Assembly (NCBI GenBank): GCA_016793095.1
Contig: JAEUJQ010000036.1
Coordinates: 1 to 64,000 of the forward strand
Source of the DNA: Myxococcaceae bacterium
Lineage (GTDB): Bacteria > Myxococcota > Myxococcia > Myxococcales > Myxococcaceae
Reading direction: 5' to 3'
DNA length: 64,000 nucleotides
Numbering within the stretch: position 1 is the stretch's first letter; each line of letters starts with the position of its first letter. Position numbers and translations under genes: made by a program. Below are positions 1-64,000 of the stretch, piece after piece. The notes under the pieces are model-generated. The model worked only from the letters and a program-made list of their open reading frames with translations, was not told the origin of the DNA and did not search any database.

Positions 1-540
1 CCACCAGCCGCCGAGCCACCAGCCGCCGAGCCGCCAGCCGCCGAGCCACCAGCCGCCGAGCCACCTGCCGCCGAACCACCTGCCGCCGAACCACCTGCCG
101 CCGAACCACCTCCCGCTGATCCACCCGCTGCGGATCCACCAGCCGCCGAACCACCAGCCGCCGAACCACCAGCCGCCGAACCACCTGCGGCCGAGCCACC
201 TGCCGCTGAACCACCCGCTGCGGAGCCACCAGCCGCCGAGCCACCTGCCGCCGAACCACCTGCCGCAGAGCCACCCGCCGCGGAACCACCAGCTGTCGAA
301 CCGCCCGCAGCAGCGCCACCTGCCGCCGAGCCACCGGCCGCTCCGCCACCCGCTGCACCACCTGCCGCCGAGCCACCTGCTGCCGCGCCACCTGCTGCGG
401 CACCACCCGCCGCGGAACCACCAGCTGTCGAACCGCCCGCAGCAGAGCCGCCTGCCGTCGAGCCACCAGCCGCGGCGCCACCAGCCGCGGCGCCACCGGC
501 TGCGGCGCCACCTGCGGCGGAGCCACCTGCAGCTGAACCG
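1..540 (-). repeat. 15-bp coding tandem repeat (SAAGG units)
   Basis: About 36 contiguous, imperfect 15-base units keep the reading frame exactly. Variation is mostly third-position or Ser/Ala/Thr swaps, as expected for selection at the protein level after slippage or unequal crossing-over. The array continues beyond the left edge. Confidence 0.85.
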
Positions 541-623
541 CCTGCACCACCATCGTTGTTCGAGCTCCCTGGACCACAGGCCGCGAGCGTCGCCACGAAG
601 GCCATCAGCAATCGTCGGTTCAT
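1..623 (-). CDS. pentapeptide-repeat lipoprotein, 3' end outside window
   Basis: The reading frame opens at an ATG (621-623) with a good ribosome binding site (AGGAGCT) just upstream and runs without a stop to the left edge, so at least 207 residues are present. The start is a lipoprotein signal peptide (MNRRLLMAFVATLAAC, Cys16 as lipidation site). After a short Ser/Asn/Asp/Gly linker the rest of the visible protein is about 36 tandem copies of a five-residue unit, mostly SAAGG with AAAGG and STAGG variants. I do not recognise a family. A flexible surface stalk carrying a domain beyond the edge is the simplest reading. The opposite-strand reading is Pro/Pro-Ala repeats without a start signal. 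Confidence 0.75.
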   Translation of the reverse strand, partial: MNRRLLMAFVATLAACGPGSSNNDGGAGGSAAGGSAAGGAAAGGAAAGGAAAGGSTAGGSAAGGSTAGGSAAGGAAAGGAAAGGSAAGGAAGGGAAGGSAAGGAAAGGSTAGGSAAGGSAAGGSAAGGSAAGGSAAGGSAAGGSAAGGSAAGGSAAGGSAAGGSAAGGSAGGGSAAGGSAAGGSAAGGSAAGGSAAGGSAAGGSAAG

Positions 624-811
624 CGGAGCTCCTGTCGTTGACTGAGCGACCCTGGCGAGCAGGGCTGCCGTGCCGCAGCTGCAGAGAACTGCGTCGCCTG
701 TCTAGCGGACCACGCGAGCATTGGCACCTCGCGCTCGGTCCGCCCGAGCCCCGCATGAATCAGTCTGATTGCGCTCAGCAGGCCGAAGCCCCTGCTCGTT
801 TTCGGAAGCGG

Positions 812-1723
812 TCAGGCCGGCTGATCGCGCCCAGCCCTGAAGACCTCCCGACGATGCCAGCGCAGGTGCTCGAGACGCGGGTGATGGTCGGTGCGTCGTG
901 GCAGCACGAGCGGCCGACCAGCGAAGTTCCGAAGCCAGAGCGCCGTGTTGGCACCGCTCAAGTCCTCCGACACGAGGAGCCTGAGGTCGTCGCCGATGCT
1001 CAGCGCGCCGCGATCGAAGGCCTTGTGGTGAAACGTGCACAGGGCGAGCCCGTTGGGCACCTCGTCACGTCCACCGTACGCGTGCCACACGATGTGGGCC
1101 GCCTCGAGCGCGAACTCATCATCCGCCCCCAGCCGCCCGTCGAACTCGCAGACGCAACAGCGGCGGCCATAGGATCGCAACACGTCTTCCCTGAACGACC
1201 CGCTCCGAGGGCGGCGTGGCGCGACCAGCGGCGTCCAGTGCAGCTCGATCGCGTCGAGAATCTCTGGGCGCAGGGATTCGGCGAACTCCTCGAGCAAGAC
1301 GCTGGTCAGGCCGTTCAGCAGCGCCAGGTCACCTGCGAGCAGGGCGTGAACGTCGGCCGGGAAGCCGCCCGATGCGCCGCGAAGCGCCGACAGGGGAACG
1401 TCGCCTGACGCGTTCTCGTGCCTGCGCAGATCCGCGGGCTCGAGCTCCCACAGTCGGCCACCGTGGTCGTTGCGCAGCCGGTAGAAGGCGTATTGGGGCC
1501 GATGACTGCTTGCGCCCGGCGCGCCGAATCGTGCCAGCAGACTGCTGAGGTGTTGCTCGATGTCGCCAAAGCGCGTGAGCCGTGCGTCTCCCCGGCTGAC
1601 GCGGGCGAGCGCGTCGAGGAGGACGAGGGGCTTGTGGGGTGCTCGCCGATCGCTCGCCGTGTGGCGCACGACCGTCGTGAACCACTCCCGGAGCCCCTCT
1701 GCGGTCAGGCGACGCGCTGCCAC
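812..1723 (-). CDS. HNH restriction endonuclease, phosphorothioated-DNA-binding (ScoMcrA-SBD) type
   Basis: The 303-residue protein has the layout of the phosphorothioated-DNA-binding restriction endonucleases. The N-terminal part (about 25-165) carries the 'APHKPLVLLDAL' and 'PQYAFYRLRND' motifs of the sulfur-binding domain. The C-terminal part is an HNH nuclease with CCVC (189-192), EAAH (207-210), NGLALC (224-229) and HHKAFDRG (232-239). Known relatives (ScoMcrA, SprMcrA) cut DNA with phosphorothioate backbone modification. The start is GTG at 1723 with GGAGGT very close upstream. Only 10 bases separate it from the START-domain gene ahead of it, so they may share a transcript. No dnd modification genes are in the window. 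Family assignment is from motif recognition only. Confidence 0.8.
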   Translation of the reverse strand: MAARRLTAEGLREWFTTVVRHTASDRRAPHKPLVLLDALARVSRGDARLTRFGDIEQHLSSLLARFGAPGASSHRPQYAFYRLRNDHGGRLWELEPADLRRHENASGDVPLSALRGASGGFPADVHALLAGDLALLNGLTSVLLEEFAESLRPEILDAIELHWTPLVAPRRPRSGSFREDVLRSYGRRCCVCEFDGRLGADDEFALEAAHIVWHAYGGRDEVPNGLALCTFHHKAFDRGALSIGDDLRLLVSEDLSGANTALWLRNFAGRPLVLPRRTDHHPRLEHLRWHRREVFRAGRDQPA

Positions 1724-1733
1724 CGCACCTCCG

Positions 1734-2426
1734 TCACTTCCCGCCGGCCGCGACGCCCGTCCCCTGCTGTCGCGCGAGGGCCTCCGCGGCCAGACGCTCC
1801 TTCATGCGCTTCTGCGCCTCGCGCTCGACGTTCTTGTACGTGTCGCCGACGCCCTTCTCGTTGCCCATGTTCGCCGCGAAGGCCGGAATCCACCCACCGG
1901 GGTCCACCGCGAACTTGTGCACCAGCCACGTCTTGCCGCCCTCGCGCGGGGTCGCCAGCCACATGCCGTCGTTCACCTGCAGCCGCACCACGCCGCTGCG
2001 CTCGGGCAGGTGCTTCGGGCGCGCCACCCACTTCGCCTCGAACGTCCCCGTCCCGTCCGGCTTCGCCGCCTGCGGCTGCCACACCTGCGTCACGTAGTCG
2101 CGCTTGCCCACCACCGGCAGGTCGATCAGCGTGTAGATGAAGACGCTCTGATCCTCCGGCTGCTCCTTGATGATCCGCGCGTCCTGCATGTAGGGCATGA
2201 ACGACTTGAGCCGCTGCACGTTCATCAGCGCGTCCTGCACGTCGATGAGCGGCGCGTTCACCTCGCCCTCGGCCCAGACCTCCTTGATCGGGGAGCCGGG
2301 AATGGCGCGGTTCTTCACCGTCACCGGGCCCGACACCACCGTGTGCCACTCCTGCTCTTCCGCCAGGCACACGCCGGCACCGAGCAGGGTCACGAGGGCG
2401 AGGGCGAGGGCGAGCGGGCGGATCAT
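1734..2426 (-). CDS. secreted START-domain lipid-binding protein
   Basis: The ATG at 2426 was chosen because it opens directly into a signal peptide (MIRPLALALALVTLLGAG, cleavage near residue 22). That gives 230 residues, the usual size for a single START/polyketide-cyclase-like domain with a signal peptide. START domains form a helix-grip pocket that binds lipids or other hydrophobic ligands. The second half contains 'VNDGMW' and 'DPGGWIPAFAAN', nearly repeated in the START protein at 5042-5635 (VNEGSW, VPGGAVPAFLVN), so the two are paralogs. It is divergent from the MMPL transporter, with 118 bases between starts. The ligand cannot be told from sequence. Confidence 0.8.
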   Translation of the reverse strand: MIRPLALALALVTLLGAGVCLAEEQEWHTVVSGPVTVKNRAIPGSPIKEVWAEGEVNAPLIDVQDALMNVQRLKSFMPYMQDARIIKEQPEDQSVFIYTLIDLPVVGKRDYVTQVWQPQAAKPDGTGTFEAKWVARPKHLPERSGVVRLQVNDGMWLATPREGGKTWLVHKFAVDPGGWIPAFAANMGNEKGVGDTYKNVEREAQKRMKERLAAEALARQQGTGVAAGGK

Positions 2427-2544
2427 GAGGACGGGCGACCAGGAATCTGGGACCGAGCCTAGCGCCCGTAGAACAAGGGTGCTACGCGCCGCCCGCCCAG
2501 TCGTCGTGAGGGGTTGTCGCGCCCTCGAAGGAACGTGATTCGTC

Positions 2545-4995
2545 GTGTCGCCCGATTCGCGCACAGGTCACCTGCTGACGCGCCTCGTGACCTTCAGCTT
2601 CACGAAGCCCGCGATCGTGTTCCTCGTGCTCCTCGCGGTGGGCGGCACCTTCGCGGCGATCGCCAGCCAGCTCGGCTTCCGAGGCGACTTCATCGAGCTC
2701 CTGCCTGACTCCACCCGGGAGGTGCAGGACCTCAAGATCGTGCAGGATCTGGCAGGCGGCGGCGGGTACTTCGTCATCCGCGTCCGCGGCGACTCGAAGG
2801 ACGGCCGACGCGCCTACGCCGCCGCGCTCGCCTCCCGCCTCGAGCAGGACAAGGAGCTCGTCTCGTACGTCGAGTACCGCTTCGACGCCTCGTTCTTCTC
2901 GACGCGCGGCTTGTGGCTCTTGCCCTCGAAGACGCTCCAGGCGCTCGCCGACGACGTCGACGCCCGCATCACCTGGGAGAAGCAGCGCGCCCTGCCCGGC
3001 TTCGTCGACCTGCTCGACGAGGCCCCGCCGCCGACCCTCGAGGAGATCGACCGGAAGTACCGCAGCCAGGCGAGCCAGAACGAGTTCATCGAGGGCCGCA
3101 CGGCGCCCGAGCTGTACATGTTCGTCAAGCCGACGAAGCAGGCCGGCGATCTCGACTTCAACCGCCTCATCGTCAGCCGGGTGGGCGACGTCACCACGGC
3201 CATGCGCGCGCAGTTCCCCGCCATCGAGGTCGACTTCACCGGCGCCTACGTCGCGCGCGTCGAAGAAGACGACGTCATGCGGGAAGATCTCGGCCGCGCG
3301 GGCCTCGTCTCGGCGGTGCTCGCGCTCAGCATCATCCTCCTGTCCACCCGCAAGCTCACGGCGCTGTGGGTGGTGGCGCTGCCCGTCGCGCTCGGCATCT
3401 CGGCCACGTTCGCCTTCGCGTACTTCACCATCGGCCACCTGAACCCCGTCACCGGCTTCCTCGGCGCGATTCTGGTCGGCCTCGGGCTCGAATACGGCAC
3501 GCACCTGGCCATGCGGTACTGGGAAGAGCGGCGACTGGGCGACGTGTTGCCCTCGCTCCGCACGACGGTGCTCAGCACCTTCCCCGGCGCCCTCACCAGC
3601 GCCACCACCAACGCCGTCGCCTTCCTCGTGCTGGTGGCGAGCAAGTTCGACGCCTTCAAGCAGTTCGGCACCATCGCGGGCTTCGGCGTCATGGCGACCG
3701 TCATCTCGGCCTACGTGATGGCCCCGGCCATCCTCCGGCTCTCCGAGGCGATCCGCCCCTACAAGGCCCGCCCCATCGCCCTCGACGAGAACGGCCACGA
3801 GCGCACCGGACCGCGCATTCCCACCGTCGCCCTCGTCGCGCTGGTCCTCGGCATCACGGCGATCGCGGCCGTGTCGGCGACCTACGCGCCGAAGGCCTCC
3901 TTCGAGAAGGATCTCAAGCGACTCAAGGGCAAGTCACCGGCGACCGAGCTCGACGAGGCCATCAACGATCAGCTCGGCATCATCATGACGCCGGCGATCA
4001 TCGCCGTGCGCTCGCTCGACGAGGCGCAGACCCTCGCCACCCTGTCGCGTGCCTTCAAGGCCGAGCGCGGCGCTGCCTCTGCGATCCACGAGATCGCGAG
4101 CCTCAACGACTTCTACCCACCGGCGAACGAGCTCGACGGGCGACGCGCTGGCATCAAGCGCCTCGGCGAGGTGCTTCAGCGGGTGCCCGAGTCCATCCGC
4201 ACCGGGAAGGACAAGGAGCGCTTCGACGCCCTGTCGAAGATGCTCGACTCGGAGCCGTGGGGTCCCGACGAGGTGCCCAGGGAGCTGCGCCGCCGCTTCC
4301 AGCCCATCAAGGGTGAGGGCACGTTCGTGCTGATCTTCCCGGCGCTCACCGGCTACGACGCCGACGCGCTCGACAAGTGGGCGGCCGATCTCGATGAGGT
4401 GAGCGCCAGGGGCCTGAAGGCGGGCCTGGACCCGCACGTGCTCGACACGAACCGCATCGCCTCACGCATCTTCACCATCGTGCGCCAGGACGGGCCCTTC
4501 ATCATGGCCGCCGCCGGCGTGGTGGTCTTCTTGATGATCCTCATCAGCCTGCGCTCGCTCACGCGCACGGTGCTGGTGACGGTGCCGCTCTACATCGGCA
4601 TCACCTGCATCTTCGGCGCGATGCAGCTCTTCGACGTGAAGCTGAACTTCCTCAACGTGGTGGTGCTCCCCAACCTGCTCACCATCGCCGTCGACAACTC
4701 CGTCCATCTGTACCACCGGTACATGGAAGAGGGCCCAGGCTCCATCGGCCACGCCCTCCGCCACACCGGCTTCGCGTCACTGGTCGCCACCTGCAGCAAC
4801 GCCGCGGGCTACGCGGCCCTCTTCGTCGCGCGCCACGAGGGCCTGCGCAGCATCGCGTGGCTGGCGACGCTCGGGGTGTTCTGCTCGTTCCTCGGCACGA
4901 CGATTCTGTTCCCGGCGCTCCTCGAGCTGGTGGAGCGCCTCAAGCTCATGCCACCGCCCCCCGCGAAGACCCCGGCCGAGGAAGAGCCGGGCTGA
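2545..4995 (+). CDS. MMPL/RND-family transporter (HpnN-like lipid exporter)
   Basis: The 816-residue membrane protein starts at GTG 2545 behind GAAGGA. It has the two-fold RND layout: one membrane helix near 17-38, a large periplasmic loop, a five-helix bundle around 250-400, then the same plan again with the second bundle around 650-800. The membrane motifs are 'GLGLEYGTHL' in the first half and 'AVDNSVHLYHRY' in the second, typical of MMPL transporters that move lipids (hopanoid transporter HpnN, mycobacterial MmpL). No separate membrane-fusion protein or outer-membrane channel is adjacent. The flanking START-domain proteins suggest a hydrophobic substrate. That is inference from position. 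Confidence 0.85.
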   Translation: MSPDSRTGHLLTRLVTFSFTKPAIVFLVLLAVGGTFAAIASQLGFRGDFIELLPDSTREVQDLKIVQDLAGGGGYFVIRVRGDSKDGRRAYAAALASRLEQDKELVSYVEYRFDASFFSTRGLWLLPSKTLQALADDVDARITWEKQRALPGFVDLLDEAPPPTLEEIDRKYRSQASQNEFIEGRTAPELYMFVKPTKQAGDLDFNRLIVSRVGDVTTAMRAQFPAIEVDFTGAYVARVEEDDVMREDLGRAGLVSAVLALSIILLSTRKLTALWVVALPVALGISATFAFAYFTIGHLNPVTGFLGAILVGLGLEYGTHLAMRYWEERRLGDVLPSLRTTVLSTFPGALTSATTNAVAFLVLVASKFDAFKQFGTIAGFGVMATVISAYVMAPAILRLSEAIRPYKARPIALDENGHERTGPRIPTVALVALVLGITAIAAVSATYAPKASFEKDLKRLKGKSPATELDEAINDQLGIIMTPAIIAVRSLDEAQTLATLSRAFKAERGAASAIHEIASLNDFYPPANELDGRRAGIKRLGEVLQRVPESIRTGKDKERFDALSKMLDSEPWGPDEVPRELRRRFQPIKGEGTFVLIFPALTGYDADALDKWAADLDEVSARGLKAGLDPHVLDTNRIASRIFTIVRQDGPFIMAAAGVVVFLMILISLRSLTRTVLVTVPLYIGITCIFGAMQLFDVKLNFLNVVVLPNLLTIAVDNSVHLYHRYMEEGPGSIGHALRHTGFASLVATCSNAAGYAALFVARHEGLRSIAWLATLGVFCSFLGTTILFPALLELVERLKLMPPPPAKTPAEEEPG

Positions 4996-5041
4996 CGGGA
5001 GTCGGAGGGGTCGGGCAGTCGAGCGACTGAGCTGCAGGCCG

Positions 5042-5635
5042 TCAGCGCGCCGCGCCTCGTGCAGCCCGCTCCAGCGCCTCCAGCGTCCGGGGGACGCCCG
5101 CGCCGTTGATGCTGTTGACGAGGAACGCAGGCACCGCGCCGCCCGGCACCGACAGCAGCTGATACGTCACGAAGGTCTTCTGCCCGCGCGCCTCGAGCAG
5201 CCACGAGCCCTCGTTCACCGGCAGACGCACCACCCCGTCGGCGACCGGCGCGAGCTCGTCGCGGGCCCCCGCCGCCGTCCACCTCAGCCAGCGCACGTCG
5301 CCCTCCGCGCTCCAGCTCATGCGCACCACCGTGTCACGAGGGGACAACACGCCGACGTCGTAGCGGAGGTAGACCCAGGCAGAGCGCTCCGAGTCTCGCG
5401 CGAGGACCCGTGAGGCAGCCGTGGACGGCATCACACGGGCGTAGCCCTCGAAGTCGAGGAGCACCCGCTGCACCTGCTCGAGCGGGGCGTCGACCACCCC
5501 CGTGGCCTTGAGCTCATTGACCGGTCGATCTGGAACGCTGCGCGTGTACCACCGCGCGTCGAAGGCCCGATCGCTGCCAGCCAGCGTCCACCCGGGCTCG
5601 GCGTGCAGGATGAAGAGGAGGGCGAGCGTCGTCAC
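5042..5635 (-). CDS. secreted START-domain lipid-binding protein, second copy
   Basis: I place the start at GTG 5635, which leads straight into a short hydrophobic signal (MTTLALLFILHAEPG). Upstream in-frame starts would overlap the divergent ceramidase gene and add an Arg-rich stretch. The 197-residue product is one START-like domain: 'APLEQVQRVLLDFEGYARVMP' region, then 'LPVNEGSWLLE' and 'SVPGGAVPAFLVN'. It resembles the START protein at 1734-2426 along its whole length. It converges on the MMPL gene (46 bases between stops) and is divergent from the ceramidase gene, so the lipid-handling genes are tightly packed. The exact start is uncertain. Confidence 0.75.
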   Translation of the reverse strand: MTTLALLFILHAEPGWTLAGSDRAFDARWYTRSVPDRPVNELKATGVVDAPLEQVQRVLLDFEGYARVMPSTAASRVLARDSERSAWVYLRYDVGVLSPRDTVVRMSWSAEGDVRWLRWTAAGARDELAPVADGVVRLPVNEGSWLLEARGQKTFVTYQLLSVPGGAVPAFLVNSINGAGVPRTLEALERAARGAAR

Positions 5636-5708
5636 GCCCGTCTGATGCGGTGGGGCGCGCTCGAGATTCAGCGAATCCCGGGGACGGCGCCGTGCATCAC
5701 GGTGCTCC

Positions 5709-6539
5709 ATGGACTGGCTGAAGCAACACCGGGAGGTCGCCATCGCCCTCGCCGTCACTGGCGTGAGCCTCGGCGCGCTCGGCGCCCTGGGCGTCGGCGG
5801 CTGGCCAGGGACCGCCTTCGATTGCCACCACGCCCCCTGCTACTGCGAGGCGGGAGGAGCCGGCTTCTTCCGCCAGCCGGGCAACACCTGGTCGAACCTG
5901 CCCGCCGTCTTCGCGGGCCTGGGGGTCGCGTGGTGGCTTGGCAAGCTGCGCCGCTCGACGAAGGACCTGCCCGGCGGCGTGCTCGCGCTCGGCCTGCTGA
6001 TGCCGTCGGTGCTGGTGTTCCAGGGCGTCGGCTCGATGGCCTTCCACGGCACCCTCACGACCTGGGGCTCGGCGCTCGACGCGATGAGCATGTTCGGGAC
6101 GATGGGGCTGCTGCTCACCACCAACCTCCATCGCCTCGGCGCCATCTCAGCCCGGCGCATCCCTCCGGTGTGGCTCGGGGTGATGGGCGGCGGCTTCGGC
6201 ATCGGGCTCGTCAGCGTGCCGGCGGTGACGAACCTGTTGTTCTTCATGTTCATCGGGATCCTCGCCTCCGAGGTCGTGCTGTCGCGGCGGGGCCTGGCGC
6301 CGAGTCAGGGCTTCCTGCGCGCGGGGCTCGGCGTACACGTCTCGAGCGTCACCATCTGGTTCCTCTCGGCCTCCGAGGGGCTGCCGTTGTGCTGGCCCGA
6401 CTCGGTGTGGTCTGGCCATGGCGCCTGGCACCTGCTCGAGGCCGTCGTCGTCACGCTCTTCGCGATCCACGCCGTCGGGAACCTTCGCCGCGCGCCGGCG
6501 ATGCCGACGCCCCGGGCCATCAGCCTCGAGCCCGCCTGA
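5709..6539 (+). CDS. alkaline ceramidase family membrane hydrolase
   Basis: The 276-residue protein with about seven membrane helices matches the alkaline ceramidase family, which cleaves the amide bond of (dihydro/phyto)ceramide to a sphingoid base and a fatty acid. The human ACER3 active-site pattern is intact with the same spacing: Ser109 and His113 (GVGSMAFHGT), Asp124 (SALDAM, 11 residues on), and His237/His241 (GHGAWHLLEA). The 'CEAGGAGFFRQPGNTWSN' stretch (46-63) is the family's N-terminal signature. Myxobacteria make ceramides, so the substrate is plausible. It is divergent from the START gene (5635) and convergent with the GNAT gene. PAQR-type receptors share the fold, but the N-terminal signature favours a ceramidase. 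Confidence 0.85.
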   Translation: MDWLKQHREVAIALAVTGVSLGALGALGVGGWPGTAFDCHHAPCYCEAGGAGFFRQPGNTWSNLPAVFAGLGVAWWLGKLRRSTKDLPGGVLALGLLMPSVLVFQGVGSMAFHGTLTTWGSALDAMSMFGTMGLLLTTNLHRLGAISARRIPPVWLGVMGGGFGIGLVSVPAVTNLLFFMFIGILASEVVLSRRGLAPSQGFLRAGLGVHVSSVTIWFLSASEGLPLCWPDSVWSGHGAWHLLEAVVVTLFAIHAVGNLRRAPAMPTPRAISLEPA

Positions 6540-6554
6540 GCCGCGTCGCGGCGG

Positions 6555-7022
6555 TCAGAGCGACTTCTTCATCTCGAGGTGCGGCATGCCCGCCTCCTCG
6601 AAGACCGCGCCATCGGCGGCGTAGCCATGGCGCTTGTAGAACTCCATCGCCGACAGCTGTGCGTGCAGCATGATGCCCGTGAAGCCTCGCCGGCGGGCCT
6701 CGGCCTCGAGCGCGACGAGCAGCCTCGCGCCGATGCCCGACTTCCGATGGCTCGACAGGACCGCCATGCGGCCGATGCGCCCCCACGTCCCGTGGGTTCC
6801 AGCAGGCGGAGTCGAGAGCTCGACGAGGCGCCCGGTGCCGATGGCGTGGCCACCCTCCATCGCGAGCACGTGGTACGCGTTGGCGTCCTCGGCGTCGCGC
6901 TCGAGCCCCTCAGGCACGCTCTGCTCCTCGATGAACACGATCTCGCGAATGGCGAGCGCCTGGAACAACTCGCCGTCGTTGGAGACGGGGACGATGGCGA
7001 CAGCAGTGGCGGTGTTCGACAT
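6555..7022 (-). CDS. GNAT-family N-acetyltransferase
   Basis: The 155-residue protein is a single GNAT domain. These enzymes transfer an acyl group from acyl-CoA to an amine; the substrate is unknown here. 'AIREIVFIEEQSVPEGLERD' near the N-terminus and 'GRIGRMAVLSSHRKSGIGARL' (acetyl-CoA pyrophosphate loop) are typical of the ElaA/YjcF branch. The C-terminal 'FYKRHGYAADGAVFEEAGMPH' region is also characteristic. ATG 7022 was chosen because the frame further upstream reads as low-complexity antisense of the MFS gene. The MFS start lies only 30 bases away on the other strand. Confidence 0.85.
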   Translation of the reverse strand: MSNTATAVAIVPVSNDGELFQALAIREIVFIEEQSVPEGLERDAEDANAYHVLAMEGGHAIGTGRLVELSTPPAGTHGTWGRIGRMAVLSSHRKSGIGARLLVALEAEARRRGFTGIMLHAQLSAMEFYKRHGYAADGAVFEEAGMPHLEMKKSL

Positions 7023-7052
7023 CGCGGCGCGTGATAGGGCACTTCGAGGGTG

Positions 7053-8219
7053 ATGGCAAACGCAGGCAGCCTGATCGTCTTCTACGTCCTCTTCTTCATG
7101 TCGGTGGGCATCACCCTGCCGTTCCTGCCTGTCTACTACGAGTCGTTGGGTATCAAACCATCGGAGATCGGCGTGCTGCTCTCGGTGGGGCCGGCGTTCG
7201 CCCTGCTCGCCCCGCCGCTCTGGGGCCAGGTGGCCGATCGCACCGGCCGGCCTGGCCTGGTGCTGTTCCTCATCTCGGCGGGCTCGCTGGCGGGCTTCGG
7301 GGCGCTGCTCCTGGCCACGAGCTTCCCGGCGGTGTTCGCCGCGCTGGCGCTCTTCTCGCTCTTCGGCGCCGCCACCACCACCCTCATCGACAGCCTCGCG
7401 CTCGGCCACGTGGAGGAGCACGGGGGCGCGTTCGCGTCGATCCGCACCTTCGGGTCCGCCGGCTTCGTCGCGGCGACGCTGGCCTTCGGCTTCTTCGTCG
7501 ACGTCATCGATCGCCGGGTGGTGTTCGCCGCGCTCGCGCTGATGGGCGCCTACACGGCCTGGGCAGGCCTCACGCTCGCCCGGCGCCCAGCACGTCGCCG
7601 CGAAGGGCCGCGGGCGGATCTGCGGGGCGCGCTGGCGTTGCTGCGCAACCCCCAGGTTCGCTGGCTGCTGGTGGCGAGCGCCGCGCACTGGATCGCCTGC
7701 GCTCCGTACCACGGCAGCCTGGGCCTGCACTTCAAGGCGCTGGGCTTCCCGCCCTCGACGCTCGGGCTGTCGGCGAGCGTCGCGGTGACGAGCGAGATCG
7801 TCGTGCTGTTCACCTGGCCGCGCTGGGCCCACCTGGTGCGCCCGCGCGCGCTGCTGGCGATCGCCTTCGTCGTGAGCGCGGCGCGGTGGGGCGCGATGGC
7901 CTTCACCTCGTCGCCGGTCGCGCTCGTGGCCCTCGCCGCGACCCACGGCATCAGCTTCGGCGCCTTCTACGTCGCCAGCATCTCGTGGGTGGCCGACCGG
8001 GCGCCCCCGTCGCTGCGCGCCACCGGGCAGTCGCTCTTCGTGGCAGCGACCTTCGGCATCGGCGGCCTCGTGGGATTCACCGGGTCGGGCAGGCTCTACG
8101 CCAGCCTCGGCGGCCACCGGCTCTTCGGCGTCGCGGCGCTCGCTGAGGTGGTGCCGCTCATGGTGCTGGGGCTGCTCCTCGCGGGCGGCGCGGGCCGGAT
8201 GACCGAGCGGAACACTTGA
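7053..8219 (+). CDS. MFS transporter
   Basis: The 388-residue protein with about 12 hydrophobic segments starts at ATG 7053; an in-frame GTG sits directly before it at 7050. The N-terminal 'FLPVYYESLGIKPSEIGVLLS' region and 'PPLWGQVADRTGRPGLVL' are the helix 1-3 signature of the MFS_1-like subgroup (nucleoside/phenylpropionate-type permeases). The second half repeats the plan. The substrate cannot be inferred. It is divergent from the GNAT gene and 71 bases ahead of the next gene on the same strand. Confidence 0.85.
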   Translation: MANAGSLIVFYVLFFMSVGITLPFLPVYYESLGIKPSEIGVLLSVGPAFALLAPPLWGQVADRTGRPGLVLFLISAGSLAGFGALLLATSFPAVFAALALFSLFGAATTTLIDSLALGHVEEHGGAFASIRTFGSAGFVAATLAFGFFVDVIDRRVVFAALALMGAYTAWAGLTLARRPARRREGPRADLRGALALLRNPQVRWLLVASAAHWIACAPYHGSLGLHFKALGFPPSTLGLSASVAVTSEIVVLFTWPRWAHLVRPRALLAIAFVVSAARWGAMAFTSSPVALVALAATHGISFGAFYVASISWVADRAPPSLRATGQSLFVAATFGIGGLVGFTGSGRLYASLGGHRLFGVAALAEVVPLMVLGLLLAGGAGRMTERNT

Positions 8220-8290
8220 TGGGCGCGAGAAGGTCGAATACCCCCACGGTCACGTCGTCCCTTGCCAGTGATGCTACCTTCGGAGGCGCC

Positions 8291-9325
8291 ATGCGCTTGA
8301 TCTCCCTCGTCCTCGTCGTGCTGCTCGCCGCACCCGCCTTCGCGCAGAAAGAAGAGATCTTCGGCAGCGGCAAAGCCGTGGTCTTCCGCGAGGAGACGAT
8401 GGACCGGCGCTTCGCGAAGTCGAAGGTGGCGAAGCTGCTGAAGGAGGGCTCCAACGACGCAGCCTGTGTGCAGCTCCTGGGCGCGCTCTTCGTGGCCCTC
8501 GCCGAGATCGGCCCCACCCTGCACAAGAAGGACGAGAACTTTCTGCTCGATCCGAACCTGCAGAACGCGATTCAGACCCAGGTGACGACACCGCAGTTCC
8601 CCGCGATGGCGTATCTGCTCTCGATGGTCCGCCGGGTGATGATCGACAAGCGGCTGCCCGATGAGTGGCTCGAGACGGCGACGAAGCTGAACACGCAGGT
8701 GAAGATCATCGACCTCGGCAAGCTGAAGATGATGAACGAGGGCCTCAGCCTGGCCGACTCGGCGTTGTTCACGATCCCCCTGCTCAAGAACCGCTACCTC
8801 ACCGAGGTCTTCGGCGCGAACAGCGCGGTCACCACTGACGTCGCTGGCAGCTTCCGCGACACCTACCTCGATCGCGCGGTGGCCTGGGGTGGAGCGACGA
8901 TGATCGACGCGGGCTCCAATGCGCCGAAGAAGAAGAAGGGGAAGGCGTACAACCCGGTCGAGTTCGGCGAGCTGGTCGCGATCCTCGAGTGGCTGCCCCC
9001 GGACCCGCGCAAGACCGAGATCGACTTCTACGGTGATTCGTCGAAGAAGCCGCCCCCGCCGGTGAGGATCATCGCGAAGCTGGCCCCGAAGCAGTTCTAC
9101 GATCTCGAGAAGGCGTTCCGCGGTCAGCGCATGCTGGTGAAGGGGCAGTTCTGGGAGATGAACCGTGACGTGACCCAGGTCGAGGTGCGCGACGCGATCC
9201 TCTTCGAGGACCGTGACTGGTACGGAGCGGTGCTCGCCGACCCGAACGTCATCGCCACCTGCCCTGCCGCCATCAACGAGCTGACCGGCATCGCCCCGCC
9301 CCAGCCTGGCGGCTTCAAGCACTGA
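8291..9325 (+). CDS. secreted protein of unknown function
   Basis: ATG 8291 sits behind GGAGG and opens into a clear signal peptide (MRLISLVLVVLLAAPAFA, residue 18). The mature protein of about 326 residues is hydrophilic, with scattered Lys-rich turns and no membrane segment. I do not recognise a domain. There is a Lys-rich turn (PKKKKGK, about 214-220), and the C-terminal part holds Asp/Glu-rich stretches such as 'RGQRMLVKGQFWEMNRDVTQVEVRD'-like beta strands. A periplasmic location is likely. It follows the MFS gene by 71 bases and may be expressed alone. Confidence 0.75.
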   Translation: MRLISLVLVVLLAAPAFAQKEEIFGSGKAVVFREETMDRRFAKSKVAKLLKEGSNDAACVQLLGALFVALAEIGPTLHKKDENFLLDPNLQNAIQTQVTTPQFPAMAYLLSMVRRVMIDKRLPDEWLETATKLNTQVKIIDLGKLKMMNEGLSLADSALFTIPLLKNRYLTEVFGANSAVTTDVAGSFRDTYLDRAVAWGGATMIDAGSNAPKKKKGKAYNPVEFGELVAILEWLPPDPRKTEIDFYGDSSKKPPPPVRIIAKLAPKQFYDLEKAFRGQRMLVKGQFWEMNRDVTQVEVRDAILFEDRDWYGAVLADPNVIATCPAAINELTGIAPPQPGGFKH

Positions 9326-9465
9326 GGACGCCGTCCCGCCTCATCTTCCTGAGCAGGGCGGGGTCCAGCCCGACGCACGAGTCCTGTCAGAATCCTCACG
9401 CTGCCCGCACAAGACCGTCTTTCCGACGGGTTGGCCGTGGCACGACAGCTGCTCGCTCCTCCGCC

Positions 9466-10296
9466 ATGTCTTCGCGCGTGTCCGACAAGCCGCCCGTCGC
9501 TCCTCCTCAGCGGGCGGAGCCGTCGAAGCCCTTCAAGGCCCTGCTCGACGAAGCTCAGCGGCCGGGGTCGACCCCGCCCGGCCTGCAGCGCAAGTCGCTC
9601 CCCTCCGCCGCCCCCCTCCGAGGCTCGCTGACGGCACGGCCCGCGGTGACAGTGGCGACGACCAGGCCGGCGGTCGGCCGGGTCGGGATCGAGGCCGAAG
9701 CACAACGCCTGGGCGCCGTTCGCGCGCAACACGGGCTCACCATCGAGCGCGCCCTCAGCAGCCGCGCCGAGCACGGCCTCGTGGCCGAACGCGCGGTCGA
9801 GAGCCGCGCCCACCACGCCGTGTCCGTTGAACAAGCGACCGCGACCCGAACCCGGCAGCTCGAGCATGGAGAGACCAGCAGCACGAACCGCGCGGTCGAG
9901 CTGATCGTCAAGGAGCTGGTCGCCGAGTTCGAGACCCGCCCTGGCGGCTCGGCGTCGTCGAAGCTCGCGAACCCGGTGCAGCCGGGCCCTGGAGGGAACG
10001 AGCTCCCCTTCCCTGTCTCACAGCCGGCACCACAGGCGAAGCCAGAGGCGCGCGCCGCGCAGGCTGCCGCCCTGATTGAGCGCATCGACGTCTTCGTGAG
10101 ATCGCAGCGGCCCGCCCTGGCGCTCACCCTCGACAACTCGCTGGGCGCGCGGGTGGAGATCGAGAAGCTGGGCCCCGGCCGCATCGCGCTCAAGCTGGTC
10201 GGCCGGAACGGCCCGCCGTCCGCGGACACGGTGAACCGCATTCGCGACGAGCTGCGAGCGCGTGGACTGCAGGTCGGTGCGCTCTCGGTCGGGTGA
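9466..10296 (+). CDS. hypothetical protein with 14-residue repeats and FliK/SctP-like C-terminus
   Basis: The 276-residue protein has no signal peptide or membrane helix. Residues 1-70 are Pro-rich and probably disordered. Residues 86-127 hold three tandem 14-residue helical repeats (RAQHGLTIERALSS, RAEHGLVAERAVES, RAHHAVSVEQATAT). The last 80 residues (VRSQRPALALTLDNSLGARV, then VEIEKLGPGRIALKLVG) resemble in general style the C-terminal domain of flagellar hook-length and type III needle-length regulators. No secretion gene is nearby, so I do not call it one. It ends 16 bases from the convergent ferredoxin gene. Confidence 0.65.
   Translation: MSSRVSDKPPVAPPQRAEPSKPFKALLDEAQRPGSTPPGLQRKSLPSAAPLRGSLTARPAVTVATTRPAVGRVGIEAEAQRLGAVRAQHGLTIERALSSRAEHGLVAERAVESRAHHAVSVEQATATRTRQLEHGETSSTNRAVELIVKELVAEFETRPGGSASSKLANPVQPGPGGNELPFPVSQPAPQAKPEARAAQAAALIERIDVFVRSQRPALALTLDNSLGARVEIEKLGPGRIALKLVGRNGPPSADTVNRIRDELRARGLQVGALSVG
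9721..9846 (+). repeat. three 42-bp coding repeats
   Basis: Three consecutive 42-base units encode the 14-residue repeats of the protein at 9466-10296. Similarity is clearer in protein (RAxHGLxxERAxxS) than in DNA, which suggests an old duplication kept for a helical structure. Confidence 0.6.
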
Positions 10297-10311
10297 CCTG
10301 CGCGCAGGCCC

Positions 10312-10647
10312 TTACTTGCCGGGCGCCATGTCGAGCATCGCGCGCTTGCCTTCCTTGTCCTTGAACTCCTCGGCCTCGGGCAGCGCTGACTTCTTCTCGG
10401 AGATCTGCGGCCACCTGGTCGAGAGATCGGCGTTGAGCGCCTTGTACTCGGCCCACTTCGCGGGGAGATCGCTCTCGGGGAAGATCGCCTTCGTCGGGCA
10501 GACCGGCTCGCAGGCCCCGCAGTCGATGCACTCGTCAGGGTGAATCACGAGGAAGTTGGCGCCCTCGTAGAAGCAGTTGACGGGACAGACCTCGACACAG
10601 TCGGTGTACTTGCACTTGATGCACGGCTCGGCGACGACGTAGGCCAC
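10312..10647 (-). CDS. fdxA: 7Fe ferredoxin (3Fe-4S/4Fe-4S)
   Basis: The 111-residue protein is a two-cluster ferredoxin of the Azotobacter FdI type, a soluble electron carrier. The cysteine pattern is complete: C9, C12, C17, C21-Pro and C25, then C40-x2-C43-x2-C46-x3-C50-Pro. C9-x7-C17 with C12 in between is the arrangement of a [3Fe-4S] cluster beside a [4Fe-4S] cluster. The C-terminal 60 residues form the extension found in this family. GTG 10647 was chosen because AAGGAG lies just upstream and the product starts '[17 protein letters not shown]', as in relatives. No redox partner is adjacent. Confidence 0.92.
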
Positions 10648-10824
10648 GGAAGGCTCCTTGTTCGACGGAAGGTTTCGGCGCCGGGGTTCTACCACCCTGC
10701 CCCGCCGAGAAAACCGAAACCCACGCGGCTTGTGTTCGATCAGTTGGGCGACCGCGGCGGCTCGGTTAGTGTGCGCCGGCTTCACGCGCTCCGCCGGCCG
10801 GGCGGACCACCACGGACTCCTCCG

Positions 10825-13452
10825 ATGCTCACGACTCTCGTCGCCTGCCTCACCACCGCGAACGTGTTCACGCCGACGATCTCGTTCGAGGCCAGGCCCT
10901 CGCCTGCTGCGCCTCCGACCCTTCAGCTCGGCGTGCTCTCGGAGCCGCTCTCCGGCGATCTGCCCGCCGCCGCGCGGGCGTGGGCGCTGACGAACCGCGA
11001 GCGCCTCGGGCTGCACCCGGCCTCGACCCTGCGCTTCGACGTCGGCTTCGCGACCCGGTTCGGGGCCAGCCTGCACTACCTGCAGGTGATCGACGGCGTC
11101 GAGGTGTATCAGGCGAAGCTCGTCATCACGCTCGACCCGCAGGCGCGCATCGTCCAGGTCTCCTCGAGCCTGGTGGGTGGGCGGGCGCTCAAGGCCAGAG
11201 ACCCGATGACGCAGGAGCAGGCCCTCCATCTCGCCGGTAAGCAGGTTCCCTGGCCGGCCTTCGAAGCCGACCGGCTGACCCCTCGGGGGGCGGCGAAGCG
11301 GTTCCTCTTCGCGATCGACGACGAGCTTCGCCCTGGCTGGCTCGTCTCGGTCGCCAGCTACGATCCGTCGAAGAACTGGTACGTCGCGGTGGACGGCACG
11401 ACTTCGGAGGTGATCTTCGCGCAGAACCGCGTGCACCACGCCGGCTCCGACGTGAACGTGTACCCGATCTCGCCAGGCGGGCTCGACGCGGGCGTTGGTC
11501 GAACGCCGACCGTGGTCTCCACCCTCACGCGCGCTGACGGCGGCGCCTTCGTGGGCGACAGCTGTGAGCTCGTGCTGCCCGACGGAGGCTTCGTCACGCA
11601 CCCCAACGACGGCGGGGTGCTGTGCGGCGACCAGCTCACCGCCTTCAACTGCTGCGCGAACGAGGGCTGCGTGGCGGACGCTGGTGCGAAGCGCTCGGCC
11701 GGGCCCACGTCGCTCATGGGCTTCGTGATCAACATCGACATTCCCGTGTGCGATCGCGTCAATCAGGCGACGAACCAGCGCGACGCGGGCGACTACCGGT
11801 ACGACCCCGTCGACCCGCCGGCGAACACGATGGTGGTGGACGTGAACGACCCGGCCAACTCCGACACGTTCGCGCAGGTGCACGGCTTCTACCACGTGAA
11901 CCGGATCTACGACTGGGTGCGCGGGCTGTCGGGGCAGGCGTCGTCTCGCTTCACGTCGGCGGACGGTGGCGTCATCGGCCCCTTCAGGATGCGAGATGAA
12001 CGCCGAACGCCGGCGCGGCGGCCAGCGGTGGTGACGAACGTCTTGATCCCGAAGTTGCCCTCGACGCTGGCGGAGGTCATGGCGATCGAAGGCGTGCCCG
12101 CGTGCCTCCCGCCGCCCATCGGGGCTGGCATGGGCACCTGCCGCATCCGAGACTTCGGGCGCTTCGACAACGCGGCCTTCCTGCCCGTGGAGCAGTTCGC
12201 GAGCCTGCCGATCCCCGGGCTCTCGACCGGCGTGGACACGCTGATGATCTTCCAGGGCAACTCCGCAGACGCTGCCTACGACGCGACGGTGCTGTGGCAC
12301 GAGTTCGGGCACGGCGTGGTGTACGCGACGGCGGGCCTCACCTTCGAAGACATCGCCATCGACAACCGCTCGGCGAACAATGAAGGCGGGGCGCTGCACG
12401 AGGGCTTCTCGGACTACCTCGCCGGTGCGTTCGGGAACCTCAGCGCGGTCGGTCCGTACTTCGGCCCCCGCGCCCTCGGCGCGCAGGGCCCGATGGGCGT
12501 GCGCCAGGACGGCTACCTGCGCTCGCTCGCGAACACGCTCAGCTGTCCTGACGTGCTCTGGGGCCAGGTGCATCAGGACAGCCAGCACGTCTCGGCAGCG
12601 CTGTGGGCGGGGCGGCTGGCCAACCTGGGGACCGACAACGGCGCGACCTACGACGCGGCCTTCTACGCGATGCTCGTCTCCATCGCCCCCAGCGCCGACT
12701 TCGCCCAGGTCGCGCAGGTGATGGCGGCGCGCGTCTCGACGGCCTTCGGTCCTGCCGCGGGCACGGCGCTGACGACGATCTTCCAGCAGCGGGGCGTCAT
12801 CGGCTGCTCGAAGGTGCTCGACGTGACGGGCGGCGCGGCGCCGCGGCGGATGTTCGCCATCCCCACCGCGCCTGCCCTGCGGAACGCGAACGTGCCCGGC
12901 CCCTTCCAGTTCAAGCTGCGGGTGCCCGCCGGCGCCCAGGCCATCCTCCTGCGAGGGGAGCAGGGCGGTGGTGGCGGCTTCGGCGGCAACACGCCTGCCA
13001 TCGGCGTGGTGACGAAGTCGACGCCCATCACGTTCACCCGCGCCGGCGCGCAGGTGACGAACGATGGAACGCTCGCTGGCTCGGTCCAGGCGGCCAACGG
13101 CCAGCTCAACGGGCGGGTCGAGGTGCGCGTTCCCTGCGGGGCGAACGAAGAGCTCTACGTCGCCCTCACCGCGCGCGGCGGCGCCACCCTGAACAACCTG
13201 GAGGTAACCGCCGAGCCCCTGGTGAACTGCATGTTCCCGGTGGACGCGGGCATGCCGATGCCCGACGCCGGGACGGACGCGGGCGTCGAGGTGGACGCAG
13301 GCGTGCCGGGCGAGGAGACGAAGCGCTTCCCGGCTGGAGGCGTCATCGCCCAGCCTGCGGCGCAGACGGGGTGCGGGTGCACTTCGCTCGACGGCTCGGC
13401 AGCGCTCGCGGTCCTCGCCCTCCTGGGGCTGGTTCGCCGACGCCGGTCCTGA
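10825..13452 (+). CDS. M36 (fungalysin)-type metalloprotease with MYXO-CTERM tail
   Basis: The 875-residue secreted protease begins at ATG 10825 with a signal-like start. An FTP-like propeptide (about 50-130, '[20 protein letters not shown]') is followed by a catalytic domain with HEFGH (492-496) and a third zinc ligand in 'HEGFSDYL' (Glu526), as in M36/M4 gluzincins. A C-terminal beta domain follows, then a DAG linker (about 805-825). The tail 'TGCGC' plus a hydrophobic helix plus RRRRS is a MYXO-CTERM sorting signal, which in myxobacteria targets proteins to surface anchoring by myxosortase. It is divergent from the ferredoxin gene. The substrate is unknown. Confidence 0.88.
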
Positions 13453-13470
13453 GCCGCTCGCCGGCGGCTC
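13451..13470. terminator. possible stem-loop terminator
   Basis: GAGCCGC and GCGGCTC pair across a six-base loop, beginning inside the stop codon of the M36 protease gene. There is no T-tract, so intrinsic termination is unproven. Confidence 0.25.
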
Positions 13471-13589
13471 CGGTCGCGTTGGCTCACTCGCATGTCTCCC
13501 ACGTGGCCCGCAAGGTGACTGGGCCGTCTCACGCCAGGTGCGCTCGGAGCTGGCTGGTGCCGGCCGCCTCGAGTCCGGTCTCGAGGTCG

Positions 13590-14723
13590 TCAGTCGAACG
13601 TGCTGAGGCCGCCGTCGGCAGCCTCCGTCACGCGCCCGCCCCTGCCGGCAGCCGTCGAAGGCTCGCCCGCATCCGGCACGGAGGCGCGCGGCGCTTTCGG
13701 ATCGGACCGCGCGCGTCGGCCCTTGTCCACCAGCTCGAACGCCTTGATGGCGGCCTCGTCGGCGGGCGTTCGCAGATCCTGCTTGAGGGCGAGCGATTGG
13801 TGCTCGCTGACCAGGTTCCACAGGCCCTTCTCCTCGGCGAAGACCCACAGCACGCGAAACGGCGGCAGCACCTGCTGCTTCTTGCCGGTGCCGATGCGCA
13901 TCACGATGTTGGCCGCGACCCAGCCTGAGCCGCGCTCCGGCGCCAGGCGTGATCGCAACGGGCCCTCGGTCTTGAACGAGAACCCAGCCTTCTTGATCGC
14001 CGCGAGCTGCGGCCGCACGAGATCCTTGAAGCTCTTGCCGCCCTCGAACAGCTCGGTGCTGGTGCCGATGATGACGTACTCGGCGCGATCGCTCGAGCGC
14101 TCGACCTTCACCGCCATGTCGTCGAGGAGCCGCCGGGCCAGGCCGACCAGCTCGTCGCTGTCCTTCCCGCGCTCGGCGAGCACGTCGGCAGGAGGCAGGT
14201 ACTTCCTCGCGGCGTCAGGCGCGAACACCTTCTCGTCGGGCACGCCGAGGCTCACGTGCACGGCGTCGAGCTGCCACGCCCCGTCCTGCTTCACCGCGTG
14301 CCCCGTCACCCGCGCGAGCCACGTCGTCGTCTTCCCCTTCCGCTCGTACTCCACGCGCGGCAGGTCCCAGAACCAGGCTGACTGCTCCCCCTGCGCGAGC
14401 CCGACGTCGATGCGCCCGGAGCGGATGCGCAGCACCTCACTCTCGAGGCTGATGGAGAGCAGCTCCTGACGCACGAAGTTGATCGCCGGGTCGCGCCCCG
14501 AGAAGGTGTCACTCGGCCCGAGCCCGAAGGCCATCACGTCTGGCGCCACCTTCGGCTTGAGCGGATCGGGATCGCCCGTCTCGAGCGTCGAGTAGGCGAA
14601 CTTCACGAGCTCGCGGACCTCGACCATCGGGTCTGGCGGTGGCGGCGGCGGCGCGGGCTTCGGCGGAGGCGGCTTCGGGCAGCCGAGGGCCAGCAGCAGC
14701 AGGAGCAGCCATTGACGCGTCAT
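13590..14723 (-). CDS. lipoprotein with NTF2-like (SnoaL) domains
   Basis: The 377-residue protein starts [15 protein letters not shown], a lipoprotein signal with Cys15, followed by a Pro-rich linker. Residues about 40-190 read like an NTF2-like fold ('[20 protein letters not shown]', '[27 protein letters not shown]'), and a second similar unit may follow at 195-320. NTF2-like domains bind small ligands or serve as stress/regulatory modules; no catalytic residues can be claimed. The C-terminus is Ala/Gly/Asp-rich. It converges with the M36 protease and diverges from the amidase gene across a 312-base region. ATG 14723 was preferred because it gives a lipobox immediately. Confidence 0.75.
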
Positions 14724-14753
14724 CGCGACGACAGAGTGTCGCACCCGCGTGAC

Positions 14754-14776
14754 GGTTTCTCGCATGAAGTGAAACC
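14754..14776. promoter_or_regulatory. inverted repeat GGTTTC-N11-GAAACC
   Basis: Six-base arms lie 31 bases upstream of the NTF2-lipoprotein start. It overlaps a second, nested inverted repeat (GCATGA-N12-TCATGC, 14762-14785). A dimeric repressor site is a possible role; the binding protein is not in the window as far as I can tell. Confidence 0.35.
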
Positions 14777-14857
14777 CTGTCATGCGCCCTGACAGCAGGC
14801 GCACACCAGCGCTGATCATCGCCATGAACACCTGGTGTCGATCATTCGGACGGGGGC

Positions 14858-14879
14858 GGTGAAACGCGCGCGCTTCACC
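14858..14879. promoter_or_regulatory. inverted repeat GGTGAA-N10-TTCACC
   Basis: Six-base arms with a GC-alternating centre lie in the middle of the region between the NTF2-like lipoprotein and amidase genes. The arms share GTGAA with the repeats on either side. Confidence 0.35.
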
Positions 14880-14993
14880 ACCCATCAACCCCGGTTGCCC
14901 GCGAGCAGTGACGGCCGGTTCAGTGGGCCCTGCACTCGCAGCGGGGGTGGTCCGACGGTGGCCCGTATCCTGCCCTATCCCATTGAGAACACA

Positions 14994-15013
14994 GTGAAAC
15001 CTGCGGGTTTCAC
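14994..15013. promoter_or_regulatory. inverted repeat GTGAAACC-N4-GGTTTCAC
   Basis: A perfect eight-base inverted repeat ends 22 bases before the amidase start codon. It is the strongest of the three sites, and its arms match the GTGAAAC core of the others. It could be an operator, or form a hairpin in the mRNA leader. Confidence 0.45.
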
Positions 15014-15035
15014 CCACGACACGAAGGGGATGACC

Positions 15036-16693
<1,658 letters not shown>

Positions 16694-16697
<4 letters not shown>

Positions 16698-17821
16698 AGC
16701 TGGCGTCGCTCGCGGTCCTCGGCCTCGCGCTCCTGGCGTGCCCGGAGCGCTCCAAAGGGGAGGTCAGGGACGCGGGGCTCGACGCAGGCAGTGCGCTGCC
16801 GGTGAGTGGTGGGCCGGCGCCGGCAGCGCCGCCGAGGTTCTCGGAGCCGCACGGCCGCGCCGGCCTCTGGGACGAGGTGCGGGACGCGGGCTGGTCGCTG
16901 CTCTTCTCGTCCGAGCGCGCCGGCTCGCCTCAGCTCCACCAGCTCCATCGCGGCTGGGAGCACGCGCTGACCGAGGGGCCCGCGCATCACCTGCAGGACG
17001 TGGCGTGGCGCCAGCGAGCGGCGCTGGTCACCCGCGTCGATGAGCCCACGGAGCAGCTGCTCGCGGTGAGCCTGGTCGACGGAGGCGTGCGTGAGGTGTC
17101 GCCGCCGATGGAGAAGGCGCATGCGGCGGTGCTCTCGGCTGACGAGCGGCTCGTGGTGTTCGAGGCGTCGCTCACGCACGCGGCCTCCATCGCGGTCGCG
17201 CCGTTCGATGGCGCTGGCCCGCTCGGCGCCCTCGGAGAGCTGGGTGACACCGGCTCCTTCCAGCCGGCGCTCACGCCGGACGGCCGGGTGCTCTTCACCA
17301 ACTCGTCCTCGGGCGATCCCGAGCTGTACGTGCAGCCGCTCGACGGCGGCGCGGTGACGAGGCTCACGGCCTTCCACCTGGAGGACTTCGGCGGTGTGCC
17401 AGCGCCGGACGGCCAGCGCTTCGCCTTCGTGTCGAACCGCGAAGGCAATGATCGCGTCTTCGTGCAGCGGCTGGACGGGCGTGGAGTCTTCCGGCTGATG
17501 AACGAGCCGCGCGGCCCCGAGGACGTGGAGTCGGATCCGGTCTGGATGCCGGACGGCGCCTCGCTGCTCGTCACGGTGCGCTCGAAGGGCGTCGCCCGTA
17601 TCGCGCGGGTCGACGTCGCGACGCGGAAGACGCTGTGGCGGACGGCTGGGCCCGGGAACGACCAGCTGCCGCGCCCCAGCCCCGATGGGCGCTTCATCGC
17701 GTTCGTCTCGGACCGCTCGGGCAACGCCGACATCTGGCTGGTGCGCGCGACCGGGAAGGACGCAATGGCCGTGACGAGCCATGAGGCTGCCGAGTACTCC
17801 CCGCGCTGGGGTCCGCAGTGA
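16694..17821 (+). CDS. TolB-like beta-propeller lipoprotein
   Basis: Its GTG start (16694) overlaps the amidase stop in a GTGA, so the two are translationally coupled. The 375-residue product has a lipoprotein signal (Cys15, 'GLALLACPERS') and a DAG linker. Five to six WD40-like/PD40 blades follow, seen as repeated 'SPDGRFIAFVSDRSGNADIW'-type motifs (for example 'PAPDGQRFAFVSNREGNDRV' around 235-255). TolB-type propellers serve as binding platforms in the periplasm. Being coupled to a peptidoglycan amidase suggests it binds or regulates that enzyme, which is inference. Confidence 0.85.
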
Positions 17822-18083
17822 GGAGCAGGGCGAGGCGCCACCCGAGGTGGCGTTCGTGCAGCGCGGCACGGTGGCGCTGACCGCGATCGACGCCGAGGTG
17901 GTTCAACAGCGGCAGGCCCGACGCCTTGAACGTCGCGAGCGGGTCGCCTTCGCGAACGAGCGCGCGGGGCGCGAGGGGTCCGAGATGTGGGGCTGCTGCG
18001 AAGTGAAGGGGCGGAAGAGCCGGGCCGCCGCTCGTGGCGACTGCAGGGACGCGAGCCCTGGCTGCTGCCGCTGCTGGCCCGCC

Positions 18084-18890
18084 TCATCGCTGCGCTGAGA
18101 GCGCAGGCGACGGGGGCGCGCGCTCGGGCGCTGGCACCGGGCCCAGGAACTCGAGCGGATCGACCGGCTTGCCGTCGCGGCGCACCTCGAAGTGCAGGTG
18201 CGGCCCGCTGGTCTTCCCGGAGTCGCCGACCGTCGCCACCACCTGCCCGTCGCGCACCTTCTGGCCCGTCTTCACCCGCACGTCGCGGTTGTGGGCGTAG
18301 AGGGTGATGAGCCCGTCCTGGTGCTCGATGATGACGATGAGGCCGTACCCCTGCTGCTCACCGGCGTACAGCGTCACCCCCGGCGCGGCGGTCTTCACCG
18401 GAGAGCCTGCGGGCGCGGCGAGATCGATGCCATCGTGGGGCTCGCGTCCCTTGCGACCGAAGCGTGCGTAGAGGACTCCACGCAGCGGCCACGCGAGCGG
18501 GCCGTTCGCCTTCCCGACCTTCACCGCCTTCGCGGGGCGCTTCTCGAGCGGCGGGGCGGGTCGCGAGGGAGGCGTGGGCTCTGGTGAGTCCGCGTCCACG
18601 ACCTTCACGACGGGTCGGGTCGCCCCCGGAACGCGAAGGGACTCTCCGACCTTGAGCTCGCGCGGATCGTCGATGCCGTTTGCCTGCATCAACGCGTCGA
18701 CCGTGAGGCCGTAGGTCTTCGCGATGCGGTACAGCGTCTGGCCCTTCTCGACGTGGTGCCGCACCTCGTCGCTGGTGACGAGGTCCGGCTCCCGATGCGC
18801 CGCGGGGCGGAGCTGGCTGCCGGCCGACGTCGTCACGCAGGCGCTCGCGAGCACCGACACCACGCCGATGAGGACCACCCTCGAGGCCAT
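18084..18890 (-). CDS. LysM-M23 peptidoglycan metallopeptidase lipoprotein (NlpD-like)
   Basis: The 268-residue protein has a lipobox at Cys18 (LASAC), a LysM peptidoglycan-binding motif (45-88), a Pro/Lys-rich linker, and an M23 domain (130-250). All M23 residues are present: His152 and Asp156 (PHDGID), His200 (LYAH), and His231/His233 (HLHFE). It should therefore be an active endopeptidase, unlike E. coli NlpD or EnvC, which lack these and only activate amidases. ATG 18890 is favoured because it gives the signal peptide directly. The 262 bases between it and the convergent propeller gene hold no credible gene. Confidence 0.9.
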   Translation of the reverse strand: MASRVVLIGVVSVLASACVTTSAGSQLRPAAHREPDLVTSDEVRHHVEKGQTLYRIAKTYGLTVDALMQANGIDDPRELKVGESLRVPGATRPVVKVVDADSPEPTPPSRPAPPLEKRPAKAVKVGKANGPLAWPLRGVLYARFGRKGREPHDGIDLAAPAGSPVKTAAPGVTLYAGEQQGYGLIVIIEHQDGLITLYAHNRDVRVKTGQKVRDGQVVATVGDSGKTSGPHLHFEVRRDGKPVDPLEFLGPVPAPERAPPSPALSAQR

Positions 18891-19156
18891 TCCAGTGCAC
18901 GAGTGTGCGACAGGCCGCGACAGGGGCCAGTTTTCCACCAGGGCGCGGCGGCGGGCGACGAGTCGAGCGGGCCCTCACCGCCACGAGGCATCCTCGCCGC
19001 GCTCGTCGCGTCGCGCCGGCGCTCCGCGGAACCGGAAGTCGATGGTGGCCTGTCCCGGCCTGCTCCTTCCAGTCGTCTTCGGCTACCTCGAGGCGGGGCG
19101 GGGGCGACGCGACAGGCGCGCGTTCCTCGTCGCCGGCGCGTGCCGGGGTTGGCCGG

Positions 19157-19924
19157 TCAACGGGCCGCCGAGGCGCGCACCGACTCCTCCCCGGGGCGGG
19201 CCGCGACGAGCCGACGCATGCGCAGGAGCACCTGATCGGACAGCCGCTTCATCCCCTCCTTCACGAGCGCGCGGTGCTGCAGCTCCGATGCGCGCCCGAC
19301 CCCGGCCGGCGTGGACACGGCCTCAGCGCGCACCCGCTCATTCACGGTGAAGAGGATGGTGCCAGTCTTCGTGTCGAACAGGGTCGCCTCGAGGACTCCC
19401 GCCGACTCCACCGTCGTGCCCGGCACGAAGAGGGCGGCGATGAGCGTGAGGTACGAGAGCGCCGCGAGGTTCGGCCGCGCGGCGTCGATGAAGCGGTGGC
19501 GGTACAGCAACAGGTACTCGGTGCGATAACGCGCCGCGAGCTCTCGCAGCCCCGGCACGCCGCGCTCGGTCGGCCACTCGCTCGAGACCTCGGTCGCGAG
19601 CTCGACCAGGCCCGACCCCTCGAGCGCCTCGACGAGCACCGCTGGGGCCGCTTCGACGGGCACCTCCTCGTCCACCTCATAGCGGACGGCGACGGGCAGC
19701 ACGCCGACGCGCGCGTGCTCCTCGAGGAAGACGGGCGAGGCGAGGATCTCCCTGAGCTCAGCCTCTCCGATCGCGCTGCGATCGCGCGCGAAGTGGTTCT
19801 CGACGAGGGCCTTCGGCGCGGAGGACGCCGAGTCGAAGCTGAGGGGCTGGAGCGCGACCTCGGCCTTCATCGCCGCGCAGCCCGAGGTGGTGAGGACCAA
19901 TGAAACGAGGACGTGACGGACCAT
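19157..19924 (-). CDS. lipoprotein of unknown function
   Basis: The 255-residue product starts at ATG 19924 behind a strong AAGGAGG. It has a lipoprotein signal (MVRHVLVSLVLTTSGC, Cys16). The mature part has alternating alpha/beta character with 'YRTEYLLLYRHRFID' and a hydrophobic stretch 'ALSYLTLIAALFVPGTTVES' (about 160-180) followed by 'EATLFDTKTGTILFTVNER'. This is the style of periplasmic CsgG/LpoB-like lipoproteins, but I cannot assign a family. It is divergent from the coiled-coil gene with 88 bases between starts. Confidence 0.75.
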   Translation of the reverse strand: MVRHVLVSLVLTTSGCAAMKAEVALQPLSFDSASSAPKALVENHFARDRSAIGEAELREILASPVFLEEHARVGVLPVAVRYEVDEEVPVEAAPAVLVEALEGSGLVELATEVSSEWPTERGVPGLRELAARYRTEYLLLYRHRFIDAARPNLAALSYLTLIAALFVPGTTVESAGVLEATLFDTKTGTILFTVNERVRAEAVSTPAGVGRASELQHRALVKEGMKRLSDQVLLRMRRLVAARPGEESVRASAAR

Positions 19925-20012
19925 GGTGCTTCCTCCTTGTTGCGAAGAAGCTTCGTCCGCGCGAAGACCTGCGCGTCGCACCGGCGTCACATCGTTTCTT
20001 CACGGGATCTTC

Positions 20013-21059
20013 ATGGCCGAGAACGACCTGCAGAAGCGGCTCGAGAAGCTCGGCGAGCAGCTCGTCTCCGACATCGAAGCCTGGGAGAAGCGGACGCGAG
20101 GCGAGCGCGCGAAGGTGCTCGACCACCTGGCGCACACGCTCGAGGGGAAGCTGGGCCAGGCGCTCGGGAAGATCGCCGAGGAGACCGAGAAGCACCGCGA
20201 GCGGGAAGAGCGGCGCGAGCGCAGGCGGGAGGAGCAGCGGAGGCAGCGCGAGGCGAGGCAGCGACCGTCGACCGCCGGTGGGATCGTCTTCCTGCTGGCC
20301 GCCGTGATCTGCGCGGTGATGGGCATCATGAACCCGCAGCTGTGGTGGATGGTGTTCGTCGCGCTGGGCCTCGGCCTCGCGGGAGCGGGACAGCTCGCGG
20401 GGGCCGCGCGACACAAGCGAGAGCTCGGCGCCGCGAAGGCAGAGACGACCGCCGAGGCGCAGACGCTGGCGGCGCCCCGGGCCCATGAGGTGGACGTGCT
20501 CTGCGATCAGCTGCTGACCGATCTCGCGGCGGCGCCCGAGGCGGTGCGCGCGTTCGTGACCGATCCACAGAAGACGGTGAGCAGCATGCGCACCACCCTC
20601 AAGTCCCTCGATCTTCGTCGCCAGCAGCTGCTCACCGAAGACGCGAAGGGGCGACTCGAGGCCGCGACGAAGCAGCGGGCCGAGCTCACCGCCCGCCACG
20701 ACGCCGCCACCGATCCCGAGACGAAGCTGCGCATGGAAGAGGCGCTCCGCTCGATGGCGGCGCAGGAGGACGCGCTGCGCCAGCTGCACGTGATGACCGA
20801 ACGGGTGGACGGCGAGTACACCTCGCTGCTCGTGCACCTGCAGGAGCTGCGCACCCGGGTGTCGGTCGCGAAGTCGAGCAGCAGCTCGGTTCAACTGCAG
20901 GGGCTGCGCAGCAGCGTGCAGCGGCTCAACGACGAGCTCGGCGCGATCTCCGAGGCGATGGACGCGGTGCGGCGCGGCGATGTCACGCCGGTCTCCGAGG
21001 TTGGGAGCGAGCCGGGGCGTGCAGCGGACCGCACGCGCGTGTCCGACGGTGGAGCGTGA
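20013..21059 (+). CDS. coiled-coil protein with two central membrane helices
   Basis: The 348-residue protein has three parts. Residues 1-85 form a very charged helix (Glu/Arg-rich, 'HREREERRERRREEQRRQRE'). Two membrane helices follow at about 90-107 and 110-128. Residues 170-330 form a long predicted coiled coil with a Ser-rich hinge near 290. Both charged ends would lie on the same side of the membrane. I do not recognise a family. ATG 20013 was chosen because the upstream frame overlaps the divergent lipoprotein gene. Its stop overlaps the start of the ATL gene by four bases. Confidence 0.75.
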   Translation: MAENDLQKRLEKLGEQLVSDIEAWEKRTRGERAKVLDHLAHTLEGKLGQALGKIAEETEKHREREERRERRREEQRRQREARQRPSTAGGIVFLLAAVICAVMGIMNPQLWWMVFVALGLGLAGAGQLAGAARHKRELGAAKAETTAEAQTLAAPRAHEVDVLCDQLLTDLAAAPEAVRAFVTDPQKTVSSMRTTLKSLDLRRQQLLTEDAKGRLEAATKQRAELTARHDAATDPETKLRMEEALRSMAAQEDALRQLHVMTERVDGEYTSLLVHLQELRTRVSVAKSSSSSVQLQGLRSSVQRLNDELGAISEAMDAVRRGDVTPVSEVGSEPGRAADRTRVSDGGA

Positions 21060-21355
21060 AGCAGCTCCGCTCGCCCTGGCAGCAGGCGGTCGCGCGCGCG
21101 GTCACGTCCATCCCCAGAGGTCAGACGGCTGGCTACGCGCTCGTCGCGCTCCTGGCGGGGAAGCCGGGGGCGTCGCGAGCGGTCGTGGCGGCGTTGCGCG
21201 AGCTCGAGGGTGTGCCGTGGTGGCGGGTCATCAAGAGCGACGGCCGGGTGGCGGAAGAAATGTTCGCCGAGCAGGCGCCCCGGCTCGTCCGCGAGGGCGT
21301 GGTGCTGACGGGCCACCGGGTGGCCGCGGCGCATCGCTGGTCGCCCGGACGGTGA
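21056..21355 (+). CDS. alkyltransferase-like protein (ATL), cysteine-less MGMT homolog
   Basis: The 99-residue protein is the DNA-binding domain of the MGMT family. The helix-turn-helix 'GQTAGYALVA' and 'ASRAVVAALRE' (Arg41 in the finger position) are present. The active-site 'PCHRV' is 'PWWRV' (54-58), so the acceptor cysteine is a tryptophan. Such ATL proteins bind O6-alkylguanine without repairing it and hand the lesion to nucleotide excision repair. The start is GTG at 21056, overlapping the stop of the coiled-coil gene in a GTGA. It converges with the hydrolase gene. A full Ada protein is encoded at 30886. Confidence 0.88.
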   Translation: MKQLRSPWQQAVARAVTSIPRGQTAGYALVALLAGKPGASRAVVAALRELEGVPWWRVIKSDGRVAEEMFAEQAPRLVREGVVLTGHRVAAAHRWSPGR

Positions 21356-21376
21356 CGACCGTCCCCTCTTCGCTGG

Positions 21377-22246
21377 TCAGCCGACGGCCGCCACCCGAGC
21401 CGGCAACCGGCGGTCGAGCAGGAACCCCGACGCCGTGCGCCACAACGAGTCCTGGAACGTCGAGCGGAAGAAGCCGAAGTGCCCCACCGGCGCGCCACCG
21501 AGCTCGTGGGGGGTCACGTGGTGCCGCTCGACAGGCGCGTTCTTGTAGAGCGCGTGCAGCCAGTCCACCGCCTGCGCGGGCGCGTAGTCGTCATCGGCGA
21601 GGCTGATGGCGCGCAGCGGCGCGGTCACCCGCTCGTAGCCTTCCGCGGACACGCCGTGCCCCAGGAAGTAGTTCGGGTGGCGACACCAGCGGGCCCACTC
21701 GAGCGCCACGCCGCCGGGCAGATCTTCACCGAGGCCGAGGGCGCCCGGCACGTAGCCCAGCGCGGCGCCCACCGTGGGGATGAGGCCGTACCAGATGGCC
21801 GCTTTGTGCGCCGCCGAGAGTCCGCGCCAGTGGCCCCAATAGCCGCTCTGCGAGGCGACCGTCACTGCGCGTTCGATCGCCGCGCTGCTCGGCGCGAGGC
21901 CCAGCAGCTGGCCGCCCACCGAGTGCCCGACGACGTGCAGCGGTCGAACCCCGCGCTCCGCTTGCGCGAAGCGCAGCACCGCCTCGAGGTCCTTCTCGCC
22001 CCAGTCCCGCAGCGTCGCCTCGAAGCCCCGCAGCCGCGCCGGCCGCGACTCGCCGACGCCGCGGTAGTCGAAGGTGAGCACGGTGAAGCCCTGCAACGAC
22101 AGCCAGGCCGCGAAGCGCGCGTAGTACGCCTGCTTCACGGCGGTGGCGCCAGCGATCACGACATACGGCCCGGCGGACTGATCGCCGAACCGCCGCGCCC
22201 CCAGGGCGTAGCCATCGGTCGCGCTGATTCGGACGGGCGTCGGCAT
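21377..22246 (-). CDS. alpha/beta hydrolase
   Basis: The 289-residue soluble protein has the alpha/beta-hydrolase fold. The nucleophile elbow is 'GHSVGG' (Ser109), with 'LTFDYRGVGES' at 57-67, 'LADDDYAP' as the likely acid region, and a late His in 'VGHFGFF'. It belongs to the serine-aminopeptidase/lysophospholipase-like group; the substrate is unknown. The TetR gene lies directly upstream on the same strand. A perfect palindrome covers the ribosome binding site, so regulation by the TetR protein is likely. Confidence 0.85.
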   Translation of the reverse strand: MPTPVRISATDGYALGARRFGDQSAGPYVVIAGATAVKQAYYARFAAWLSLQGFTVLTFDYRGVGESRPARLRGFEATLRDWGEKDLEAVLRFAQAERGVRPLHVVGHSVGGQLLGLAPSSAAIERAVTVASQSGYWGHWRGLSAAHKAAIWYGLIPTVGAALGYVPGALGLGEDLPGGVALEWARWCRHPNYFLGHGVSAEGYERVTAPLRAISLADDDYAPAQAVDWLHALYKNAPVERHHVTPHELGGAPVGHFGFFRSTFQDSLWRTASGFLLDRRLPARVAAVG

Positions 22247-22250
22247 GCAA

Positions 22251-22267
22251 TGTCTCCACTGGAGACA
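22251..22267. promoter_or_regulatory. palindrome over the hydrolase ribosome binding site
   Basis: TGTCTCCACTGGAGACA is a perfect 17-base palindrome ending five bases before the hydrolase ATG (minus strand). It contains the GGAGA that should serve as ribosome binding site. It fits a TetR operator. In RNA it could also form a seven-base-pair hairpin with an AGU loop that hides the ribosome binding site. No second copy is seen upstream of the TetR gene. Confidence 0.6.
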
Positions 22268-22305
22268 CTAACGGGGTCGCCTGCCGCGCGCAACCCGGCG
22301 GCGGT

Positions 22306-22926
22306 TCAGCGGGCGAGGCCGTGGACGAAGGGAGCGAAGACGGTGCGCGTCCACGCGTCGAGCAGCGAGCGCTTCACCTTGAGGCGACGGACGATGGCGA
22401 GGCTGGCGAAGCCGTGCGTGAGGGACCAGAAGCCGAAGACGAGCTCGCGCACCGGGGTCAGATGGAACTGCCTGCTCACCTGCCCGGCGCGAAGCTCGCC
22501 GGCGAGCACGGCGTAGGCGCGGCCGACGAGCTCTTCGAGCGTGGGGAACCGGCCGTCTTCGTTGAGGCGCCGGCCGAACATGATGCGGTAGCGCGCCGGC
22601 TGATCGATGGCGAACGAGACGTAGGCGACGGCGAGGGCCATCAGGCGCTCCTCCGCGTTGGTGCGTGGGGCCTTCGCCAGCGCCTGGTCCATCGCGTCGA
22701 GCAGGGCGCGGTAACCGTCTTCGGCGACGGCCGCGAGCAGCGCCGTCTTGTCCTTGAAGTGACGGTAGGCGGCGCGGTGGTTCACGCCCACGCGGCGGGA
22801 CACCTCGCGCAGGGTGAGCTCCTCGGGCGACGAGCCCTCGACGAGCTCGACCGCCGCCGTCACCAGCGCGTTGCGCAGATCGCCGTGATGGTACGTCTCG
22901 CGAGCGGGCTTCGACCGGCGTGGCAC
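22306..22926 (-). CDS. TetR-family transcriptional regulator
   Basis: The 206-residue protein has an N-terminal helix-turn-helix (about 15-65, 'LTLREVSRRVGVNHRAAYRH') and an all-helical ligand domain of the WHG-containing TetR type. TetR proteins usually repress neighbours and are released by small ligands. The hydrolase gene follows 59 bases downstream in the same direction, with a palindromic site in the gap. It is divergent from the tRNA. Confidence 0.9.
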   Translation of the reverse strand: MPRRSKPARETYHHGDLRNALVTAAVELVEGSSPEELTLREVSRRVGVNHRAAYRHFKDKTALLAAVAEDGYRALLDAMDQALAKAPRTNAEERLMALAVAYVSFAIDQPARYRIMFGRRLNEDGRFPTLEELVGRAYAVLAGELRAGQVSRQFHLTPVRELVFGFWSLTHGFASLAIVRRLKVKRSLLDAWTRTVFAPFVHGLAR

Positions 22927-23024
22927 GTGCCGGTTGTACCCTGTCGGGAAGCACGCGCACGCGTCGTCGGTGAGGCGGCGCTTTCTTTTTGCCGCCCGTC
23001 GTGGGTAACCATGGCGCGTCTACC

Positions 23025-23096
23025 GGGCCCATAGCTCAACGGTAGAGCTGGCGGCTCATAACCGCTTGGTTGCAGGTTCGAATCCTGCTGGGCCCA
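23025..23096 (+). tRNA. tRNA with CAT anticodon (tRNA-Met, or tRNA-Ile2)
   Basis: A full cloverleaf can be drawn. The acceptor is GGGCCCA with TGGGCCC; the D-arm is GCTC/GAGC. The anticodon stem is GGCGG with CCGCT around loop CTCATAA (anticodon 23057-23059). The T-arm is GCAGG/CCTGC with loop TTCGAAT, and the discriminator is A (23096). CCA is not encoded. The acceptor starts with a paired G, so it is not an initiator tRNA. CAT could also be the lysidine-modified isoleucine tRNA. Confidence 0.92.
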
Positions 23097-23304
23097 TGCT
23101 CGCGCCGGCGATCGGGCTCCAGGTGAGCGCCCGCCTTCGCCTGAACGCGACTGCCCACGACGGTGCACAACCGGGTGCGCCGCTGCGGCGTCCATCGCCC
23201 TGTAAACCCGCCACACACGCGGCCCGCGCACGCTCGCACACCCGCTGAAACACACCGTGCGTCGGCGACCGGGCGCTGGCACTGCCGATGCTCAGCACCG
23301 ACGC

Positions 23305-24831
23305 ATGACTGCACGAACGCTCCCCTTCGCCCTCGCGGCGCTCTGGCTGGGCTGCGGGCCCGAGGTGGTGGTGACCGACGACGAGGCGGCGACCGTCTCG
23401 TCCGAGCTGGGCGTCAGCTACGACGCGAAGCCCTACGGCATCGAGCGCCTGCGCGATCAGGCCGGCCGCGAGCTGCTGGTGCCGACGGGCATGTACCTCA
23501 TCGGCTCGCGGTCGGGCGCCGACAACCCCGACACGAACTACTGGACGAAGGGCGGCTCGAGCACGCACCTCAAGAACTCCCATGGCGACGTGGGCCCCGC
23601 GTACACGATGCGCACGCGACAGGTGAACGGCTCCACCATCGAGTTCCAGGTCTCGGTCGGCCCGCTGCCGTTCCCGATGAACGCGCTCAGCCTCTCCTTC
23701 GACTGGGACCAGGCGCGCATTCTCCGCTTCAAGTACCAGGGCTCGGGCTTCCGCGACGACTGCCGCCCCGGCACCTTCCGCCAGACCGATGTCGGCTACG
23801 ACGAGCTGCCCCAGTGCCACCTCATCAGGGACGATCGCAACGTCGTCGTCGCGCGCGCCGGCGCCGGGAAGGTCTACCCGGCCTCGCCGTGGGTCGAGTT
23901 CACCGGCGACTTCGAGGGGCGCCTGCGCCTCACCTTCACGTCGCTCAATGGCGCCGTCTCGAGCCAGTTCTTCAACCACTCCGGGAGCCACGCCTTCGGG
24001 CTCGAGTTCGCCGAGGGCCGCAGCTCGACGCAGGGCGCGACGTACTCCGCGTCCGGGCTCATCGAGCTGCTGCCGGCTTCGGCACCGACTCCGACGCCGA
24101 CGCCGACTCCATCGCCCGCGCCCGGGGCAGGCAACACGCTCGCCACCGGCGCGACCCTCTCGGCCGGCCAGGCGCTCGCCTCGACGAACGGCCGCTTCCG
24201 CGCGGTGATGCAGAGCGACGGGAACTTCGTCGTCTACGAGGGCTCGCGCGCGACCTGGTCGACGCAGACCGCCGGCCGTACCGGCGCCCGCGCGGCCATG
24301 CAGGGCGACGGCAACTTCGTGCTCTCGGTCGGCGCCACGCCCATCTGGAGCACCCGGACGAACGGCCGCTCCGGCGCCGTGCTGACGCTGAAGGACGACG
24401 GCGCCCTCGTCGTGCTGCAGGGCGGCGCCGCCGTCTGGTCGTCGCAGAGCGGCTCGGCTCCCACTCCCTCTCCCACTCCCTCGCCCACGCCGGCGCCCAC
24501 GCCCTCGACCGACGTCACGCAGGTGAAAGGCGGCACGACGCTCGCGGCCAACACCACCGTGTCCTCGAAGAACGGCCGGCACCGCCTCGTGATGCAGGGC
24601 GACGGCAACCTCGTGCTCTACCGCGACGGCGCCGCCGCCTGGGCGACGGGCACCAACGGGCGCGCGGGCGTGAAGGCGGTGATGCAGACCGACGGCAACT
24701 TCGTCGCGTACCAGGGCACGACGCCGCTCTTTGCCACCGGCACGAACGGCCGGCCCGGCGCAGTGCTCGAGCTGCGCGACGACGGCAGCCTCGCGGTGGT
24801 GCTGAACGGCTCGGAGCTCTGGCGGAAGTAG
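23305..24831 (+). CDS. lipoprotein with bulb-type lectin domains
   Basis: The 508-residue product has a lipoprotein signal (Cys17, 'AALWLGCGPE'). An unknown beta-rich domain (about 40-255) is followed by a TP-repeat linker. Then come two bulb-type (mannose-binding) lectin domains (about 275-385 and 410-508), separated by a second TPSPTP linker. Each lectin has three blade repeats near the motif QxDxNxVxY: 'MQSDGNFVVY' and 'MQGDGNFVLS' in the first, 'MQGDGNLVLY' and 'MQTDGNFVAY' in the second. The third site in each domain is altered (LKDDGALVVL, LRDDGSLAVV). The alpha-2-macroglobulin gene follows 101 bases downstream on the same strand. Confidence 0.82.
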   Translation: MTARTLPFALAALWLGCGPEVVVTDDEAATVSSELGVSYDAKPYGIERLRDQAGRELLVPTGMYLIGSRSGADNPDTNYWTKGGSSTHLKNSHGDVGPAYTMRTRQVNGSTIEFQVSVGPLPFPMNALSLSFDWDQARILRFKYQGSGFRDDCRPGTFRQTDVGYDELPQCHLIRDDRNVVVARAGAGKVYPASPWVEFTGDFEGRLRLTFTSLNGAVSSQFFNHSGSHAFGLEFAEGRSSTQGATYSASGLIELLPASAPTPTPTPTPSPAPGAGNTLATGATLSAGQALASTNGRFRAVMQSDGNFVVYEGSRATWSTQTAGRTGARAAMQGDGNFVLSVGATPIWSTRTNGRSGAVLTLKDDGALVVLQGGAAVWSSQSGSAPTPSPTPSPTPAPTPSTDVTQVKGGTTLAANTTVSSKNGRHRLVMQGDGNLVLYRDGAAAWATGTNGRAGVKAVMQTDGNFVAYQGTTPLFATGTNGRPGAVLELRDDGSLAVVLNGSELWRK

Positions 24832-24932
24832 CCGCGTCCGGCGCCCGGTTGAATGTGGTGGCGACCTCCACGGGCCGTGGAACAGTGCGCCCGCTGGCCG
24901 TGTCGGACCGTCACCGCAGCCCCGGGGAGCCC

Positions 24933-27900
24933 ATGCGCCTTGTCCCACTCGTCGTGTGCCTCACTGCCTCGCTCGCGCTCGCGCAGAACGCGCCGTTCGA
25001 CGCCGGCAACAAGTACCTCTCGGAGCAGTCCTTCTCGAAGGCCTGTGAGTCGTTCGAGGCCTTCCTCAAGGCGAACGCGGGCTCGCCGCTGAGCCGCGAG
25101 GCCACCGCGAAGCGGGCCTTCGCCTGCTGGAGAGCCGGCCGCACGAACGGCTCCACCGAGCTGACGAAGCTGGCCGACACCGGCGAGCAGGACTTCGCGC
25201 GCGCGTACGCGCAGTGGGCCCTCGCGTCGCAGGGCTACCGCACGTTCCAGCAGGCCCTTCCCCTGCTCAAGACGGCGACGAAGGCTGAGGGGCGCGTGGG
25301 CGAGGAGGCCCGTCAGCTGCTCGTCGCCGGCTGCCTCACGCAACTCGAGAACCAGTACTACGACGTGAAGCTCGCCGAGACCCTCACCTCCGCGGTGCTC
25401 GAGTACGCCTCGAACGAAGGCGACAAGGCGCGCGCGCGCTTCTCCCGCGCCCGGGCCTGGCTGCAGAGCGAGGGCACCCGCAGCAAGGCCGATCAGGAGC
25501 TCACCGACGTCGGCGCTGGCAACACCGCGTGGGCCGACGACGCGCTCTACCTGCTCGGCCAGCAGCGCGAGAGCCGCGAGAAGTACAGCGACGCGCTCTC
25601 CATCTACGACGGCATCGTGAAGCGCTTCTCGCCGACGACGTCGAACCGCCACGCCGACGCCCGCAGCGCGGCCGAGAACATCCGCCGGCCGACGCTCTCG
25701 GTGAGCGCCTACCAGGTGACGCTGCCAGGGCTGAAGCTGCCGGTCTCGCTGTCCTGGCGGAACGTGAAGCGCATCACCTGGACGCTCCGGCGGGTCGATC
25801 CGTTCGCCGGCAACTCGAGCTATTACCCCGACTCCGTCGAGGCCTATCGCGGCGGCGCCGTCGAGAAGACGTGGAGCGAGTCGCTCGAGGTGAAGACGGC
25901 CTGGGCGCCCGGGAGCCGCAACTTCGAGCTCGAGCTGCCCTCGCCCGGCCTCTTCGTACTCGAGGCGACGGGAGACGGCCTGACGGCGCGTGACTTCGCG
26001 ATGCAGAGCCAGCTCGGCGTCGTCACCAAGAGCGATCGCAAGCAGGTGCAGGTCTTCGTCGCCGACGTCGAGACCGGCAAGGCGCAGCCCGACGCCGAGG
26101 TCCTGCTGATCCGCAGCCGCTTCGACGCCCAGCAGCGGGCCCGCACCAACGCGCAGGGCCTGGCGACGTTCCCGCTCGAGCAGGAGCACACCAACGCCTC
26201 GCACTACGTCTGGGTGAAGAGCGGCCAGCAGGTGGCCCACGGCCGCGCCGGCGACTCGTACTGGTCGAGCTGGTCCCGCCAGGAGCTCGCCTACGTGCTG
26301 ATCGATCGGCCCCTCTTCAAGCCCGGCGAGACGGTGGGCCTCAAGCTGTTCCTCCGCTCGCGCGAGGGCGGCCCCTCCGAGCCCATCGCGAACCGCACCG
26401 TCACCGTCGTCGTGCGGGATCCCAACGGGAAGGACGTCGCGAAGCCCTCGCTCACCACCAACGCGTTCGGCACGGCGAGCACCACGGTGGCGCTCCCGAA
26501 GAACGCGACGCTGGGCGCCTGGTACGTGCAGGTGTCCGACAACCAGCACTCGTACACCCAGCCGAACCTCACCTTCCGCGTCGAGGAGTACAAGCCGCCC
26601 GAGGCGACGGTCTCGGTGAGCCCCGTCGGCAGCCCGAAGCCGGGTGACCCCGTGAAGCTCAAGGTGACCGCGAAGTACTACTCCGGAGGCCCGCTCACTG
26701 GCGCGCAGGGTCGCGCGGTCGTCACCGTCAGCCGATGGCAGCACCAGTTCGGCAAGTGGCCGGACGAAGCCCAGGACGGCGAGCCGGAGTACTCTGGCGG
26801 CTCCGACGACTACGACGACGAGCGCCCTTACCGCCGCGGCCACCACCGCTCCAGCTACGGGTACTACGGCCCCGTCGCGACCCACACGCTCGTGTTCAAG
26901 ACGGGCGCCGACGGCACCGCCGAGCTCGAGGTCCCCGCGACCCCGGATCAAGGCACGGACCTGCAGGTGAGCGCGCAGGTCTTCGTCACCGACGCCTCTC
27001 GACGGGAGATCCAGGGGAGCGGCAGCGCGAAGCTGTCGCGGTCGCCCTACTTCGTCGACGTGCGCAGCGATCACTTCCTCTACCGACCCGGAGAGCGCGT
27101 CACGTTGCGGCTCCGCTCCGAAGACGCCAACGGCCGGCCCATGTCGCCGGACGTGGTGGTGCGGCTCTCGCGCATCTCGGATCCCAACACCGGGGCGCTC
27201 TCGAAGATCGCCGAGGCGCGCACGAAGATCGTCAACGGTCGTGGCGTCACCCAGCTCGACGCCGACGCCCTGGGCCCGGTGCGGGTCGAGGTGGTGGACG
27301 TGGACGCGAAGCCCGAGCAGCCGCCGCTCGCGACGACCGAGCTCTGGCTCACCTCCGACACCAGGCCGATCCCCCCGCCGGGCCCCGGCTTCCAGCTGCT
27401 CACCGATCGGGCGCCGCTCGCGGCTGGCCAGGCGATGCGCGCGCTGGTCGTCACCTCCGAGCCGGGCGGCCATGTCTGGCTGACGCTGGAACACGATCTG
27501 ATCGTCTCGAGCCGGGTGATCGAGATGGCCGGCCGCACGAAGTACGTCGAGATCCCCCTGCCCCCCGAGGCCACGCCGAACGCCTGGCTCTTCGCGAGCC
27601 GCTACGAGCGCGGCGACGTGCAGCAACAGCAGCGCGAGCTTCGGGTGAAGGGCTCGGAGGTCGAGCTCGACGTCAAAGTGGCCTTCGATCGCGCGGTGGC
27701 CGAGCCCGGGGCGAGCGTTCCCGTGTCGATCCGCGCGACGAAGGGCGTGCCCGGCCCCATCGAGGCGGCCCTCACGGTGGTGGACGAGGCGCTCTTCGCC
27801 ATCGAGCCGGAGCGCCAGGACTTCCTGTCGTTCTTCGGCCGCCAGCGCCGCAACCACTCGGTGCAGACGCGCCGTTCGACCGACTGGCGCAGCTACCGCG

Positions 27901-30239
27901 ATCGCCCAGCGCCTCAGCCCGCGACGAGCGCGACGAAGACGACCGACACCGAGGCGAAGAAGGACCTCGCCCCGGCACCCGAAGCGCAGGCTGCGGGCGC
28001 GAAGGCTGCGTTCGCCGCGCCGGCCCCCGTCGTCGCGCGCTCGGCCGCCGAGTCCGAGGAGCGTGCCGCCGAGAAGCCCGCTCGGAAGATGAAGGAGCAG
28101 GCCGGCCCGCGCGACGCTGACGATGAAGCCGACGCGAGCGGCGCCGAGGCCCCGGTGAAGGCCCGCACCGACTTCGGCAGCTCGGCGGGCTGGTTCCCCG
28201 GGCTCGCCGGCAAGCTGGACGCGCCGCTGTCACAGCCCGTCAAGGTGACTGACTCCCTGACGTCCTGGAAGGCGATCGCCACCGTCGTCACCCAGGGCCC
28301 GCACCTCGGGCGCGGCGCCTCGACGATGCGCACCGCGCGGCCGCTGATGGTGAGACTGCAGACGCCACGCTTCCTCATCGAGGGCGACGAGGTGGTGCTC
28401 TCGGCCGTCATCGAGAGCCACCTGCCGAAGGCCGGCCCCGTGGACGTCACGCTCACCGCGCCGGGCCTCACCGCGCTCGGGCCGACGAAGAAGACGCTCA
28501 CCGTCACGCCCGAGCAGGTGGCCCGCTTCGACGTGCGCTTCAAGGTCGTCGAGCTGGGAGATCGCACGATCCGCGCGCAGGTGAAGTCGGGCGGCGCCGC
28601 CGACGCGATGGAGCTCACCATTCCCGCGCTGGTGCACGGCTCGGCGCAGCGACAGTTCGTCGCGGGCCGCCTCTCCGACACCTTCTCGTTCGACGTCGAG
28701 CTGCCGCAGAAGCGCAAGGCCGCGCTCACCCGCCTCGAGCTCACCCTCTCGCCCTCGCTGCTCGCCGTGATGCTCGACGGGCTGCCGTACCTGGCGCAGT
28801 ACCCCTACGGCTGCGTCGAGCAGACCTTGTCGCGCTTCGTGCCTGCCGTCATCGCGCGCAAGGCGGTGAAGGACCTCTCGCTGCCTGCCGACCGGCTGCC
28901 CCCGAACCTCGACGACATGGTGCAGAAGGGCCTCGAGCGCCTCGCGGGCTTCCAGCACGGCGACGGCGGCTGGGGCTGGTGGCAGAGCGATCGCACGAAC
29001 CTGTGGATGACGGCGTACGTCGTCTACGCCCTGGGCCTCGCGAAGGACGCCGGCCTCACGTTCGACGCGGGCATGATCTCCCGCGGGCGCAGCTACCTGG
29101 TCGGCCACCTCGGCGAGGCCCTCGACAACCCCGACACCCACGCCTTCGCCGTCTACGCGCTGGTGCAGTCGGGCGGCGCGCCGAAGGAGGTCCTGACGCA
29201 GGCCTTCGAGCGGCGCACGAAGCTGGAGCCGCGGGGCCGGGCCCTGGTGGCGCTCGCGCTCCTCACCGCGAAGGACCCGCGCGCCCGCGTCGCCGTCGAG
29301 AACCTCGACGACGTGGTGAAGACCGCCGAGGCCCGCAAGGACGCTGCCGTCGGCGAAGCCAACGACGCCTGGAGCACCTCGGCCGCCATCGAGGCCACGG
29401 CCTACACGCTCATGGCCATGTCCCGCTGGGGTGAGGGCGCGAAGTACGTCGGGCCGCTCACCGACTTCCTCGTGCTGCGGCGCAACGGCGGCAAGTGGCG
29501 CACCACCCGCGACACCGCCTTCGCCATCTACGCCCTCGCCGACCTCGCGCGCCGCGAGAAGGCCTTCGCGCAGCAGGGCAGCTTCACCGTCACCATCAAC
29601 GGCAAGCAGGTGAAGCAGCTCAAGTACTCGAAGGGCGGCCTCGACGTGCCTGCGCTCGTCTTCACCGACGCCGACTTCAAGCCGGGCAAGAACACCGTGC
29701 AGGTGCGGCGCGACGGCGGCGGCACCGGCTACTGGGCCGGCACGTGGGACGTCTTCAACCAGAACGACTTCATCAAGGGTGTCGGCGGCGACGTGAAGGT
29801 GGCGCGCACGTACACGCTGCTCGGCAAGCCCAGCGCCGAGAAGAGCGCCGCGCCCACCGAGTACGGCATGCCGGTGGAGTCCGGCGTGCGCGTGCGCGTT
29901 GACGTCGAGATCACCGCGAACAAGGCCGTCGAGTTCATGATGATCGAGGATCTGAAGCCCGCGGGCTTCGAGGCGGTGCAGCAGCGCTCGGGGCCCGAGG
30001 TCTGCAACTACGCCTGCGCGCACGCCGAGCTGCGCACCGACCGGGTCGCCATGTTCCTGTCCGAGCTCAGGGTCGGCACCACGAAGCTGTCGTACGAGCT
30101 CCGCGCCGAGACCCCGGGGAAGTTCTCGGCCCTGCCCGCCCGCGCCGAGGCCATGTACGCGCCCGAGATCCAGGCGACCGCCGACGAGATGCGCTTCGAG
30201 GTACGCGACGCGCCGACGACCGGCGTGGCGACGCAGTGA
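24933..30239 (+). CDS. alpha-2-macroglobulin family protein with thioester motif
   Basis: The 1768-residue periplasmic protein has a signal peptide (residues 1-17), a helical TPR-like N-terminal region (20-230), MG-type beta domains, and a long low-complexity Ala/Glu/Lys insert (about 990-1080) where the bait region would lie. The C-terminal alpha-helical thioester domain contains 'YGCVEQTLSRF' (Cys1294-Gln1297), so the reactive CxEQ is intact. Bacterial alpha-2-macroglobulins trap attacking proteases. Most species pair the gene with PBP1C (pbpC); here its upstream neighbour is a lectin lipoprotein instead. No lipobox is seen, so it should be soluble. Confidence 0.9.
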   Translation: MRLVPLVVCLTASLALAQNAPFDAGNKYLSEQSFSKACESFEAFLKANAGSPLSREATAKRAFACWRAGRTNGSTELTKLADTGEQDFARAYAQWALASQGYRTFQQALPLLKTATKAEGRVGEEARQLLVAGCLTQLENQYYDVKLAETLTSAVLEYASNEGDKARARFSRARAWLQSEGTRSKADQELTDVGAGNTAWADDALYLLGQQRESREKYSDALSIYDGIVKRFSPTTSNRHADARSAAENIRRPTLSVSAYQVTLPGLKLPVSLSWRNVKRITWTLRRVDPFAGNSSYYPDSVEAYRGGAVEKTWSESLEVKTAWAPGSRNFELELPSPGLFVLEATGDGLTARDFAMQSQLGVVTKSDRKQVQVFVADVETGKAQPDAEVLLIRSRFDAQQRARTNAQGLATFPLEQEHTNASHYVWVKSGQQVAHGRAGDSYWSSWSRQELAYVLIDRPLFKPGETVGLKLFLRSREGGPSEPIANRTVTVVVRDPNGKDVAKPSLTTNAFGTASTTVALPKNATLGAWYVQVSDNQHSYTQPNLTFRVEEYKPPEATVSVSPVGSPKPGDPVKLKVTAKYYSGGPLTGAQGRAVVTVSRWQHQFGKWPDEAQDGEPEYSGGSDDYDDERPYRRGHHRSSYGYYGPVATHTLVFKTGADGTAELEVPATPDQGTDLQVSAQVFVTDASRREIQGSGSAKLSRSPYFVDVRSDHFLYRPGERVTLRLRSEDANGRPMSPDVVVRLSRISDPNTGALSKIAEARTKIVNGRGVTQLDADALGPVRVEVVDVDAKPEQPPLATTELWLTSDTRPIPPPGPGFQLLTDRAPLAAGQAMRALVVTSEPGGHVWLTLEHDLIVSSRVIEMAGRTKYVEIPLPPEATPNAWLFASRYERGDVQQQQRELRVKGSEVELDVKVAFDRAVAEPGASVPVSIRATKGVPGPIEAALTVVDEALFAIEPERQDFLSFFGRQRRNHSVQTRRSTDWRSYRDRPAPQPATSATKTTDTEAKKDLAPAPEAQAAGAKAAFAAPAPVVARSAAESEERAAEKPARKMKEQAGPRDADDEADASGAEAPVKARTDFGSSAGWFPGLAGKLDAPLSQPVKVTDSLTSWKAIATVVTQGPHLGRGASTMRTARPLMVRLQTPRFLIEGDEVVLSAVIESHLPKAGPVDVTLTAPGLTALGPTKKTLTVTPEQVARFDVRFKVVELGDRTIRAQVKSGGAADAMELTIPALVHGSAQRQFVAGRLSDTFSFDVELPQKRKAALTRLELTLSPSLLAVMLDGLPYLAQYPYGCVEQTLSRFVPAVIARKAVKDLSLPADRLPPNLDDMVQKGLERLAGFQHGDGGWGWWQSDRTNLWMTAYVVYALGLAKDAGLTFDAGMISRGRSYLVGHLGEALDNPDTHAFAVYALVQSGGAPKEVLTQAFERRTKLEPRGRALVALALLTAKDPRARVAVENLDDVVKTAEARKDAAVGEANDAWSTSAAIEATAYTLMAMSRWGEGAKYVGPLTDFLVLRRNGGKWRTTRDTAFAIYALADLARREKAFAQQGSFTVTINGKQVKQLKYSKGGLDVPALVFTDADFKPGKNTVQVRRDGGGTGYWAGTWDVFNQNDFIKGVGGDVKVARTYTLLGKPSAEKSAAPTEYGMPVESGVRVRVDVEITANKAVEFMMIEDLKPAGFEAVQQRSGPEVCNYACAHAELRTDRVAMFLSELRVGTTKLSYELRAETPGKFSALPARAEAMYAPEIQATADEMRFEVRDAPTTGVATQ

Positions 30240-30288
30240 CGCCGGAAAAGGGGACAACGCGTACGTCCCCCGCTACATCTGTCGTTGA

Positions 30289-30825
30289 ATGAGTGAAGCG
30301 CTGGTCTTCGGCCCCACGTTCGAGGCGCTCGCGCGCGCGCTGGGGTCGCGGCTCACGAACGAGACGAAGGATCGGTTCGGCGCGCTCGGCGTGGACTTCA
30401 ACCACGTCCTGTTGCCCGCCTACCCGTTCGAGACCTGGGTGAAGGCGATGGACCTGGGCTCGCAGCTGGTGATGCCGAACGCCACCGAGCGCGAGCGCCA
30501 CGCGGCGATGGGCCGGCGCATGGTGGACAGCTATGGCGAGACGTTGGTGGGCAGGGCGCTGCTCACCGCGATGCGCGTCATCGGCCCGCGGAGAACGCTC
30601 GAGCGCATGGCCCGCAACCTGCGCACCGCCAACAACTACACCGAGACGAAGCTGAGCGCGGGCAGCGATGGGGCGTACCAGCTGTGGTGCAGCCGCGTGG
30701 CCTCGACGGCGTTCTACTGCGGCATGCTGCAGCGGGGCGTGGAGGTGGCCGGCGGCAAGGGCGTGCTCGTCGAGGCGCTCGGACAGGACGCGGCCGGCGC
30801 GACGTTCTCCGTCCGCTGGGGCTGA
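30289..30825 (+). CDS. DUF2378 (TIGR02265) family protein
   Basis: The 178-residue protein matches the myxobacterial DUF2378 family. Family features are 'FGPTFEALARALG' at the N-terminus, 'PAYPFETWVKAMDLGSQLV' (about 42-62), and a conserved 'RTANNYTETKL' near 110. The family's C-terminal beta region with 'FYCGMLQRGVEVAGG' is also present. Function is unknown; myxobacterial genomes carry many copies. No ribosome binding site is obvious. It lies between the alpha-2-macroglobulin and ada genes, 49 and 60 bases from each. Confidence 0.85.
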   Translation: MSEALVFGPTFEALARALGSRLTNETKDRFGALGVDFNHVLLPAYPFETWVKAMDLGSQLVMPNATERERHAAMGRRMVDSYGETLVGRALLTAMRVIGPRRTLERMARNLRTANNYTETKLSAGSDGAYQLWCSRVASTAFYCGMLQRGVEVAGGKGVLVEALGQDAAGATFSVRWG

Positions 30826-30885
30826 GGCGAGTTCGACCGCAAGCTCCGGAGTTCGGCGGCCAGCGGGAGACGATACGACGGCCGC

Positions 30886-31989
30886 ATGAACGCCCTGCTC
30901 CAGCCCGACGAGAACCGTGCTCCAGTGTCCCCGATGACCGACGCCGACCGCTGGAGGGCCGTTCTCGCGCGCGACGCTGGCGCGGACGACTCGTTCGTCT
31001 TCGCGGTGAAGACGACGGGGATCTTCTGCAGGCCCTCGTGCGCCGCGCGCCGCCCGCTGCGGAAGAACGTGCGCTTCTACGCGACGCCGGCCGAGGCGCA
31101 GCTGTCGGGCTACCGCGCCTGCCGACGCTGCCGGCCGCTCGAGGCGTCCGCGGCCGAGCGCCGCCACCAGCTCGTCATCACGCTCTGCCGACAGCTCGAG
31201 CGCGCCGAACGAACGCCGACGCTGGCCGAGCTGGCCCGCGGCGCGGGGATCAGCCCCTTTCACCTGCAGCGCGTCTTCAAGCAGGTGCTCGGCGTGAGCC
31301 CCCGGCAGTATGCGCTGGCGCAGAAGGACGCCCGCTTCCGGCAGGCGCTCGCGCGCCAGGGCACCATCACCGCCGCGCTCCACGAGGCTGGCTTCTCGTC
31401 CTCGAGCCGGTTGTATGAGCGCTCGATGGCGACGCTCGGCGGCAGACCAGCGGACGTGCGGCGCGGCGCGCCCGAAGACCCGGTGCACTTCGCGCTGACC
31501 GACTCGAGCCTCGGCCGCGTGCTGGTGGCGGCGACGCGCCAGGGCGTGTGCGCGGTGGCCTTCGGTGACGACGACGCGGCGCTCGTGAAGGCGCTGAAGC
31601 GACGCTTCCCTCGGGCGACGCGCGACGTGCGCGCTTCGACGTTCACCCGCCTCGTCCACCGCGTGGTGGAGCAGGTCGAGGCCCCGGCCGCGGCCCCGGG
31701 GCTGCCGCTCGATCTGCGCGGCACCGCCTTCCAGCACCGCGTGTGGCAGGCCCTCACCCGCATTCCGCCGGGAGAGACGCGCTCGTACTCGGCCCTCGCC
31801 CAGGCCCTCGGCGCGCCCAGGAGCGCTCGGGCCGTCGCGCAGGCCTGCGGCGCCAACCCCGTAGCGGTGCTGGTGCCGTGTCACCGCGTGGTGCGCGAGG
31901 GCGGCGCGCTGTCGGGCTACCGCTGGGGCGTCGAGCGCAAGGCGGCGCTGCTGCGAAGAGAAGCGACGCTGCCCCGGCGAGGTCGGTGA
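30886..31989 (+). CDS. ada: Ada: methylphosphotriester/O6-methylguanine methyltransferase and AraC-type activator
   Basis: The 367-residue protein has the full Ada layout. The zinc/methyl-acceptor domain has C48, C52, C79 and C82 (IFCRPSC, ACRRC). An AraC-type helix-turn-helix covers about 100-185, and the C-terminal MGMT domain has 'VLVPCHRVV' (acceptor Cys332). It repairs alkylated DNA by moving methyl groups to its own cysteines and, once methylated, activates its own regulon. It stands alone here. Its stop is five bases from the convergent pseudo-receiver gene. Together with the ATL at 21056, the window holds two MGMT-family proteins. Confidence 0.93.
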   Translation: MNALLQPDENRAPVSPMTDADRWRAVLARDAGADDSFVFAVKTTGIFCRPSCAARRPLRKNVRFYATPAEAQLSGYRACRRCRPLEASAAERRHQLVITLCRQLERAERTPTLAELARGAGISPFHLQRVFKQVLGVSPRQYALAQKDARFRQALARQGTITAALHEAGFSSSSRLYERSMATLGGRPADVRRGAPEDPVHFALTDSSLGRVLVAATRQGVCAVAFGDDDAALVKALKRRFPRATRDVRASTFTRLVHRVVEQVEAPAAAPGLPLDLRGTAFQHRVWQALTRIPPGETRSYSALAQALGAPRSARAVAQACGANPVAVLVPCHRVVREGGALSGYRWGVERKAALLRREATLPRRGR

Positions 31990-31994
31990 GCCGC

Positions 31995-32363
31995 TCAGGC
32001 GGCGCGCGCGTCCGCGAGGCCCTCACCCGGGCGGACGCCGGCCCTGGCCACGCGCACCAGCGCGGCGACGAGCTGCTCGTCGGTCGCTGCGCGCGACAGC
32101 GACTGCGCGCTCGACCCCCGGAGCTCGGGCGACTCGCCGAGGGCCACCACTGGCGGACCCGCTCCCGCCGGCAACGCCTGGACGAAGCGCAGGTGCCAGC
32201 GCCGCGCCGCGTCGATCAGGACGACGTCGGGCCTCACGCTGGCGAGCAGGGCTCCAGCCTGGAGCATGTTGTACGCACGGTGCACGACACCGCCACGGGC
32301 CTGGAAGACTGGTGGCACGTCGGCGCCGTCGAGCACGAGGACACTCGGGACACGGGGAGACAT
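31995..32363 (-). CDS. small degenerate receiver-like protein
   Basis: The 122-residue protein looks like a stand-alone response-regulator receiver domain. 'VPSVLVLDGAD' forms the first strand (Asp12), and 'RPDVVLIDAARRW' carries a candidate phospho-acceptor Asp51. The rest is consistent ('VVALGESPELRG' for strand 4). The acidic pair is reduced to one Asp, and the conserved Lys of strand 5 is missing, so phosphorylation is doubtful. ATG 32363 gives the domain without the Arg/Cys-rich extension of the longer frame. It follows the giant lipoprotein gene on the same strand by 73 bases. Confidence 0.6.
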   Translation of the reverse strand: MSPRVPSVLVLDGADVPPVFQARGGVVHRAYNMLQAGALLASVRPDVVLIDAARRWHLRFVQALPAGAGPPVVALGESPELRGSSAQSLSRAATDEQLVAALVRVARAGVRPGEGLADARAA

Positions 32364-32436
32364 GAGGTTCGGTCGGTTGGTGGCAGAACGCCGACCCTCG
32401 CAACACCCGACCCGCCGGGTCTCTTCCCGAGCTGCG

Positions 32437-35400
32437 TCAGTTCGGCACGCACACCTGGTTCGGGTCGCACGTCGTGCCCCCCGCACACCCGGCGCTGCAC
32501 GAGCGCAGGTTGAGGGTGTCTGCGAAGGCCCCACGCTGCCCCACCCCGCCGGTGGAGGTGACCGGCCCGGGAGACGAACCGCCCGCCCCGCCCCGCCCGC
32601 CGGTGTCGATGCCGGCGCTCACCACGAAGGTGTTCCCGGCGCTCAGCGGCTGCACGTCGACGTTGAAGCCCAGCAGCGAGAACGAGGGCCCGCCGGCGCC
32701 ACCGCCTCCGCCCCCGCCCGGCCCGCCGTTGCCGCCCTCACCGCCCTTCCCGCCCGTCGAGCTGCTCCAGCGATCCGGCTGACCGCCGACGCCACCCGCC
32801 CCGCCCACCCCGCCCGCGCCCCCGAAGCCGCCGTTCCCGCCGTTGCCGCCGAGCCCGCGCTGAATCCGATTCCCCGTCAGCGTGGGCCGCTGCGCCGACG
32901 TCGTCGAGGCCCCGATGAAGAGGGCGATCGACGCGCCGCCCTGCGCGCCGGGCGCTCCACCCGCGCCGCCGCACGCCCCCGCGCCCCCGCCGCCGCCGCT
33001 CGCGCCGATCTCCCACGCCTGGCACCCGCCGCCGGTGAACTTCATCACGCTCGAGCCCGCGCCCCCACCGCCGCCCGGCAACCCCACCGCGCCTCCCACG
33101 CCGCTGCTCGCGCCCGCCGGAGCAGCCACCCACCGCCCACCCGCCACGCTGCCGAACCGCGCCCTCACCGGCGCTCCACCACCGCCCAGCCCACCCGCGC
33201 CGTCAGGCCCCTGCAGCCCGTCCTGCCCGTCGTTCGGCTGAATCGCTGACGGGTACCCGCTCTCCTGCACCTGGCTGCAGGACACGCCCGACAGGTTCGA
33301 GAACGTTCGATCGAAGCCGCCACGCCCGTTCCGGCTGCCCATCGCCGGCCCGGCGTACTCCTGCTGCACGCCCGTGTTCGTCGTCATGTTGTACACCGGG
33401 CACACCACCCCGCCGCCGACCGGCGCGTTGCCGCCAACGCACTGCGGGTTCACCCCACCCACGCCGCCAATCCGATGCGCTGCCGCGGTGCAGTTGCCGC
33501 TCGGGAAGTGCTCGCTGTCCACCCCGCGCGCGCCGTTCAACACCATCGACACCTGGCGCCCGAAGCCCTGATCCCCCGTCGCCCCGCTGCCCCCCTGGCC
33601 ACCCCGCCCCGCGATGATCTCGTTCGCGCTCAACACCACCCGCGGGCCCACGTCGAACAGGAACACCGCGACGCTCGCCTCCCCCGCCACGTTGGTCGCC
33701 GCGGGAGGCGCGTCCCACCCCACGATCGTGAACCCCGCCACCACCGTCTCCGCCGCGCCAAGCCCGGCGTTCCCGACGTGCAGCGCGCCTGCGACTTGCC
33801 CGCTCGGCGTGACGCCCTGAATGAAGGTGGTGTGCAGCAGGGGGTCGCGCTTCAAGAAGTCGCTCGAGTAGCCGCCGAAGAGCTGCTGCCCGTCGGTGAG
33901 GCGCACGTTCTCGCGGTACAGCCCCTGCGCCACCAGCACGTAGCGCTTGTTCTGCGGCGCCAGCGCAGCGAGGCCTTCGCCGATGGTGCGGAAGGGCGCC
34001 GTGCGCGAGCCGTTGCCCATCACCGGGCCCGTCGCCGAGACGAAGATCGCGTCTTGCAGCACGCCGTCGATGCCGTCGCAGTTCTGGTCGATCCACGACG
34101 CCGTCGTCCCGGGCGCGCGATCGGGCAGATCGGTGGTGAGGTTGCCCTGCACCCGGCGGCACTCGCAGCCATCGGCGGGGTCGCCGTTCACGTTCACCCA
34201 CTCGTACGTCGTGCCGGCGATCGTCTCGGTGAGACACGGCCCCATCACACAGCGGGGCATCGCCTGCGTGGCGTCGCAGACGCCGTTGGTCTTCTGCAGC
34301 GCCGGCGACCAGATCTTCGAGCAGTCGTTGTTGCAGAAGCCGCAGTGCGCCAGCGCCTCGTAGCGACCCGTCGCCTGGTTGCGGAAGCCCTCGTCGATGC
34401 GGCCGTCGCAGTTGTTGTCGCGGCCATCGCAGATCTCGGGGTTGAACGACGCGACGTCACAGGCGCTCCACGCCGGCCCCGGCGCGCGGCAGGTCTCGAA
34501 GCCCCGACACGTCTGCGTGCCACCCGGTTCGGTCACCGTGCACGAGCGCGTCGAGCTCAGCGTTCGGACCGAACACGTGCAGGTGCTCGTCGAGGGCACG
34601 CACTGCTGCGTGCCAGCCTGGCAGACGTAGCCGGCGGGGCACGCGGGCCCGTACGCCGACGAGGGCGCGCAGTCGCGGCCACACACCCGCTGGCCGTCCA
34701 CCGTGAGGCAGCGCGCGTTCGGCCCGATGCAGTCCGTGTCGGTGAGGCAGGCGCGGCAGAGCGTGTCCGGGAGCTCCTGGCAGAAGGTCGCGTCGGCCGA
34801 GGGGAAGAAGCCCGTCGCGCAGGCCGTGACCCGACACCGCAGCGCGCCGGTCGCGTCAGCCGTGCAGGTGGTGGCGGTCGCGTTGGGAATGCGCGCGCAG
34901 TCGTTGTTGCACCGGCCACAGTGCGCGAGCTGCGGGTAGCGCCCCATCGCGTCCACGAAGCCGTTGTCCACCACGCCGTCGCAGTCGTCGTCCCTGAAGT
35001 TGCAGGCCTCAGGCTCGGGATCCTGCGCCGTGCAGACGAGCCCCGCGGAGGCGAGACACACCTGCGGGCCGCGGCAGGTCCGCATGCCCACCGTCTTCGT
35101 GCACTCGGGCGCGGTGAAGTCGTCGATGCGCCCGTTGCAGTCGTCATCGACGCCGTTGCAGCTCTCCTGCAAGGCCGGCGGCGCGTCGCAGGGCGTGAAG
35201 CCGCCGTCAGCCTGACAGGTCTGGTTGCCCTCGCAGCGCCCGAACGGGTTGGCCGGGCCGCGACAGCCCTTCTCGAGCCCCACCGTCGCCGGCGTGCAGT
35301 CGCAGGTGCGGCCGTCGGGCACGCACTGCCGAGCGCCGTCCGCGCGCGCCTCGCAGCGGTACTGGGCGGGGCACCCCTCGAACGAGCAGTCACGGCCACA

Positions 35401-35871
35401 GAACGTCCCACCCGGGAAGCTGAGGCACTTGTCGGCGCCCGTCGCGCCGCACTCCGAGTCCCGCTGGCAGTCCTGACAGAGCAGCGGCTGCGGCACCGCG
35501 CAGAGCGCGCGCGTCACGCCGGCGTCGGGGCGCGATCCCGGCTCCGGCATCGTCTTGCACGTGAAGGCGAGCGGGCACCCCGCGTCCGCCACCGCTCCGC
35601 ACTCGATGGTGCAGAAGGTGCCCTGAGGGCCGTTCGCGCAGAAGGCCGACTCGCACTCGGCGCCGCCGTCGCACGGCTCTCCGAAGCGCTTGATGCCGCG
35701 GCGCGCGCCTGCGTCCACCTCGTCCAGCACGCGGCAGACCTGGTTCACGCAGCGCAGGCCGGCGGGGCAGTCGCTGTCGAAGACGCACGGCGGCGTGGGG
35801 ATGACGAAGACGGTGCGGCCGCAGCCGGCGAGGACGAGCAGCAGCGCGCTCGTGAGCGTGAGGGCGCGCAT
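32437..35871 (-). CDS. giant Cys-rich/beta-helix/Gly-rich lipoprotein A
   Basis: The 1144-residue product has a lipobox at Cys17 (LVLAGC). Residues 25-600 are Cys-rich, with MopE-type Asp-rich metal-binding motifs ('VDDDCNGRIDD', 'RDDDCDGVVDN', 'RDNNCDGRIDEG', 'DQNCDGIDG'). Residues about 610-710 look like a right-handed beta-helix/DUF1565 unit ('RTAPFRTIGEGLAALAPQNK'). Residues about 757-1090 are glycine-rich (GGxGGxGG). A short Cys-rich tail closes it (SCSAGCAGGTTCDPNQVC). It is a paralog of lipoprotein B, whose TGA stop overlaps this ATG by one base, so they form an operon. Surface display and metal binding are inferred. Confidence 0.85.
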   Translation of the reverse strand: MRALTLTSALLLVLAGCGRTVFVIPTPPCVFDSDCPAGLRCVNQVCRVLDEVDAGARRGIKRFGEPCDGGAECESAFCANGPQGTFCTIECGAVADAGCPLAFTCKTMPEPGSRPDAGVTRALCAVPQPLLCQDCQRDSECGATGADKCLSFPGGTFCGRDCSFEGCPAQYRCEARADGARQCVPDGRTCDCTPATVGLEKGCRGPANPFGRCEGNQTCQADGGFTPCDAPPALQESCNGVDDDCNGRIDDFTAPECTKTVGMRTCRGPQVCLASAGLVCTAQDPEPEACNFRDDDCDGVVDNGFVDAMGRYPQLAHCGRCNNDCARIPNATATTCTADATGALRCRVTACATGFFPSADATFCQELPDTLCRACLTDTDCIGPNARCLTVDGQRVCGRDCAPSSAYGPACPAGYVCQAGTQQCVPSTSTCTCSVRTLSSTRSCTVTEPGGTQTCRGFETCRAPGPAWSACDVASFNPEICDGRDNNCDGRIDEGFRNQATGRYEALAHCGFCNNDCSKIWSPALQKTNGVCDATQAMPRCVMGPCLTETIAGTTYEWVNVNGDPADGCECRRVQGNLTTDLPDRAPGTTASWIDQNCDGIDGVLQDAIFVSATGPVMGNGSRTAPFRTIGEGLAALAPQNKRYVLVAQGLYRENVRLTDGQQLFGGYSSDFLKRDPLLHTTFIQGVTPSGQVAGALHVGNAGLGAAETVVAGFTIVGWDAPPAATNVAGEASVAVFLFDVGPRVVLSANEIIAGRGGQGGSGATGDQGFGRQVSMVLNGARGVDSEHFPSGNCTAAAHRIGGVGGVNPQCVGGNAPVGGGVVCPVYNMTTNTGVQQEYAGPAMGSRNGRGGFDRTFSNLSGVSCSQVQESGYPSAIQPNDGQDGLQGPDGAGGLGGGGAPVRARFGSVAGGRWVAAPAGASSGVGGAVGLPGGGGGAGSSVMKFTGGGCQAWEIGASGGGGGAGACGGAGGAPGAQGGASIALFIGASTTSAQRPTLTGNRIQRGLGGNGGNGGFGGAGGVGGAGGVGGQPDRWSSSTGGKGGEGGNGGPGGGGGGGAGGPSFSLLGFNVDVQPLSAGNTFVVSAGIDTGGRGGAGGSSPGPVTSTGGVGQRGAFADTLNLRSCSAGCAGGTTCDPNQVCVPN

Positions 35872-38800
35872 CAGAAGACCCCCACCTGCTGCACGACGCC
35901 GCCCTGGCCGTCGCCGCCCCTGAAGGCCGCCCCGCCGGGAGACGAGCCGCCGAGTCCACCCGCGCCGGCGGCGTTCATCGGCGTGGGGGCGAACGTGTTC
36001 TGCGTTGCCACCGACGACTGCACCCGCCCGGCGATACCGAAGACCGAGCCGCCACAGCCGCCGCCGCCGCCGCTCCCACCGCCGCCGTTGCCGCCGCGCC
36101 CGCCCGGCCCGCCCTGCCCTGCGCACCAGGCCGCCGAGTTCTGCGTGCCGCCGCGCCCGCCCTGCCCGCCGAGGCCACCATAGCCGCCCGCACCGCCGTT
36201 CCCGCCGTTTCCACCGAAGCCGAGATCGACGAGGTTGCCGACGATGCCGGGGCTCCCCGAGACGACGAAGATCGCGAAGGAGCCGCCGCCGCTCGCCGCG
36301 CCGAGCCCCGGGCCGCCTCCACAGCCGCCCGCCCCGCCACCTCCGCCCGTCGCGCCGAGATCGCCCACGCGCCGTCCGACGCTGCAGGTCGGGGCGTTGC
36401 CATTGTCCACGCAGCCGCCGCCGCCACCGCCTCCGCCGCCGCGCCCGTTGGTCCCGCTGACGCCCTGCGCCGCTCCCGGCGCGAGCCAGTCCGCGCCTGA
36501 CAGGCTGCCCAGCGCGCTCGCGCACCCTGGACCGGCGCCCTGAGAGCCGCCCTGACCGCCGTTCGTCGCCGGCCCGCCGTTGAGCCCGTTCGGCGGCACC
36601 ACGCAGTCGTACTTGCAGAGGGTGAACTGCATGCCGAAGGTGTTGTCGTAGCGCCCGTTGCTGCCGCCGCGACCGTTGCCGCCGGCCGTCGTCGGGTACT
36701 CCTGCGGGTTGTCGGTGGGATCGACGCCGCCGCCGCGGTTGCCGGCCGTCTGCGCGGGGCACGCGAGGTTCTGCCCACCGGCGCCGCCGGCCTGCGTCTC
36801 ACCGATGCACTGGGGTGTGTTGCACTCGCGCGCCTGCAGGCCGTCCGCGCCGTTTCCGCCGTTCGCCCCCGCCGTGCCCGGAGCGGCTGGCGTCGCGTCA
36901 CCGCCCCGCCCACCGACGACGTGGTTGTTCTGCAGCACGAGCCCGCCCGGGTTGTTGACGTAGACGGCGTAGCTGTTGAACGCGGGCTGGCCCGACGCGG
37001 GCCGCGACGTCACGTCGTAGCCCCGAATGGTGAAGCCGCTCACCACCGTGCGCTGGGCCGACGGGGTCGTCCACTCGGCGTTCACCGAGCCGCGCCGCCA
37101 CGTCGGTGAGGCGAAGTCGGGCTCGGGCGCCTCGATGAGCGTGGGGAAGGTGATGACGTCGCGCCGCGAGAAGTCGGGCGAATAGCCGCCGTGCAGCTGC
37201 ACGCCGGGCACGAGCACCACCTGCTCCACGTACGTGCCCTGGGCGACGAGGATGGCGGTGCGCGCGCCGCGGTTGGTGATGGCCTCGGTGATGGTGCGGT
37301 AGGGGTTGGCCCGGGTGCCCTGGCTCACCGGGCTCTGGGCCCAGACGAACACCGACTCCGCCGCCACGCCGTCCACCCCGTCGCAGTCGCGGTCAGCGTA
37401 GAGGAGCCCCGCGGTCGGGTACGTGGGCGAGAGATCAGGCTCGTCGATGACGCCCGGCACGCGCGGGCACTCGCAGCCGTTCGTCTCTTCCCGATCGACG
37501 TCGTTGAACTGCGCCGTCACCGCGCAGGCGCGCACGCCGCCGTCGAAGCTCTGGCAGGTGGCCGCCGGGTTGCCGGTCGCGTTCACGCACTGCGGGGTGC
37601 TGCCGCAGGTCGGCGCGCAGGCGCCGTCGAGGCACACCGAGTTCGCGGGGCAGCCCATCGCGCAGGGCCGCACGCAGAGGCCGTAGAGCGGGTCGCAGGC
37701 GCCGCCGGGGCAGTCGGCGCTGGTCCGGCAGGCTGGCCCCGCGCCCGCCACCGCGCCGGTGGTGCACTGGACGATGGTGCAGCCGACGCCGCCGTCGACG
37801 CGGCAGCCGCCGATGGCGTGCTGAATGGTGGGGCTCCAGCGCGCGGTGCAGTCCGTCATGCAGTCCCCGCAGTGCCGATCGGTGTCGTACGTGCCCGAGT
37901 CGCGCGTGTTGACGAAGCCGTCGTCGACGATGGCGTCGCAGTCGTTGTCGGCGCCGTCGCAGAGCTCGGCCGTCGTCTGGGACGTGTCGCACGCCGAGTA
38001 CGAGCCCGTCGCCTCGCACGTCTGCCGGCCCACGCAGGTGGTGGCGCCCGAGGTGATGAAGCAGCTGCGCGAGAAGCCCTGCCGCGAGGTGGCGCACTCG
38101 CACGAGCTCGTCACCGGCACGCACACGAGCGCGCCGCCCTGGTTCGCGCACTCGTTGCCGGGCGGGCAGCAGTCCTGGGAGCCGACGACGCCGGTGCACC
38201 CCCGCCGCTGGCTCGACGGCGCGCAGGACTGCTGGCACGCACGGCCCTGGTCGTTCCCGACCGCGCTGCAGACGTCGAAGGGTACGCGGCAGTCGGCGTT
38301 CGAGGTGCAGGGCGCGCACTGCGTGTCCGGCACCGGCTCGCAGCGCGCGGGATCGGCCGCGGACGGGAAGAGGTAGAAGCCCTTCGCGCACCGCCGTGGC
38401 ACGCAGGAGAGCTGGCCCACGCGCTCGACGCACGCCGCCGCTCCGGGGCCGCCGTCCACGTCGAGGCCGGTGAGCGCGACGTAGCAGTCGGTGTTGCAGC
38501 CACCACACGCGCGCGGGCTGCTGTACCGGCCCATGGAGTCCCTCAGCCCGTCGTCCACGGTGCCGTTGCAGTCGTCATCGACGCCGTTGCAGCGCTCCTC
38601 GGTGGGCTCCGGCGCCGAGCAGAGGAACGCGAAGCCCGCGTCGGGCCCGCGCGAGCCGCACGAGTACTTCCCGGTGCAGCTGACGCCCTTGCGGCAGTCG
38701 GGGAAGCCGGGCACGCCCGAGGTGTCGAGGCCCGGGTCGGCGGAGTCCGTCAGCCCGTTGCAGTCGTTGTCGAGGCCGTCGCAGATCTCGGGAGCGGCGA

Positions 38801-39491
38801 TGGGGGCGTCGCAGGCCGAGAAGCTGCCGTTGAGCTGGCAGGTCTCGACGCCGAAGCACTTGCCCAGCGTGGCGGAGGTCGAGCAGCTGCGCTCGAGGCC
38901 GGCGGTGTTGGGGTTGCAGCGGCACGAGCCGGTGTCGGGCACGCACTGCCGGGCGACGCCGCCGTCCACCATCAGCGCGCGGCACGAGTAGCCGGCGCGG
39001 CAGGCCGTCACCGAGCACTCCTGGCCGCAGAAGCGCCCCCCGTCGAGGTCGAGGCAGCGGTCGCCCGCGGCGTTGCAGTCCTGGTCCTGCCGGCACTCGT
39101 TGCAGAGCGCCTTGAAGGGCGGCACGCAGAGGAAGCCGGCGCCCGGGGTGGCCTGCTTGCACTCCCAGCCGCGCCCGCAGGTGAAGCCGCCGTCGACGCC
39201 GCAGGCGGCCGAGCACACCAGCCCGTTGCCGGGGCCCTTCGGCAGGCAGGGCCCAAAGCGGCAGTCCGCATTCGTGGCGCACGGCCAGCCGAGGTCGCCC
39301 GGCAGCCCGGCGTCAGGGAGGAGCCGACAGAACCCCCCGATGCAGTCCTTCTCGGCGGGGCAGTCGGACTTCGCCTTGCACTCGCACGTCTTGTCGAGGA
39401 GGCAGTCCGGCTCGCGCACGGGCTGGAGACACGCCGTCACCAGCGCCGCAGCGAACCAGGAGAGGAGTCGACGGAGGACGGAGCTGCTCAT
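35871..39491 (-). CDS. giant Cys-rich/beta-helix/Gly-rich lipoprotein B
   Basis: The 1206-residue paralog of lipoprotein A has the same plan. There is a lipobox at Cys21 (AAALVTAC), then Cys-rich repeats to about 680 with MopE-type motifs ('LDNDCNGLTD', 'VDDDCNGTVDDG', 'ADNDCDAIVDDG', 'DRDCDGVDG'). A beta-helix unit covers about 700-800 ('GTRANPYRTITEAITNRG'), and a glycine-rich region spans about 860-1195. ATG 39491 gives the signal peptide directly. It is divergent from the universal stress protein with 179 bases between starts, and its stop shares one base with the next gene's start. The MopE motif is known from a copper-binding surface protein of Methylococcus; whether copper is the ligand here is unknown. 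Confidence 0.85.
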   Translation of the reverse strand: MSSSVLRRLLSWFAAALVTACLQPVREPDCLLDKTCECKAKSDCPAEKDCIGGFCRLLPDAGLPGDLGWPCATNADCRFGPCLPKGPGNGLVCSAACGVDGGFTCGRGWECKQATPGAGFLCVPPFKALCNECRQDQDCNAAGDRCLDLDGGRFCGQECSVTACRAGYSCRALMVDGGVARQCVPDTGSCRCNPNTAGLERSCSTSATLGKCFGVETCQLNGSFSACDAPIAAPEICDGLDNDCNGLTDSADPGLDTSGVPGFPDCRKGVSCTGKYSCGSRGPDAGFAFLCSAPEPTEERCNGVDDDCNGTVDDGLRDSMGRYSSPRACGGCNTDCYVALTGLDVDGGPGAAACVERVGQLSCVPRRCAKGFYLFPSAADPARCEPVPDTQCAPCTSNADCRVPFDVCSAVGNDQGRACQQSCAPSSQRRGCTGVVGSQDCCPPGNECANQGGALVCVPVTSSCECATSRQGFSRSCFITSGATTCVGRQTCEATGSYSACDTSQTTAELCDGADNDCDAIVDDGFVNTRDSGTYDTDRHCGDCMTDCTARWSPTIQHAIGGCRVDGGVGCTIVQCTTGAVAGAGPACRTSADCPGGACDPLYGLCVRPCAMGCPANSVCLDGACAPTCGSTPQCVNATGNPAATCQSFDGGVRACAVTAQFNDVDREETNGCECPRVPGVIDEPDLSPTYPTAGLLYADRDCDGVDGVAAESVFVWAQSPVSQGTRANPYRTITEAITNRGARTAILVAQGTYVEQVVLVPGVQLHGGYSPDFSRRDVITFPTLIEAPEPDFASPTWRRGSVNAEWTTPSAQRTVVSGFTIRGYDVTSRPASGQPAFNSYAVYVNNPGGLVLQNNHVVGGRGGDATPAAPGTAGANGGNGADGLQARECNTPQCIGETQAGGAGGQNLACPAQTAGNRGGGVDPTDNPQEYPTTAGGNGRGGSNGRYDNTFGMQFTLCKYDCVVPPNGLNGGPATNGGQGGSQGAGPGCASALGSLSGADWLAPGAAQGVSGTNGRGGGGGGGGGCVDNGNAPTCSVGRRVGDLGATGGGGGAGGCGGGPGLGAASGGGSFAIFVVSGSPGIVGNLVDLGFGGNGGNGGAGGYGGLGGQGGRGGTQNSAAWCAGQGGPGGRGGNGGGGSGGGGGCGGSVFGIAGRVQSSVATQNTFAPTPMNAAGAGGLGGSSPGGAAFRGGDGQGGVVQQVGVF

Positions 39492-39670
39492 GACCACGAG
39501 TCCTGCGCGATTGGCGCTCGGCCGCGCCAGCGGGGTGGGACCATACAGGGCGGTGGGTGAGTGTCCAACCCACCCGGTCCTCTTCATGGAATTCTCGGGC
39601 ACCCGTCGTTTTTTCGTTTCGACCGGCTCCACCGACGCGGGCATTCTGGCGAGCGCACAAGGAGGGGCAC

Positions 39671-40537
39671 ATGGCTTCGAAGGGCCTGCAGTCGATTCTG
39701 GTTCCGACGGACTTCTCGGCAGGCGCCGAGCGCGCGTTCGAGCGGGCGCTGCGGTTGCCGCTCGCGCCGAAGGCGAAGATCACCATCCTCCACGTGATGC
39801 CGGCGGACATCCCCGGCACGCTGCGCAAGGAGGCGGTCCGCGACGCCGAGCGCAGCATCGAGAAGCACCTCGCGCACGCGCGCACGCTGGCGGTCGAGCG
39901 GGGGCTGGCGCCGGGCCAGTTCATCGGCGACGTCGTCGAGGGCAACGCGGCCCGCGAGGTGATGAAGCGCGCCAACACCGTCGAGGCCGACGTCATCTGC
40001 ATCGGCCGCCACGGTCGCCGGGGCGTGATCGATCTCTTCATCGGCTCCACGGCCACGCGGGTGGTGCGGCAGACCGAGCACCCGGTGCTGCTGGTGCAGC
40101 TGCCGGCGACCGGGCCGTACACCCGGCCGTTGTTCGCGGTGGATCCCGAGCACAAGGCGCTCAGCGTGGTGAAGCAGGGCCTGTCGCTGCTCGAAGAGGG
40201 CACGCCGGTGTCGGTGTTCAACGCGACCCCGATCCCCTACGAGGACTTCATCTCGATCACCCCCGACCACCTCGTCTCGCTGCGGAAGAAGTTCGAGAAG
40301 GAAGGCGAGAAGTCGCTCCGGGCGCTGCTCAAGAAGGCGCCTGACGTGGCGTTCACGCCCATCGTGCGCAGCGGCGACGCCCGCACGCTGGTGCTCGAGC
40401 AGGCGCAAGCCCTCAACGCCGACCTCAGCGTGCTGGGCACGCATGGCCGCTCGGCGCTCAACAGGTTCCTGATGGGCTCGGTCGCGGAGTGGGTGCTGAC
40501 CCACTCGACGAACGACGTGCTGATCGTGCGCCCCTGA
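39671..40537 (+). CDS. tandem-domain universal stress protein
   Basis: The 288-residue protein has two UspA domains (about 1-145 and 150-288). Each ends in the nucleotide-binding glycine motif: 'GRHGRRGVIDLFIGSTATRV' in the first and 'GTHGRSALNRFLMGSVAEWV' in the second (G-x2-G-x9-G-S). ATP binding is therefore likely in both. USPs act in stress tolerance and signalling. ATG 39671 sits behind AAGGAGGGG. The gene stands alone, divergent from the giant lipoprotein operon. Confidence 0.9.
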   Translation: MASKGLQSILVPTDFSAGAERAFERALRLPLAPKAKITILHVMPADIPGTLRKEAVRDAERSIEKHLAHARTLAVERGLAPGQFIGDVVEGNAAREVMKRANTVEADVICIGRHGRRGVIDLFIGSTATRVVRQTEHPVLLVQLPATGPYTRPLFAVDPEHKALSVVKQGLSLLEEGTPVSVFNATPIPYEDFISITPDHLVSLRKKFEKEGEKSLRALLKKAPDVAFTPIVRSGDARTLVLEQAQALNADLSVLGTHGRSALNRFLMGSVAEWVLTHSTNDVLIVRP

Positions 40538-40578
40538 GCGCCGGAGCAGCGGCAGGCGACGGGGCGCGCTGAACAGGG

Positions 40579-43500
40579 TCAGTACACGCCGCCGCCGTAG
40601 GCCTCGGTCACCGCGCGCTGCGACTCGAGCAGCTCGATGTACTGCTTGAGCGCGGTCTCGGTCGCGGGATCCATCGGGTCGAGCCTCGCCTTGAGCTCGT
40701 TCGCGCGGGAGAGCATGCGCGCGGCCATGCCGGTCTCCAGAATGCCCACGCGGTAGCTCACGGCCACGAACGTCTTCCCGCTGTACGGGTCGTCGAAGGT
40801 GACGGTGGGGAGCGTGGTGGTGATGGCCTGCCCGTTGCCCTGCAGCCACAGCCGCGAGGAGTTGGAGAACGTCTGATCGTAGGTCGCGGGGATCAGCGCG
40901 TTGCCGAGCACCGTCATCCACAGCTGCAGCGTGAAGCCCAGCTTGGGATCGACGGGGTGCTGCCCCATCGGGGGAATGGTGATGGTCGAGGAGATCGGCC
41001 GGGGCACGAACTTCGTCCCGTCGTAGATGGGCCCGATGCGATCGAAGCGGTCGGTCATCGCGGCGCCGAAGAGATCGAGCATCTGCCGGGGGAAGAGCCG
41101 CCAGTAGTTGATGGCGTACTGGCGCGAGTCGGCCGCCACGTCCTTGCCGAGGAAGTAGGTCGTCGGATCGACCAGCAGCGAGAGCGCCGACACCTTGTCG
41201 TTGAAGCTGCCGACGTGGTGAATGCGCTCGTACCAGAAGTACCCCGAGTCGTACTCCCAGCTCGTCTCGAAGTAGCGCCCCTGGTCGAGGCCGAGCTTGA
41301 ACTTCGGGCGGTCCCAGTAGTCGTCCATCGTGTAGAGCTCGCGGCCGTCGGGCTGGGTCTCGAGATCGTACGGGCCGGGCTCGGGCGTCATCAGCACGTC
41401 GCCGAAGAAGTCGAAGCTCTTCGTCACCGCCACCGTGTACGGGCCCCACTTGTCGGGTGAGCGCCAGAAGTTGTTCACGTCGTTCGGCGCGTCGGGAATG
41501 GTCTCTGCGTACGCGGCGCGGTTGAGCACGTAGAACTGCATCATCGTCTGCAGCGAGCCGAAGTAGCGCCAGTACGCGCGATCCACCGCCTCCCACGGAT
41601 CGAACGAGAGCCGATCGCGGCGGAACGAGTCGAGCAGGTAGTACGAGCGGTAGTCCGCCATCTTGGCCTCGGCGACCTCGAAGACGTCGGCGCCGCGGTC
41701 GAAGGCCTCGCAGCCCGTCGAGGCCGACTCGAACTCGTCGGAGCAGAACTTGTACGGCACCAACAGCCGATCGCGCCCGTCCACCTCCACCACGTCGGGG
41801 TACGCGCACCGCGTCGCGAGCTCCTTGCGCTGGACCTGCGAGAACGGCACGTCGGCGCGGCGCTCGAGGTCCACGACCTGCGGCAGCTTCGTGTAGTGCA
41901 GCGAGGTGTAGTCATTGCCGTCGCAGGTGATGAGGAACGGCAGCGCGTCGCCGTACGCGTTCACTGCCTGCACCGCGCCCACGAGGTACGGGTCGCGCAC
42001 GGTCTCGAACACCTCGACGAGGCTGCCGTAGCCGAACTTGAGCGCCGCGGCGTCGTAGCGGCCGAGCCCCTGGATGTCGGAGTTGAAGTTCGCGCCGTAG
42101 TCCATGATCGACGACTGCATGAACTCGCTGATGCCGCCCTTGAGCCCGCTGGGCAGGGTGACGCCCTCGAGCTCGGCCTGCGACTCGGGGTCGAGGTAGC
42201 GCGGGCGCGGCTGCTTCGTGCCGTTCGCGGTGCGCAGATCCCAGTACGTCTTCGGGTAGTTCATCGGGTCGTACGAGCCGGCGAAGTTGTGGCGCAGGCC
42301 GAGCGCGTGGCCGACCTCGTGGAGCGCGGTCGAGAGGAAGACCTGCTCGCGAATGCGCTTCCACACGATCTGCGGGTCCACGCCCTTCTGCGCGAGCGCG
42401 AACCCGAGCACGGCGTCGTTGAGCGTGGCCGCGGCGAGATCGACGCCGTGGCGCCCCAGGCGGCGGCGCTGCTCCTGCTGCAGCCGGTAGTGCGCCGGCG
42501 TGTAGCGCGTCAGCGGGTTCACCTTCTCGAGCAGCCCCTTCGTCACGCTGGCGCGCGGATCCATCGCGTGCGCCATCAGCACCTCGGGCGTCACCAGCTT
42601 CCGCTCGAGATCGGTGCCCCGCAGGCGCGAGAGCCGCTGCGTCGAGAGGCCGGCCTGCCCGCCGAGCACCTGAGAGGCGGCGAGCGCCTGCGTGCGCGCG
42701 GCGAACTGCTGCTTGAGCTGCTTCGCCGGGCCCTTCGTGAGCCGCGGCGACTTCGGCAGCCCCTTCGTCCACGCGAGATCCATCGCGTCGGCCATGGCGT
42801 GCACGTCGGCCTGGCTGAAGGTGCGCGACCTCGCGCCGAACTGCTGGCTCGCCACCCAGTCCTTCACGTTGAGCCCCTCGATGAACTGCTCGGGCTTGAG
42901 CTCGCCGTTCACCAGCCGCACCAGGTCGCGCCCCATCGCCGCGAAGGTGTCGATCTGCGCGCCATAGACGAAGGCGGTGCTCGCGACCGTCTCACCCGTC
43001 TCGGCGTCGTTGGAGCTCGGCCCATAGCCCAGCAGCCCCGCCGACACCGGCTCGTCCACCCAGTAGAGGACGTTGAAGCGGATGTCGCCCATGCGCACCG
43101 TCGTGCCGGGCTGGCCGCAGACGGCCGGGTCGCCCTCGCGCACCGGGTTGTTGAGGCACACGACGAAGGCCTGCCCCACCACCGGCCGGCCCTGCAGCGT
43201 CTCGACGATGCCGCGGAAGATCACCTCGTACTGGCGCTCGAGCTCGCGCGCGGCCGGCTTGAGGTCCTCGGGGAACCCCTGGTTCAGGTAGTAGACGATC
43301 GGCCGCGGCCCGAGATCGGCGCTGGCGGGGTCAGCGGGATCGGCGCGGTTCCGCACCGCGTACGGCAGCGAGCACACGCCCGTCACCTTGCCGTTCGACT
43401 CCACCGTCGCCGTGGGCAGCTCGGTGACGCAGCGCACGCCCGGCGAGGTGTCGCCGCAGTGCACGTCGAGCTGGCAGGGCTTCGACGACAGCGAGCGCCA

Positions 43501-44406
43501 CCACTGGTTGTGCCGGTTGATGAAGCGGTCGCGGCCGGTCTCGGTGAGGCCGTACTGCCGGTTGTACGAGCGGCGCTCGGTCGAGAAGTAGCCGAAGCGC
43601 TCCATGTCCTTGTCGTCGTAGACGCGGGGCTCGTAGTCGCGCTCGGTCACCCGTCGGAACGCGTTGCGCACGCGGATCTCCTGGCTCGCGCAGTCGGTCG
43701 TCGAGTACTCGAGCCAGCAGAGGGGCCAGCTCGTGCCGTCCTCGAAGGTGACGGTCTCGGGGCTGGCGATGAGCTTCTGCGTCACCTCGAGGTAGCTCGC
43801 CTGCTCCTCGCCGGTGCGCTCGATGCGGAACGCGTCGGGGTCGTTCGGATCGCTCACGTAGTACGGCACCGGGTCCTGCTTGATGGGCTGAATCGACGGC
43901 GCCGACCAGTCAGCGAGGAAGTTGAAGTTGGTGACGAGGTTCTGCGACCAGTCCACGCGGAGGAACTTGCGCTCGAACCACTTGCGCTCCTGGCTCTCGA
44001 TGAGCTTGTCGAACTCCTCGCCGGTGGACGCGTTGTAGTCGCGGATGATGTCGAAGTGGCTGGTGATCTTGAACGCCGCCACGGGCGCGCCCTGGTACCG
44101 GCGATCGGCGCCCGACGCGAAGGCCGGGTTGCCCTTCTCGCTGCCGCGCACGTACTCGTAGGCACGCCGGGCGATCAGCTGGTTCTCTTGAACGTCCCAG
44201 ACGATCTTCTCCATCTCGTTCTCGCCCTGCTCACCGGGGAAGGTGAAGCCGGTCGAGAACGGCACGCCGACGACGGTCTGGCGGAAGTACCAGACGCCCT
44301 CGAGATCGCTCCTGGCGATGGCGTCGTGCTGCACGGTGGTGCGGGGCTGCACGGGCGTACCGCATGAGACGGCGAGGGCACACACGACGAGGAGCGCACG
44401 CTTCAT
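40579..44406 (-). CDS. large metzincin-type zinc metalloprotease lipoprotein
   Basis: The 1275-residue product has a lipobox at Cys15 (LAVSCG) and a zinc site 'HEVGHALGLRHNF' (His696-Glu697, His700, His706), the metzincin HExxHxxGxxH pattern. The layout resembles the large DUF5117/DUF4953-type zinc-dependent metalloproteases, with extra beta domains on both sides. The stretch 'SIMDYGANFNSDIQGLGRYD' follows the zinc site and contains the Met of a probable Met-turn (SIMDYG). Its start overlaps the stop of the outer-membrane-barrel-like gene by four bases (ATGA), so the two are coupled. Activity and substrate are inferred only. Confidence 0.85.
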   Translation of the reverse strand: MKRALLVVCALAVSCGTPVQPRTTVQHDAIARSDLEGVWYFRQTVVGVPFSTGFTFPGEQGENEMEKIVWDVQENQLIARRAYEYVRGSEKGNPAFASGADRRYQGAPVAAFKITSHFDIIRDYNASTGEEFDKLIESQERKWFERKFLRVDWSQNLVTNFNFLADWSAPSIQPIKQDPVPYYVSDPNDPDAFRIERTGEEQASYLEVTQKLIASPETVTFEDGTSWPLCWLEYSTTDCASQEIRVRNAFRRVTERDYEPRVYDDKDMERFGYFSTERRSYNRQYGLTETGRDRFINRHNQWWRSLSSKPCQLDVHCGDTSPGVRCVTELPTATVESNGKVTGVCSLPYAVRNRADPADPASADLGPRPIVYYLNQGFPEDLKPAARELERQYEVIFRGIVETLQGRPVVGQAFVVCLNNPVREGDPAVCGQPGTTVRMGDIRFNVLYWVDEPVSAGLLGYGPSSNDAETGETVASTAFVYGAQIDTFAAMGRDLVRLVNGELKPEQFIEGLNVKDWVASQQFGARSRTFSQADVHAMADAMDLAWTKGLPKSPRLTKGPAKQLKQQFAARTQALAASQVLGGQAGLSTQRLSRLRGTDLERKLVTPEVLMAHAMDPRASVTKGLLEKVNPLTRYTPAHYRLQQEQRRRLGRHGVDLAAATLNDAVLGFALAQKGVDPQIVWKRIREQVFLSTALHEVGHALGLRHNFAGSYDPMNYPKTYWDLRTANGTKQPRPRYLDPESQAELEGVTLPSGLKGGISEFMQSSIMDYGANFNSDIQGLGRYDAAALKFGYGSLVEVFETVRDPYLVGAVQAVNAYGDALPFLITCDGNDYTSLHYTKLPQVVDLERRADVPFSQVQRKELATRCAYPDVVEVDGRDRLLVPYKFCSDEFESASTGCEAFDRGADVFEVAEAKMADYRSYYLLDSFRRDRLSFDPWEAVDRAYWRYFGSLQTMMQFYVLNRAAYAETIPDAPNDVNNFWRSPDKWGPYTVAVTKSFDFFGDVLMTPEPGPYDLETQPDGRELYTMDDYWDRPKFKLGLDQGRYFETSWEYDSGYFWYERIHHVGSFNDKVSALSLLVDPTTYFLGKDVAADSRQYAINYWRLFPRQMLDLFGAAMTDRFDRIGPIYDGTKFVPRPISSTITIPPMGQHPVDPKLGFTLQLWMTVLGNALIPATYDQTFSNSSRLWLQGNGQAITTTLPTVTFDDPYSGKTFVAVSYRVGILETGMAARMLSRANELKARLDPMDPATETALKQYIELLESQRAVTEAYGGGVY

Positions 44407-45713
44407 TTCTTCTTCTCCGGGGCGAGGCTGTCGACGAGCTGTTCGGCGCTCGTCGTGAACGACAGGTACAAGGTGGACGCGTTGCTGCGGTTGATCTCGA
44501 GGAACGGCTGCGAGGGCTTCCCGTCAGGCTGGTTGATGGGGCGGTAGGTGGACAGGCCGAGCGAGAGGCTCACCGGCCCCTTCGCCCAGTCCACCGAGAA
44601 CAGGAACCAGTGATCGTTGCGCCACTGCGAGCCGCCGAACTTCGGCTGCTCCGAGCAGTCGGCCTGAGGCACGCCCGCCACCACGCAGGGCGCCAACGGG
44701 TACGGCATGATGTTGAAGAGGAAATACGAGGCCGACACGGAGAAGCCGAGCGGCAGCTCGACCGAGGTGGACAGGCCGTTGATGAAGCCGAAGTCGGGGT
44801 TCGCGACGCCCGTCGTCATCGGGGGCGCCGTCGTCTCGGTCCTGCCGTTCAGCATGAAGGTGGAGGGCGCGCGGCTCTTCGACGACACCGCGGACTCGTA
44901 GAAGTACTTCGCAGGGCGGAACACCCAGGTGAGGTGCACCGGCCCGAGCGTCTTGTCGAAGATGAAGCCCAGCGAGAGCGAGCTGATGAAGCCCGTGTTC
45001 CGGCTGCTGAGCGACGTCGGCAACGCCAGGCGCAGGCTGTTCGCCAGGGTGATACCGACCACGGGGATGGTGAGCGTCTTGCCCTGGATGAGCGAGATCC
45101 ACGTGTCGCCGAGGATCACGGGCTGCCGCGCCGTGCCGTCCACGACGCCGACCTGCGGGGACAGCGCGGCCAGCCCCTCCTGGGTGTTGAAGAACGAGCC
45201 GGGCACGTAGCTGGCGCCGCGGAACCGGGCGTCGCTGCCGGTCAGCTCGACCTCGACGGGCAGGCGCACCGCCAGCAGCATGGACTCGAACCAGGTGCCG
45301 GGGAGCAGCTTCGCGCCGAAGCGCCACGAGGGCTCGAGCCAGAACGTGAGCGACGCGGTGTACGACTCTGGCGCGAAGAAGAGGCCCGACGAGAAGAAGG
45401 TGGTGAGGCCGAAGTCGAAGCCGCCGAAGCGCGCCTCGCCTCCGGCGCCGCGGGCCTCGACGAAGCCCTGGGAGCCGCGGGGCCGGTCCTTGTCCTTGTC
45501 CTTGTCCGCCGAGCCTCTCGGGGCGACCCCGCCATCCGGTGAGACGCCGGCGTCGGGGGCCGTCGCGAGGGGCGTGTCCGAGATGAGCGTTCGGGTCGCG
45601 GTGGTCGCCTCGGCGGGAGCGGGATCGTCGGAAGGGCCGGTGGGAAGGCCCTGGGCCGCCGCGGGCGCGGCGATCGCGCAGCACAACACGAGCGTGAGGC
45701 GGAAGACGTTCAC
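44403..45713 (-). CDS. putative outer-membrane beta-barrel protein
   Basis: The 436-residue product has a signal peptide (MNVFRLTLVLCCAIAAPAAA, cut near 21), a DAG/DK-rich linker (about 45-80), then amphipathic beta strands to the end ('GGFDFGLTTFFSSGLFFAPE', 'TASLTFWLEPSWRFGAKLLP', 'VSLSLGLSTYRP'). That pattern suggests a transmembrane barrel, though the last residue is Lys rather than Phe. Two cysteines late in the protein could form a disulfide. It is the first gene of the operon with the metalloprotease; the pair may act together at the outer membrane. I do not recognise a family. Confidence 0.72.
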   Translation of the reverse strand: MNVFRLTLVLCCAIAAPAAAQGLPTGPSDDPAPAEATTATRTLISDTPLATAPDAGVSPDGGVAPRGSADKDKDKDRPRGSQGFVEARGAGGEARFGGFDFGLTTFFSSGLFFAPESYTASLTFWLEPSWRFGAKLLPGTWFESMLLAVRLPVEVELTGSDARFRGASYVPGSFFNTQEGLAALSPQVGVVDGTARQPVILGDTWISLIQGKTLTIPVVGITLANSLRLALPTSLSSRNTGFISSLSLGFIFDKTLGPVHLTWVFRPAKYFYESAVSSKSRAPSTFMLNGRTETTAPPMTTGVANPDFGFINGLSTSVELPLGFSVSASYFLFNIMPYPLAPCVVAGVPQADCSEQPKFGGSQWRNDHWFLFSVDWAKGPVSLSLGLSTYRPINQPDGKPSQPFLEINRSNASTLYLSFTTSAEQLVDSLAPEKKK

Positions 45714-46030
45714 CAGGCCGGGCCTCCCCGAGGCGGGGGGCGGCGTAGGGCAGGTCGTCTCCTGCCGTCAACTGAGGCGGCATTCTCACCCGTCGAGAAC
45801 GACGCCCGAAGCCGTCACTTCGCTCGACCAACCGCTTCTCTCCGGAGGTCCCCCGAGCTCCGGCGTCAGCTCAGCCTCGGGCGCTCTCCAACCGCTGGAC
45901 GGGCTCGACCCTGCTCCCGTAGAGCGCAGGGGTGACCGACGTCGAATCCGGGTGGACACAGCAACGCCGACGGGCTCGAGGAATGACGGCGCCTTTCGAA
46001 GGCGCCAGGAGCATGGGCGCTGGCCAGGCC
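45714..46030. other. intergenic region, 317 bases, no gene seen
   Basis: It lies between the barrel-protein start (45713) and the AGPS-like stop (46031), both on the minus strand. It must contain the promoter for the barrel-metalloprotease operon and the end of the AGPS transcript. I see no RNA or protein gene in it. One stem-loop is listed separately. Confidence 0.5.
45988..46006 (-). terminator. possible stem-loop terminator after the AGPS-like gene
   Basis: GGCGCCTT-TCG-AAGGCGCC is an eight-base-pair stem with a three-base loop, 24 bases past the stop of the FAD-oxidase gene. No T-tract follows, so it may act only as an mRNA end stabiliser. Confidence 0.4.
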
Positions 46031-47602
46031 TCAGGGATCGAACAGCACGCCGGGGTTGAGGAGGCCGGCGGGATCGACCGTCTTCTTCGCCGCGCGCAGC
46101 ACGTCCAGGAACGCCGTGGGCACCTCACGCTCGTACCAGGGCCGATGCGTTCGCCCGACGGCGTGGTGGTGGGTGATGGTGCCGCCGTGGGCGGCGATGG
46201 CGTCGCTCGCCGTGCGCTTCAACGCGGTCCACTGCTCGAGCTCAGCGCCCTCGCGTCCCTTCCCGATGAACGTGAAGTACGGGGCGGGGCCATCGGGGTA
46301 GAGGTGCGTGAAGCGGCACGAGATGACGCCGCCGCCGCACTCGCGCTGCAGGGCCTCGTTCATCGCGCCGGTGACGCCCGCGTAGAGCGCGTCGAAGCGG
46401 CTCCAGGTGCAGGCGGTCTCGAAGGTGTCGGCGATCAGGCCGAGGCGAATGAGCGCGTCCTGCAGGTAGGGGCCCTGGAGGAAGGAGCGACGCCACGCTT
46501 CGCCCGCGTCGTTGGCGCGCTCGCCCTCGCCTTCACGAACCTGCGCGCCCTTCTCGCACCGGCCGGAGTGCTTCGCGGTGATCCGGAGCGCCTCCTCGAT
46601 GGCGTGCCGCTGGGAATGCGACGCCGACTCGAACCCGAGGACGAGCACCGACGCGCCGTCGAAGACGACGCCGTTCACCATCGCCTCCATGGCGTCGAGC
46701 AGGCGGCAGTTCGACGGAGAGAGCCCTGACTGCGAGAGCTCGCGCACGGCGGCGACGGCGGCCGGGTACTCGGCGAAGGTGACGCTCGCGGTGGCGCGGA
46801 ACGAGGGGCGTGGGCGAACGCGCATCCACGCCTCGGTGATGACGCCGAGCACGCCCTCGCTGCCGATGACGACGCGGTTTGGATCGACGCCGGCACCCGA
46901 CGCGGGGAAGGACTTCGTCGCGATGACGCCGCGCGGAGTCAGCAGGCGCACCGAGTGCACGAGCTCGTCGATGTGCGTCGGGCCGGTGGCGAAGTGGCCG
47001 CCGGCGCGCGTGGCGATCCACCCGCCGAGGGACGAGAACTCGAACGACTGCGGGAAGCACCGCAGCGTCAGGCCGTGCTGACCGAGCTGCTGCTCGAGCG
47101 CCGGGCCGAACGTGCCCGCCTCGATGCGGGCGAGGCGGGAGGTGGCATCGACCTCCGCGACGCGGCGCAGGTTCGAGAGATCGAGGCTGAGCGTGCCGCT
47201 CGCGCCCTTCCCTGGCCTCGGCTCGACGCCGCCCACGACGCTCGAGCCGCCGCCGAACGGCGTCACCGAGAGCTTCTCGCGCTCGGCGCACTCGAGCACG
47301 GCCACGACGTCCTGCTCGGTGCGGGGCAGCGCCACCACGTCGGGCGCGGTCGAGAAGTCTCCGCGGAAGCCGCGCAGCCGGTCCGGGTACGCCTTGCCCA
47401 TCGCGTGGGCGGCGCGCACGCCGGCATCGCCCGTGGAGAACCCGGCGATGGCCGCGGGAACCCCGACGCGCGGCTGGGGGATCGTCGCCAGCGCGCCGTG
47501 GCGTTCTTTCGCCTCGCCGAAGAAGGGTTCGACGCGCGGGCGCACCTCGTCGAGTGGAATCGCGCTCGCCTCGTCGCCCCAGCCCCACGGGTGCCGTCGC
47601 AT
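46031..47602 (-). CDS. agpS: alkyldihydroxyacetonephosphate synthase (FAD-dependent)
   Basis: The 523-residue FAD enzyme should replace the acyl chain of acyl-DHAP with a fatty alcohol, making the ether bond of ether lipids and plasmalogens. Evidence: 'WGWGDE' at the N-terminus; a PCMH FAD domain with 'PFGGGSSVVGGVE' (115-127) and 'SLGGWIATRAGGHFATGPTH' (about 190-210); and the AGPS-specific 'HHHAVGRTHRPWYERE' (His478-480) near the C-terminus. It matches eukaryotic AGPS better than D-lactate dehydrogenases or glycolate oxidase. Myxobacteria are known to make ether lipids during development. It is divergent from the small secreted protein gene. Confidence 0.87.
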   Translation of the reverse strand: MRRHPWGWGDEASAIPLDEVRPRVEPFFGEAKERHGALATIPQPRVGVPAAIAGFSTGDAGVRAAHAMGKAYPDRLRGFRGDFSTAPDVVALPRTEQDVVAVLECAEREKLSVTPFGGGSSVVGGVEPRPGKGASGTLSLDLSNLRRVAEVDATSRLARIEAGTFGPALEQQLGQHGLTLRCFPQSFEFSSLGGWIATRAGGHFATGPTHIDELVHSVRLLTPRGVIATKSFPASGAGVDPNRVVIGSEGVLGVITEAWMRVRPRPSFRATASVTFAEYPAAVAAVRELSQSGLSPSNCRLLDAMEAMVNGVVFDGASVLVLGFESASHSQRHAIEEALRITAKHSGRCEKGAQVREGEGERANDAGEAWRRSFLQGPYLQDALIRLGLIADTFETACTWSRFDALYAGVTGAMNEALQRECGGGVISCRFTHLYPDGPAPYFTFIGKGREGAELEQWTALKRTASDAIAAHGGTITHHHAVGRTHRPWYEREVPTAFLDVLRAAKKTVDPAGLLNPGVLFDP

Positions 47603-47763
47603 GCGGCCGCTTCTACTCCACCGGCTGGTGCGCGTGGGCGCCGTCTCGGCCGCTCAACCCGTGGATCGACGAACGCGCGCTGTCGCCGGTGGATCGCAGG
47701 CAGGTGCGCCTTCTGCTAACCGTCGATGGACGGCGCGCCGTGCACGCGCCTGAAGCTCGCCGA

Positions 47764-48225
47764 ATGACCGCCCTGCTCGTCACGCTGATGCTGACCGCCG
47801 CGCCGGCCGAGCGGCCGCACCTCGTCGCGAGCGTGCGGGTCTCGACCTTCACGGGGCTGCCCGACGTGCTGGGCGCGTCGGCGACGCTGCACGTCATCCC
47901 GTGGGTCGATCTCGAAGGTGGTGCGTCAGCCTTCGTGTTCTCGCGCGGGTGGTACGCGCGCGGCGGCCCGCGGTGGCTCTTCGAAGACTGGCGCGACGAG
48001 GCGAACCGGGGGCTCACCCTGCGGCTGTCGGCGCTCGCCGGGGTGAAGTCGGTGACGCTGCGTGACTCGAGCTTCCTCGGCTTCCACTTCGCCGCGGCGG
48101 TCGAGCTGACGTACTGGCTCGCCTCGCACCTGGGCCTCACGCTGCAGCTCAGCGGCGGCGGCACCGTGCGCGCGTGGCCCGCGTTCTTCCCCGAGCTGCG
48201 GCTGGCCTGGGGCGCGGGCTTCTGA
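47764..48225 (+). CDS. small secreted or outer-membrane beta protein, unknown
   Basis: The 153-residue product has a signal-like start (MTALLVTLMLTAAPAE) and then mostly amphipathic strands ('LVASVRVSTFTGLPDVLGAS', 'LTLRLSALAGVKSVTLRD', 'LGLTLQLSGGGTVRAW'), which fits a small barrel. No family is recognised. It is divergent from the AGPS gene, and its TGA abuts the ExbD stop (TGATCA at 48223-48228), so the two genes converge with no spacer. Confidence 0.65.
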   Translation: MTALLVTLMLTAAPAERPHLVASVRVSTFTGLPDVLGASATLHVIPWVDLEGGASAFVFSRGWYARGGPRWLFEDWRDEANRGLTLRLSALAGVKSVTLRDSSFLGFHFAAAVELTYWLASHLGLTLQLSGGGTVRAWPAFFPELRLAWGAGF

Positions 48226-48675
48226 TCAGGGCGGCGCGAGCGTCACGTCCGGGAGCAGCGCCGCCCCATCGGGGCCGCTGCGCACGGCGTCCATGGTCTG
48301 AATGAGCAGCTCGAACGGCGTCGCAGGCGTCGCGCGGAGCACGACCTGCCGGGCGCCGTCCTGTCGGTGCGCGCTCGCGGCGCGCTGGAGTCCCTCGAAG
48401 TCCCAGGCGCCGCGCAGTCGTGGGACCCAGGTCGCGCCGTCGCCGCTGCCCAGGCGGAAGCCGTCTTCGTCGATCGCGATCGTGAGCACCGCCGACGCGG
48501 TGGCTCCCTCGGACGAGGTGCTCGCCCTCGCGTTGACGACGCGGGTGAGCGCGAGGCCGGTCATCGACAGCAGCATGAAGAGGATGAGGTTCATCAGGAT
48601 GTCGAGGTACGGGATGATGGTGAGCTCTTCAGCCTCAGCGGCGACCTGGGGACGGGACCGGGGTGACGGACGCAT
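48226..48675 (-). CDS. ExbD/TolR-like energy-transducing protein
   Basis: The 149-residue protein has one N-terminal membrane helix with the ExbD/TolR hallmark 'IPYLDILMNLILFMLL' (Asp25 equals the proton-path Asp of TolR). A periplasmic domain follows that ends in 'LLIQTMDAVRSGPDG', as in the family. ExbD works with ExbB/TolQ to use the proton gradient, but no ExbB-like gene is in the window. ATG 48675 was chosen because the upstream frame is Arg-rich. It follows the L,D-transpeptidase gene by 56 bases on the same strand. Confidence 0.8.
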   Translation of the reverse strand: MRPSPRSRPQVAAEAEELTIIPYLDILMNLILFMLLSMTGLALTRVVNARASTSSEGATASAVLTIAIDEDGFRLGSGDGATWVPRLRGAWDFEGLQRAASAHRQDGARQVVLRATPATPFELLIQTMDAVRSGPDGAALLPDVTLAPP

Positions 48676-48731
48676 GCCGGGACGGACACCGCGGGTCGCA
48701 GCGGGTTCCCGGCCGCGCAGAGCTCGACGCC

Positions 48732-49883
48732 TCACCAGGTGCGGAGTCCGCCATCCGCCAGGGTGCGCGGCGTCCGGTCGATCAGCACCCACAACGACTC
48801 CGCGCCTGCGGGCCCCGGCCAGAGCGTGTGCCAGCCGGTGGGCAGCCTCGGCGGTGACCACTCGAAGAGCCACTCGGCGTCAGCCGTCGAGAGGTTGACG
48901 CAGCCGTGCGTGACCGCCTGGCCGTAGCGGTTGTGCCAGGCCGCCGCGTGAAGTCCCTGGCCGCGCTCGAAGTACTGAATGAACGGCACCTCTTCGATGA
49001 AGTACTCGTCACCGCGCATGCGATCGTGCAGCGCCTTCACGTAGACGCGGTGGAGCCCGGTGCGGGTCCGCCGGTCGGTCTGGTTGCTCCCCGCCGAGAT
49101 GAGCGTCGCGAAGACGGGCGTCGCGCCCTCCCAGGCCGTCAGGGTCTGCTCCGCGAGGTTGACGTGCAGCCACGCGCCCCCGTCTGGCACGCCTTCTGGC
49201 TTCGCTTGCGGCCAGGCGATGCGCACGCCGCTCCCCGGCAGCACGCCTCCATCGACGTGAACCCCGCCGTCGCTCGTGAGCGCGAGCAGTGGAGCGCGCG
49301 CGTACTTCTCGACCGCGACGGAGCCATCGGGGCTGTCGGCGACGCGCAGGCTGGTGCGACGGAACGCGAAGACGAGCGGCAAGGCAGGCTCGCGTTCGCC
49401 GAGCATCGTCGAGTGATCGCGCAGGAGCGTGACGTCGTTCGTCGACACGAAGCCGCCGATCGGCCGCTCGAGCCAGCCCCGGCCGAGCAGGTCATCATCG
49501 CCGCCGAGCACGGCGAGCGTCTTCAGGCCCGGCTCCTCGACGAGCACTGACGCGTCGGGCTTCGGTCGGCTGCGCACCAGCACGCCCCCATCGCGGTCGC
49601 GCGCGACGACCCAGCGGTAGCGCGGGGGCTCGAAGGGAGCGCGGCCGCCGTCAGGGAAGGCGAGGACGCGGAGCGGCACCACGCCTCCCGCTCCGAGCAC
49701 CGCCCAGCCGCGAGGCGCGTCGCACGTCGGGACGCACGCCGTCACCGTCACTGGCGCGCTGCCCATGAGCGCCCCGATGACGGGCGCGCCAGCGTCGGGG
49801 CCCGCGAGCACGCTGGTCGGCGTCGTCACGACCGCCTCGCGCTCGGGCGCCGTCGCGATGAAGATCAACAGGGCGAGCGGCAT
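48732..49883 (-). CDS. L,D-transpeptidase (YkuD) protein
   Basis: The 383-residue protein has a short signal (MPLALLIFIATA), an SH3-like region (about 15-115, 'LVRSRPKPDASVLVEEPG'), and a YkuD domain (about 240-375) with 'HNRYGQAVTHGCVNLS' (catalytic Cys328, His326). L,D-transpeptidases form 3-3 peptidoglycan cross-links or attach proteins to the wall. ATG 49883 was chosen over a longer frame that covers the divergent phytase-like gene. It is probably co-transcribed with the ExbD-like gene. Confidence 0.87.
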   Translation of the reverse strand: MPLALLIFIATAPEREAVVTTPTSVLAGPDAGAPVIGALMGSAPVTVTACVPTCDAPRGWAVLGAGGVVPLRVLAFPDGGRAPFEPPRYRWVVARDRDGGVLVRSRPKPDASVLVEEPGLKTLAVLGGDDDLLGRGWLERPIGGFVSTNDVTLLRDHSTMLGEREPALPLVFAFRRTSLRVADSPDGSVAVEKYARAPLLALTSDGGVHVDGGVLPGSGVRIAWPQAKPEGVPDGGAWLHVNLAEQTLTAWEGATPVFATLISAGSNQTDRRTRTGLHRVYVKALHDRMRGDEYFIEEVPFIQYFERGQGLHAAAWHNRYGQAVTHGCVNLSTADAEWLFEWSPPRLPTGWHTLWPGPAGAESLWVLIDRTPRTLADGGLRTW

Positions 49884-49959
49884 CCCTGCCGACCCTACCT
49901 GAAGCGCGGAAGCTGCTCTGCTCGAGCCGCCGCGGCGGGCCTCGGGGTACGGTGCGGCC

Positions 49960-51919
49960 ATGCGTCGCCTGGTGGTGTCGGTGCTGCTCGCGGGCTGTGC
50001 GGCGAGGCCGGTCGTGCCTGCGCCCTCGCGGCCCGAGCGCGCCCGCCTCATCGCGCACGCAGTGCTTCCGGCGCGGACGTTCCTCGACGGGCCTGCGAGC
50101 GGCGCGCGCCTCGAGCCACGGTTCGGCGGCCCGTTCTCTGGCCAGCCCGTCCAGGGCTTCTCGTCGCTCCAGGTCCTGGGCGGCGACTTCGTCTCGATCA
50201 GCGACAACGGCTACGGCGTTCCCGAGAACTCGGGCGACTTCGTGCTCCGCGGGTGGACGTTGAGGCCTGACTTCGGCGCCGGCCGCCTCACCGCCACGCC
50301 GCGCTTCGCGCTCTCGGACCCGCTGCGCCACCTGCCGTGGCCGATCCGGAACGCGTTCACCACCGACCGGGTCCTCACCGGCGCCGACCTCGATCCAGAG
50401 TCGCTGGTCCGCGCGCCCGACGGCACCTTCTGGCTCGGGGACGAGCACGGGCCGTTCCTGGTGCACGTCGACGCCGCGGGGCGGGTGCTCGAGGCGCCCT
50501 TCGAGGTGCCGATCGACGGGGGCGTGCTCGCGGGGCCCGACTCGCCGTTCCTTCGCGCGAACCTGATGCTGCGCTCGCTCGAGGCGCTCCGGGCCCACGC
50601 GGTGGCGGCTGGCGCGAGCCCCCCGGTCGCCTCGATGGATCACCGCTGGCTCACGTCCGCCGAGCAGGTGCGCGCCCTGCACGTGGCGGGCTTTCGCGTC
50701 ATCCCGTGGACGGTGAACGCGCCCGCGCGCCTCGAGGAGCTGCTCCGGTGGGACGTGGACGGCGTCATCACCGACCGACCGGACCTCGCGGCGTCCTTCG
50801 CCCTCGCAGGCAGGGAGCTGCAGGGGCATCGAGGGGCACGCGGCCTGGCGCCCGAGAACACGCCGGCGGCCTTCGCGCTCGGCCTCGACGCGGGAGCGAA
50901 CGTGCTCGAGCTGGATCTCACGGGCACGGCAGACGACGAGGCGGTGGTGTGGCACGACGCGGCCCTCGCGCCGCCGAAGTGCGAGGGCGTTCCTGACGGC
51001 GGCCTGCTGATCCCCTCGACGAGGCTCGCGGTGCTGTCGCGGCTCGCCTGCGCGGGCACCCTCGCGGAGTTCCCGCTGCAGCGGCGCGACGCCGGCAGCC
51101 ACCGGCTGATGACGCTCACCGACGCGCTGCGGCTCCCGGGCCGGCTCAACCTCGAGACGAAGGTGCACGGCACCGGCCAGCCGCATGACGACGCGGTGTG
51201 GCTGACGCGGCTCCTCATCCGCCGGGTGCTGGAGGCCGACGCGGGCGCGCGGGTGACGCTGCAGTCCTTCGACTGGCGCTCGCTCGAGCTCGCCCACCGT
51301 GAGGCGCCGTGGCTGCAGACGGTCGCGCTGTTCGGCGATCGCTCGAGCCGGGCTGCCGACGACGCGCGGGCGGGGCTGCCCTGGCCAGAGCGCGCGCCTG
51401 CCGTGAACGTCTCGCGGAGCGCCGGCTTCGAGAACCTGGCCCTCGACGGCGATGGCCAGCACCTCGTCGCCATGCTCGAGAAGCCGCTGCCGGGCCATGA
51501 CGCCTGCCTGGCGTGGCGGTTCGACCTGACGACGAAGCGGTTTGGCCTCGCGTTCCGCTTCCCGCTCGACGCGCGGGCCACGGCGGTGGGCGATCTCGCC
51601 CTCGTGGACGAGCGCACCGGCTACGCCCTGGAGCGGGACGACACCGAGCGCCGGGCGGACGGCTTCAAGCGGCTGGTGCGCTTCACGAGATTCGGACGTG
51701 CTGGGCGCGGGGGTCACCAGGCACACCGCGGCGGACCTGCTCGACCTCGCGCTGCCCGACGGCGGCGTCTTCTCGTTCCCGTTCTGGACCATCGAGGGTG
51801 TGGCGCCGCTCGCCGACGGCCGCGTCGCCATCATCAACGACAACAACTTCCCCTTCGGGCGCGGGCGGTCGGAGACGGAGCCCGACGCGACGGAGCTGCT
51901 GCTCGTCGAGCCACGCTGA
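49960..51919 (+). CDS. phytase/esterase-like lipoprotein with inserted GDPD domain, frameshifted
   Basis: The protein starts MRRLVVSVLLAGC (lipobox Cys13). Residues about 60-215 are the first half of an esterase-like phytase domain ('GTFWLGDEHGPFLVHVD'). Residues about 222-278 look like the last strands of a GDPD barrel ('VIPWTVN', 'VDGVITDRPD'). Residues 287-470 hold the GDPD start with HRG (His290), Glu317/Asp319 and His332, the canonical catalytic spacing. The second phytase half begins near 485 ('GFENLALDGDGQ'). Near 51690 the frame must shift: the next codons in frame are Arg-rich, while the +1 frame continues the phytase pattern (SFPFWTIEGVAPLADGR, INDNNFPFGRGR) to a stop at 51917-51919. 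A sequencing error or a real lesion are both possible. Unshifted, the frame runs on into the next gene. Confidence 0.7.
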
Positions 51920-51963
51920 GCGGGAGGCGCCGAGCACCGGTATGCTGCGCCGGGGAGGAAGCC

Positions 51964-53202
51964 GTGGACCGACACGCTGCTGCGCTCGTCTGGAAGCTGG
52001 GGCTCGCCGAGTCCGAGGTCGCGCTGGTTCGCCGGAACGGCGAGGAGCGCTGGCGACTGCCCGGAGGCCCCCTGCTCGACGGGGAGCCGTGGAGCGCCGC
52101 GGCCCACCGCCACGCGAAGGCTGAGCTCGATCGCGCGCTGCGGGTGGGCGACTTCGTCGAGGCGTCCATCGACGGCGAACGGTCGCGCCTCTACTTCGAC
52201 CTCATCCTCGTTGACGCGGCGCCGGCCCAGTACGAGACCGCCTCGGGGCAGGTGTGCTTCGTCACCGCCGAGCGGGCGCTCTCGCTGCTCGACGACGGCC
52301 GTGATCAGCAGACCCTGCGCGTGCACCGCGCGCCCGCGCCGCTGAGGAGCGCGTCGCCCACGCCCGCGCAGCAGCTCCGGCTCTTCCTGTCCGGCCTCAA
52401 CGTGTCCTTCCGGCAACTGCAGCGGGCGCTGGCGTTGCAGTGGGCCGAGCAGCGTGCGCTCGAGGCGAACGGCATCACCGCTGCGAGCCGCCAGGCACGC
52501 GATGAGCTCGCCGCCGCCGAGGCCCTCGCCTGTGACGAGCCCGAGAGCGGCTGGGCGATGCTGAAGCGCGCGCGCCGCACGCAGCTCGCGGCGATGACGC
52601 CCGAGCGACGCCGCGCGCAGTGGCTGATCATTCGCGAGGAGGCGAAGCGGAAGCTCGAGCGCTCGTGGCGGGGCACCGCGGCCAGGGCCCTGATGGGCGG
52701 TGACGACGAGCCCTCGCCCGACGCGATGGCGGCGGTCGCCGAGCTGCTCGACGGCTACCACGACAGCTACTTCGACCGGGCCCGGCTGATACAGACCCGC
52801 CTCGCGCTGATGACGCTGTTGCTTTTTCTGGTGCTCACGGTCCTCGAGAGCGTGTGGTGGTGGAAGGGCTCGACCGACCAGCTGCTCTTCGGGGTGCCGC
52901 TGATGCGCGTGGCGCCGCTGCTCGGCGTCGTGGGCGCCATCTGCTCGAGCCTCGTCTCGTCGCTCGGGGCGAACTCGACCAGGCGGCCGCAGGTGATCGT
53001 GGACTCGATGCTGGTGTTCGGGCGGGTCGCGCTGGGCGCAGGCTCCGGGCTGGGAATGGTGTTGCTGCTGGGGACGACGGTCACCAGCGTCGAGGTGCTC
53101 GCGGCGCTGGCCTTCGTCGCCGGCTTCTCGGAGCGCGCGCTCCCAGCCCAGGTCGAGCGGCTCTTTGGCGAGCTCGACAACGGGCAGAAGGAGACGAAGT
53201 AG
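51964..53202 (+). CDS. degenerate Nudix domain fused to a membrane domain
   Basis: GTG 51964 sits behind GGGGAGGAA. The 412-residue product begins with a Nudix-like domain (1-115). Its box is G35-x5-E41-x7-R49-H-A-K-A-E54, so two of the catalytic Glu (REUxEE) are lost and hydrolysis is unlikely. A long helical region (about 150-275) follows, then three to four membrane helices (about 277-400, 'RLALMTLLLFLVLTVLESVW', 'VAPLLGVVGAICSSLVSSLG'). A domain that binds a nucleotide and signals to a membrane part is one idea. The upstream phytase-like gene is in the same frame only because of its frameshift. Confidence 0.75.
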   Translation: MDRHAAALVWKLGLAESEVALVRRNGEERWRLPGGPLLDGEPWSAAAHRHAKAELDRALRVGDFVEASIDGERSRLYFDLILVDAAPAQYETASGQVCFVTAERALSLLDDGRDQQTLRVHRAPAPLRSASPTPAQQLRLFLSGLNVSFRQLQRALALQWAEQRALEANGITAASRQARDELAAAEALACDEPESGWAMLKRARRTQLAAMTPERRRAQWLIIREEAKRKLERSWRGTAARALMGGDDEPSPDAMAAVAELLDGYHDSYFDRARLIQTRLALMTLLLFLVLTVLESVWWWKGSTDQLLFGVPLMRVAPLLGVVGAICSSLVSSLGANSTRRPQVIVDSMLVFGRVALGAGSGLGMVLLLGTTVTSVEVLAALAFVAGFSERALPAQVERLFGELDNGQKETK

Positions 53203-53237
53203 AGTCAGGTCACTCCTGCTCGGGACGACGAGACGCC

Positions 53238-53600
53238 ATGCCGACGCCACCAGACTTCGCGCGCGCCGCCGCGCTCACTGACGACGCGCTGCTCGCCGAG
53301 TGCGACGAGTCGTTCTTCATCGCTTCAGGGCCCGGCGGGCAGCACCGGAACAAGACCGAGACTGGCGTGCGCCTGGTGCACCGGCCGACCGGGCTCACCA
53401 TCACCGCCACCGAGCGGCGCTCGCAGTTGCAGAACCGGGGCGCGGCGCTCGAGCGGTTGCGGGCGATGCTGGAGAAGCGCGCTCATGTGGACAAGCCACG
53501 GGTCGCCACGAAGCCCAGCAAGGGAGCGAAGCGTCGCAGGCTCGAGGGCAAGCGGCACACGGCGGCCAAGAAGCAGAGCCGCCGCGGCGGGTGGGACTGA
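53238..53600 (+). CDS. GGQ-motif peptidyl-tRNA hydrolase (class I release factor-like)
   Basis: The 120-residue protein is a stand-alone release-factor catalytic domain. 'GPGGQHRNKTETGVRL' (about 34-49) contains the GGQ that hydrolyses peptidyl-tRNA, and a Lys/Arg-rich tail follows, as in ArfB/YaeJ and C12orf65 (mtRF-R) relatives. There is no codon-recognition domain. Such proteins rescue stalled ribosomes; the precise subgroup is not certain. It starts 35 bases after the Nudix-membrane gene and may be co-transcribed. The 143 bases after it, up to the convergent lipoprotein gene, contain two overlapping short stem-loops (GGTTC/GAACC) but no gene. Confidence 0.85.
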   Translation: MPTPPDFARAAALTDDALLAECDESFFIASGPGGQHRNKTETGVRLVHRPTGLTITATERRSQLQNRGAALERLRAMLEKRAHVDKPRVATKPSKGAKRRRLEGKRHTAAKKQSRRGGWD

Positions 53601-53743
53601 CCTTCCCTGGTTCCGCCCCCGAGCCAGGCGGTTCGACGATCAGGAACCGGTCGTGGTTCAGCTCGGCTTCACCCGCCCAGTGTGGACTTGGAGAATCAAC
53701 CGCAGGAGCCGCGGCTGGGGCGTCGCGCCGTCGAGTTCGTAGC

Positions 53744-56422
53744 TCACGGACACGTCCAGAAGGAGATGTCGGAGTTGATGTTGCCCGTGTTGCCGTTGTC
53801 CCGCTGGTACTTCGGCCACGGCGCCTGGTTGTCGAGGCCTGGTGAGTCCACCAGCACCGCCCGCAGCGTCGCCGTCGCCCCACTCCTCGTCAGCACGTAC
53901 AGCACCCCCAGCGCACGCCCACAGTCCTTCGCCCCCGCCCCTGTCCGGTACACATCCAGGGCTGCCTGCGCCACAAAGCCAATGCCGGCGCCCAGCGTCG
54001 CATCCCACACCGCCGCCAGTGTTGCTGAGTCGCGCACGTACAAGCGTCCCGTCTCGCCCAGCACATAGACGCGGCCGCCAGCTCCAAGCACGGGCGTCGT
54101 GCCCTGCGTAGACACGGCGCCCGCCAGCATCACGATTGTCGGCGCCCCGAAGCCCGAAGTGCTGGAGTAGCTCGCTCGCACCAGCGTCTCGTCGGACGTG
54201 CCCCAGACGAAAAATCCACTCCCGTAGGCTGCTGGCCCGCTGTTGGCTGCGGCCACCGAGTCGAAAGACATGCCCGCATCAAGAGTCGCCGTCGAAGACA
54301 CCACGTAGAGACTCCCATTACCAACAATTCCTCCTCCTCCTACACGTCCCGTACCAGCAAAGAAGAGGCCTCGCACCTGCGTGCCGCTGGGTGCGAAGAA
54401 TTCTCCCTGGCCACTCCACGGCTGCATCTCAGGCAGTTGTGACTTCCACAGGCGGGAGGCTGACGACGAGGCGACGAAGGCCTCGATGCTGCTGGACTGC
54501 GCCTGGACGGCGAGAGAGGTGTAGGCGGTTGAGGCTGTCGGCAAGCCCGGCAGCGTTCGGCCCTCGCACACCCCCGCTACCGCCGACTCGAGTCGCCCAT
54601 TCCTGCTGCCCAGGGCCACTTCCATCCCGCCATCCACCGTCGCCAACGCCAGGTCTCCTGTGAAGAGGGGCGGTGACAACTGCTGCTGAATACAGCTCGT
54701 CAGGCCTCCTGCGCCGCCGGCCACGCCAAAGGACTGGAGCTGGGTCGATGCCGTTGCGCCGGTCCCGCTCGCAGTAGCCACCCACACCTCCGTCGCCCCC
54801 ACCACCGGGCCCGCTGTCACCGTCCCGCTCGTCACCGCCTCCCACGCACTCGTCCCGTCGGCCCTGGTGGCCACCACCCGCCCCGCCCCGCCAGGCCTGT
54901 CCTGCACCGCCGCCACCACCAGCCCCGCCCGACTGACGGCCACCGGCTGAACTGGAACGAATTGGCTTGTGAGGCTGATGTCCCTCGCCCACCGCCACCT
55001 CGTCACCTCAAACGGCATCGACATCCCCGGCATCGCCTGGTTCCCCGCCCTGTCCCGCGCCCCCGTCACCGTCAGCACCAACCCCGTCGCCCTCAGCCCA
55101 TTCACCGGCACCTGCGAAAAGTCCACCGCGAAGCAGAAGCACCGACTCAGCGCCCCGGCCCCCGTGTCCACGCACGAGGCGCACGCCCCCGACATCACCT
55201 GCGACACCGCCGCCGTCGGCACTCCGGCCACCATCCCCGTCGTCACCGCGTCCACCGGCGACAGCGCGTCCGTCACCGTCACCGCGACGTTCGCCACCTC
55301 GTCCTTCTTCCATGCACCCACCGCCGCTGAGTCCACCTCGTGCCCGGCCCGGGTCGGCGCCACCGGCACCGTCACCGCCACCGTCGGCGGCGTCCCGTCC
55401 CACGTCACCGTCCGGCTCGCCGTCAGCGTCGCCACCCCCGCCGCCGGCCACCCCGCCGTCAGCAGCTTCGGCCCGTCAGGCCCCATCAACGCCACCCACC
55501 CCTCGTACCGTGCCGGCCTCTCCCCCGCCGCCGTCACCAGCACCAGGTTCGCGCTCGCGCCCCCGTCCACCGGCAGCCTCGTCGGCACCACCACCCCCGC
55601 GTCCGCGTCCAGCGTCACCACCGCCAGGAAGCCCGCGTCCGCTGGCCCGCGCACCAGCCCGTCATTCCCCGGCGACACCCACGCCACCGCACCCCTGAGC
55701 GTCTCGCACTGCCCTCCCGTCGTCGTCGGCCGGCACGTCTGGTACGGCGCGCAATTCAACGCCGCCCCGGCGCACTCCACGAAGCCGACGTCCCTCGACA
55801 CCTCGAGGCCTCCGGCCCACCCCACCGTCACCTGCCCCGCGCCGGCTGCCATCCTCCCCGCCAACGTCCCCGCCACCCCGCTCGCCACCGTCGTCGTCGC
55901 GCCCCAGTCTCCCGCCACCGGAATCATCGGCGCCGCCCCGGGCCACGGCCCTCCATCGGGCAGCTGCAGCGTCGCCAACACCGCCACCGCCCCGCCCGCG
56001 TCGTACTGGCCGCCCTCCACCGGCTGCGTCACCTCCAGCCGCCCCGCCACGCACACCTCCCCCACGCACACCGCCCACGGCTGGCACCCCGGCACGCACC
56101 CGGCCATTCCGCCGCCCGTCATTCCGCCGCCCGTCATGCCGCCGCCGCCCGTCATTCCGCCGCCCGTCATCCCGCCGCCCGTCATTCCCCCGCCCGTCAT
56201 TCCTCCCGACGTCCCGCCGCCGCCCGTCATGCCTCCCGAGGAGCCTCCCGCCGAGCCGCCGCCAACGCCTCCGCCAGCGGTCCCTCCGTCGGGCCTGGCC
56301 TCGCACAGCTTCTGCGCGCCGCAGAACTGCCCGGCGCCGCAGTCGGCGTCCGTCATGCACTCGCGCGCACAGATGCAGCCGCTCACCGACGCCACCGCGA
56401 ACATCAGCCACAGCCGCTTCAT
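53744..56422 (-). CDS. repeat-linker lipoprotein with C-terminal beta-propeller-like region
   Basis: The 892-residue product has a lipobox at Cys16 (ASVSGC), a Cys-rich patch (CICARECMTDADCGAGQFC), and then a tract of Met-Thr-Gly-Gly-Gly repeats (about residues 64-106). Another Cys-rich stretch follows (CVPGCQPWAVCVGEVC, about 108-123). The rest is beta-rich, ending in propeller-like repeats ('VAAVQDRPGGAGRVVATRAD', 'VYVLGETGRLYVRDSATLAA'). Its start overlaps the stop of the membrane-protein gene by four bases (ATGA), making it the last gene of the kinase operon. I cannot assign a family; it may be a surface receptor or adhesin. Confidence 0.78.
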   Translation of the reverse strand: MKRLWLMFAVASVSGCICARECMTDADCGAGQFCGAQKLCEARPDGGTAGGGVGGGSAGGSSGGMTGGGGTSGGMTGGGMTGGGMTGGGMTGGGGMTGGGMTGGGMAGCVPGCQPWAVCVGEVCVAGRLEVTQPVEGGQYDAGGAVAVLATLQLPDGGPWPGAAPMIPVAGDWGATTTVASGVAGTLAGRMAAGAGQVTVGWAGGLEVSRDVGFVECAGAALNCAPYQTCRPTTTGGQCETLRGAVAWVSPGNDGLVRGPADAGFLAVVTLDADAGVVVPTRLPVDGGASANLVLVTAAGERPARYEGWVALMGPDGPKLLTAGWPAAGVATLTASRTVTWDGTPPTVAVTVPVAPTRAGHEVDSAAVGAWKKDEVANVAVTVTDALSPVDAVTTGMVAGVPTAAVSQVMSGACASCVDTGAGALSRCFCFAVDFSQVPVNGLRATGLVLTVTGARDRAGNQAMPGMSMPFEVTRWRWARDISLTSQFVPVQPVAVSRAGLVVAAVQDRPGGAGRVVATRADGTSAWEAVTSGTVTAGPVVGATEVWVATASGTGATASTQLQSFGVAGGAGGLTSCIQQQLSPPLFTGDLALATVDGGMEVALGSRNGRLESAVAGVCEGRTLPGLPTASTAYTSLAVQAQSSSIEAFVASSSASRLWKSQLPEMQPWSGQGEFFAPSGTQVRGLFFAGTGRVGGGGIVGNGSLYVVSSTATLDAGMSFDSVAAANSGPAAYGSGFFVWGTSDETLVRASYSSTSGFGAPTIVMLAGAVSTQGTTPVLGAGGRVYVLGETGRLYVRDSATLAAVWDATLGAGIGFVAQAALDVYRTGAGAKDCGRALGVLYVLTRSGATATLRAVLVDSPGLDNQAPWPKYQRDNGNTGNINSDISFWTCP
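56106..56232 (-). repeat. 15-bp coding tandem repeat (MTGGG units)
   Basis: Eight to nine contiguous in-frame units encode MTGGG, with a few shorter or altered copies (GTSGG). The period and the codons kept are like those of the SAAGG array at 1-540, although the sequences differ. Confidence 0.8.
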
Positions 56423-57372
56423 GGCAACTCTCCCGTCACGAAGACCGCGGCGCCGCCCGGCAGCGGCCCTGCAGTCACCACCGGCCTGGCTGGCTCCGGC
56501 GCCAGCAGCCACACCACCAGCCCCGCCACGCCCGCGCCCAGCCCGACCGCGCCCAACGTCGCGCCGATCGTCTGCATCGTCGTCGCCGACCGCGCCTGCG
56601 CCGCCTGAGCCGCGCCGCTGCCCGCCTTGAGCGAGCCGTCGTCATTCAACACCGCCGAGGCCTGTCCCCGCCCGATGAGCAGCAACACCCCGCCACCCGC
56701 GAGCAGCGCTCCGCCCGACACCGCCGTGACGAGGCCGACCGTCTTGAGCGGGCTCGCCTCCAGCGGCGGAGGCGGAGGCGGCGGCAGCTCGCTCACCCCC
56801 GCGTCCGGCGGCGCGACCACCGCCACCGCCACGCCTGCGTCGACGACGGCCGGCGGATCCACCGGGCGGGTCGCCACCTCGCGGGTGACTGGCAACGTGC
56901 CCGGGTCCAGCTGCTTCACCAGCTGCTCGAGCGCCTGCTTGACCTGCGCGCTCCACCCCACGTTCGCCGCCTTCGCCACCCGCGCTGACACCGTGGGCCG
57001 AACGACCTTGCCGTCATCACGCACGATGCGCCCCACCGCCACGACGTCTCCCTTCACGGTCGTGTCGATGCTCGTGTAGAGGCCGTAGAGCGAGCCCGCC
57101 TTCACGGCGAACTGCGAGACGCACGCGTCTTCGGTCGCGCAGTCCTGCCGCCGCAGCTCGGTCCACGCCTTCTCCAGCTTGCCGGTCGGAGGCGTCGTCG
57201 TGCCGGCGTTCCGGGCGATGCGCTTGAGCGCGCCGTTGAGCTCGTCCTGATCGGCTGGCTTCATCGACGCCGGCGGGCGGACGAACTCGATGGGCAGCGC
57301 GGCGAGATCCACGGCCTGCGCGTGGCTCAGCGTCGCGACCACGAGGATCACTGCAGTGAGTGTTCTCTTCAA
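56419..57372 (-). CDS. secreted or membrane protein in kinase operon, TTG start
   Basis: The start is TTG at 57372, overlapping the kinase stop (TTGA), so coupling supports it over any ATG. The 317-residue product begins with a signal sequence (residues 1-19), followed by a mostly hydrophilic region with 'CATEDACVSQFAVKAGS' around 70-86. A Pro-rich/DAG linker (about 180-210) comes next. Two hydrophobic segments (about 215-240 and 265-290) near the C-terminus suggest membrane insertion. I do not recognise a family. It is the middle gene between a Ser/Thr kinase and a surface lipoprotein, so it may transmit a signal across the envelope. Confidence 0.75.
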   Translation of the reverse strand: MKRTLTAVILVVATLSHAQAVDLAALPIEFVRPPASMKPADQDELNGALKRIARNAGTTTPPTGKLEKAWTELRRQDCATEDACVSQFAVKAGSLYGLYTSIDTTVKGDVVAVGRIVRDDGKVVRPTVSARVAKAANVGWSAQVKQALEQLVKQLDPGTLPVTREVATRPVDPPAVVDAGVAVAVVAPPDAGVSELPPPPPPPLEASPLKTVGLVTAVSGGALLAGGGVLLLIGRGQASAVLNDDGSLKAGSGAAQAAQARSATTMQTIGATLGAVGLGAGVAGLVVWLLAPEPARPVVTAGPLPGGAAVFVTGELP

Positions 57373-58874
57373 CGGGTCCCCACGATGGCGAATTGGAGGT
57401 CTGCCAGCAGCTTCTCGGCCTTGAGGCACTGCTCCTGATCCTGCGCGTTGACGATGAGCCGGCTCAGCGGCGGCTCGAGCCGATCGTACGTCGCAGCGTG
57501 CGCGTCGTTGGGCGCCGCGAGCGACCCCAGCTCCTTGAGCGTGCGCTCCATGCGATCCCGCCACTTCGCGTCTGGCGTGCAGTCCTTCAGCTTCGGCCTC
57601 GGCGCCTCGACGTGTCGAATCGGACTCAGCGGAACGAGCGGATCTTCCACCTCGGGCGCGCCAGCGTCCTCAGCGGCGGCCACCACGGCCACCGGTTCGA
57701 GCGGTGGGTCCGGCGGGCGCACGACGAGCGGCGGCGGCTCGGGCGGGGTGTTGGGCGCGGGGGGCGGCTTGCCCGGCCACAGCAGCAGCGCTCCCAGGCC
57801 GAACAGCGCGAGGAGCGCCACCACGATGAGCGGCCGACGGTCAGGCTTCACGCTCGCCGAGAGCTCTCCCGTCGAAGGGACCGGCGCGACCGGCGCGACC
57901 GGCCCGGTGACCGTCTCGACCTTCGCCGGCGGCGGCGGCAGGCGCTGCGTCGGGAGCGAGCGCAGATCGACGCCCGGTCGCGTCTTGTTCTCGTCGAGGA
58001 GGGCTCCGAAGCGCTCGAGCTGCCGCGCGACGTCCTGCGCGTGCTGGGGCCGGGCCTTCGGCGCCTTCTGCATCAACCCGGAGATCAGGTCGTCGAGCTC
58101 GGTGAGCCCGGTGCTGGTCCGCGGCACGGGCGCCTGCACGTGCGCGGCGCAGATCTCCTCGACCGTGCCGTCGTATGGCGGCTCGCCCTCGAGCAGCTCG
58201 AAGAGGATGCAGCCGAGCGAGTACAGGTCGGTCGCCGACGTCACCTCGGACTGCAGGCTCGCGACCTCGGGCGACACGTAATACGGCGTGCCCTCGAGCG
58301 TCGGCTTCGAGCCCTTTCCAGCGGCGAGCCCGAAGTCGATGAGCTTCAGCCAGTCCACCGTGCCCGCCGCCTCGCTCGACAGGCTGAACATGATGTTGTC
58401 CGGCTTGAGATCGCGGTGGACGATGCCGTGCTCGTGAACCGCAGCGAGCGCGAGGCCGATCGCGTGCCCCAGCCGCACCGCGACGCCAGGCTCGACCAGC
58501 GGCTGCCCCACCGTGCCCTGCCGCCTGCGCAGCTCGTCCATCCACGTGGTGAGCGTCTTGCCCTTGAGCAGCTCGGTGACGATGAAGATCGAGTCGCCGA
58601 TCTCGCCCTTGTCGGTGATCGTCAGCACGCGCGGGTGGTGAATGCGCGCGAGCTTGTCAGCCTCGTCCAGCATGCGGCGCCGGGCCACCTCTTCCGAGGC
58701 GTGCAGCACCTTCACCGCGACCTGCCGGTTCAGCTGCTGATCCACCGCCTCGAAGACCGAGCCGTTCCCGCCCCGGCCGAGGCGCCGCTCGATGCGGTAG
58801 CGGCCGCCGACGATCTGCCCCGCGGGCAACAACGGCTGGCTGTCGGAGGCGGGCACGCTCGTCGCCTCAGCCAT
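57369..58874 (-). CDS. membrane Ser/Thr protein kinase (Hanks type)
   Basis: The 501-residue protein has a complete kinase domain (about 25-300): glycine loop GRGGNG (33-38), Lys55, 'HRDLKPDN' (153-160), DFG (180-182), and SPE (201-203) instead of APE. A Pro-rich linker leads to one membrane helix (about 345-365). A Pro-rich segment and a helical C-terminal domain (about 420-501) lie outside, perhaps as sensor. It phosphorylates Ser/Thr in unknown targets. It is the first gene of a three-gene operon with overlapping starts and stops. The 160 bases upstream (58875-59034) separate it from gatB and should hold the promoter. Confidence 0.92.
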   Translation of the reverse strand: MAEATSVPASDSQPLLPAGQIVGGRYRIERRLGRGGNGSVFEAVDQQLNRQVAVKVLHASEEVARRRMLDEADKLARIHHPRVLTITDKGEIGDSIFIVTELLKGKTLTTWMDELRRRQGTVGQPLVEPGVAVRLGHAIGLALAAVHEHGIVHRDLKPDNIMFSLSSEAAGTVDWLKLIDFGLAAGKGSKPTLEGTPYYVSPEVASLQSEVTSATDLYSLGCILFELLEGEPPYDGTVEEICAAHVQAPVPRTSTGLTELDDLISGLMQKAPKARPQHAQDVARQLERFGALLDENKTRPGVDLRSLPTQRLPPPPAKVETVTGPVAPVAPVPSTGELSASVKPDRRPLIVVALLALFGLGALLLWPGKPPPAPNTPPEPPPLVVRPPDPPLEPVAVVAAAEDAGAPEVEDPLVPLSPIRHVEAPRPKLKDCTPDAKWRDRMERTLKELGSLAAPNDAHAATYDRLEPPLSRLIVNAQDQEQCLKAEKLLADLQFAIVGTR

Positions 58875-59034
58875 GACACACGCTCCAGAGGCGCGACTGC
58901 CGCGCGCGCGCCGTCCGAGGAGTTCCGCGACTGAGCCGAGAGGAGACGCTCACGAGGTGGGAGTCATACCACCGCCAGCCCGACCGCAAGAACGTTCTCC
59001 CCATCCCGGCGGCGGCCGTCGAGGCGCTTCGACC

Positions 59035-60468
59035 TCACCCGCGCAGCTTCTCGACGAGCAGCTCGTTGATGCGCTTCGGGTTGCCCTTGCCGCCGAGCTT
59101 CTTCATCACCTGGCCGACGAAGTAGCCGACGATCTTCGTGTTGCCGCCGCGGTAGCTCTCGACGTTCTTCGGGCTCTCGGCCATGGCCTGCGCGATCGCC
59201 TCGAGCAGCGGCCCGTCGTCGTTCACCTGCGCGAGGCCCTTCTCGGCGATGATGACGGCCGGGTCCTTCCCGGTGGCGAACAGCTCGGCGAAGACCTCCT
59301 TCGCCCCGGGGCCCGACAGCACGCCGCCCTTCACCGCCTGGAGGAGCGCGGACAACTGCGCGGGCGTGAACTTCACCTGCGCGACCGTCGTCTTCGTCTC
59401 GTTGAGCAGCCGCGACAGCTCGCCCATGAACCAGTTCGACACCTGCTTCGCGTCGCCGGCCGCCTCGACGCAGCGCTCGAAGAAGTCGCTCATCGCGCGA
59501 TCGGCCGTGAGCACGCCGGCGTCGTAGGCCGGCAGCCCGAGGGCCTGCAGGTAGCGGCGCCGGCGCGCCCGCGGCAGCTCGGGCTGCTTCGCGCGCTCGG
59601 CGGCGATGCGCTCCTTCGTGAGCACGAGCGGGGGCAGATCGGGCTCGGGGAAGTACCGGTAGTCGTGCGCGTCCTCCTTCGAGCGCATGCTGCGCGTCTC
59701 GCCCCGCTGCGGATCGAACAGGCGCGTCTCCTGCTCCACCTTCTCGCCGCGCTCGATCAGCTCGACCTGCCGCGTCGCCTCGAGCTCGATCGCCTGCTTG
59801 ATGAAGCGGAACGAGTTCAGGTTCTTCAGCTCGCAGCGCGTGCCGAACGTCGCGCTGCCCTTCGGCATCACCGACACGTTGGCGTCGCAGCGGAAGGAGC
59901 CCTCCTCGAGGTTGCCGTCGTTCACGCCGATCCACACCAGCACGTCGCGCAGGGCCTTCAGGTACTCGACGGCGTCGTCGGCGCTGCGCAGGTCGGGCTC
60001 CGAGACGATCTCGAGCAGCGGCGTGCCGGCGCGGTTCAGATCGACCAGCGACGCGCCCGCCTCGTGCACCAGCTTGCCCGCGTCCTCCTCCATGTGAATG
60101 CGCGTGAGCCGCACCGCCTGCTCGCCCCCGGGCGTGTCGAACACCACGCGCCCGCCGAGGCAGATGGGGAACTCGTACTGGGTGATCTGATAGCCCTTCG
60201 GCAGGTCCGGGTAGAAGTAGTGCTTGCGCGACCACTCGCTGCGCTCGGCGATCCGGCACTCGAGCGCGAGCCCGGTACGGATCGCCAGCTCGACCGCGCG
60301 CTCGTTCAGCACCGGCAGCACGCCCGGCAGGCCGAGGCAGACGATCGACGTGTGGGCGTTGGGCTCGCCGCCGAACGACGTGGACGCGCCCGAGAAGAGC
60401 TTGCTCGTGGTGAGCAACTGGGCGTGCACCTCGAGGCCGATGACGAGCTGGAAGTCGGCGCGTGGCAT
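59035..60468 (-). CDS. gatB: aspartyl/glutamyl-tRNA(Asn/Gln) amidotransferase subunit B
   Basis: The 477-residue protein is GatB, which activates misacylated Glu-tRNA(Gln) or Asp-tRNA(Asn) in the GatCAB complex. The N-terminal 'VIGLEVHAQLLTTSKLFS', 'GLPGVLPVLNERAVELAIRT' and 'RKHYFYPDLPKGYQITQY' are family signatures. The C-terminal helical YqeY-like tail is complete. gatA ends one base upstream of this start, and the order on the minus strand is gatC-gatA-gatB. Confidence 0.96.
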   Translation of the reverse strand: MPRADFQLVIGLEVHAQLLTTSKLFSGASTSFGGEPNAHTSIVCLGLPGVLPVLNERAVELAIRTGLALECRIAERSEWSRKHYFYPDLPKGYQITQYEFPICLGGRVVFDTPGGEQAVRLTRIHMEEDAGKLVHEAGASLVDLNRAGTPLLEIVSEPDLRSADDAVEYLKALRDVLVWIGVNDGNLEEGSFRCDANVSVMPKGSATFGTRCELKNLNSFRFIKQAIELEATRQVELIERGEKVEQETRLFDPQRGETRSMRSKEDAHDYRYFPEPDLPPLVLTKERIAAERAKQPELPRARRRRYLQALGLPAYDAGVLTADRAMSDFFERCVEAAGDAKQVSNWFMGELSRLLNETKTTVAQVKFTPAQLSALLQAVKGGVLSGPGAKEVFAELFATGKDPAVIIAEKGLAQVNDDGPLLEAIAQAMAESPKNVESYRGGNTKIVGYFVGQVMKKLGGKGNPKRINELLVEKLRG

Positions 60469-60469
60469 C

Positions 60470-61915
60470 TCACGGCCCTCCCTTCGGCGTCAGCGAGAGC
60501 GCGAGGTCGGCCTCCAGCGCCGCCGCCACGCGCAGCACCGTCGCCTCGTCGAACGCGCGCCCGAGCAGCTGCGCGCCGATCGGCAGCCCCGACGACGAGA
60601 CGCCGCACGGCAGCGAGAGCCCGGGCAGGCCGGCGAGGTTGCAGGGCAGCGTCAGCACGTCCATCAGGTACATCGCGAGCGGGTCGTCGAGCTTCTCGCC
60701 CAGCTTCCACGGCAGCACCGGCGACGTCGCCGACAGCACCACGTCGACGCGCTGGAACACCTCGTCGAAGTCGCGGCGGATCAACGTGCGCACCTGCTGC
60801 GCCTTCCGGTAGTACGCGTCGTAGTAGCCCGACGAGAGCGCGAAGGTGCCGAGCATGATGCGGCGCTTCACCTCGGGCCCGAAGCCCTCCTCGCGGCTCT
60901 TCTCGTAGAGCTCCTTCAGGCTCTTCACGTCCTTCGCGCGGTGGCCGTAGCGCACGCCGTCGTAGCGGCCCAGGTTCGACGACGCCTCGCAGGGGGCGAT
61001 GACGTAGTAGGTCGCGAGCGCGTGGGGCGTGTGCGGCAGCGAGACGTCCACGACGGTCGCGCCCAGGGCCTCGAGCCGCTTCGCCGCCGCCCGCACCGAC
61101 GCGGCGATCCCGGCCTCCATGCCCTCGACGAAGTACTCGCGCGGCAACCCGACGCGCAGGCCCTTCACGCCGGCGCGCAGCGAGGCTCGCCAGGCCGTCG
61201 GCGTCGCGTCTGACGAGGTGGAGTCGTTCGCGTCGAAGCCCTCGATGGCCGAGAGCAGCAGCGCCGCGTCCTCCACCGTTCGCGCGAGCGGACCGACCTG
61301 ATCGAGCGAGCTGGCGAAGGCGATGACCCCCGCTCGCGAGACGCGCCCCCAGGTGGGCTTGAGGCCGACGAGGCCGGTGAAGGCCGCGGGCTGGCGAATG
61401 GAGCCGCCGGTGTCGGTGCCGAGCGCGCCGTACGAGAGCCCCGCCGCGACCGCCGCCGCCGAGCCGCCCGACGAGCCCCCCGGCGTGCGCGCGGGATCGA
61501 ACGGGTTCTTCGACCTCTGGAAGGCGCTGTTCTCGGTGGACGAGCCCATGCCGAACTCGTCGAGGTTGTTCTTCCCCAGGATGACCGCGCCCGCCTGCTT
61601 GAGCCGGGCCGTCACCGTCGCGTCGTACGGCGGCCGGAAGCCCTCGAGCATTCTCGAGCCGGCGGTGGTGACGAGCCCCTCGGTGAGGATGTTGTCCTTG
61701 AGCGAGAGGGGAACGCCGTCGAGCACGCCCAGCGGGGCCCTGCGCGCGCGCCGCTCGTCCGACGCCTTCGCCGCCGCCAGCGCGCCAGCCTCGTCCACCG
61801 CGAGGAATGCCCCGGTCGGGTCCGACGTCGCGCGGGCGAGGCAGTCGCGCGTCACCGCCTCGGCCGTCGTCTTCCCCGCCTCCAGGGCCGCGGCCAGCTC
61901 GACGATCGTCTTCAT
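60470..61915 (-). CDS. gatA: aspartyl/glutamyl-tRNA(Asn/Gln) amidotransferase subunit A
   Basis: The 481-residue amidase subunit releases ammonia from glutamine and passes it to GatB. The Ser-cisSer-Lys triad is intact: Lys73 (SLKDN), Ser148 (PGGSSGGS), Ser172 (DTGGSIRQP). Its ATG overlaps the gatC stop by four bases, and its stop is one base from gatB. Confidence 0.96.
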
Positions 61916-62199
61916 TCGAGCACCTTCGGGATCGCGAAGCTGGTGCCTGACACCTCCGGGGCGTTCGCCAGCGCGGCCTTCGTGCCCACCTCGCCCGAGA
62001 CCGCGTCGGGCCGAAGGTGCGCCGCCGAGGGGTTGACCGACGAGGTGGGCGGCACGTTCGAGGTGTCGACCTGCGCGAGCGCATCGACCGCGTCGAGGAT
62101 CGCCGAGAGCTGCTGCCGGTACGTCGTCACCTCACCGGGCGTGAGCGCGAGCCGCGCGAGCTTCGCGACGTGCAGCACCTGCTGTTCCGTCAGCTTCAT
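61912..62199 (-). CDS. gatC: aspartyl/glutamyl-tRNA(Asn/Gln) amidotransferase subunit C
   Basis: The 95-residue subunit is typical in size. '[20 protein letters not shown]' at the N-terminus and '[10 protein letters not shown]' near 55-70 are GatC features. It stabilises GatA and GatB. It is the first of the three gat genes and lies 19 bases after the zinc-ribbon gene. Confidence 0.95.
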
Positions 62200-62218
62200 G
62201 GAGCGCCTTCTAGCGCTC

Positions 62219-63613
62219 CTACTTGAGGCGCTCGATGGCGTTCTTCGCGACGTTCGCCTCGGAGCCCGTGGGGTGCTCGTCGAGGTAGCGCTGGTAGTAC
62301 TCGATGGCCTTCGCCTTCTTGCCCTGCGCCTTCTGCACCTCGGCCATGCCCATGATCGCGGGCCCGTACTTGGAGTTGATGCGCAGCGCCTGCTCGAACG
62401 AGGCCTCGGCCTGCAGCATCTGTCCCATGTCGAAGAGCGCGAAGCCGCGGCCGACGACGGGCTCGACCCGATCGGGCTTCAGATCGGCGGCCTTGCCGTA
62501 GAAGTTGAGCGCGGCCTGGGGCTTCTCGGCGTCACGCAGCGCGTCGCCCCGCTCGAGGTAGTAGTCGTACGACTTGCCGGGTGGGGGACCGCCGCCGCTG
62601 GCGACCGCCTTCACGCCTGCGTCCACCGTCACGCCTGCGTCCACGACGACGCCCGCGTCCACCTCGACCCCTGCGTCCGCTCCTCCGTCCGCGCCGGCGT
62701 CAGCCTGGGCCGCCTCGAGCGCACGCTGGCGGGCCTCGTCTTCGGCCTTCTGCCGCGCGGCCTCCTGCTCGGCCTTCACCCGGGCCTCTTCGGCAGCGGC
62801 GGCCGCGGCGCGCTCCTTCGCCACCCGCTCTGCCTCGGCCTTCGCCTTCTGCTCGGGCTCGTAGAAGCCGAAGTAGTAGCCAGCGCCTCCGCCGATGAGC
62901 AGGCCGCCGAAGATCAGCACGGCCCACTTCATCCCGCCCCCGCCGACGGCCTTCTCGAGCTCCTTCTCGTCGATGGGCTCGGGCGGTGGTGGCGGCCTCG
63001 GCAGGGGCTTCGGTTCGGGTGGCAGCGGCGTGGAGAACGCCGGCCCCTTGATGGTCTCTTTGAGCGGCTCGGGAGGCGGCACGCTCGGCGCTGGCGGCGG
63101 CGGCGGCACCGAGAAGCGGGGCTCTTTCCACGTGTCCGTCAGGCCCTTGCCCTGGTTCGCCAGCACCTGCGGGGTGATGGCGGGCAGGTCGACCTGGCTC
63201 GCCCGGATCGCCTCGTAGGCCCTGCCCTTCGCGGCGTCTTCGACGACCTGGAAGAAGCTGGCCAGCTCGGGGATGTCGCCGAGCCGCTTCCACGTCTCGC
63301 CCGTCAGCGAGATCTCGTCATCACGGGTGACCTTGCCCTCGATGATCCACTTCTGGAGCGTGGTGAGCTCACGGCACAGGTACGTGTTGCCGTTGGGCTG
63401 GCGCACCCGCCACTCGCGGTGCCCGGCGGTGGGCGGCAGCGGGGCCGAGGCGATCGCCTGGTCCTCGCGCACCGGCAACGTCATCACCAGCGACTTCTTC
63501 TTCACGCGGAAGACGTGCTGGCACTCCGAACACTTGACGGTCACGCCGTCGTCGGTGACGCGAGCCTCGTCGAGCTCGTATTCGGACTGACAACGGGGAC
63601 ACCGGACGTCCAT
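62219..63613 (-). CDS. zinc-ribbon/GYF-like/membrane/TPR protein
   Basis: The 464-residue protein starts with an MJ0042-type zinc ribbon (CPRC...CSEC, Cys5/8/28/31). A GYF/DUF4339-like domain follows (about 65-125, 'REWRVRQPNGNTYLCRELT'), then a Pro-rich linker, one membrane helix (about 225-250), a charged helix and a DAG/VDAG repeat (about 305-340). It ends with TPR repeats (about 345-464). A zinc ribbon plus a GYF-like domain ahead of a membrane helix is also the N-terminal plan of the myxobacterial motility protein GltJ/AgmX, but there is no TonB-like tail here. It lies 19 bases ahead of gatC, probably in the same transcript. Confidence 0.8.
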   Translation of the reverse strand: MDVRCPRCQSEYELDEARVTDDGVTVKCSECQHVFRVKKKSLVMTLPVREDQAIASAPLPPTAGHREWRVRQPNGNTYLCRELTTLQKWIIEGKVTRDDEISLTGETWKRLGDIPELASFFQVVEDAAKGRAYEAIRASQVDLPAITPQVLANQGKGLTDTWKEPRFSVPPPPPAPSVPPPEPLKETIKGPAFSTPLPPEPKPLPRPPPPPEPIDEKELEKAVGGGGMKWAVLIFGGLLIGGGAGYYFGFYEPEQKAKAEAERVAKERAAAAAAEEARVKAEQEAARQKAEDEARQRALEAAQADAGADGGADAGVEVDAGVVVDAGVTVDAGVKAVASGGGPPPGKSYDYYLERGDALRDAEKPQAALNFYGKAADLKPDRVEPVVGRGFALFDMGQMLQAEASFEQALRINSKYGPAIMGMAEVQKAQGKKAKAIEYYQRYLDEHPTGSEANVAKNAIERLK

Positions 63614-63706
63614 GAGGGCCTCGACCGTAGATCAGGCCTCCGTGCGCCCCAAACGCAACATTCGCGCTCCCCGCCTTTGGGCAGCGGCGAATCGGCGGTC
63701 GAAAAA

Positions 63707-63734
63707 TTGCCCGATCCGACCCCCTCCCTACACT
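63707..63734 (+). promoter_or_regulatory. sigma-70-type promoter for the FtsK-like gene
   Basis: TTGCCC (63707-63712) and TACACT (63729-63734) are separated by 16 bases. The start codon of the FtsK-like gene lies about 30 bases further on. It stands out because the immediately upstream sequence is unusually AT-rich (GAAAAATTG). Confidence 0.45.
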
Positions 63735-63764
63735 CCGCAACATCTCGATCCAGAGGTGTTGGTG

Positions 63765-64000
63765 ATGACGGCGAAGCGACCGAAGGAAAAGGCGTTGCTC
63801 TCGAAGCAGGACATCGTGGCGCGCCGGAAGGCCCTCAAAGAGCGGAAGCTGGGCACGTCGAACACGGGTCGCCGCGCGATCGTGGGCGTCTTCGTGCTCG
63901 CGGCGTCGGTGCTGTCGTTCCTCTCGGTGGCCACCTTCGACGCGCACGATCGCATCGGGCCGGGCTTCCGCAACGCCATCGGGCCGGTGGGCCACGCGAT
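63765..64000 (+). CDS. ftsK: FtsK-like DNA translocase, N-terminal part (3' end outside window)
   Basis: The visible 78 residues start at ATG 63765; an in-frame GTG lies one codon earlier. They contain a basic cytoplasmic start (KRPKEKALLSKQDIVARRKA), then the first membrane helix (AIVGVFVLAASVLSFLSVA) and 'DRIGPGFRNAIGPVGHA'. The phrase 'N-x-IGPVG' after the first helix is characteristic of FtsK/SpoIIIE N-terminal domains. The motor domain is beyond the edge, so the assignment rests on this start only. Confidence 0.72.
   Translation, partial: MTAKRPKEKALLSKQDIVARRKALKERKLGTSNTGRRAIVGVFVLAASVLSFLSVATFDAHDRIGPGFRNAIGPVGHA

What the first reader, a model, noticed from the sequence alone, without database searches (positions are those of the whole stretch)
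49960..51919. GDPD catalytic barrel that looks circularly permuted and sits inside a phytase-like domain
The order of recognisable parts is: phytase-like first half, GDPD last strands ('VIPWTVN'...'GVITDRPD', residues 248-275), GDPD first strands with HRG (290) and Glu317/Asp319/His332 at canonical spacing, then the phytase-like second half. In a normal GDPD the 'PWTVN...ITDRPD' part follows the HRG part; here it comes before it and nothing similar follows. That is a permuted barrel inserted in another enzyme, possibly a two-activity lipoprotein that removes both phosphodiester and ester groups.
Basis: partly seen in the sequence, partly recalled or inferred. Interest (0 to 1): 0.68.

Follow-up and report, generated by a model that had tools for sequence, protein, structure and literature searches.

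The report
Circularly permuted phosphodiesterase inside a propeller
A lipoprotein of a myxobacterium carries an enzyme that splits phosphate diesters, whose barrel has been cut and rejoined in swapped order and plugged into a loop of a second, propeller-shaped domain; the same odd build is kept in several bacterial phyla, so it is a real and conserved arrangement.

Summary
Confirmed. The window protein (49960-51919, with one private frame slip near 51680) is a lipoprotein: phytase-like propeller first half, GDPD strands beta6-beta8, GDPD strands beta1-beta5 with the catalytic residues, propeller second half. Rejoining the GDPD pieces in ordinary order gives one full-length Pfam match (1-244 of 244, 118.8 bits; native order 111.6 in two stretches; one shuffled control 71.8). 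The closest solved GDPD, 3ch0, matches the family profile in the opposite order. Not an accident of this genome: 38 of the 80 best named loci have the same order in one frame, from Myxococcota, Pseudomonadota, Bacteroidota, Actinomycetota, Planctomycetota, Acidobacteriota and one MAG named Cyanobacteria. An intact homolog folds with pLDDT 93.3, pTM 0.91. Permuted copies form one clade in GDPD trees, so the permutation probably arose once. Filamentous cyanobacteria and Deinococcus carry an ORDINARY GDPD of another subfamily in the same propeller loop, sometimes two in tandem. One myxobacterial genus keeps the permuted barrel without the propeller (16 of 16 genomes match only the GDPD part). Two-step phosphate release (diesterase, then monoesterase) is the likely function but is inferred.

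The parts
49960..49998 (+). lipoprotein signal ending in the lipobox LAGC; Cys13 would be lipidated
   Evidence: C13 invariant in all 12 rows of A1; lipobox rule recalled
50041..50520 (+). first half of the phytase-like (PF13449) beta-propeller, residues 28-187
   Evidence: PF13449 1-118 at residues 62-199; own segment HMM
50557..50808 (+). C-terminal part of the GDPD barrel (helix, beta6, beta7 'VIPWTVN', beta8 'GVITDRPD'), residues 200-283, placed first
   Evidence: PRK09454 194-244 at 226-277; 3ch0 202-268 at 209-276
50809..51387 (+). N-terminal part of the GDPD barrel (beta1-beta5) with the catalytic set, residues 284-476, placed second
   Evidence: PF03009 1-176 at residues 290-467
50827..50835 (+). 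HRG motif, residues 290-292
   Evidence: invariant in 12 of 12 rows of A1 and 45 of 45 of A2
50908..50916 (+). E317-x-D319 (metal and acid-base site by analogy to known GDPDs, recalled)
   Evidence: invariant in A1; in A2 Glu 45 of 45, Asp 44 of 45, Asn in L060
50953..50955 (+). catalytic His332 (role recalled)
   Evidence: invariant in A1 and in 45 of 45 rows of A2
51154..51162 (+). E399-x-K401 of the third barrel strand
   Evidence: invariant in A1 and in 45 of 45 rows of A2
51403..51678 (+). second half of the propeller, first piece, residues 482-573
   Evidence: PROPC segment HMM (L130); in the homolog L124 PF13449 113-284 at 450-604
51679..51688 (+). frame slip (+1), private to this genome
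   Evidence: intact homologs read straight through; frame after it still conserved
51689..51919 (+). end of the propeller in the +1 frame, 76 codons and stop
   Evidence: PF13449 246-284 of 284 at residues 12-54 of P0002, E 0.0069, below the family cut-off; conserved in homologs

Best explanation
A secreted lipoprotein in which a GDPD (glycerophosphodiesterase) beta/alpha-barrel, circularly permuted between strands beta5 and beta6, is inserted in one loop of a phytase-like beta-propeller, between its 'RSPQNP' and 'GGFEGMA' motifs. The barrel is complete and has its catalytic residues. Most likely it splits glycerophosphodiesters outside the cytoplasm to glycerol-3-phosphate and an alcohol, and the propeller then removes the phosphate from such monoesters, so that one anchored protein releases phosphate in two steps. 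Shown: order, completeness, conservation of catalytic residues, one clade for the permuted barrels, occurrence of each part without the other in other bacteria. Inferred: lipid anchoring, closure of the barrel within one chain, both activities, substrate hand-over. Likely origin (inferred): two GDPD copies in tandem, of which the first lost its front and the second its back; ordinary GDPDs in tandem in the same loop of cyanobacterial propellers show that such arrays occur, but they are of another GDPD subfamily and are not ancestors.
For: Complementary profile pieces in swapped order; rejoining test 118.8 bits in one stretch over 1-244/244, against 111.6 for the native order and 71.8 with the second part shuffled once; 3ch0 matched in reverse order, E 4.1e-42; 45 of 45 members of A2 match both PF13449 and PF03009; HRG, E, H and E-x-K in 45 of 45, the Asp of E-x-D in 44 of 45; model of an intact homolog with pLDDT 93.3, pTM 0.91, aligned with 3ch0 (Z 18.6, rmsd 3.5, 192 aligned, model 229-450) and with propellers whose first and last aligned residues span it (3qqz, Z 20.2, rmsd 2.8, 227 aligned, model 2-625); permuted copies one clade, SH-aLRT 95 on the whole domain (48 of 82 rows) and 97 on the beta1-beta5 part alone (65 rows against 39, some of them copies of the same genome); permuted GDPD without propeller in 16 of 16 genomes of genus g26; [quoted passage not shown]
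Against: No coordinates could be inspected, so barrel closure within one chain is inferred. For a distant homolog with long insertions (L054) rejoining hardly changed the Pfam score (94.3 against 94.1 bits, two stretches in both). No activity is shown for any permuted member. The copy in the window has a frame slip; in its genus one relative (G004) is split in two frames and another (G002) shows only a fragment. Ten neighbouring proteins in three loci give no phosphate-starvation context. No tandem intermediate was seen in the permuted lineage itself. The expression data concern the cyanobacterial kind, not a permuted member.
Confidence: 0.75

Rival explanations
1. Architecture as described, but only the GDPD is an enzyme; the propeller is a scaffold or a binding domain that holds substrate or anchors the barrel.
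For: Best structural match of the propeller, 3qqz (E. coli YjiK C-terminal domain, Z 20.2), is titled without an activity; one genus has the GDPD without the propeller in 16 of 16 genomes.
Against: Acidic propeller residues stay invariant or at least 90% conserved (D55, D118, E120, E480, E532, D534, E586, D601 in A2 numbering); plain propellers without GDPD are common (28 of the 80 loci), so they do something alone; a Nodularia protein of the phytase-like family is named atypical alkaline phosphatase and is induced by phosphate limitation (PMC9846622, passages).
Confidence: 0.3
2. The two GDPD pieces complete each other between two chains (domain-swapped dimer) rather than within one chain.
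For: A sequence with swapped order could in principle pair in trans; single-chain models do not exclude it.
Against: Confident single-chain prediction, pLDDT mostly above 90 in both pieces; only about 15 residues between strand beta8 and strand beta1 in the model.
Confidence: 0.07
3. The permutation arose in a free-standing GDPD gene and was inserted in the propeller afterwards, the form without propeller in genus g26 being the older one.
For: The form without propeller exists and its place inside the permuted clade is unresolved.
Against: The inserted form is in seven named phyla, the intact form without propeller in one genus among the genomes seen; a degenerate one in a cyanobacterial genome.
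Confidence: 0.25
4. Artefact: assembly chimera, fused pseudogene fragments or two broken GDPDs.
For: The window copy has a frame slip; G004 is split in two frames, G002 shows a fragment only.
Against: Same order in one open frame in 38 of the 80 best named loci over several phyla and in unbroken relatives.
Confidence: 0.01

Closest known systems
GDPD family PF03009, 3ch0 type (Cytophaga hutchinsonii, solved structure)
   Same: Sequence of all parts, HRG / E-x-D / H / E-x-K, beta/alpha-barrel parts; E 4.1e-42 with the family profile
   Different: Order beta1-beta8 in 3ch0; here beta6-beta8 come before beta1-beta5
Phytase-like propeller PF13449 ('esterase-like activity of phytase')
   Same: Both halves match in order; model aligns with propellers
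   Different: A whole GDPD sits in the loop between 'RSPQNP' and 'GGFEGMA', which is short in plain members
Cyanobacterial and Deinococcus propellers with inserted ordinary GDPD; [quoted passage not shown]
   Same: Same propeller loop, same pair of domains (the loop of nsp6490 itself not checked)
   Different: GDPD in ordinary order (PF03009 1-244 in one stretch for L096 and three Deinococcus proteins, best of two for L121), of another subfamily, inserted before rather than after the 'RSPQNP' motif, sometimes two in tandem
GH70 glucansucrases (recalled, no call)
   Same: Naturally circularly permuted TIM barrel, an established precedent
   Different: Unrelated enzyme family; not inserted in a propeller

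Membership tests
GDPD PF03009 | significant match to the family profile | tested here: met
   E 5.4e-31, 109 bits, cut-off 23.6; 45 of 45 homologs
GDPD PF03009 | catalytic residues HRG, E-x-D, H, E-x-K | tested here: met
   invariant in 12 of 12 rows of A1; 45 of 45 rows of A2 except Asp-to-Asn in L060
GDPD PF03009 | strand order beta1 to beta8 along the chain | tested here: not met
   swapped order; a circularly permuted member
GDPD PF03009 | one closed eight-stranded barrel | tested here: inconclusive
   strands at the expected places in a confident model, the beta7 one as two single bridge residues only; GDPDs aligned mainly over 229-450; coordinates not seen
GDPD PF03009 | glycerophosphodiesterase activity | not testable with these tools
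   needs enzyme assay
Phytase-like PF13449 | match over both halves of the profile | tested here: met
   window protein E 7.3e-35, two stretches, best 1-118 of 284; homolog L124 113-284 at 450-604
Phytase-like PF13449 | propeller fold | tested here: met
   model of the intact homolog aligns with propellers (3qqz Z 20.2, 227 of 243 residues; strictosidine synthase, SMP30) with first and last residues near its ends; ranges give ends only
Phytase-like PF13449 | phosphoesterase activity | not testable with these tools
   needs enzyme assay
natural circular permutation | two parts that together cover one domain once, in swapped order, joined where the old ends were | tested here: met
   rejoining test for the window protein (unchanged score for L054); distant homologs keep the 'FDxQGHRG' start of 3ch0 after the linker
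natural circular permutation | common ancestry with unpermuted relatives | tested here: met
   ordinary-order relatives L153-L158 join the permuted clade with SH-aLRT 87

The most novel reading that the evidence does not exclude
One loop of the phytase-like propeller is a recurrent acceptor site for GDPDs: it took up an ordinary GDPD at least once (cyanobacteria, Deinococcus; sometimes in tandem) and, separately, a GDPD that became circularly permuted in place by duplication and truncation. Permutation turns the barrel around its axis relative to the propeller, so that its active site can face the propeller's funnel and hand glycerol-3-phosphate over, making a two-step phosphate-scavenging enzyme.
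Probability: 0.3. Interest if true: 0.7.

Novelty: new variant of a known kind. Interest (0 to 1): 0.56.

Why it matters
Naturally permuted catalytic barrels are few (recalled). Here permuted and ordinary versions of one enzyme family occupy the same loop of the same host fold in different bacteria, tandem arrays exist beside them, and one genus has the permuted barrel without the propeller. This lets the duplication-and-truncation model of circular permutation, and the reason for permuting an inserted domain, be tested on natural proteins. It also means that names such as 'esterase-like activity of phytase family protein' cover different architectures.

Tried and rejected
Considered and rejected: assembly chimera (same order in many genomes); propeller origin of residues 222-278 (they match 3ch0); a second C-terminal GDPD piece after residue 470 (none found). 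The rejoining test was clear for the window protein, but for the distant homolog L054 it hardly changed the score (94.3 against 94.1 bits); its control is a single shuffle. A search of viral contigs with the window protein found no relative. Ten neighbouring proteins in three loci gave no common partner. Foldseek's lists print no ranges; in VIA-align most GDPD rows run from model 229-258 to 450, some start at 214-217, that is mainly the beta1-beta5 part, as expected of a sequential aligner, so they do not test closure.

Papers. 0 papers each: 'glycerophosphodiester phosphodiesterase' + 'circular permutation', 'GDPD' + 'phytase-like', 'phytase-like' + 'glycerophosphodiester phosphodiesterase', '7WW4' + 'glucanase'. 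'circularly permuted' + 'glycerophosphodiester' gave one paper on polymorphic toxins, whose held main text (first 300,000 characters) has no 'circularly permuted' and one GDPD passage, on immunity proteins. 'circular permutation' + 'TIM barrel' + 'domain insertion' gave two, one looked at in passages (PMC13114784, no phytase, phosphodiester or propeller). 'esterase-like activity of phytase' gave 9 and 'atypical alkaline phosphatase' + 'cyanobacteri' 18: listings, of which passages of PMC9846622, PMC11098088, PMC12260270 and PMC4548154 were seen; none of these passages tells of a permuted GDPD. 'glycerophosphoryl diester phosphodiesterase' + 'phytase' + 'fusion' gave two; [quoted passage not shown] PMC8519609 was seen in the listing only. 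So the domain pairing is in print; no description of the permuted form was met in these searches of this library.

Not settled: rooting of the propeller-less form; whether plain propellers nested among permuted hosts (Acinetobacter, Parabeggiatoa, G133) are all losses. For G133 a loss is likely: its short loop keeps what looks like the end of the insert's linker (L140/L165 against L132). The trees are quick searches without bootstrap and warn of long branches; near-copies were dropped before (12 loci by hand), 6 of 12 fetched propeller-less loci were used, and holds a few repeats of one genome.

Full report
What is there. The frame from 49960 reads a lipoprotein signal, the first half of a phytase-like (PF13449) domain, two GDPD pieces, and the second half of PF13449. 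Pfam gives PF13449 1-118 at residues 62-199 and PF03009 1-176 of 244 at 290-467 as best stretches; NCBIfam's PRK09454 gives its C-terminal part, 194-244 of 251, at residues 226-277. So the last third of the GDPD domain precedes the first two thirds; GDPD_2, the model of that last part, has one stretch only (250-275). Among solved structures 3ch0 is closest: its residues 8-58 and, weakly, 137-192 match window residues 284-334 and 398-453, while 202-268 match 209-276. With a profile of 45 homologs the order is reversed in the same way at E 4.1e-42. The organism is a Myxococcaceae bacterium by its relatives (G004 of the window's genus is the record of L045).

Frame slip. The last 76 codons lie in the +1 frame (51689-51916). 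Of the six other genomes of the genus, four (G001, G003, G005, G006) read straight through, G004 is split in two frames and G002 shows only a fragment. Against L006, identity at the three codon positions is 0.825/0.847/0.568 before the slip and 0.789/0.842/0.618 after it, so the region after the slip still evolves as coding sequence. The slip is recent or a sequence error.

Permutation test. Rejoining the two pieces in ordinary order (284-476 then 200-283) gives one match over PF03009 1-244 of 244 with 118.8 bits; the natural order gives 111.6 bits in two stretches, and the rejoined one with the second piece shuffled (one shuffle) 71.8. A distant homolog with long insertions, L054, hardly changes (94.3 against 94.1 bits, two stretches in both).

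Structure. A first model of the window protein with 12 sequences had mean pLDDT 78.0, with block means of 82-98 over most of the GDPD part. A second, of an intact homolog (L124, the same gene as L006, 74% identical in A1) with 45 sequences, had pLDDT 93.3 and pTM 0.91. In its numbering (window minus 27) the strands are 196-200, bridge residues at 220 and 223, 241-244, then 259-263, 288-295, 368-373, 405-409 and 426-431, which I read as beta6, beta7, beta8, then beta1 to beta5, flanked by the strands of the propeller. VIA-align gives 3ch0 Z 18.6 over model 229-450 and, for the propeller, 3qqz Z 20.2 with first and last aligned residues 2 and 625, and other propellers. I could not inspect coordinates, so closure of the barrel within one chain is inferred.

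Spread. Of the 60 genomes (own genome included), 12 carry the order in one frame up to the end or, in the window, up to the slip (G000, G001, G003, G005, G006, G009, G010, G018, G019, G021, G022, G023), G004 in two frames, and G035 the form without propeller. A scan of named genomes kept the best 80 of 566 relatives, ranked by similarity to the window protein and found through propeller motifs, so the shares below are not prevalences. Of these 80 loci, 38 have the complete order propeller-GDPD(C)-GDPD(N)-propeller in one open frame, one (L045) has it split in two frames, one (L098) is truncated, 11, all cyanobacteria, have GDPD(N) hits inside the propeller without the permuted C-part, one (Nocardioides) has a GDPD after the propeller, and 28 are plain propellers. 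The permuted ones are named as Myxococcota, Pseudomonadota (among them Chitinimonas, Chitiniphilus, Chitinibacter, Derxia, a Lysobacteraceae MAG), Bacteroidota (Aquimarina, Tenacibaculum, a Cesiribacteraceae), Actinomycetota (Solirubrobacter, Patulibacter), Planctomycetota, Acidobacteriota (Sulfidibacter), one MAG named Cyanobacteria RYN_339, and an uncultured bacterium. In whole-genome samples, centre genomes included, full-length permuted matches were seen in 9 of 200 genomes of the order of Chitinimonas, 2 of 199 Planctomycetota, 1 of 296 Bacteroidota, the centre itself, and 1 of 244 Cyanobacteria, RYN_339 again; the order was checked with my segment HMMs. In Myxococcota, 16 of 195 genomes hold it in one piece, the own genome included, and one (G004) in two.

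Separable parts. All 16 genomes of genus g26 in the family (list) match the profile only over its GDPD part, at E up to 1e-30; the permuted order was checked in 14 of them, not in G114 and G127, whose matches run through both parts in profile order. G127's open frame is long (1191 residues), and three matches hold one stop. A signal-like start is seen in the sequences printed. The contig length 10,080,619 of G115 equals, from memory, that of Corallococcus coralloides DSM 2259, so g26 is probably Corallococcus. Conversely G133 has a plain propeller next to a permuted host in the tree (SH-aLRT 96), and its short loop keeps what looks like the end of the insert's linker: a likely loss of the barrel.

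History. A tree of whole GDPD domains (82 rows, parts put in ordinary order, near-copies dropped) joins the 42 inserted and 6 propeller-less permuted rows with SH-aLRT 95; ordinary-order GDPDs L153-L158 join them at 87, and the GDPDs in cyanobacterial propellers lie in a distant clade. To exclude an effect of the reordering I used only the beta1-beta5 part: 65 permuted rows against 39 others, support 97. Both trees are quick searches without bootstrap and warn of long branches. In the propeller tree the nine cyanobacterial hosts form one clade (100) beside plain propellers, while permuted hosts and some plain ones are mixed. So GDPDs probably entered this loop at least twice. The points differ slightly: in cyanobacteria and Deinococcus the motif 'RSPQNP' follows a GDPD (in tandem cases it lies between the two copies), in the permuted proteins it precedes the GDPD; in the window's own clade the motif is changed. 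Pfam confirms the ordinary order in L096, in L121 (329 bits, two stretches, the best over 1-244) and in three Deinococcus plasmid proteins. Four of the 11 cyanobacterial loci have two GDPD hits between the propeller halves, and four further loci show the same (L221-L224).

Function. HRG, the Glu of E-x-D, the His and E-x-K are present in 45 of 45 rows of A2, the Asp of E-x-D in 44, with Asn in L060. Cys13 of the lipobox is invariant in A1. The propeller keeps many invariant acids. [quoted passage not shown] under phosphate limitation it changes by log2 4.63 and 5.45 after 7 and 14 days, and an 'atypical alkaline phosphatase (esterase-like activity of phytase family protein)' by 5.53 and 3.82 (PMC9846622, passages). 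I did not look at the sequence of nsp6490. The most likely role is release of phosphate from glycerophosphodiesters in two steps. That is inference; neighbours in three loci gave no phosphate context.

Verdict. The observation and its core interpretation hold. The pairing of GDPD with a phytase-like domain is in print for cyanobacteria and permuted barrels have precedents (recalled), so this is a new variant of a known kind; the searches of papers listed under Tried and rejected met no description of the permuted form.

Noticed in passing
G000:C65:71489-72595 (-), locus L173/L207, own genome, outside the window: A second GDPD-like protein of 369 residues with its C-part (212-247) before its HRG part (263-312) and, by eye, a different cut (between beta2 and beta3). 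No other of 96 genomes of the family matches it over its whole length; a relative in G109:C21 has the two parts in ordinary order. Possibly a second, independent permutation.
   Followed up: partly
L219 (G524:C82), 457-residue frame: A propeller-less permuted GDPD in a cyanobacterial genome that has lost HRG and the E-x-D site: a degenerate, probably non-catalytic relative.
   Followed up: partly
L225, L226, L227 (Deinococcus plasmids): Ordinary-order GDPD inserted in the same propeller loop, annotated either as glycerophosphodiester phosphodiesterase or as esterase-like phytase family protein.
   Followed up: yes
L160 (G129), L011/L045 (G004), L098/L220: Broken or decaying copies: propeller pieces in two frames with most of the GDPD gone in G129, a split frame in G004, a truncated frame in a planctomycete.
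   Followed up: partly
L085 (Acinetobacter soli) and L111 (Nocardioides): Other pairings of the same two domains: a GDPD-like frame just upstream of a plain propeller gene, and a GDPD fused behind a propeller.
   Followed up: partly
PDB 7ww4 / 7wwc (not in the window): Chains named beta-1,3(4)-glucanase match the GDPD part of the family profile (7ww4 E 6.8e-11) and align with it structurally (7ww4 Z 16.7, rmsd 1.9, 150 residues); the name does not suggest this.
   Followed up: partly
window about 51964-53202 (+): Downstream frame with a weak NUDIX match (E 0.00099, 19.6 bits, below the cut-off of 21.1) that, because of the frame slip, reads on in one open frame of 1080 residues with the finding's gene.
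   Followed up: no
window 49651-53250 (-): A 1199-residue open frame on the opposite strand of the gene, probably a by-product of high G+C.
   Followed up: no
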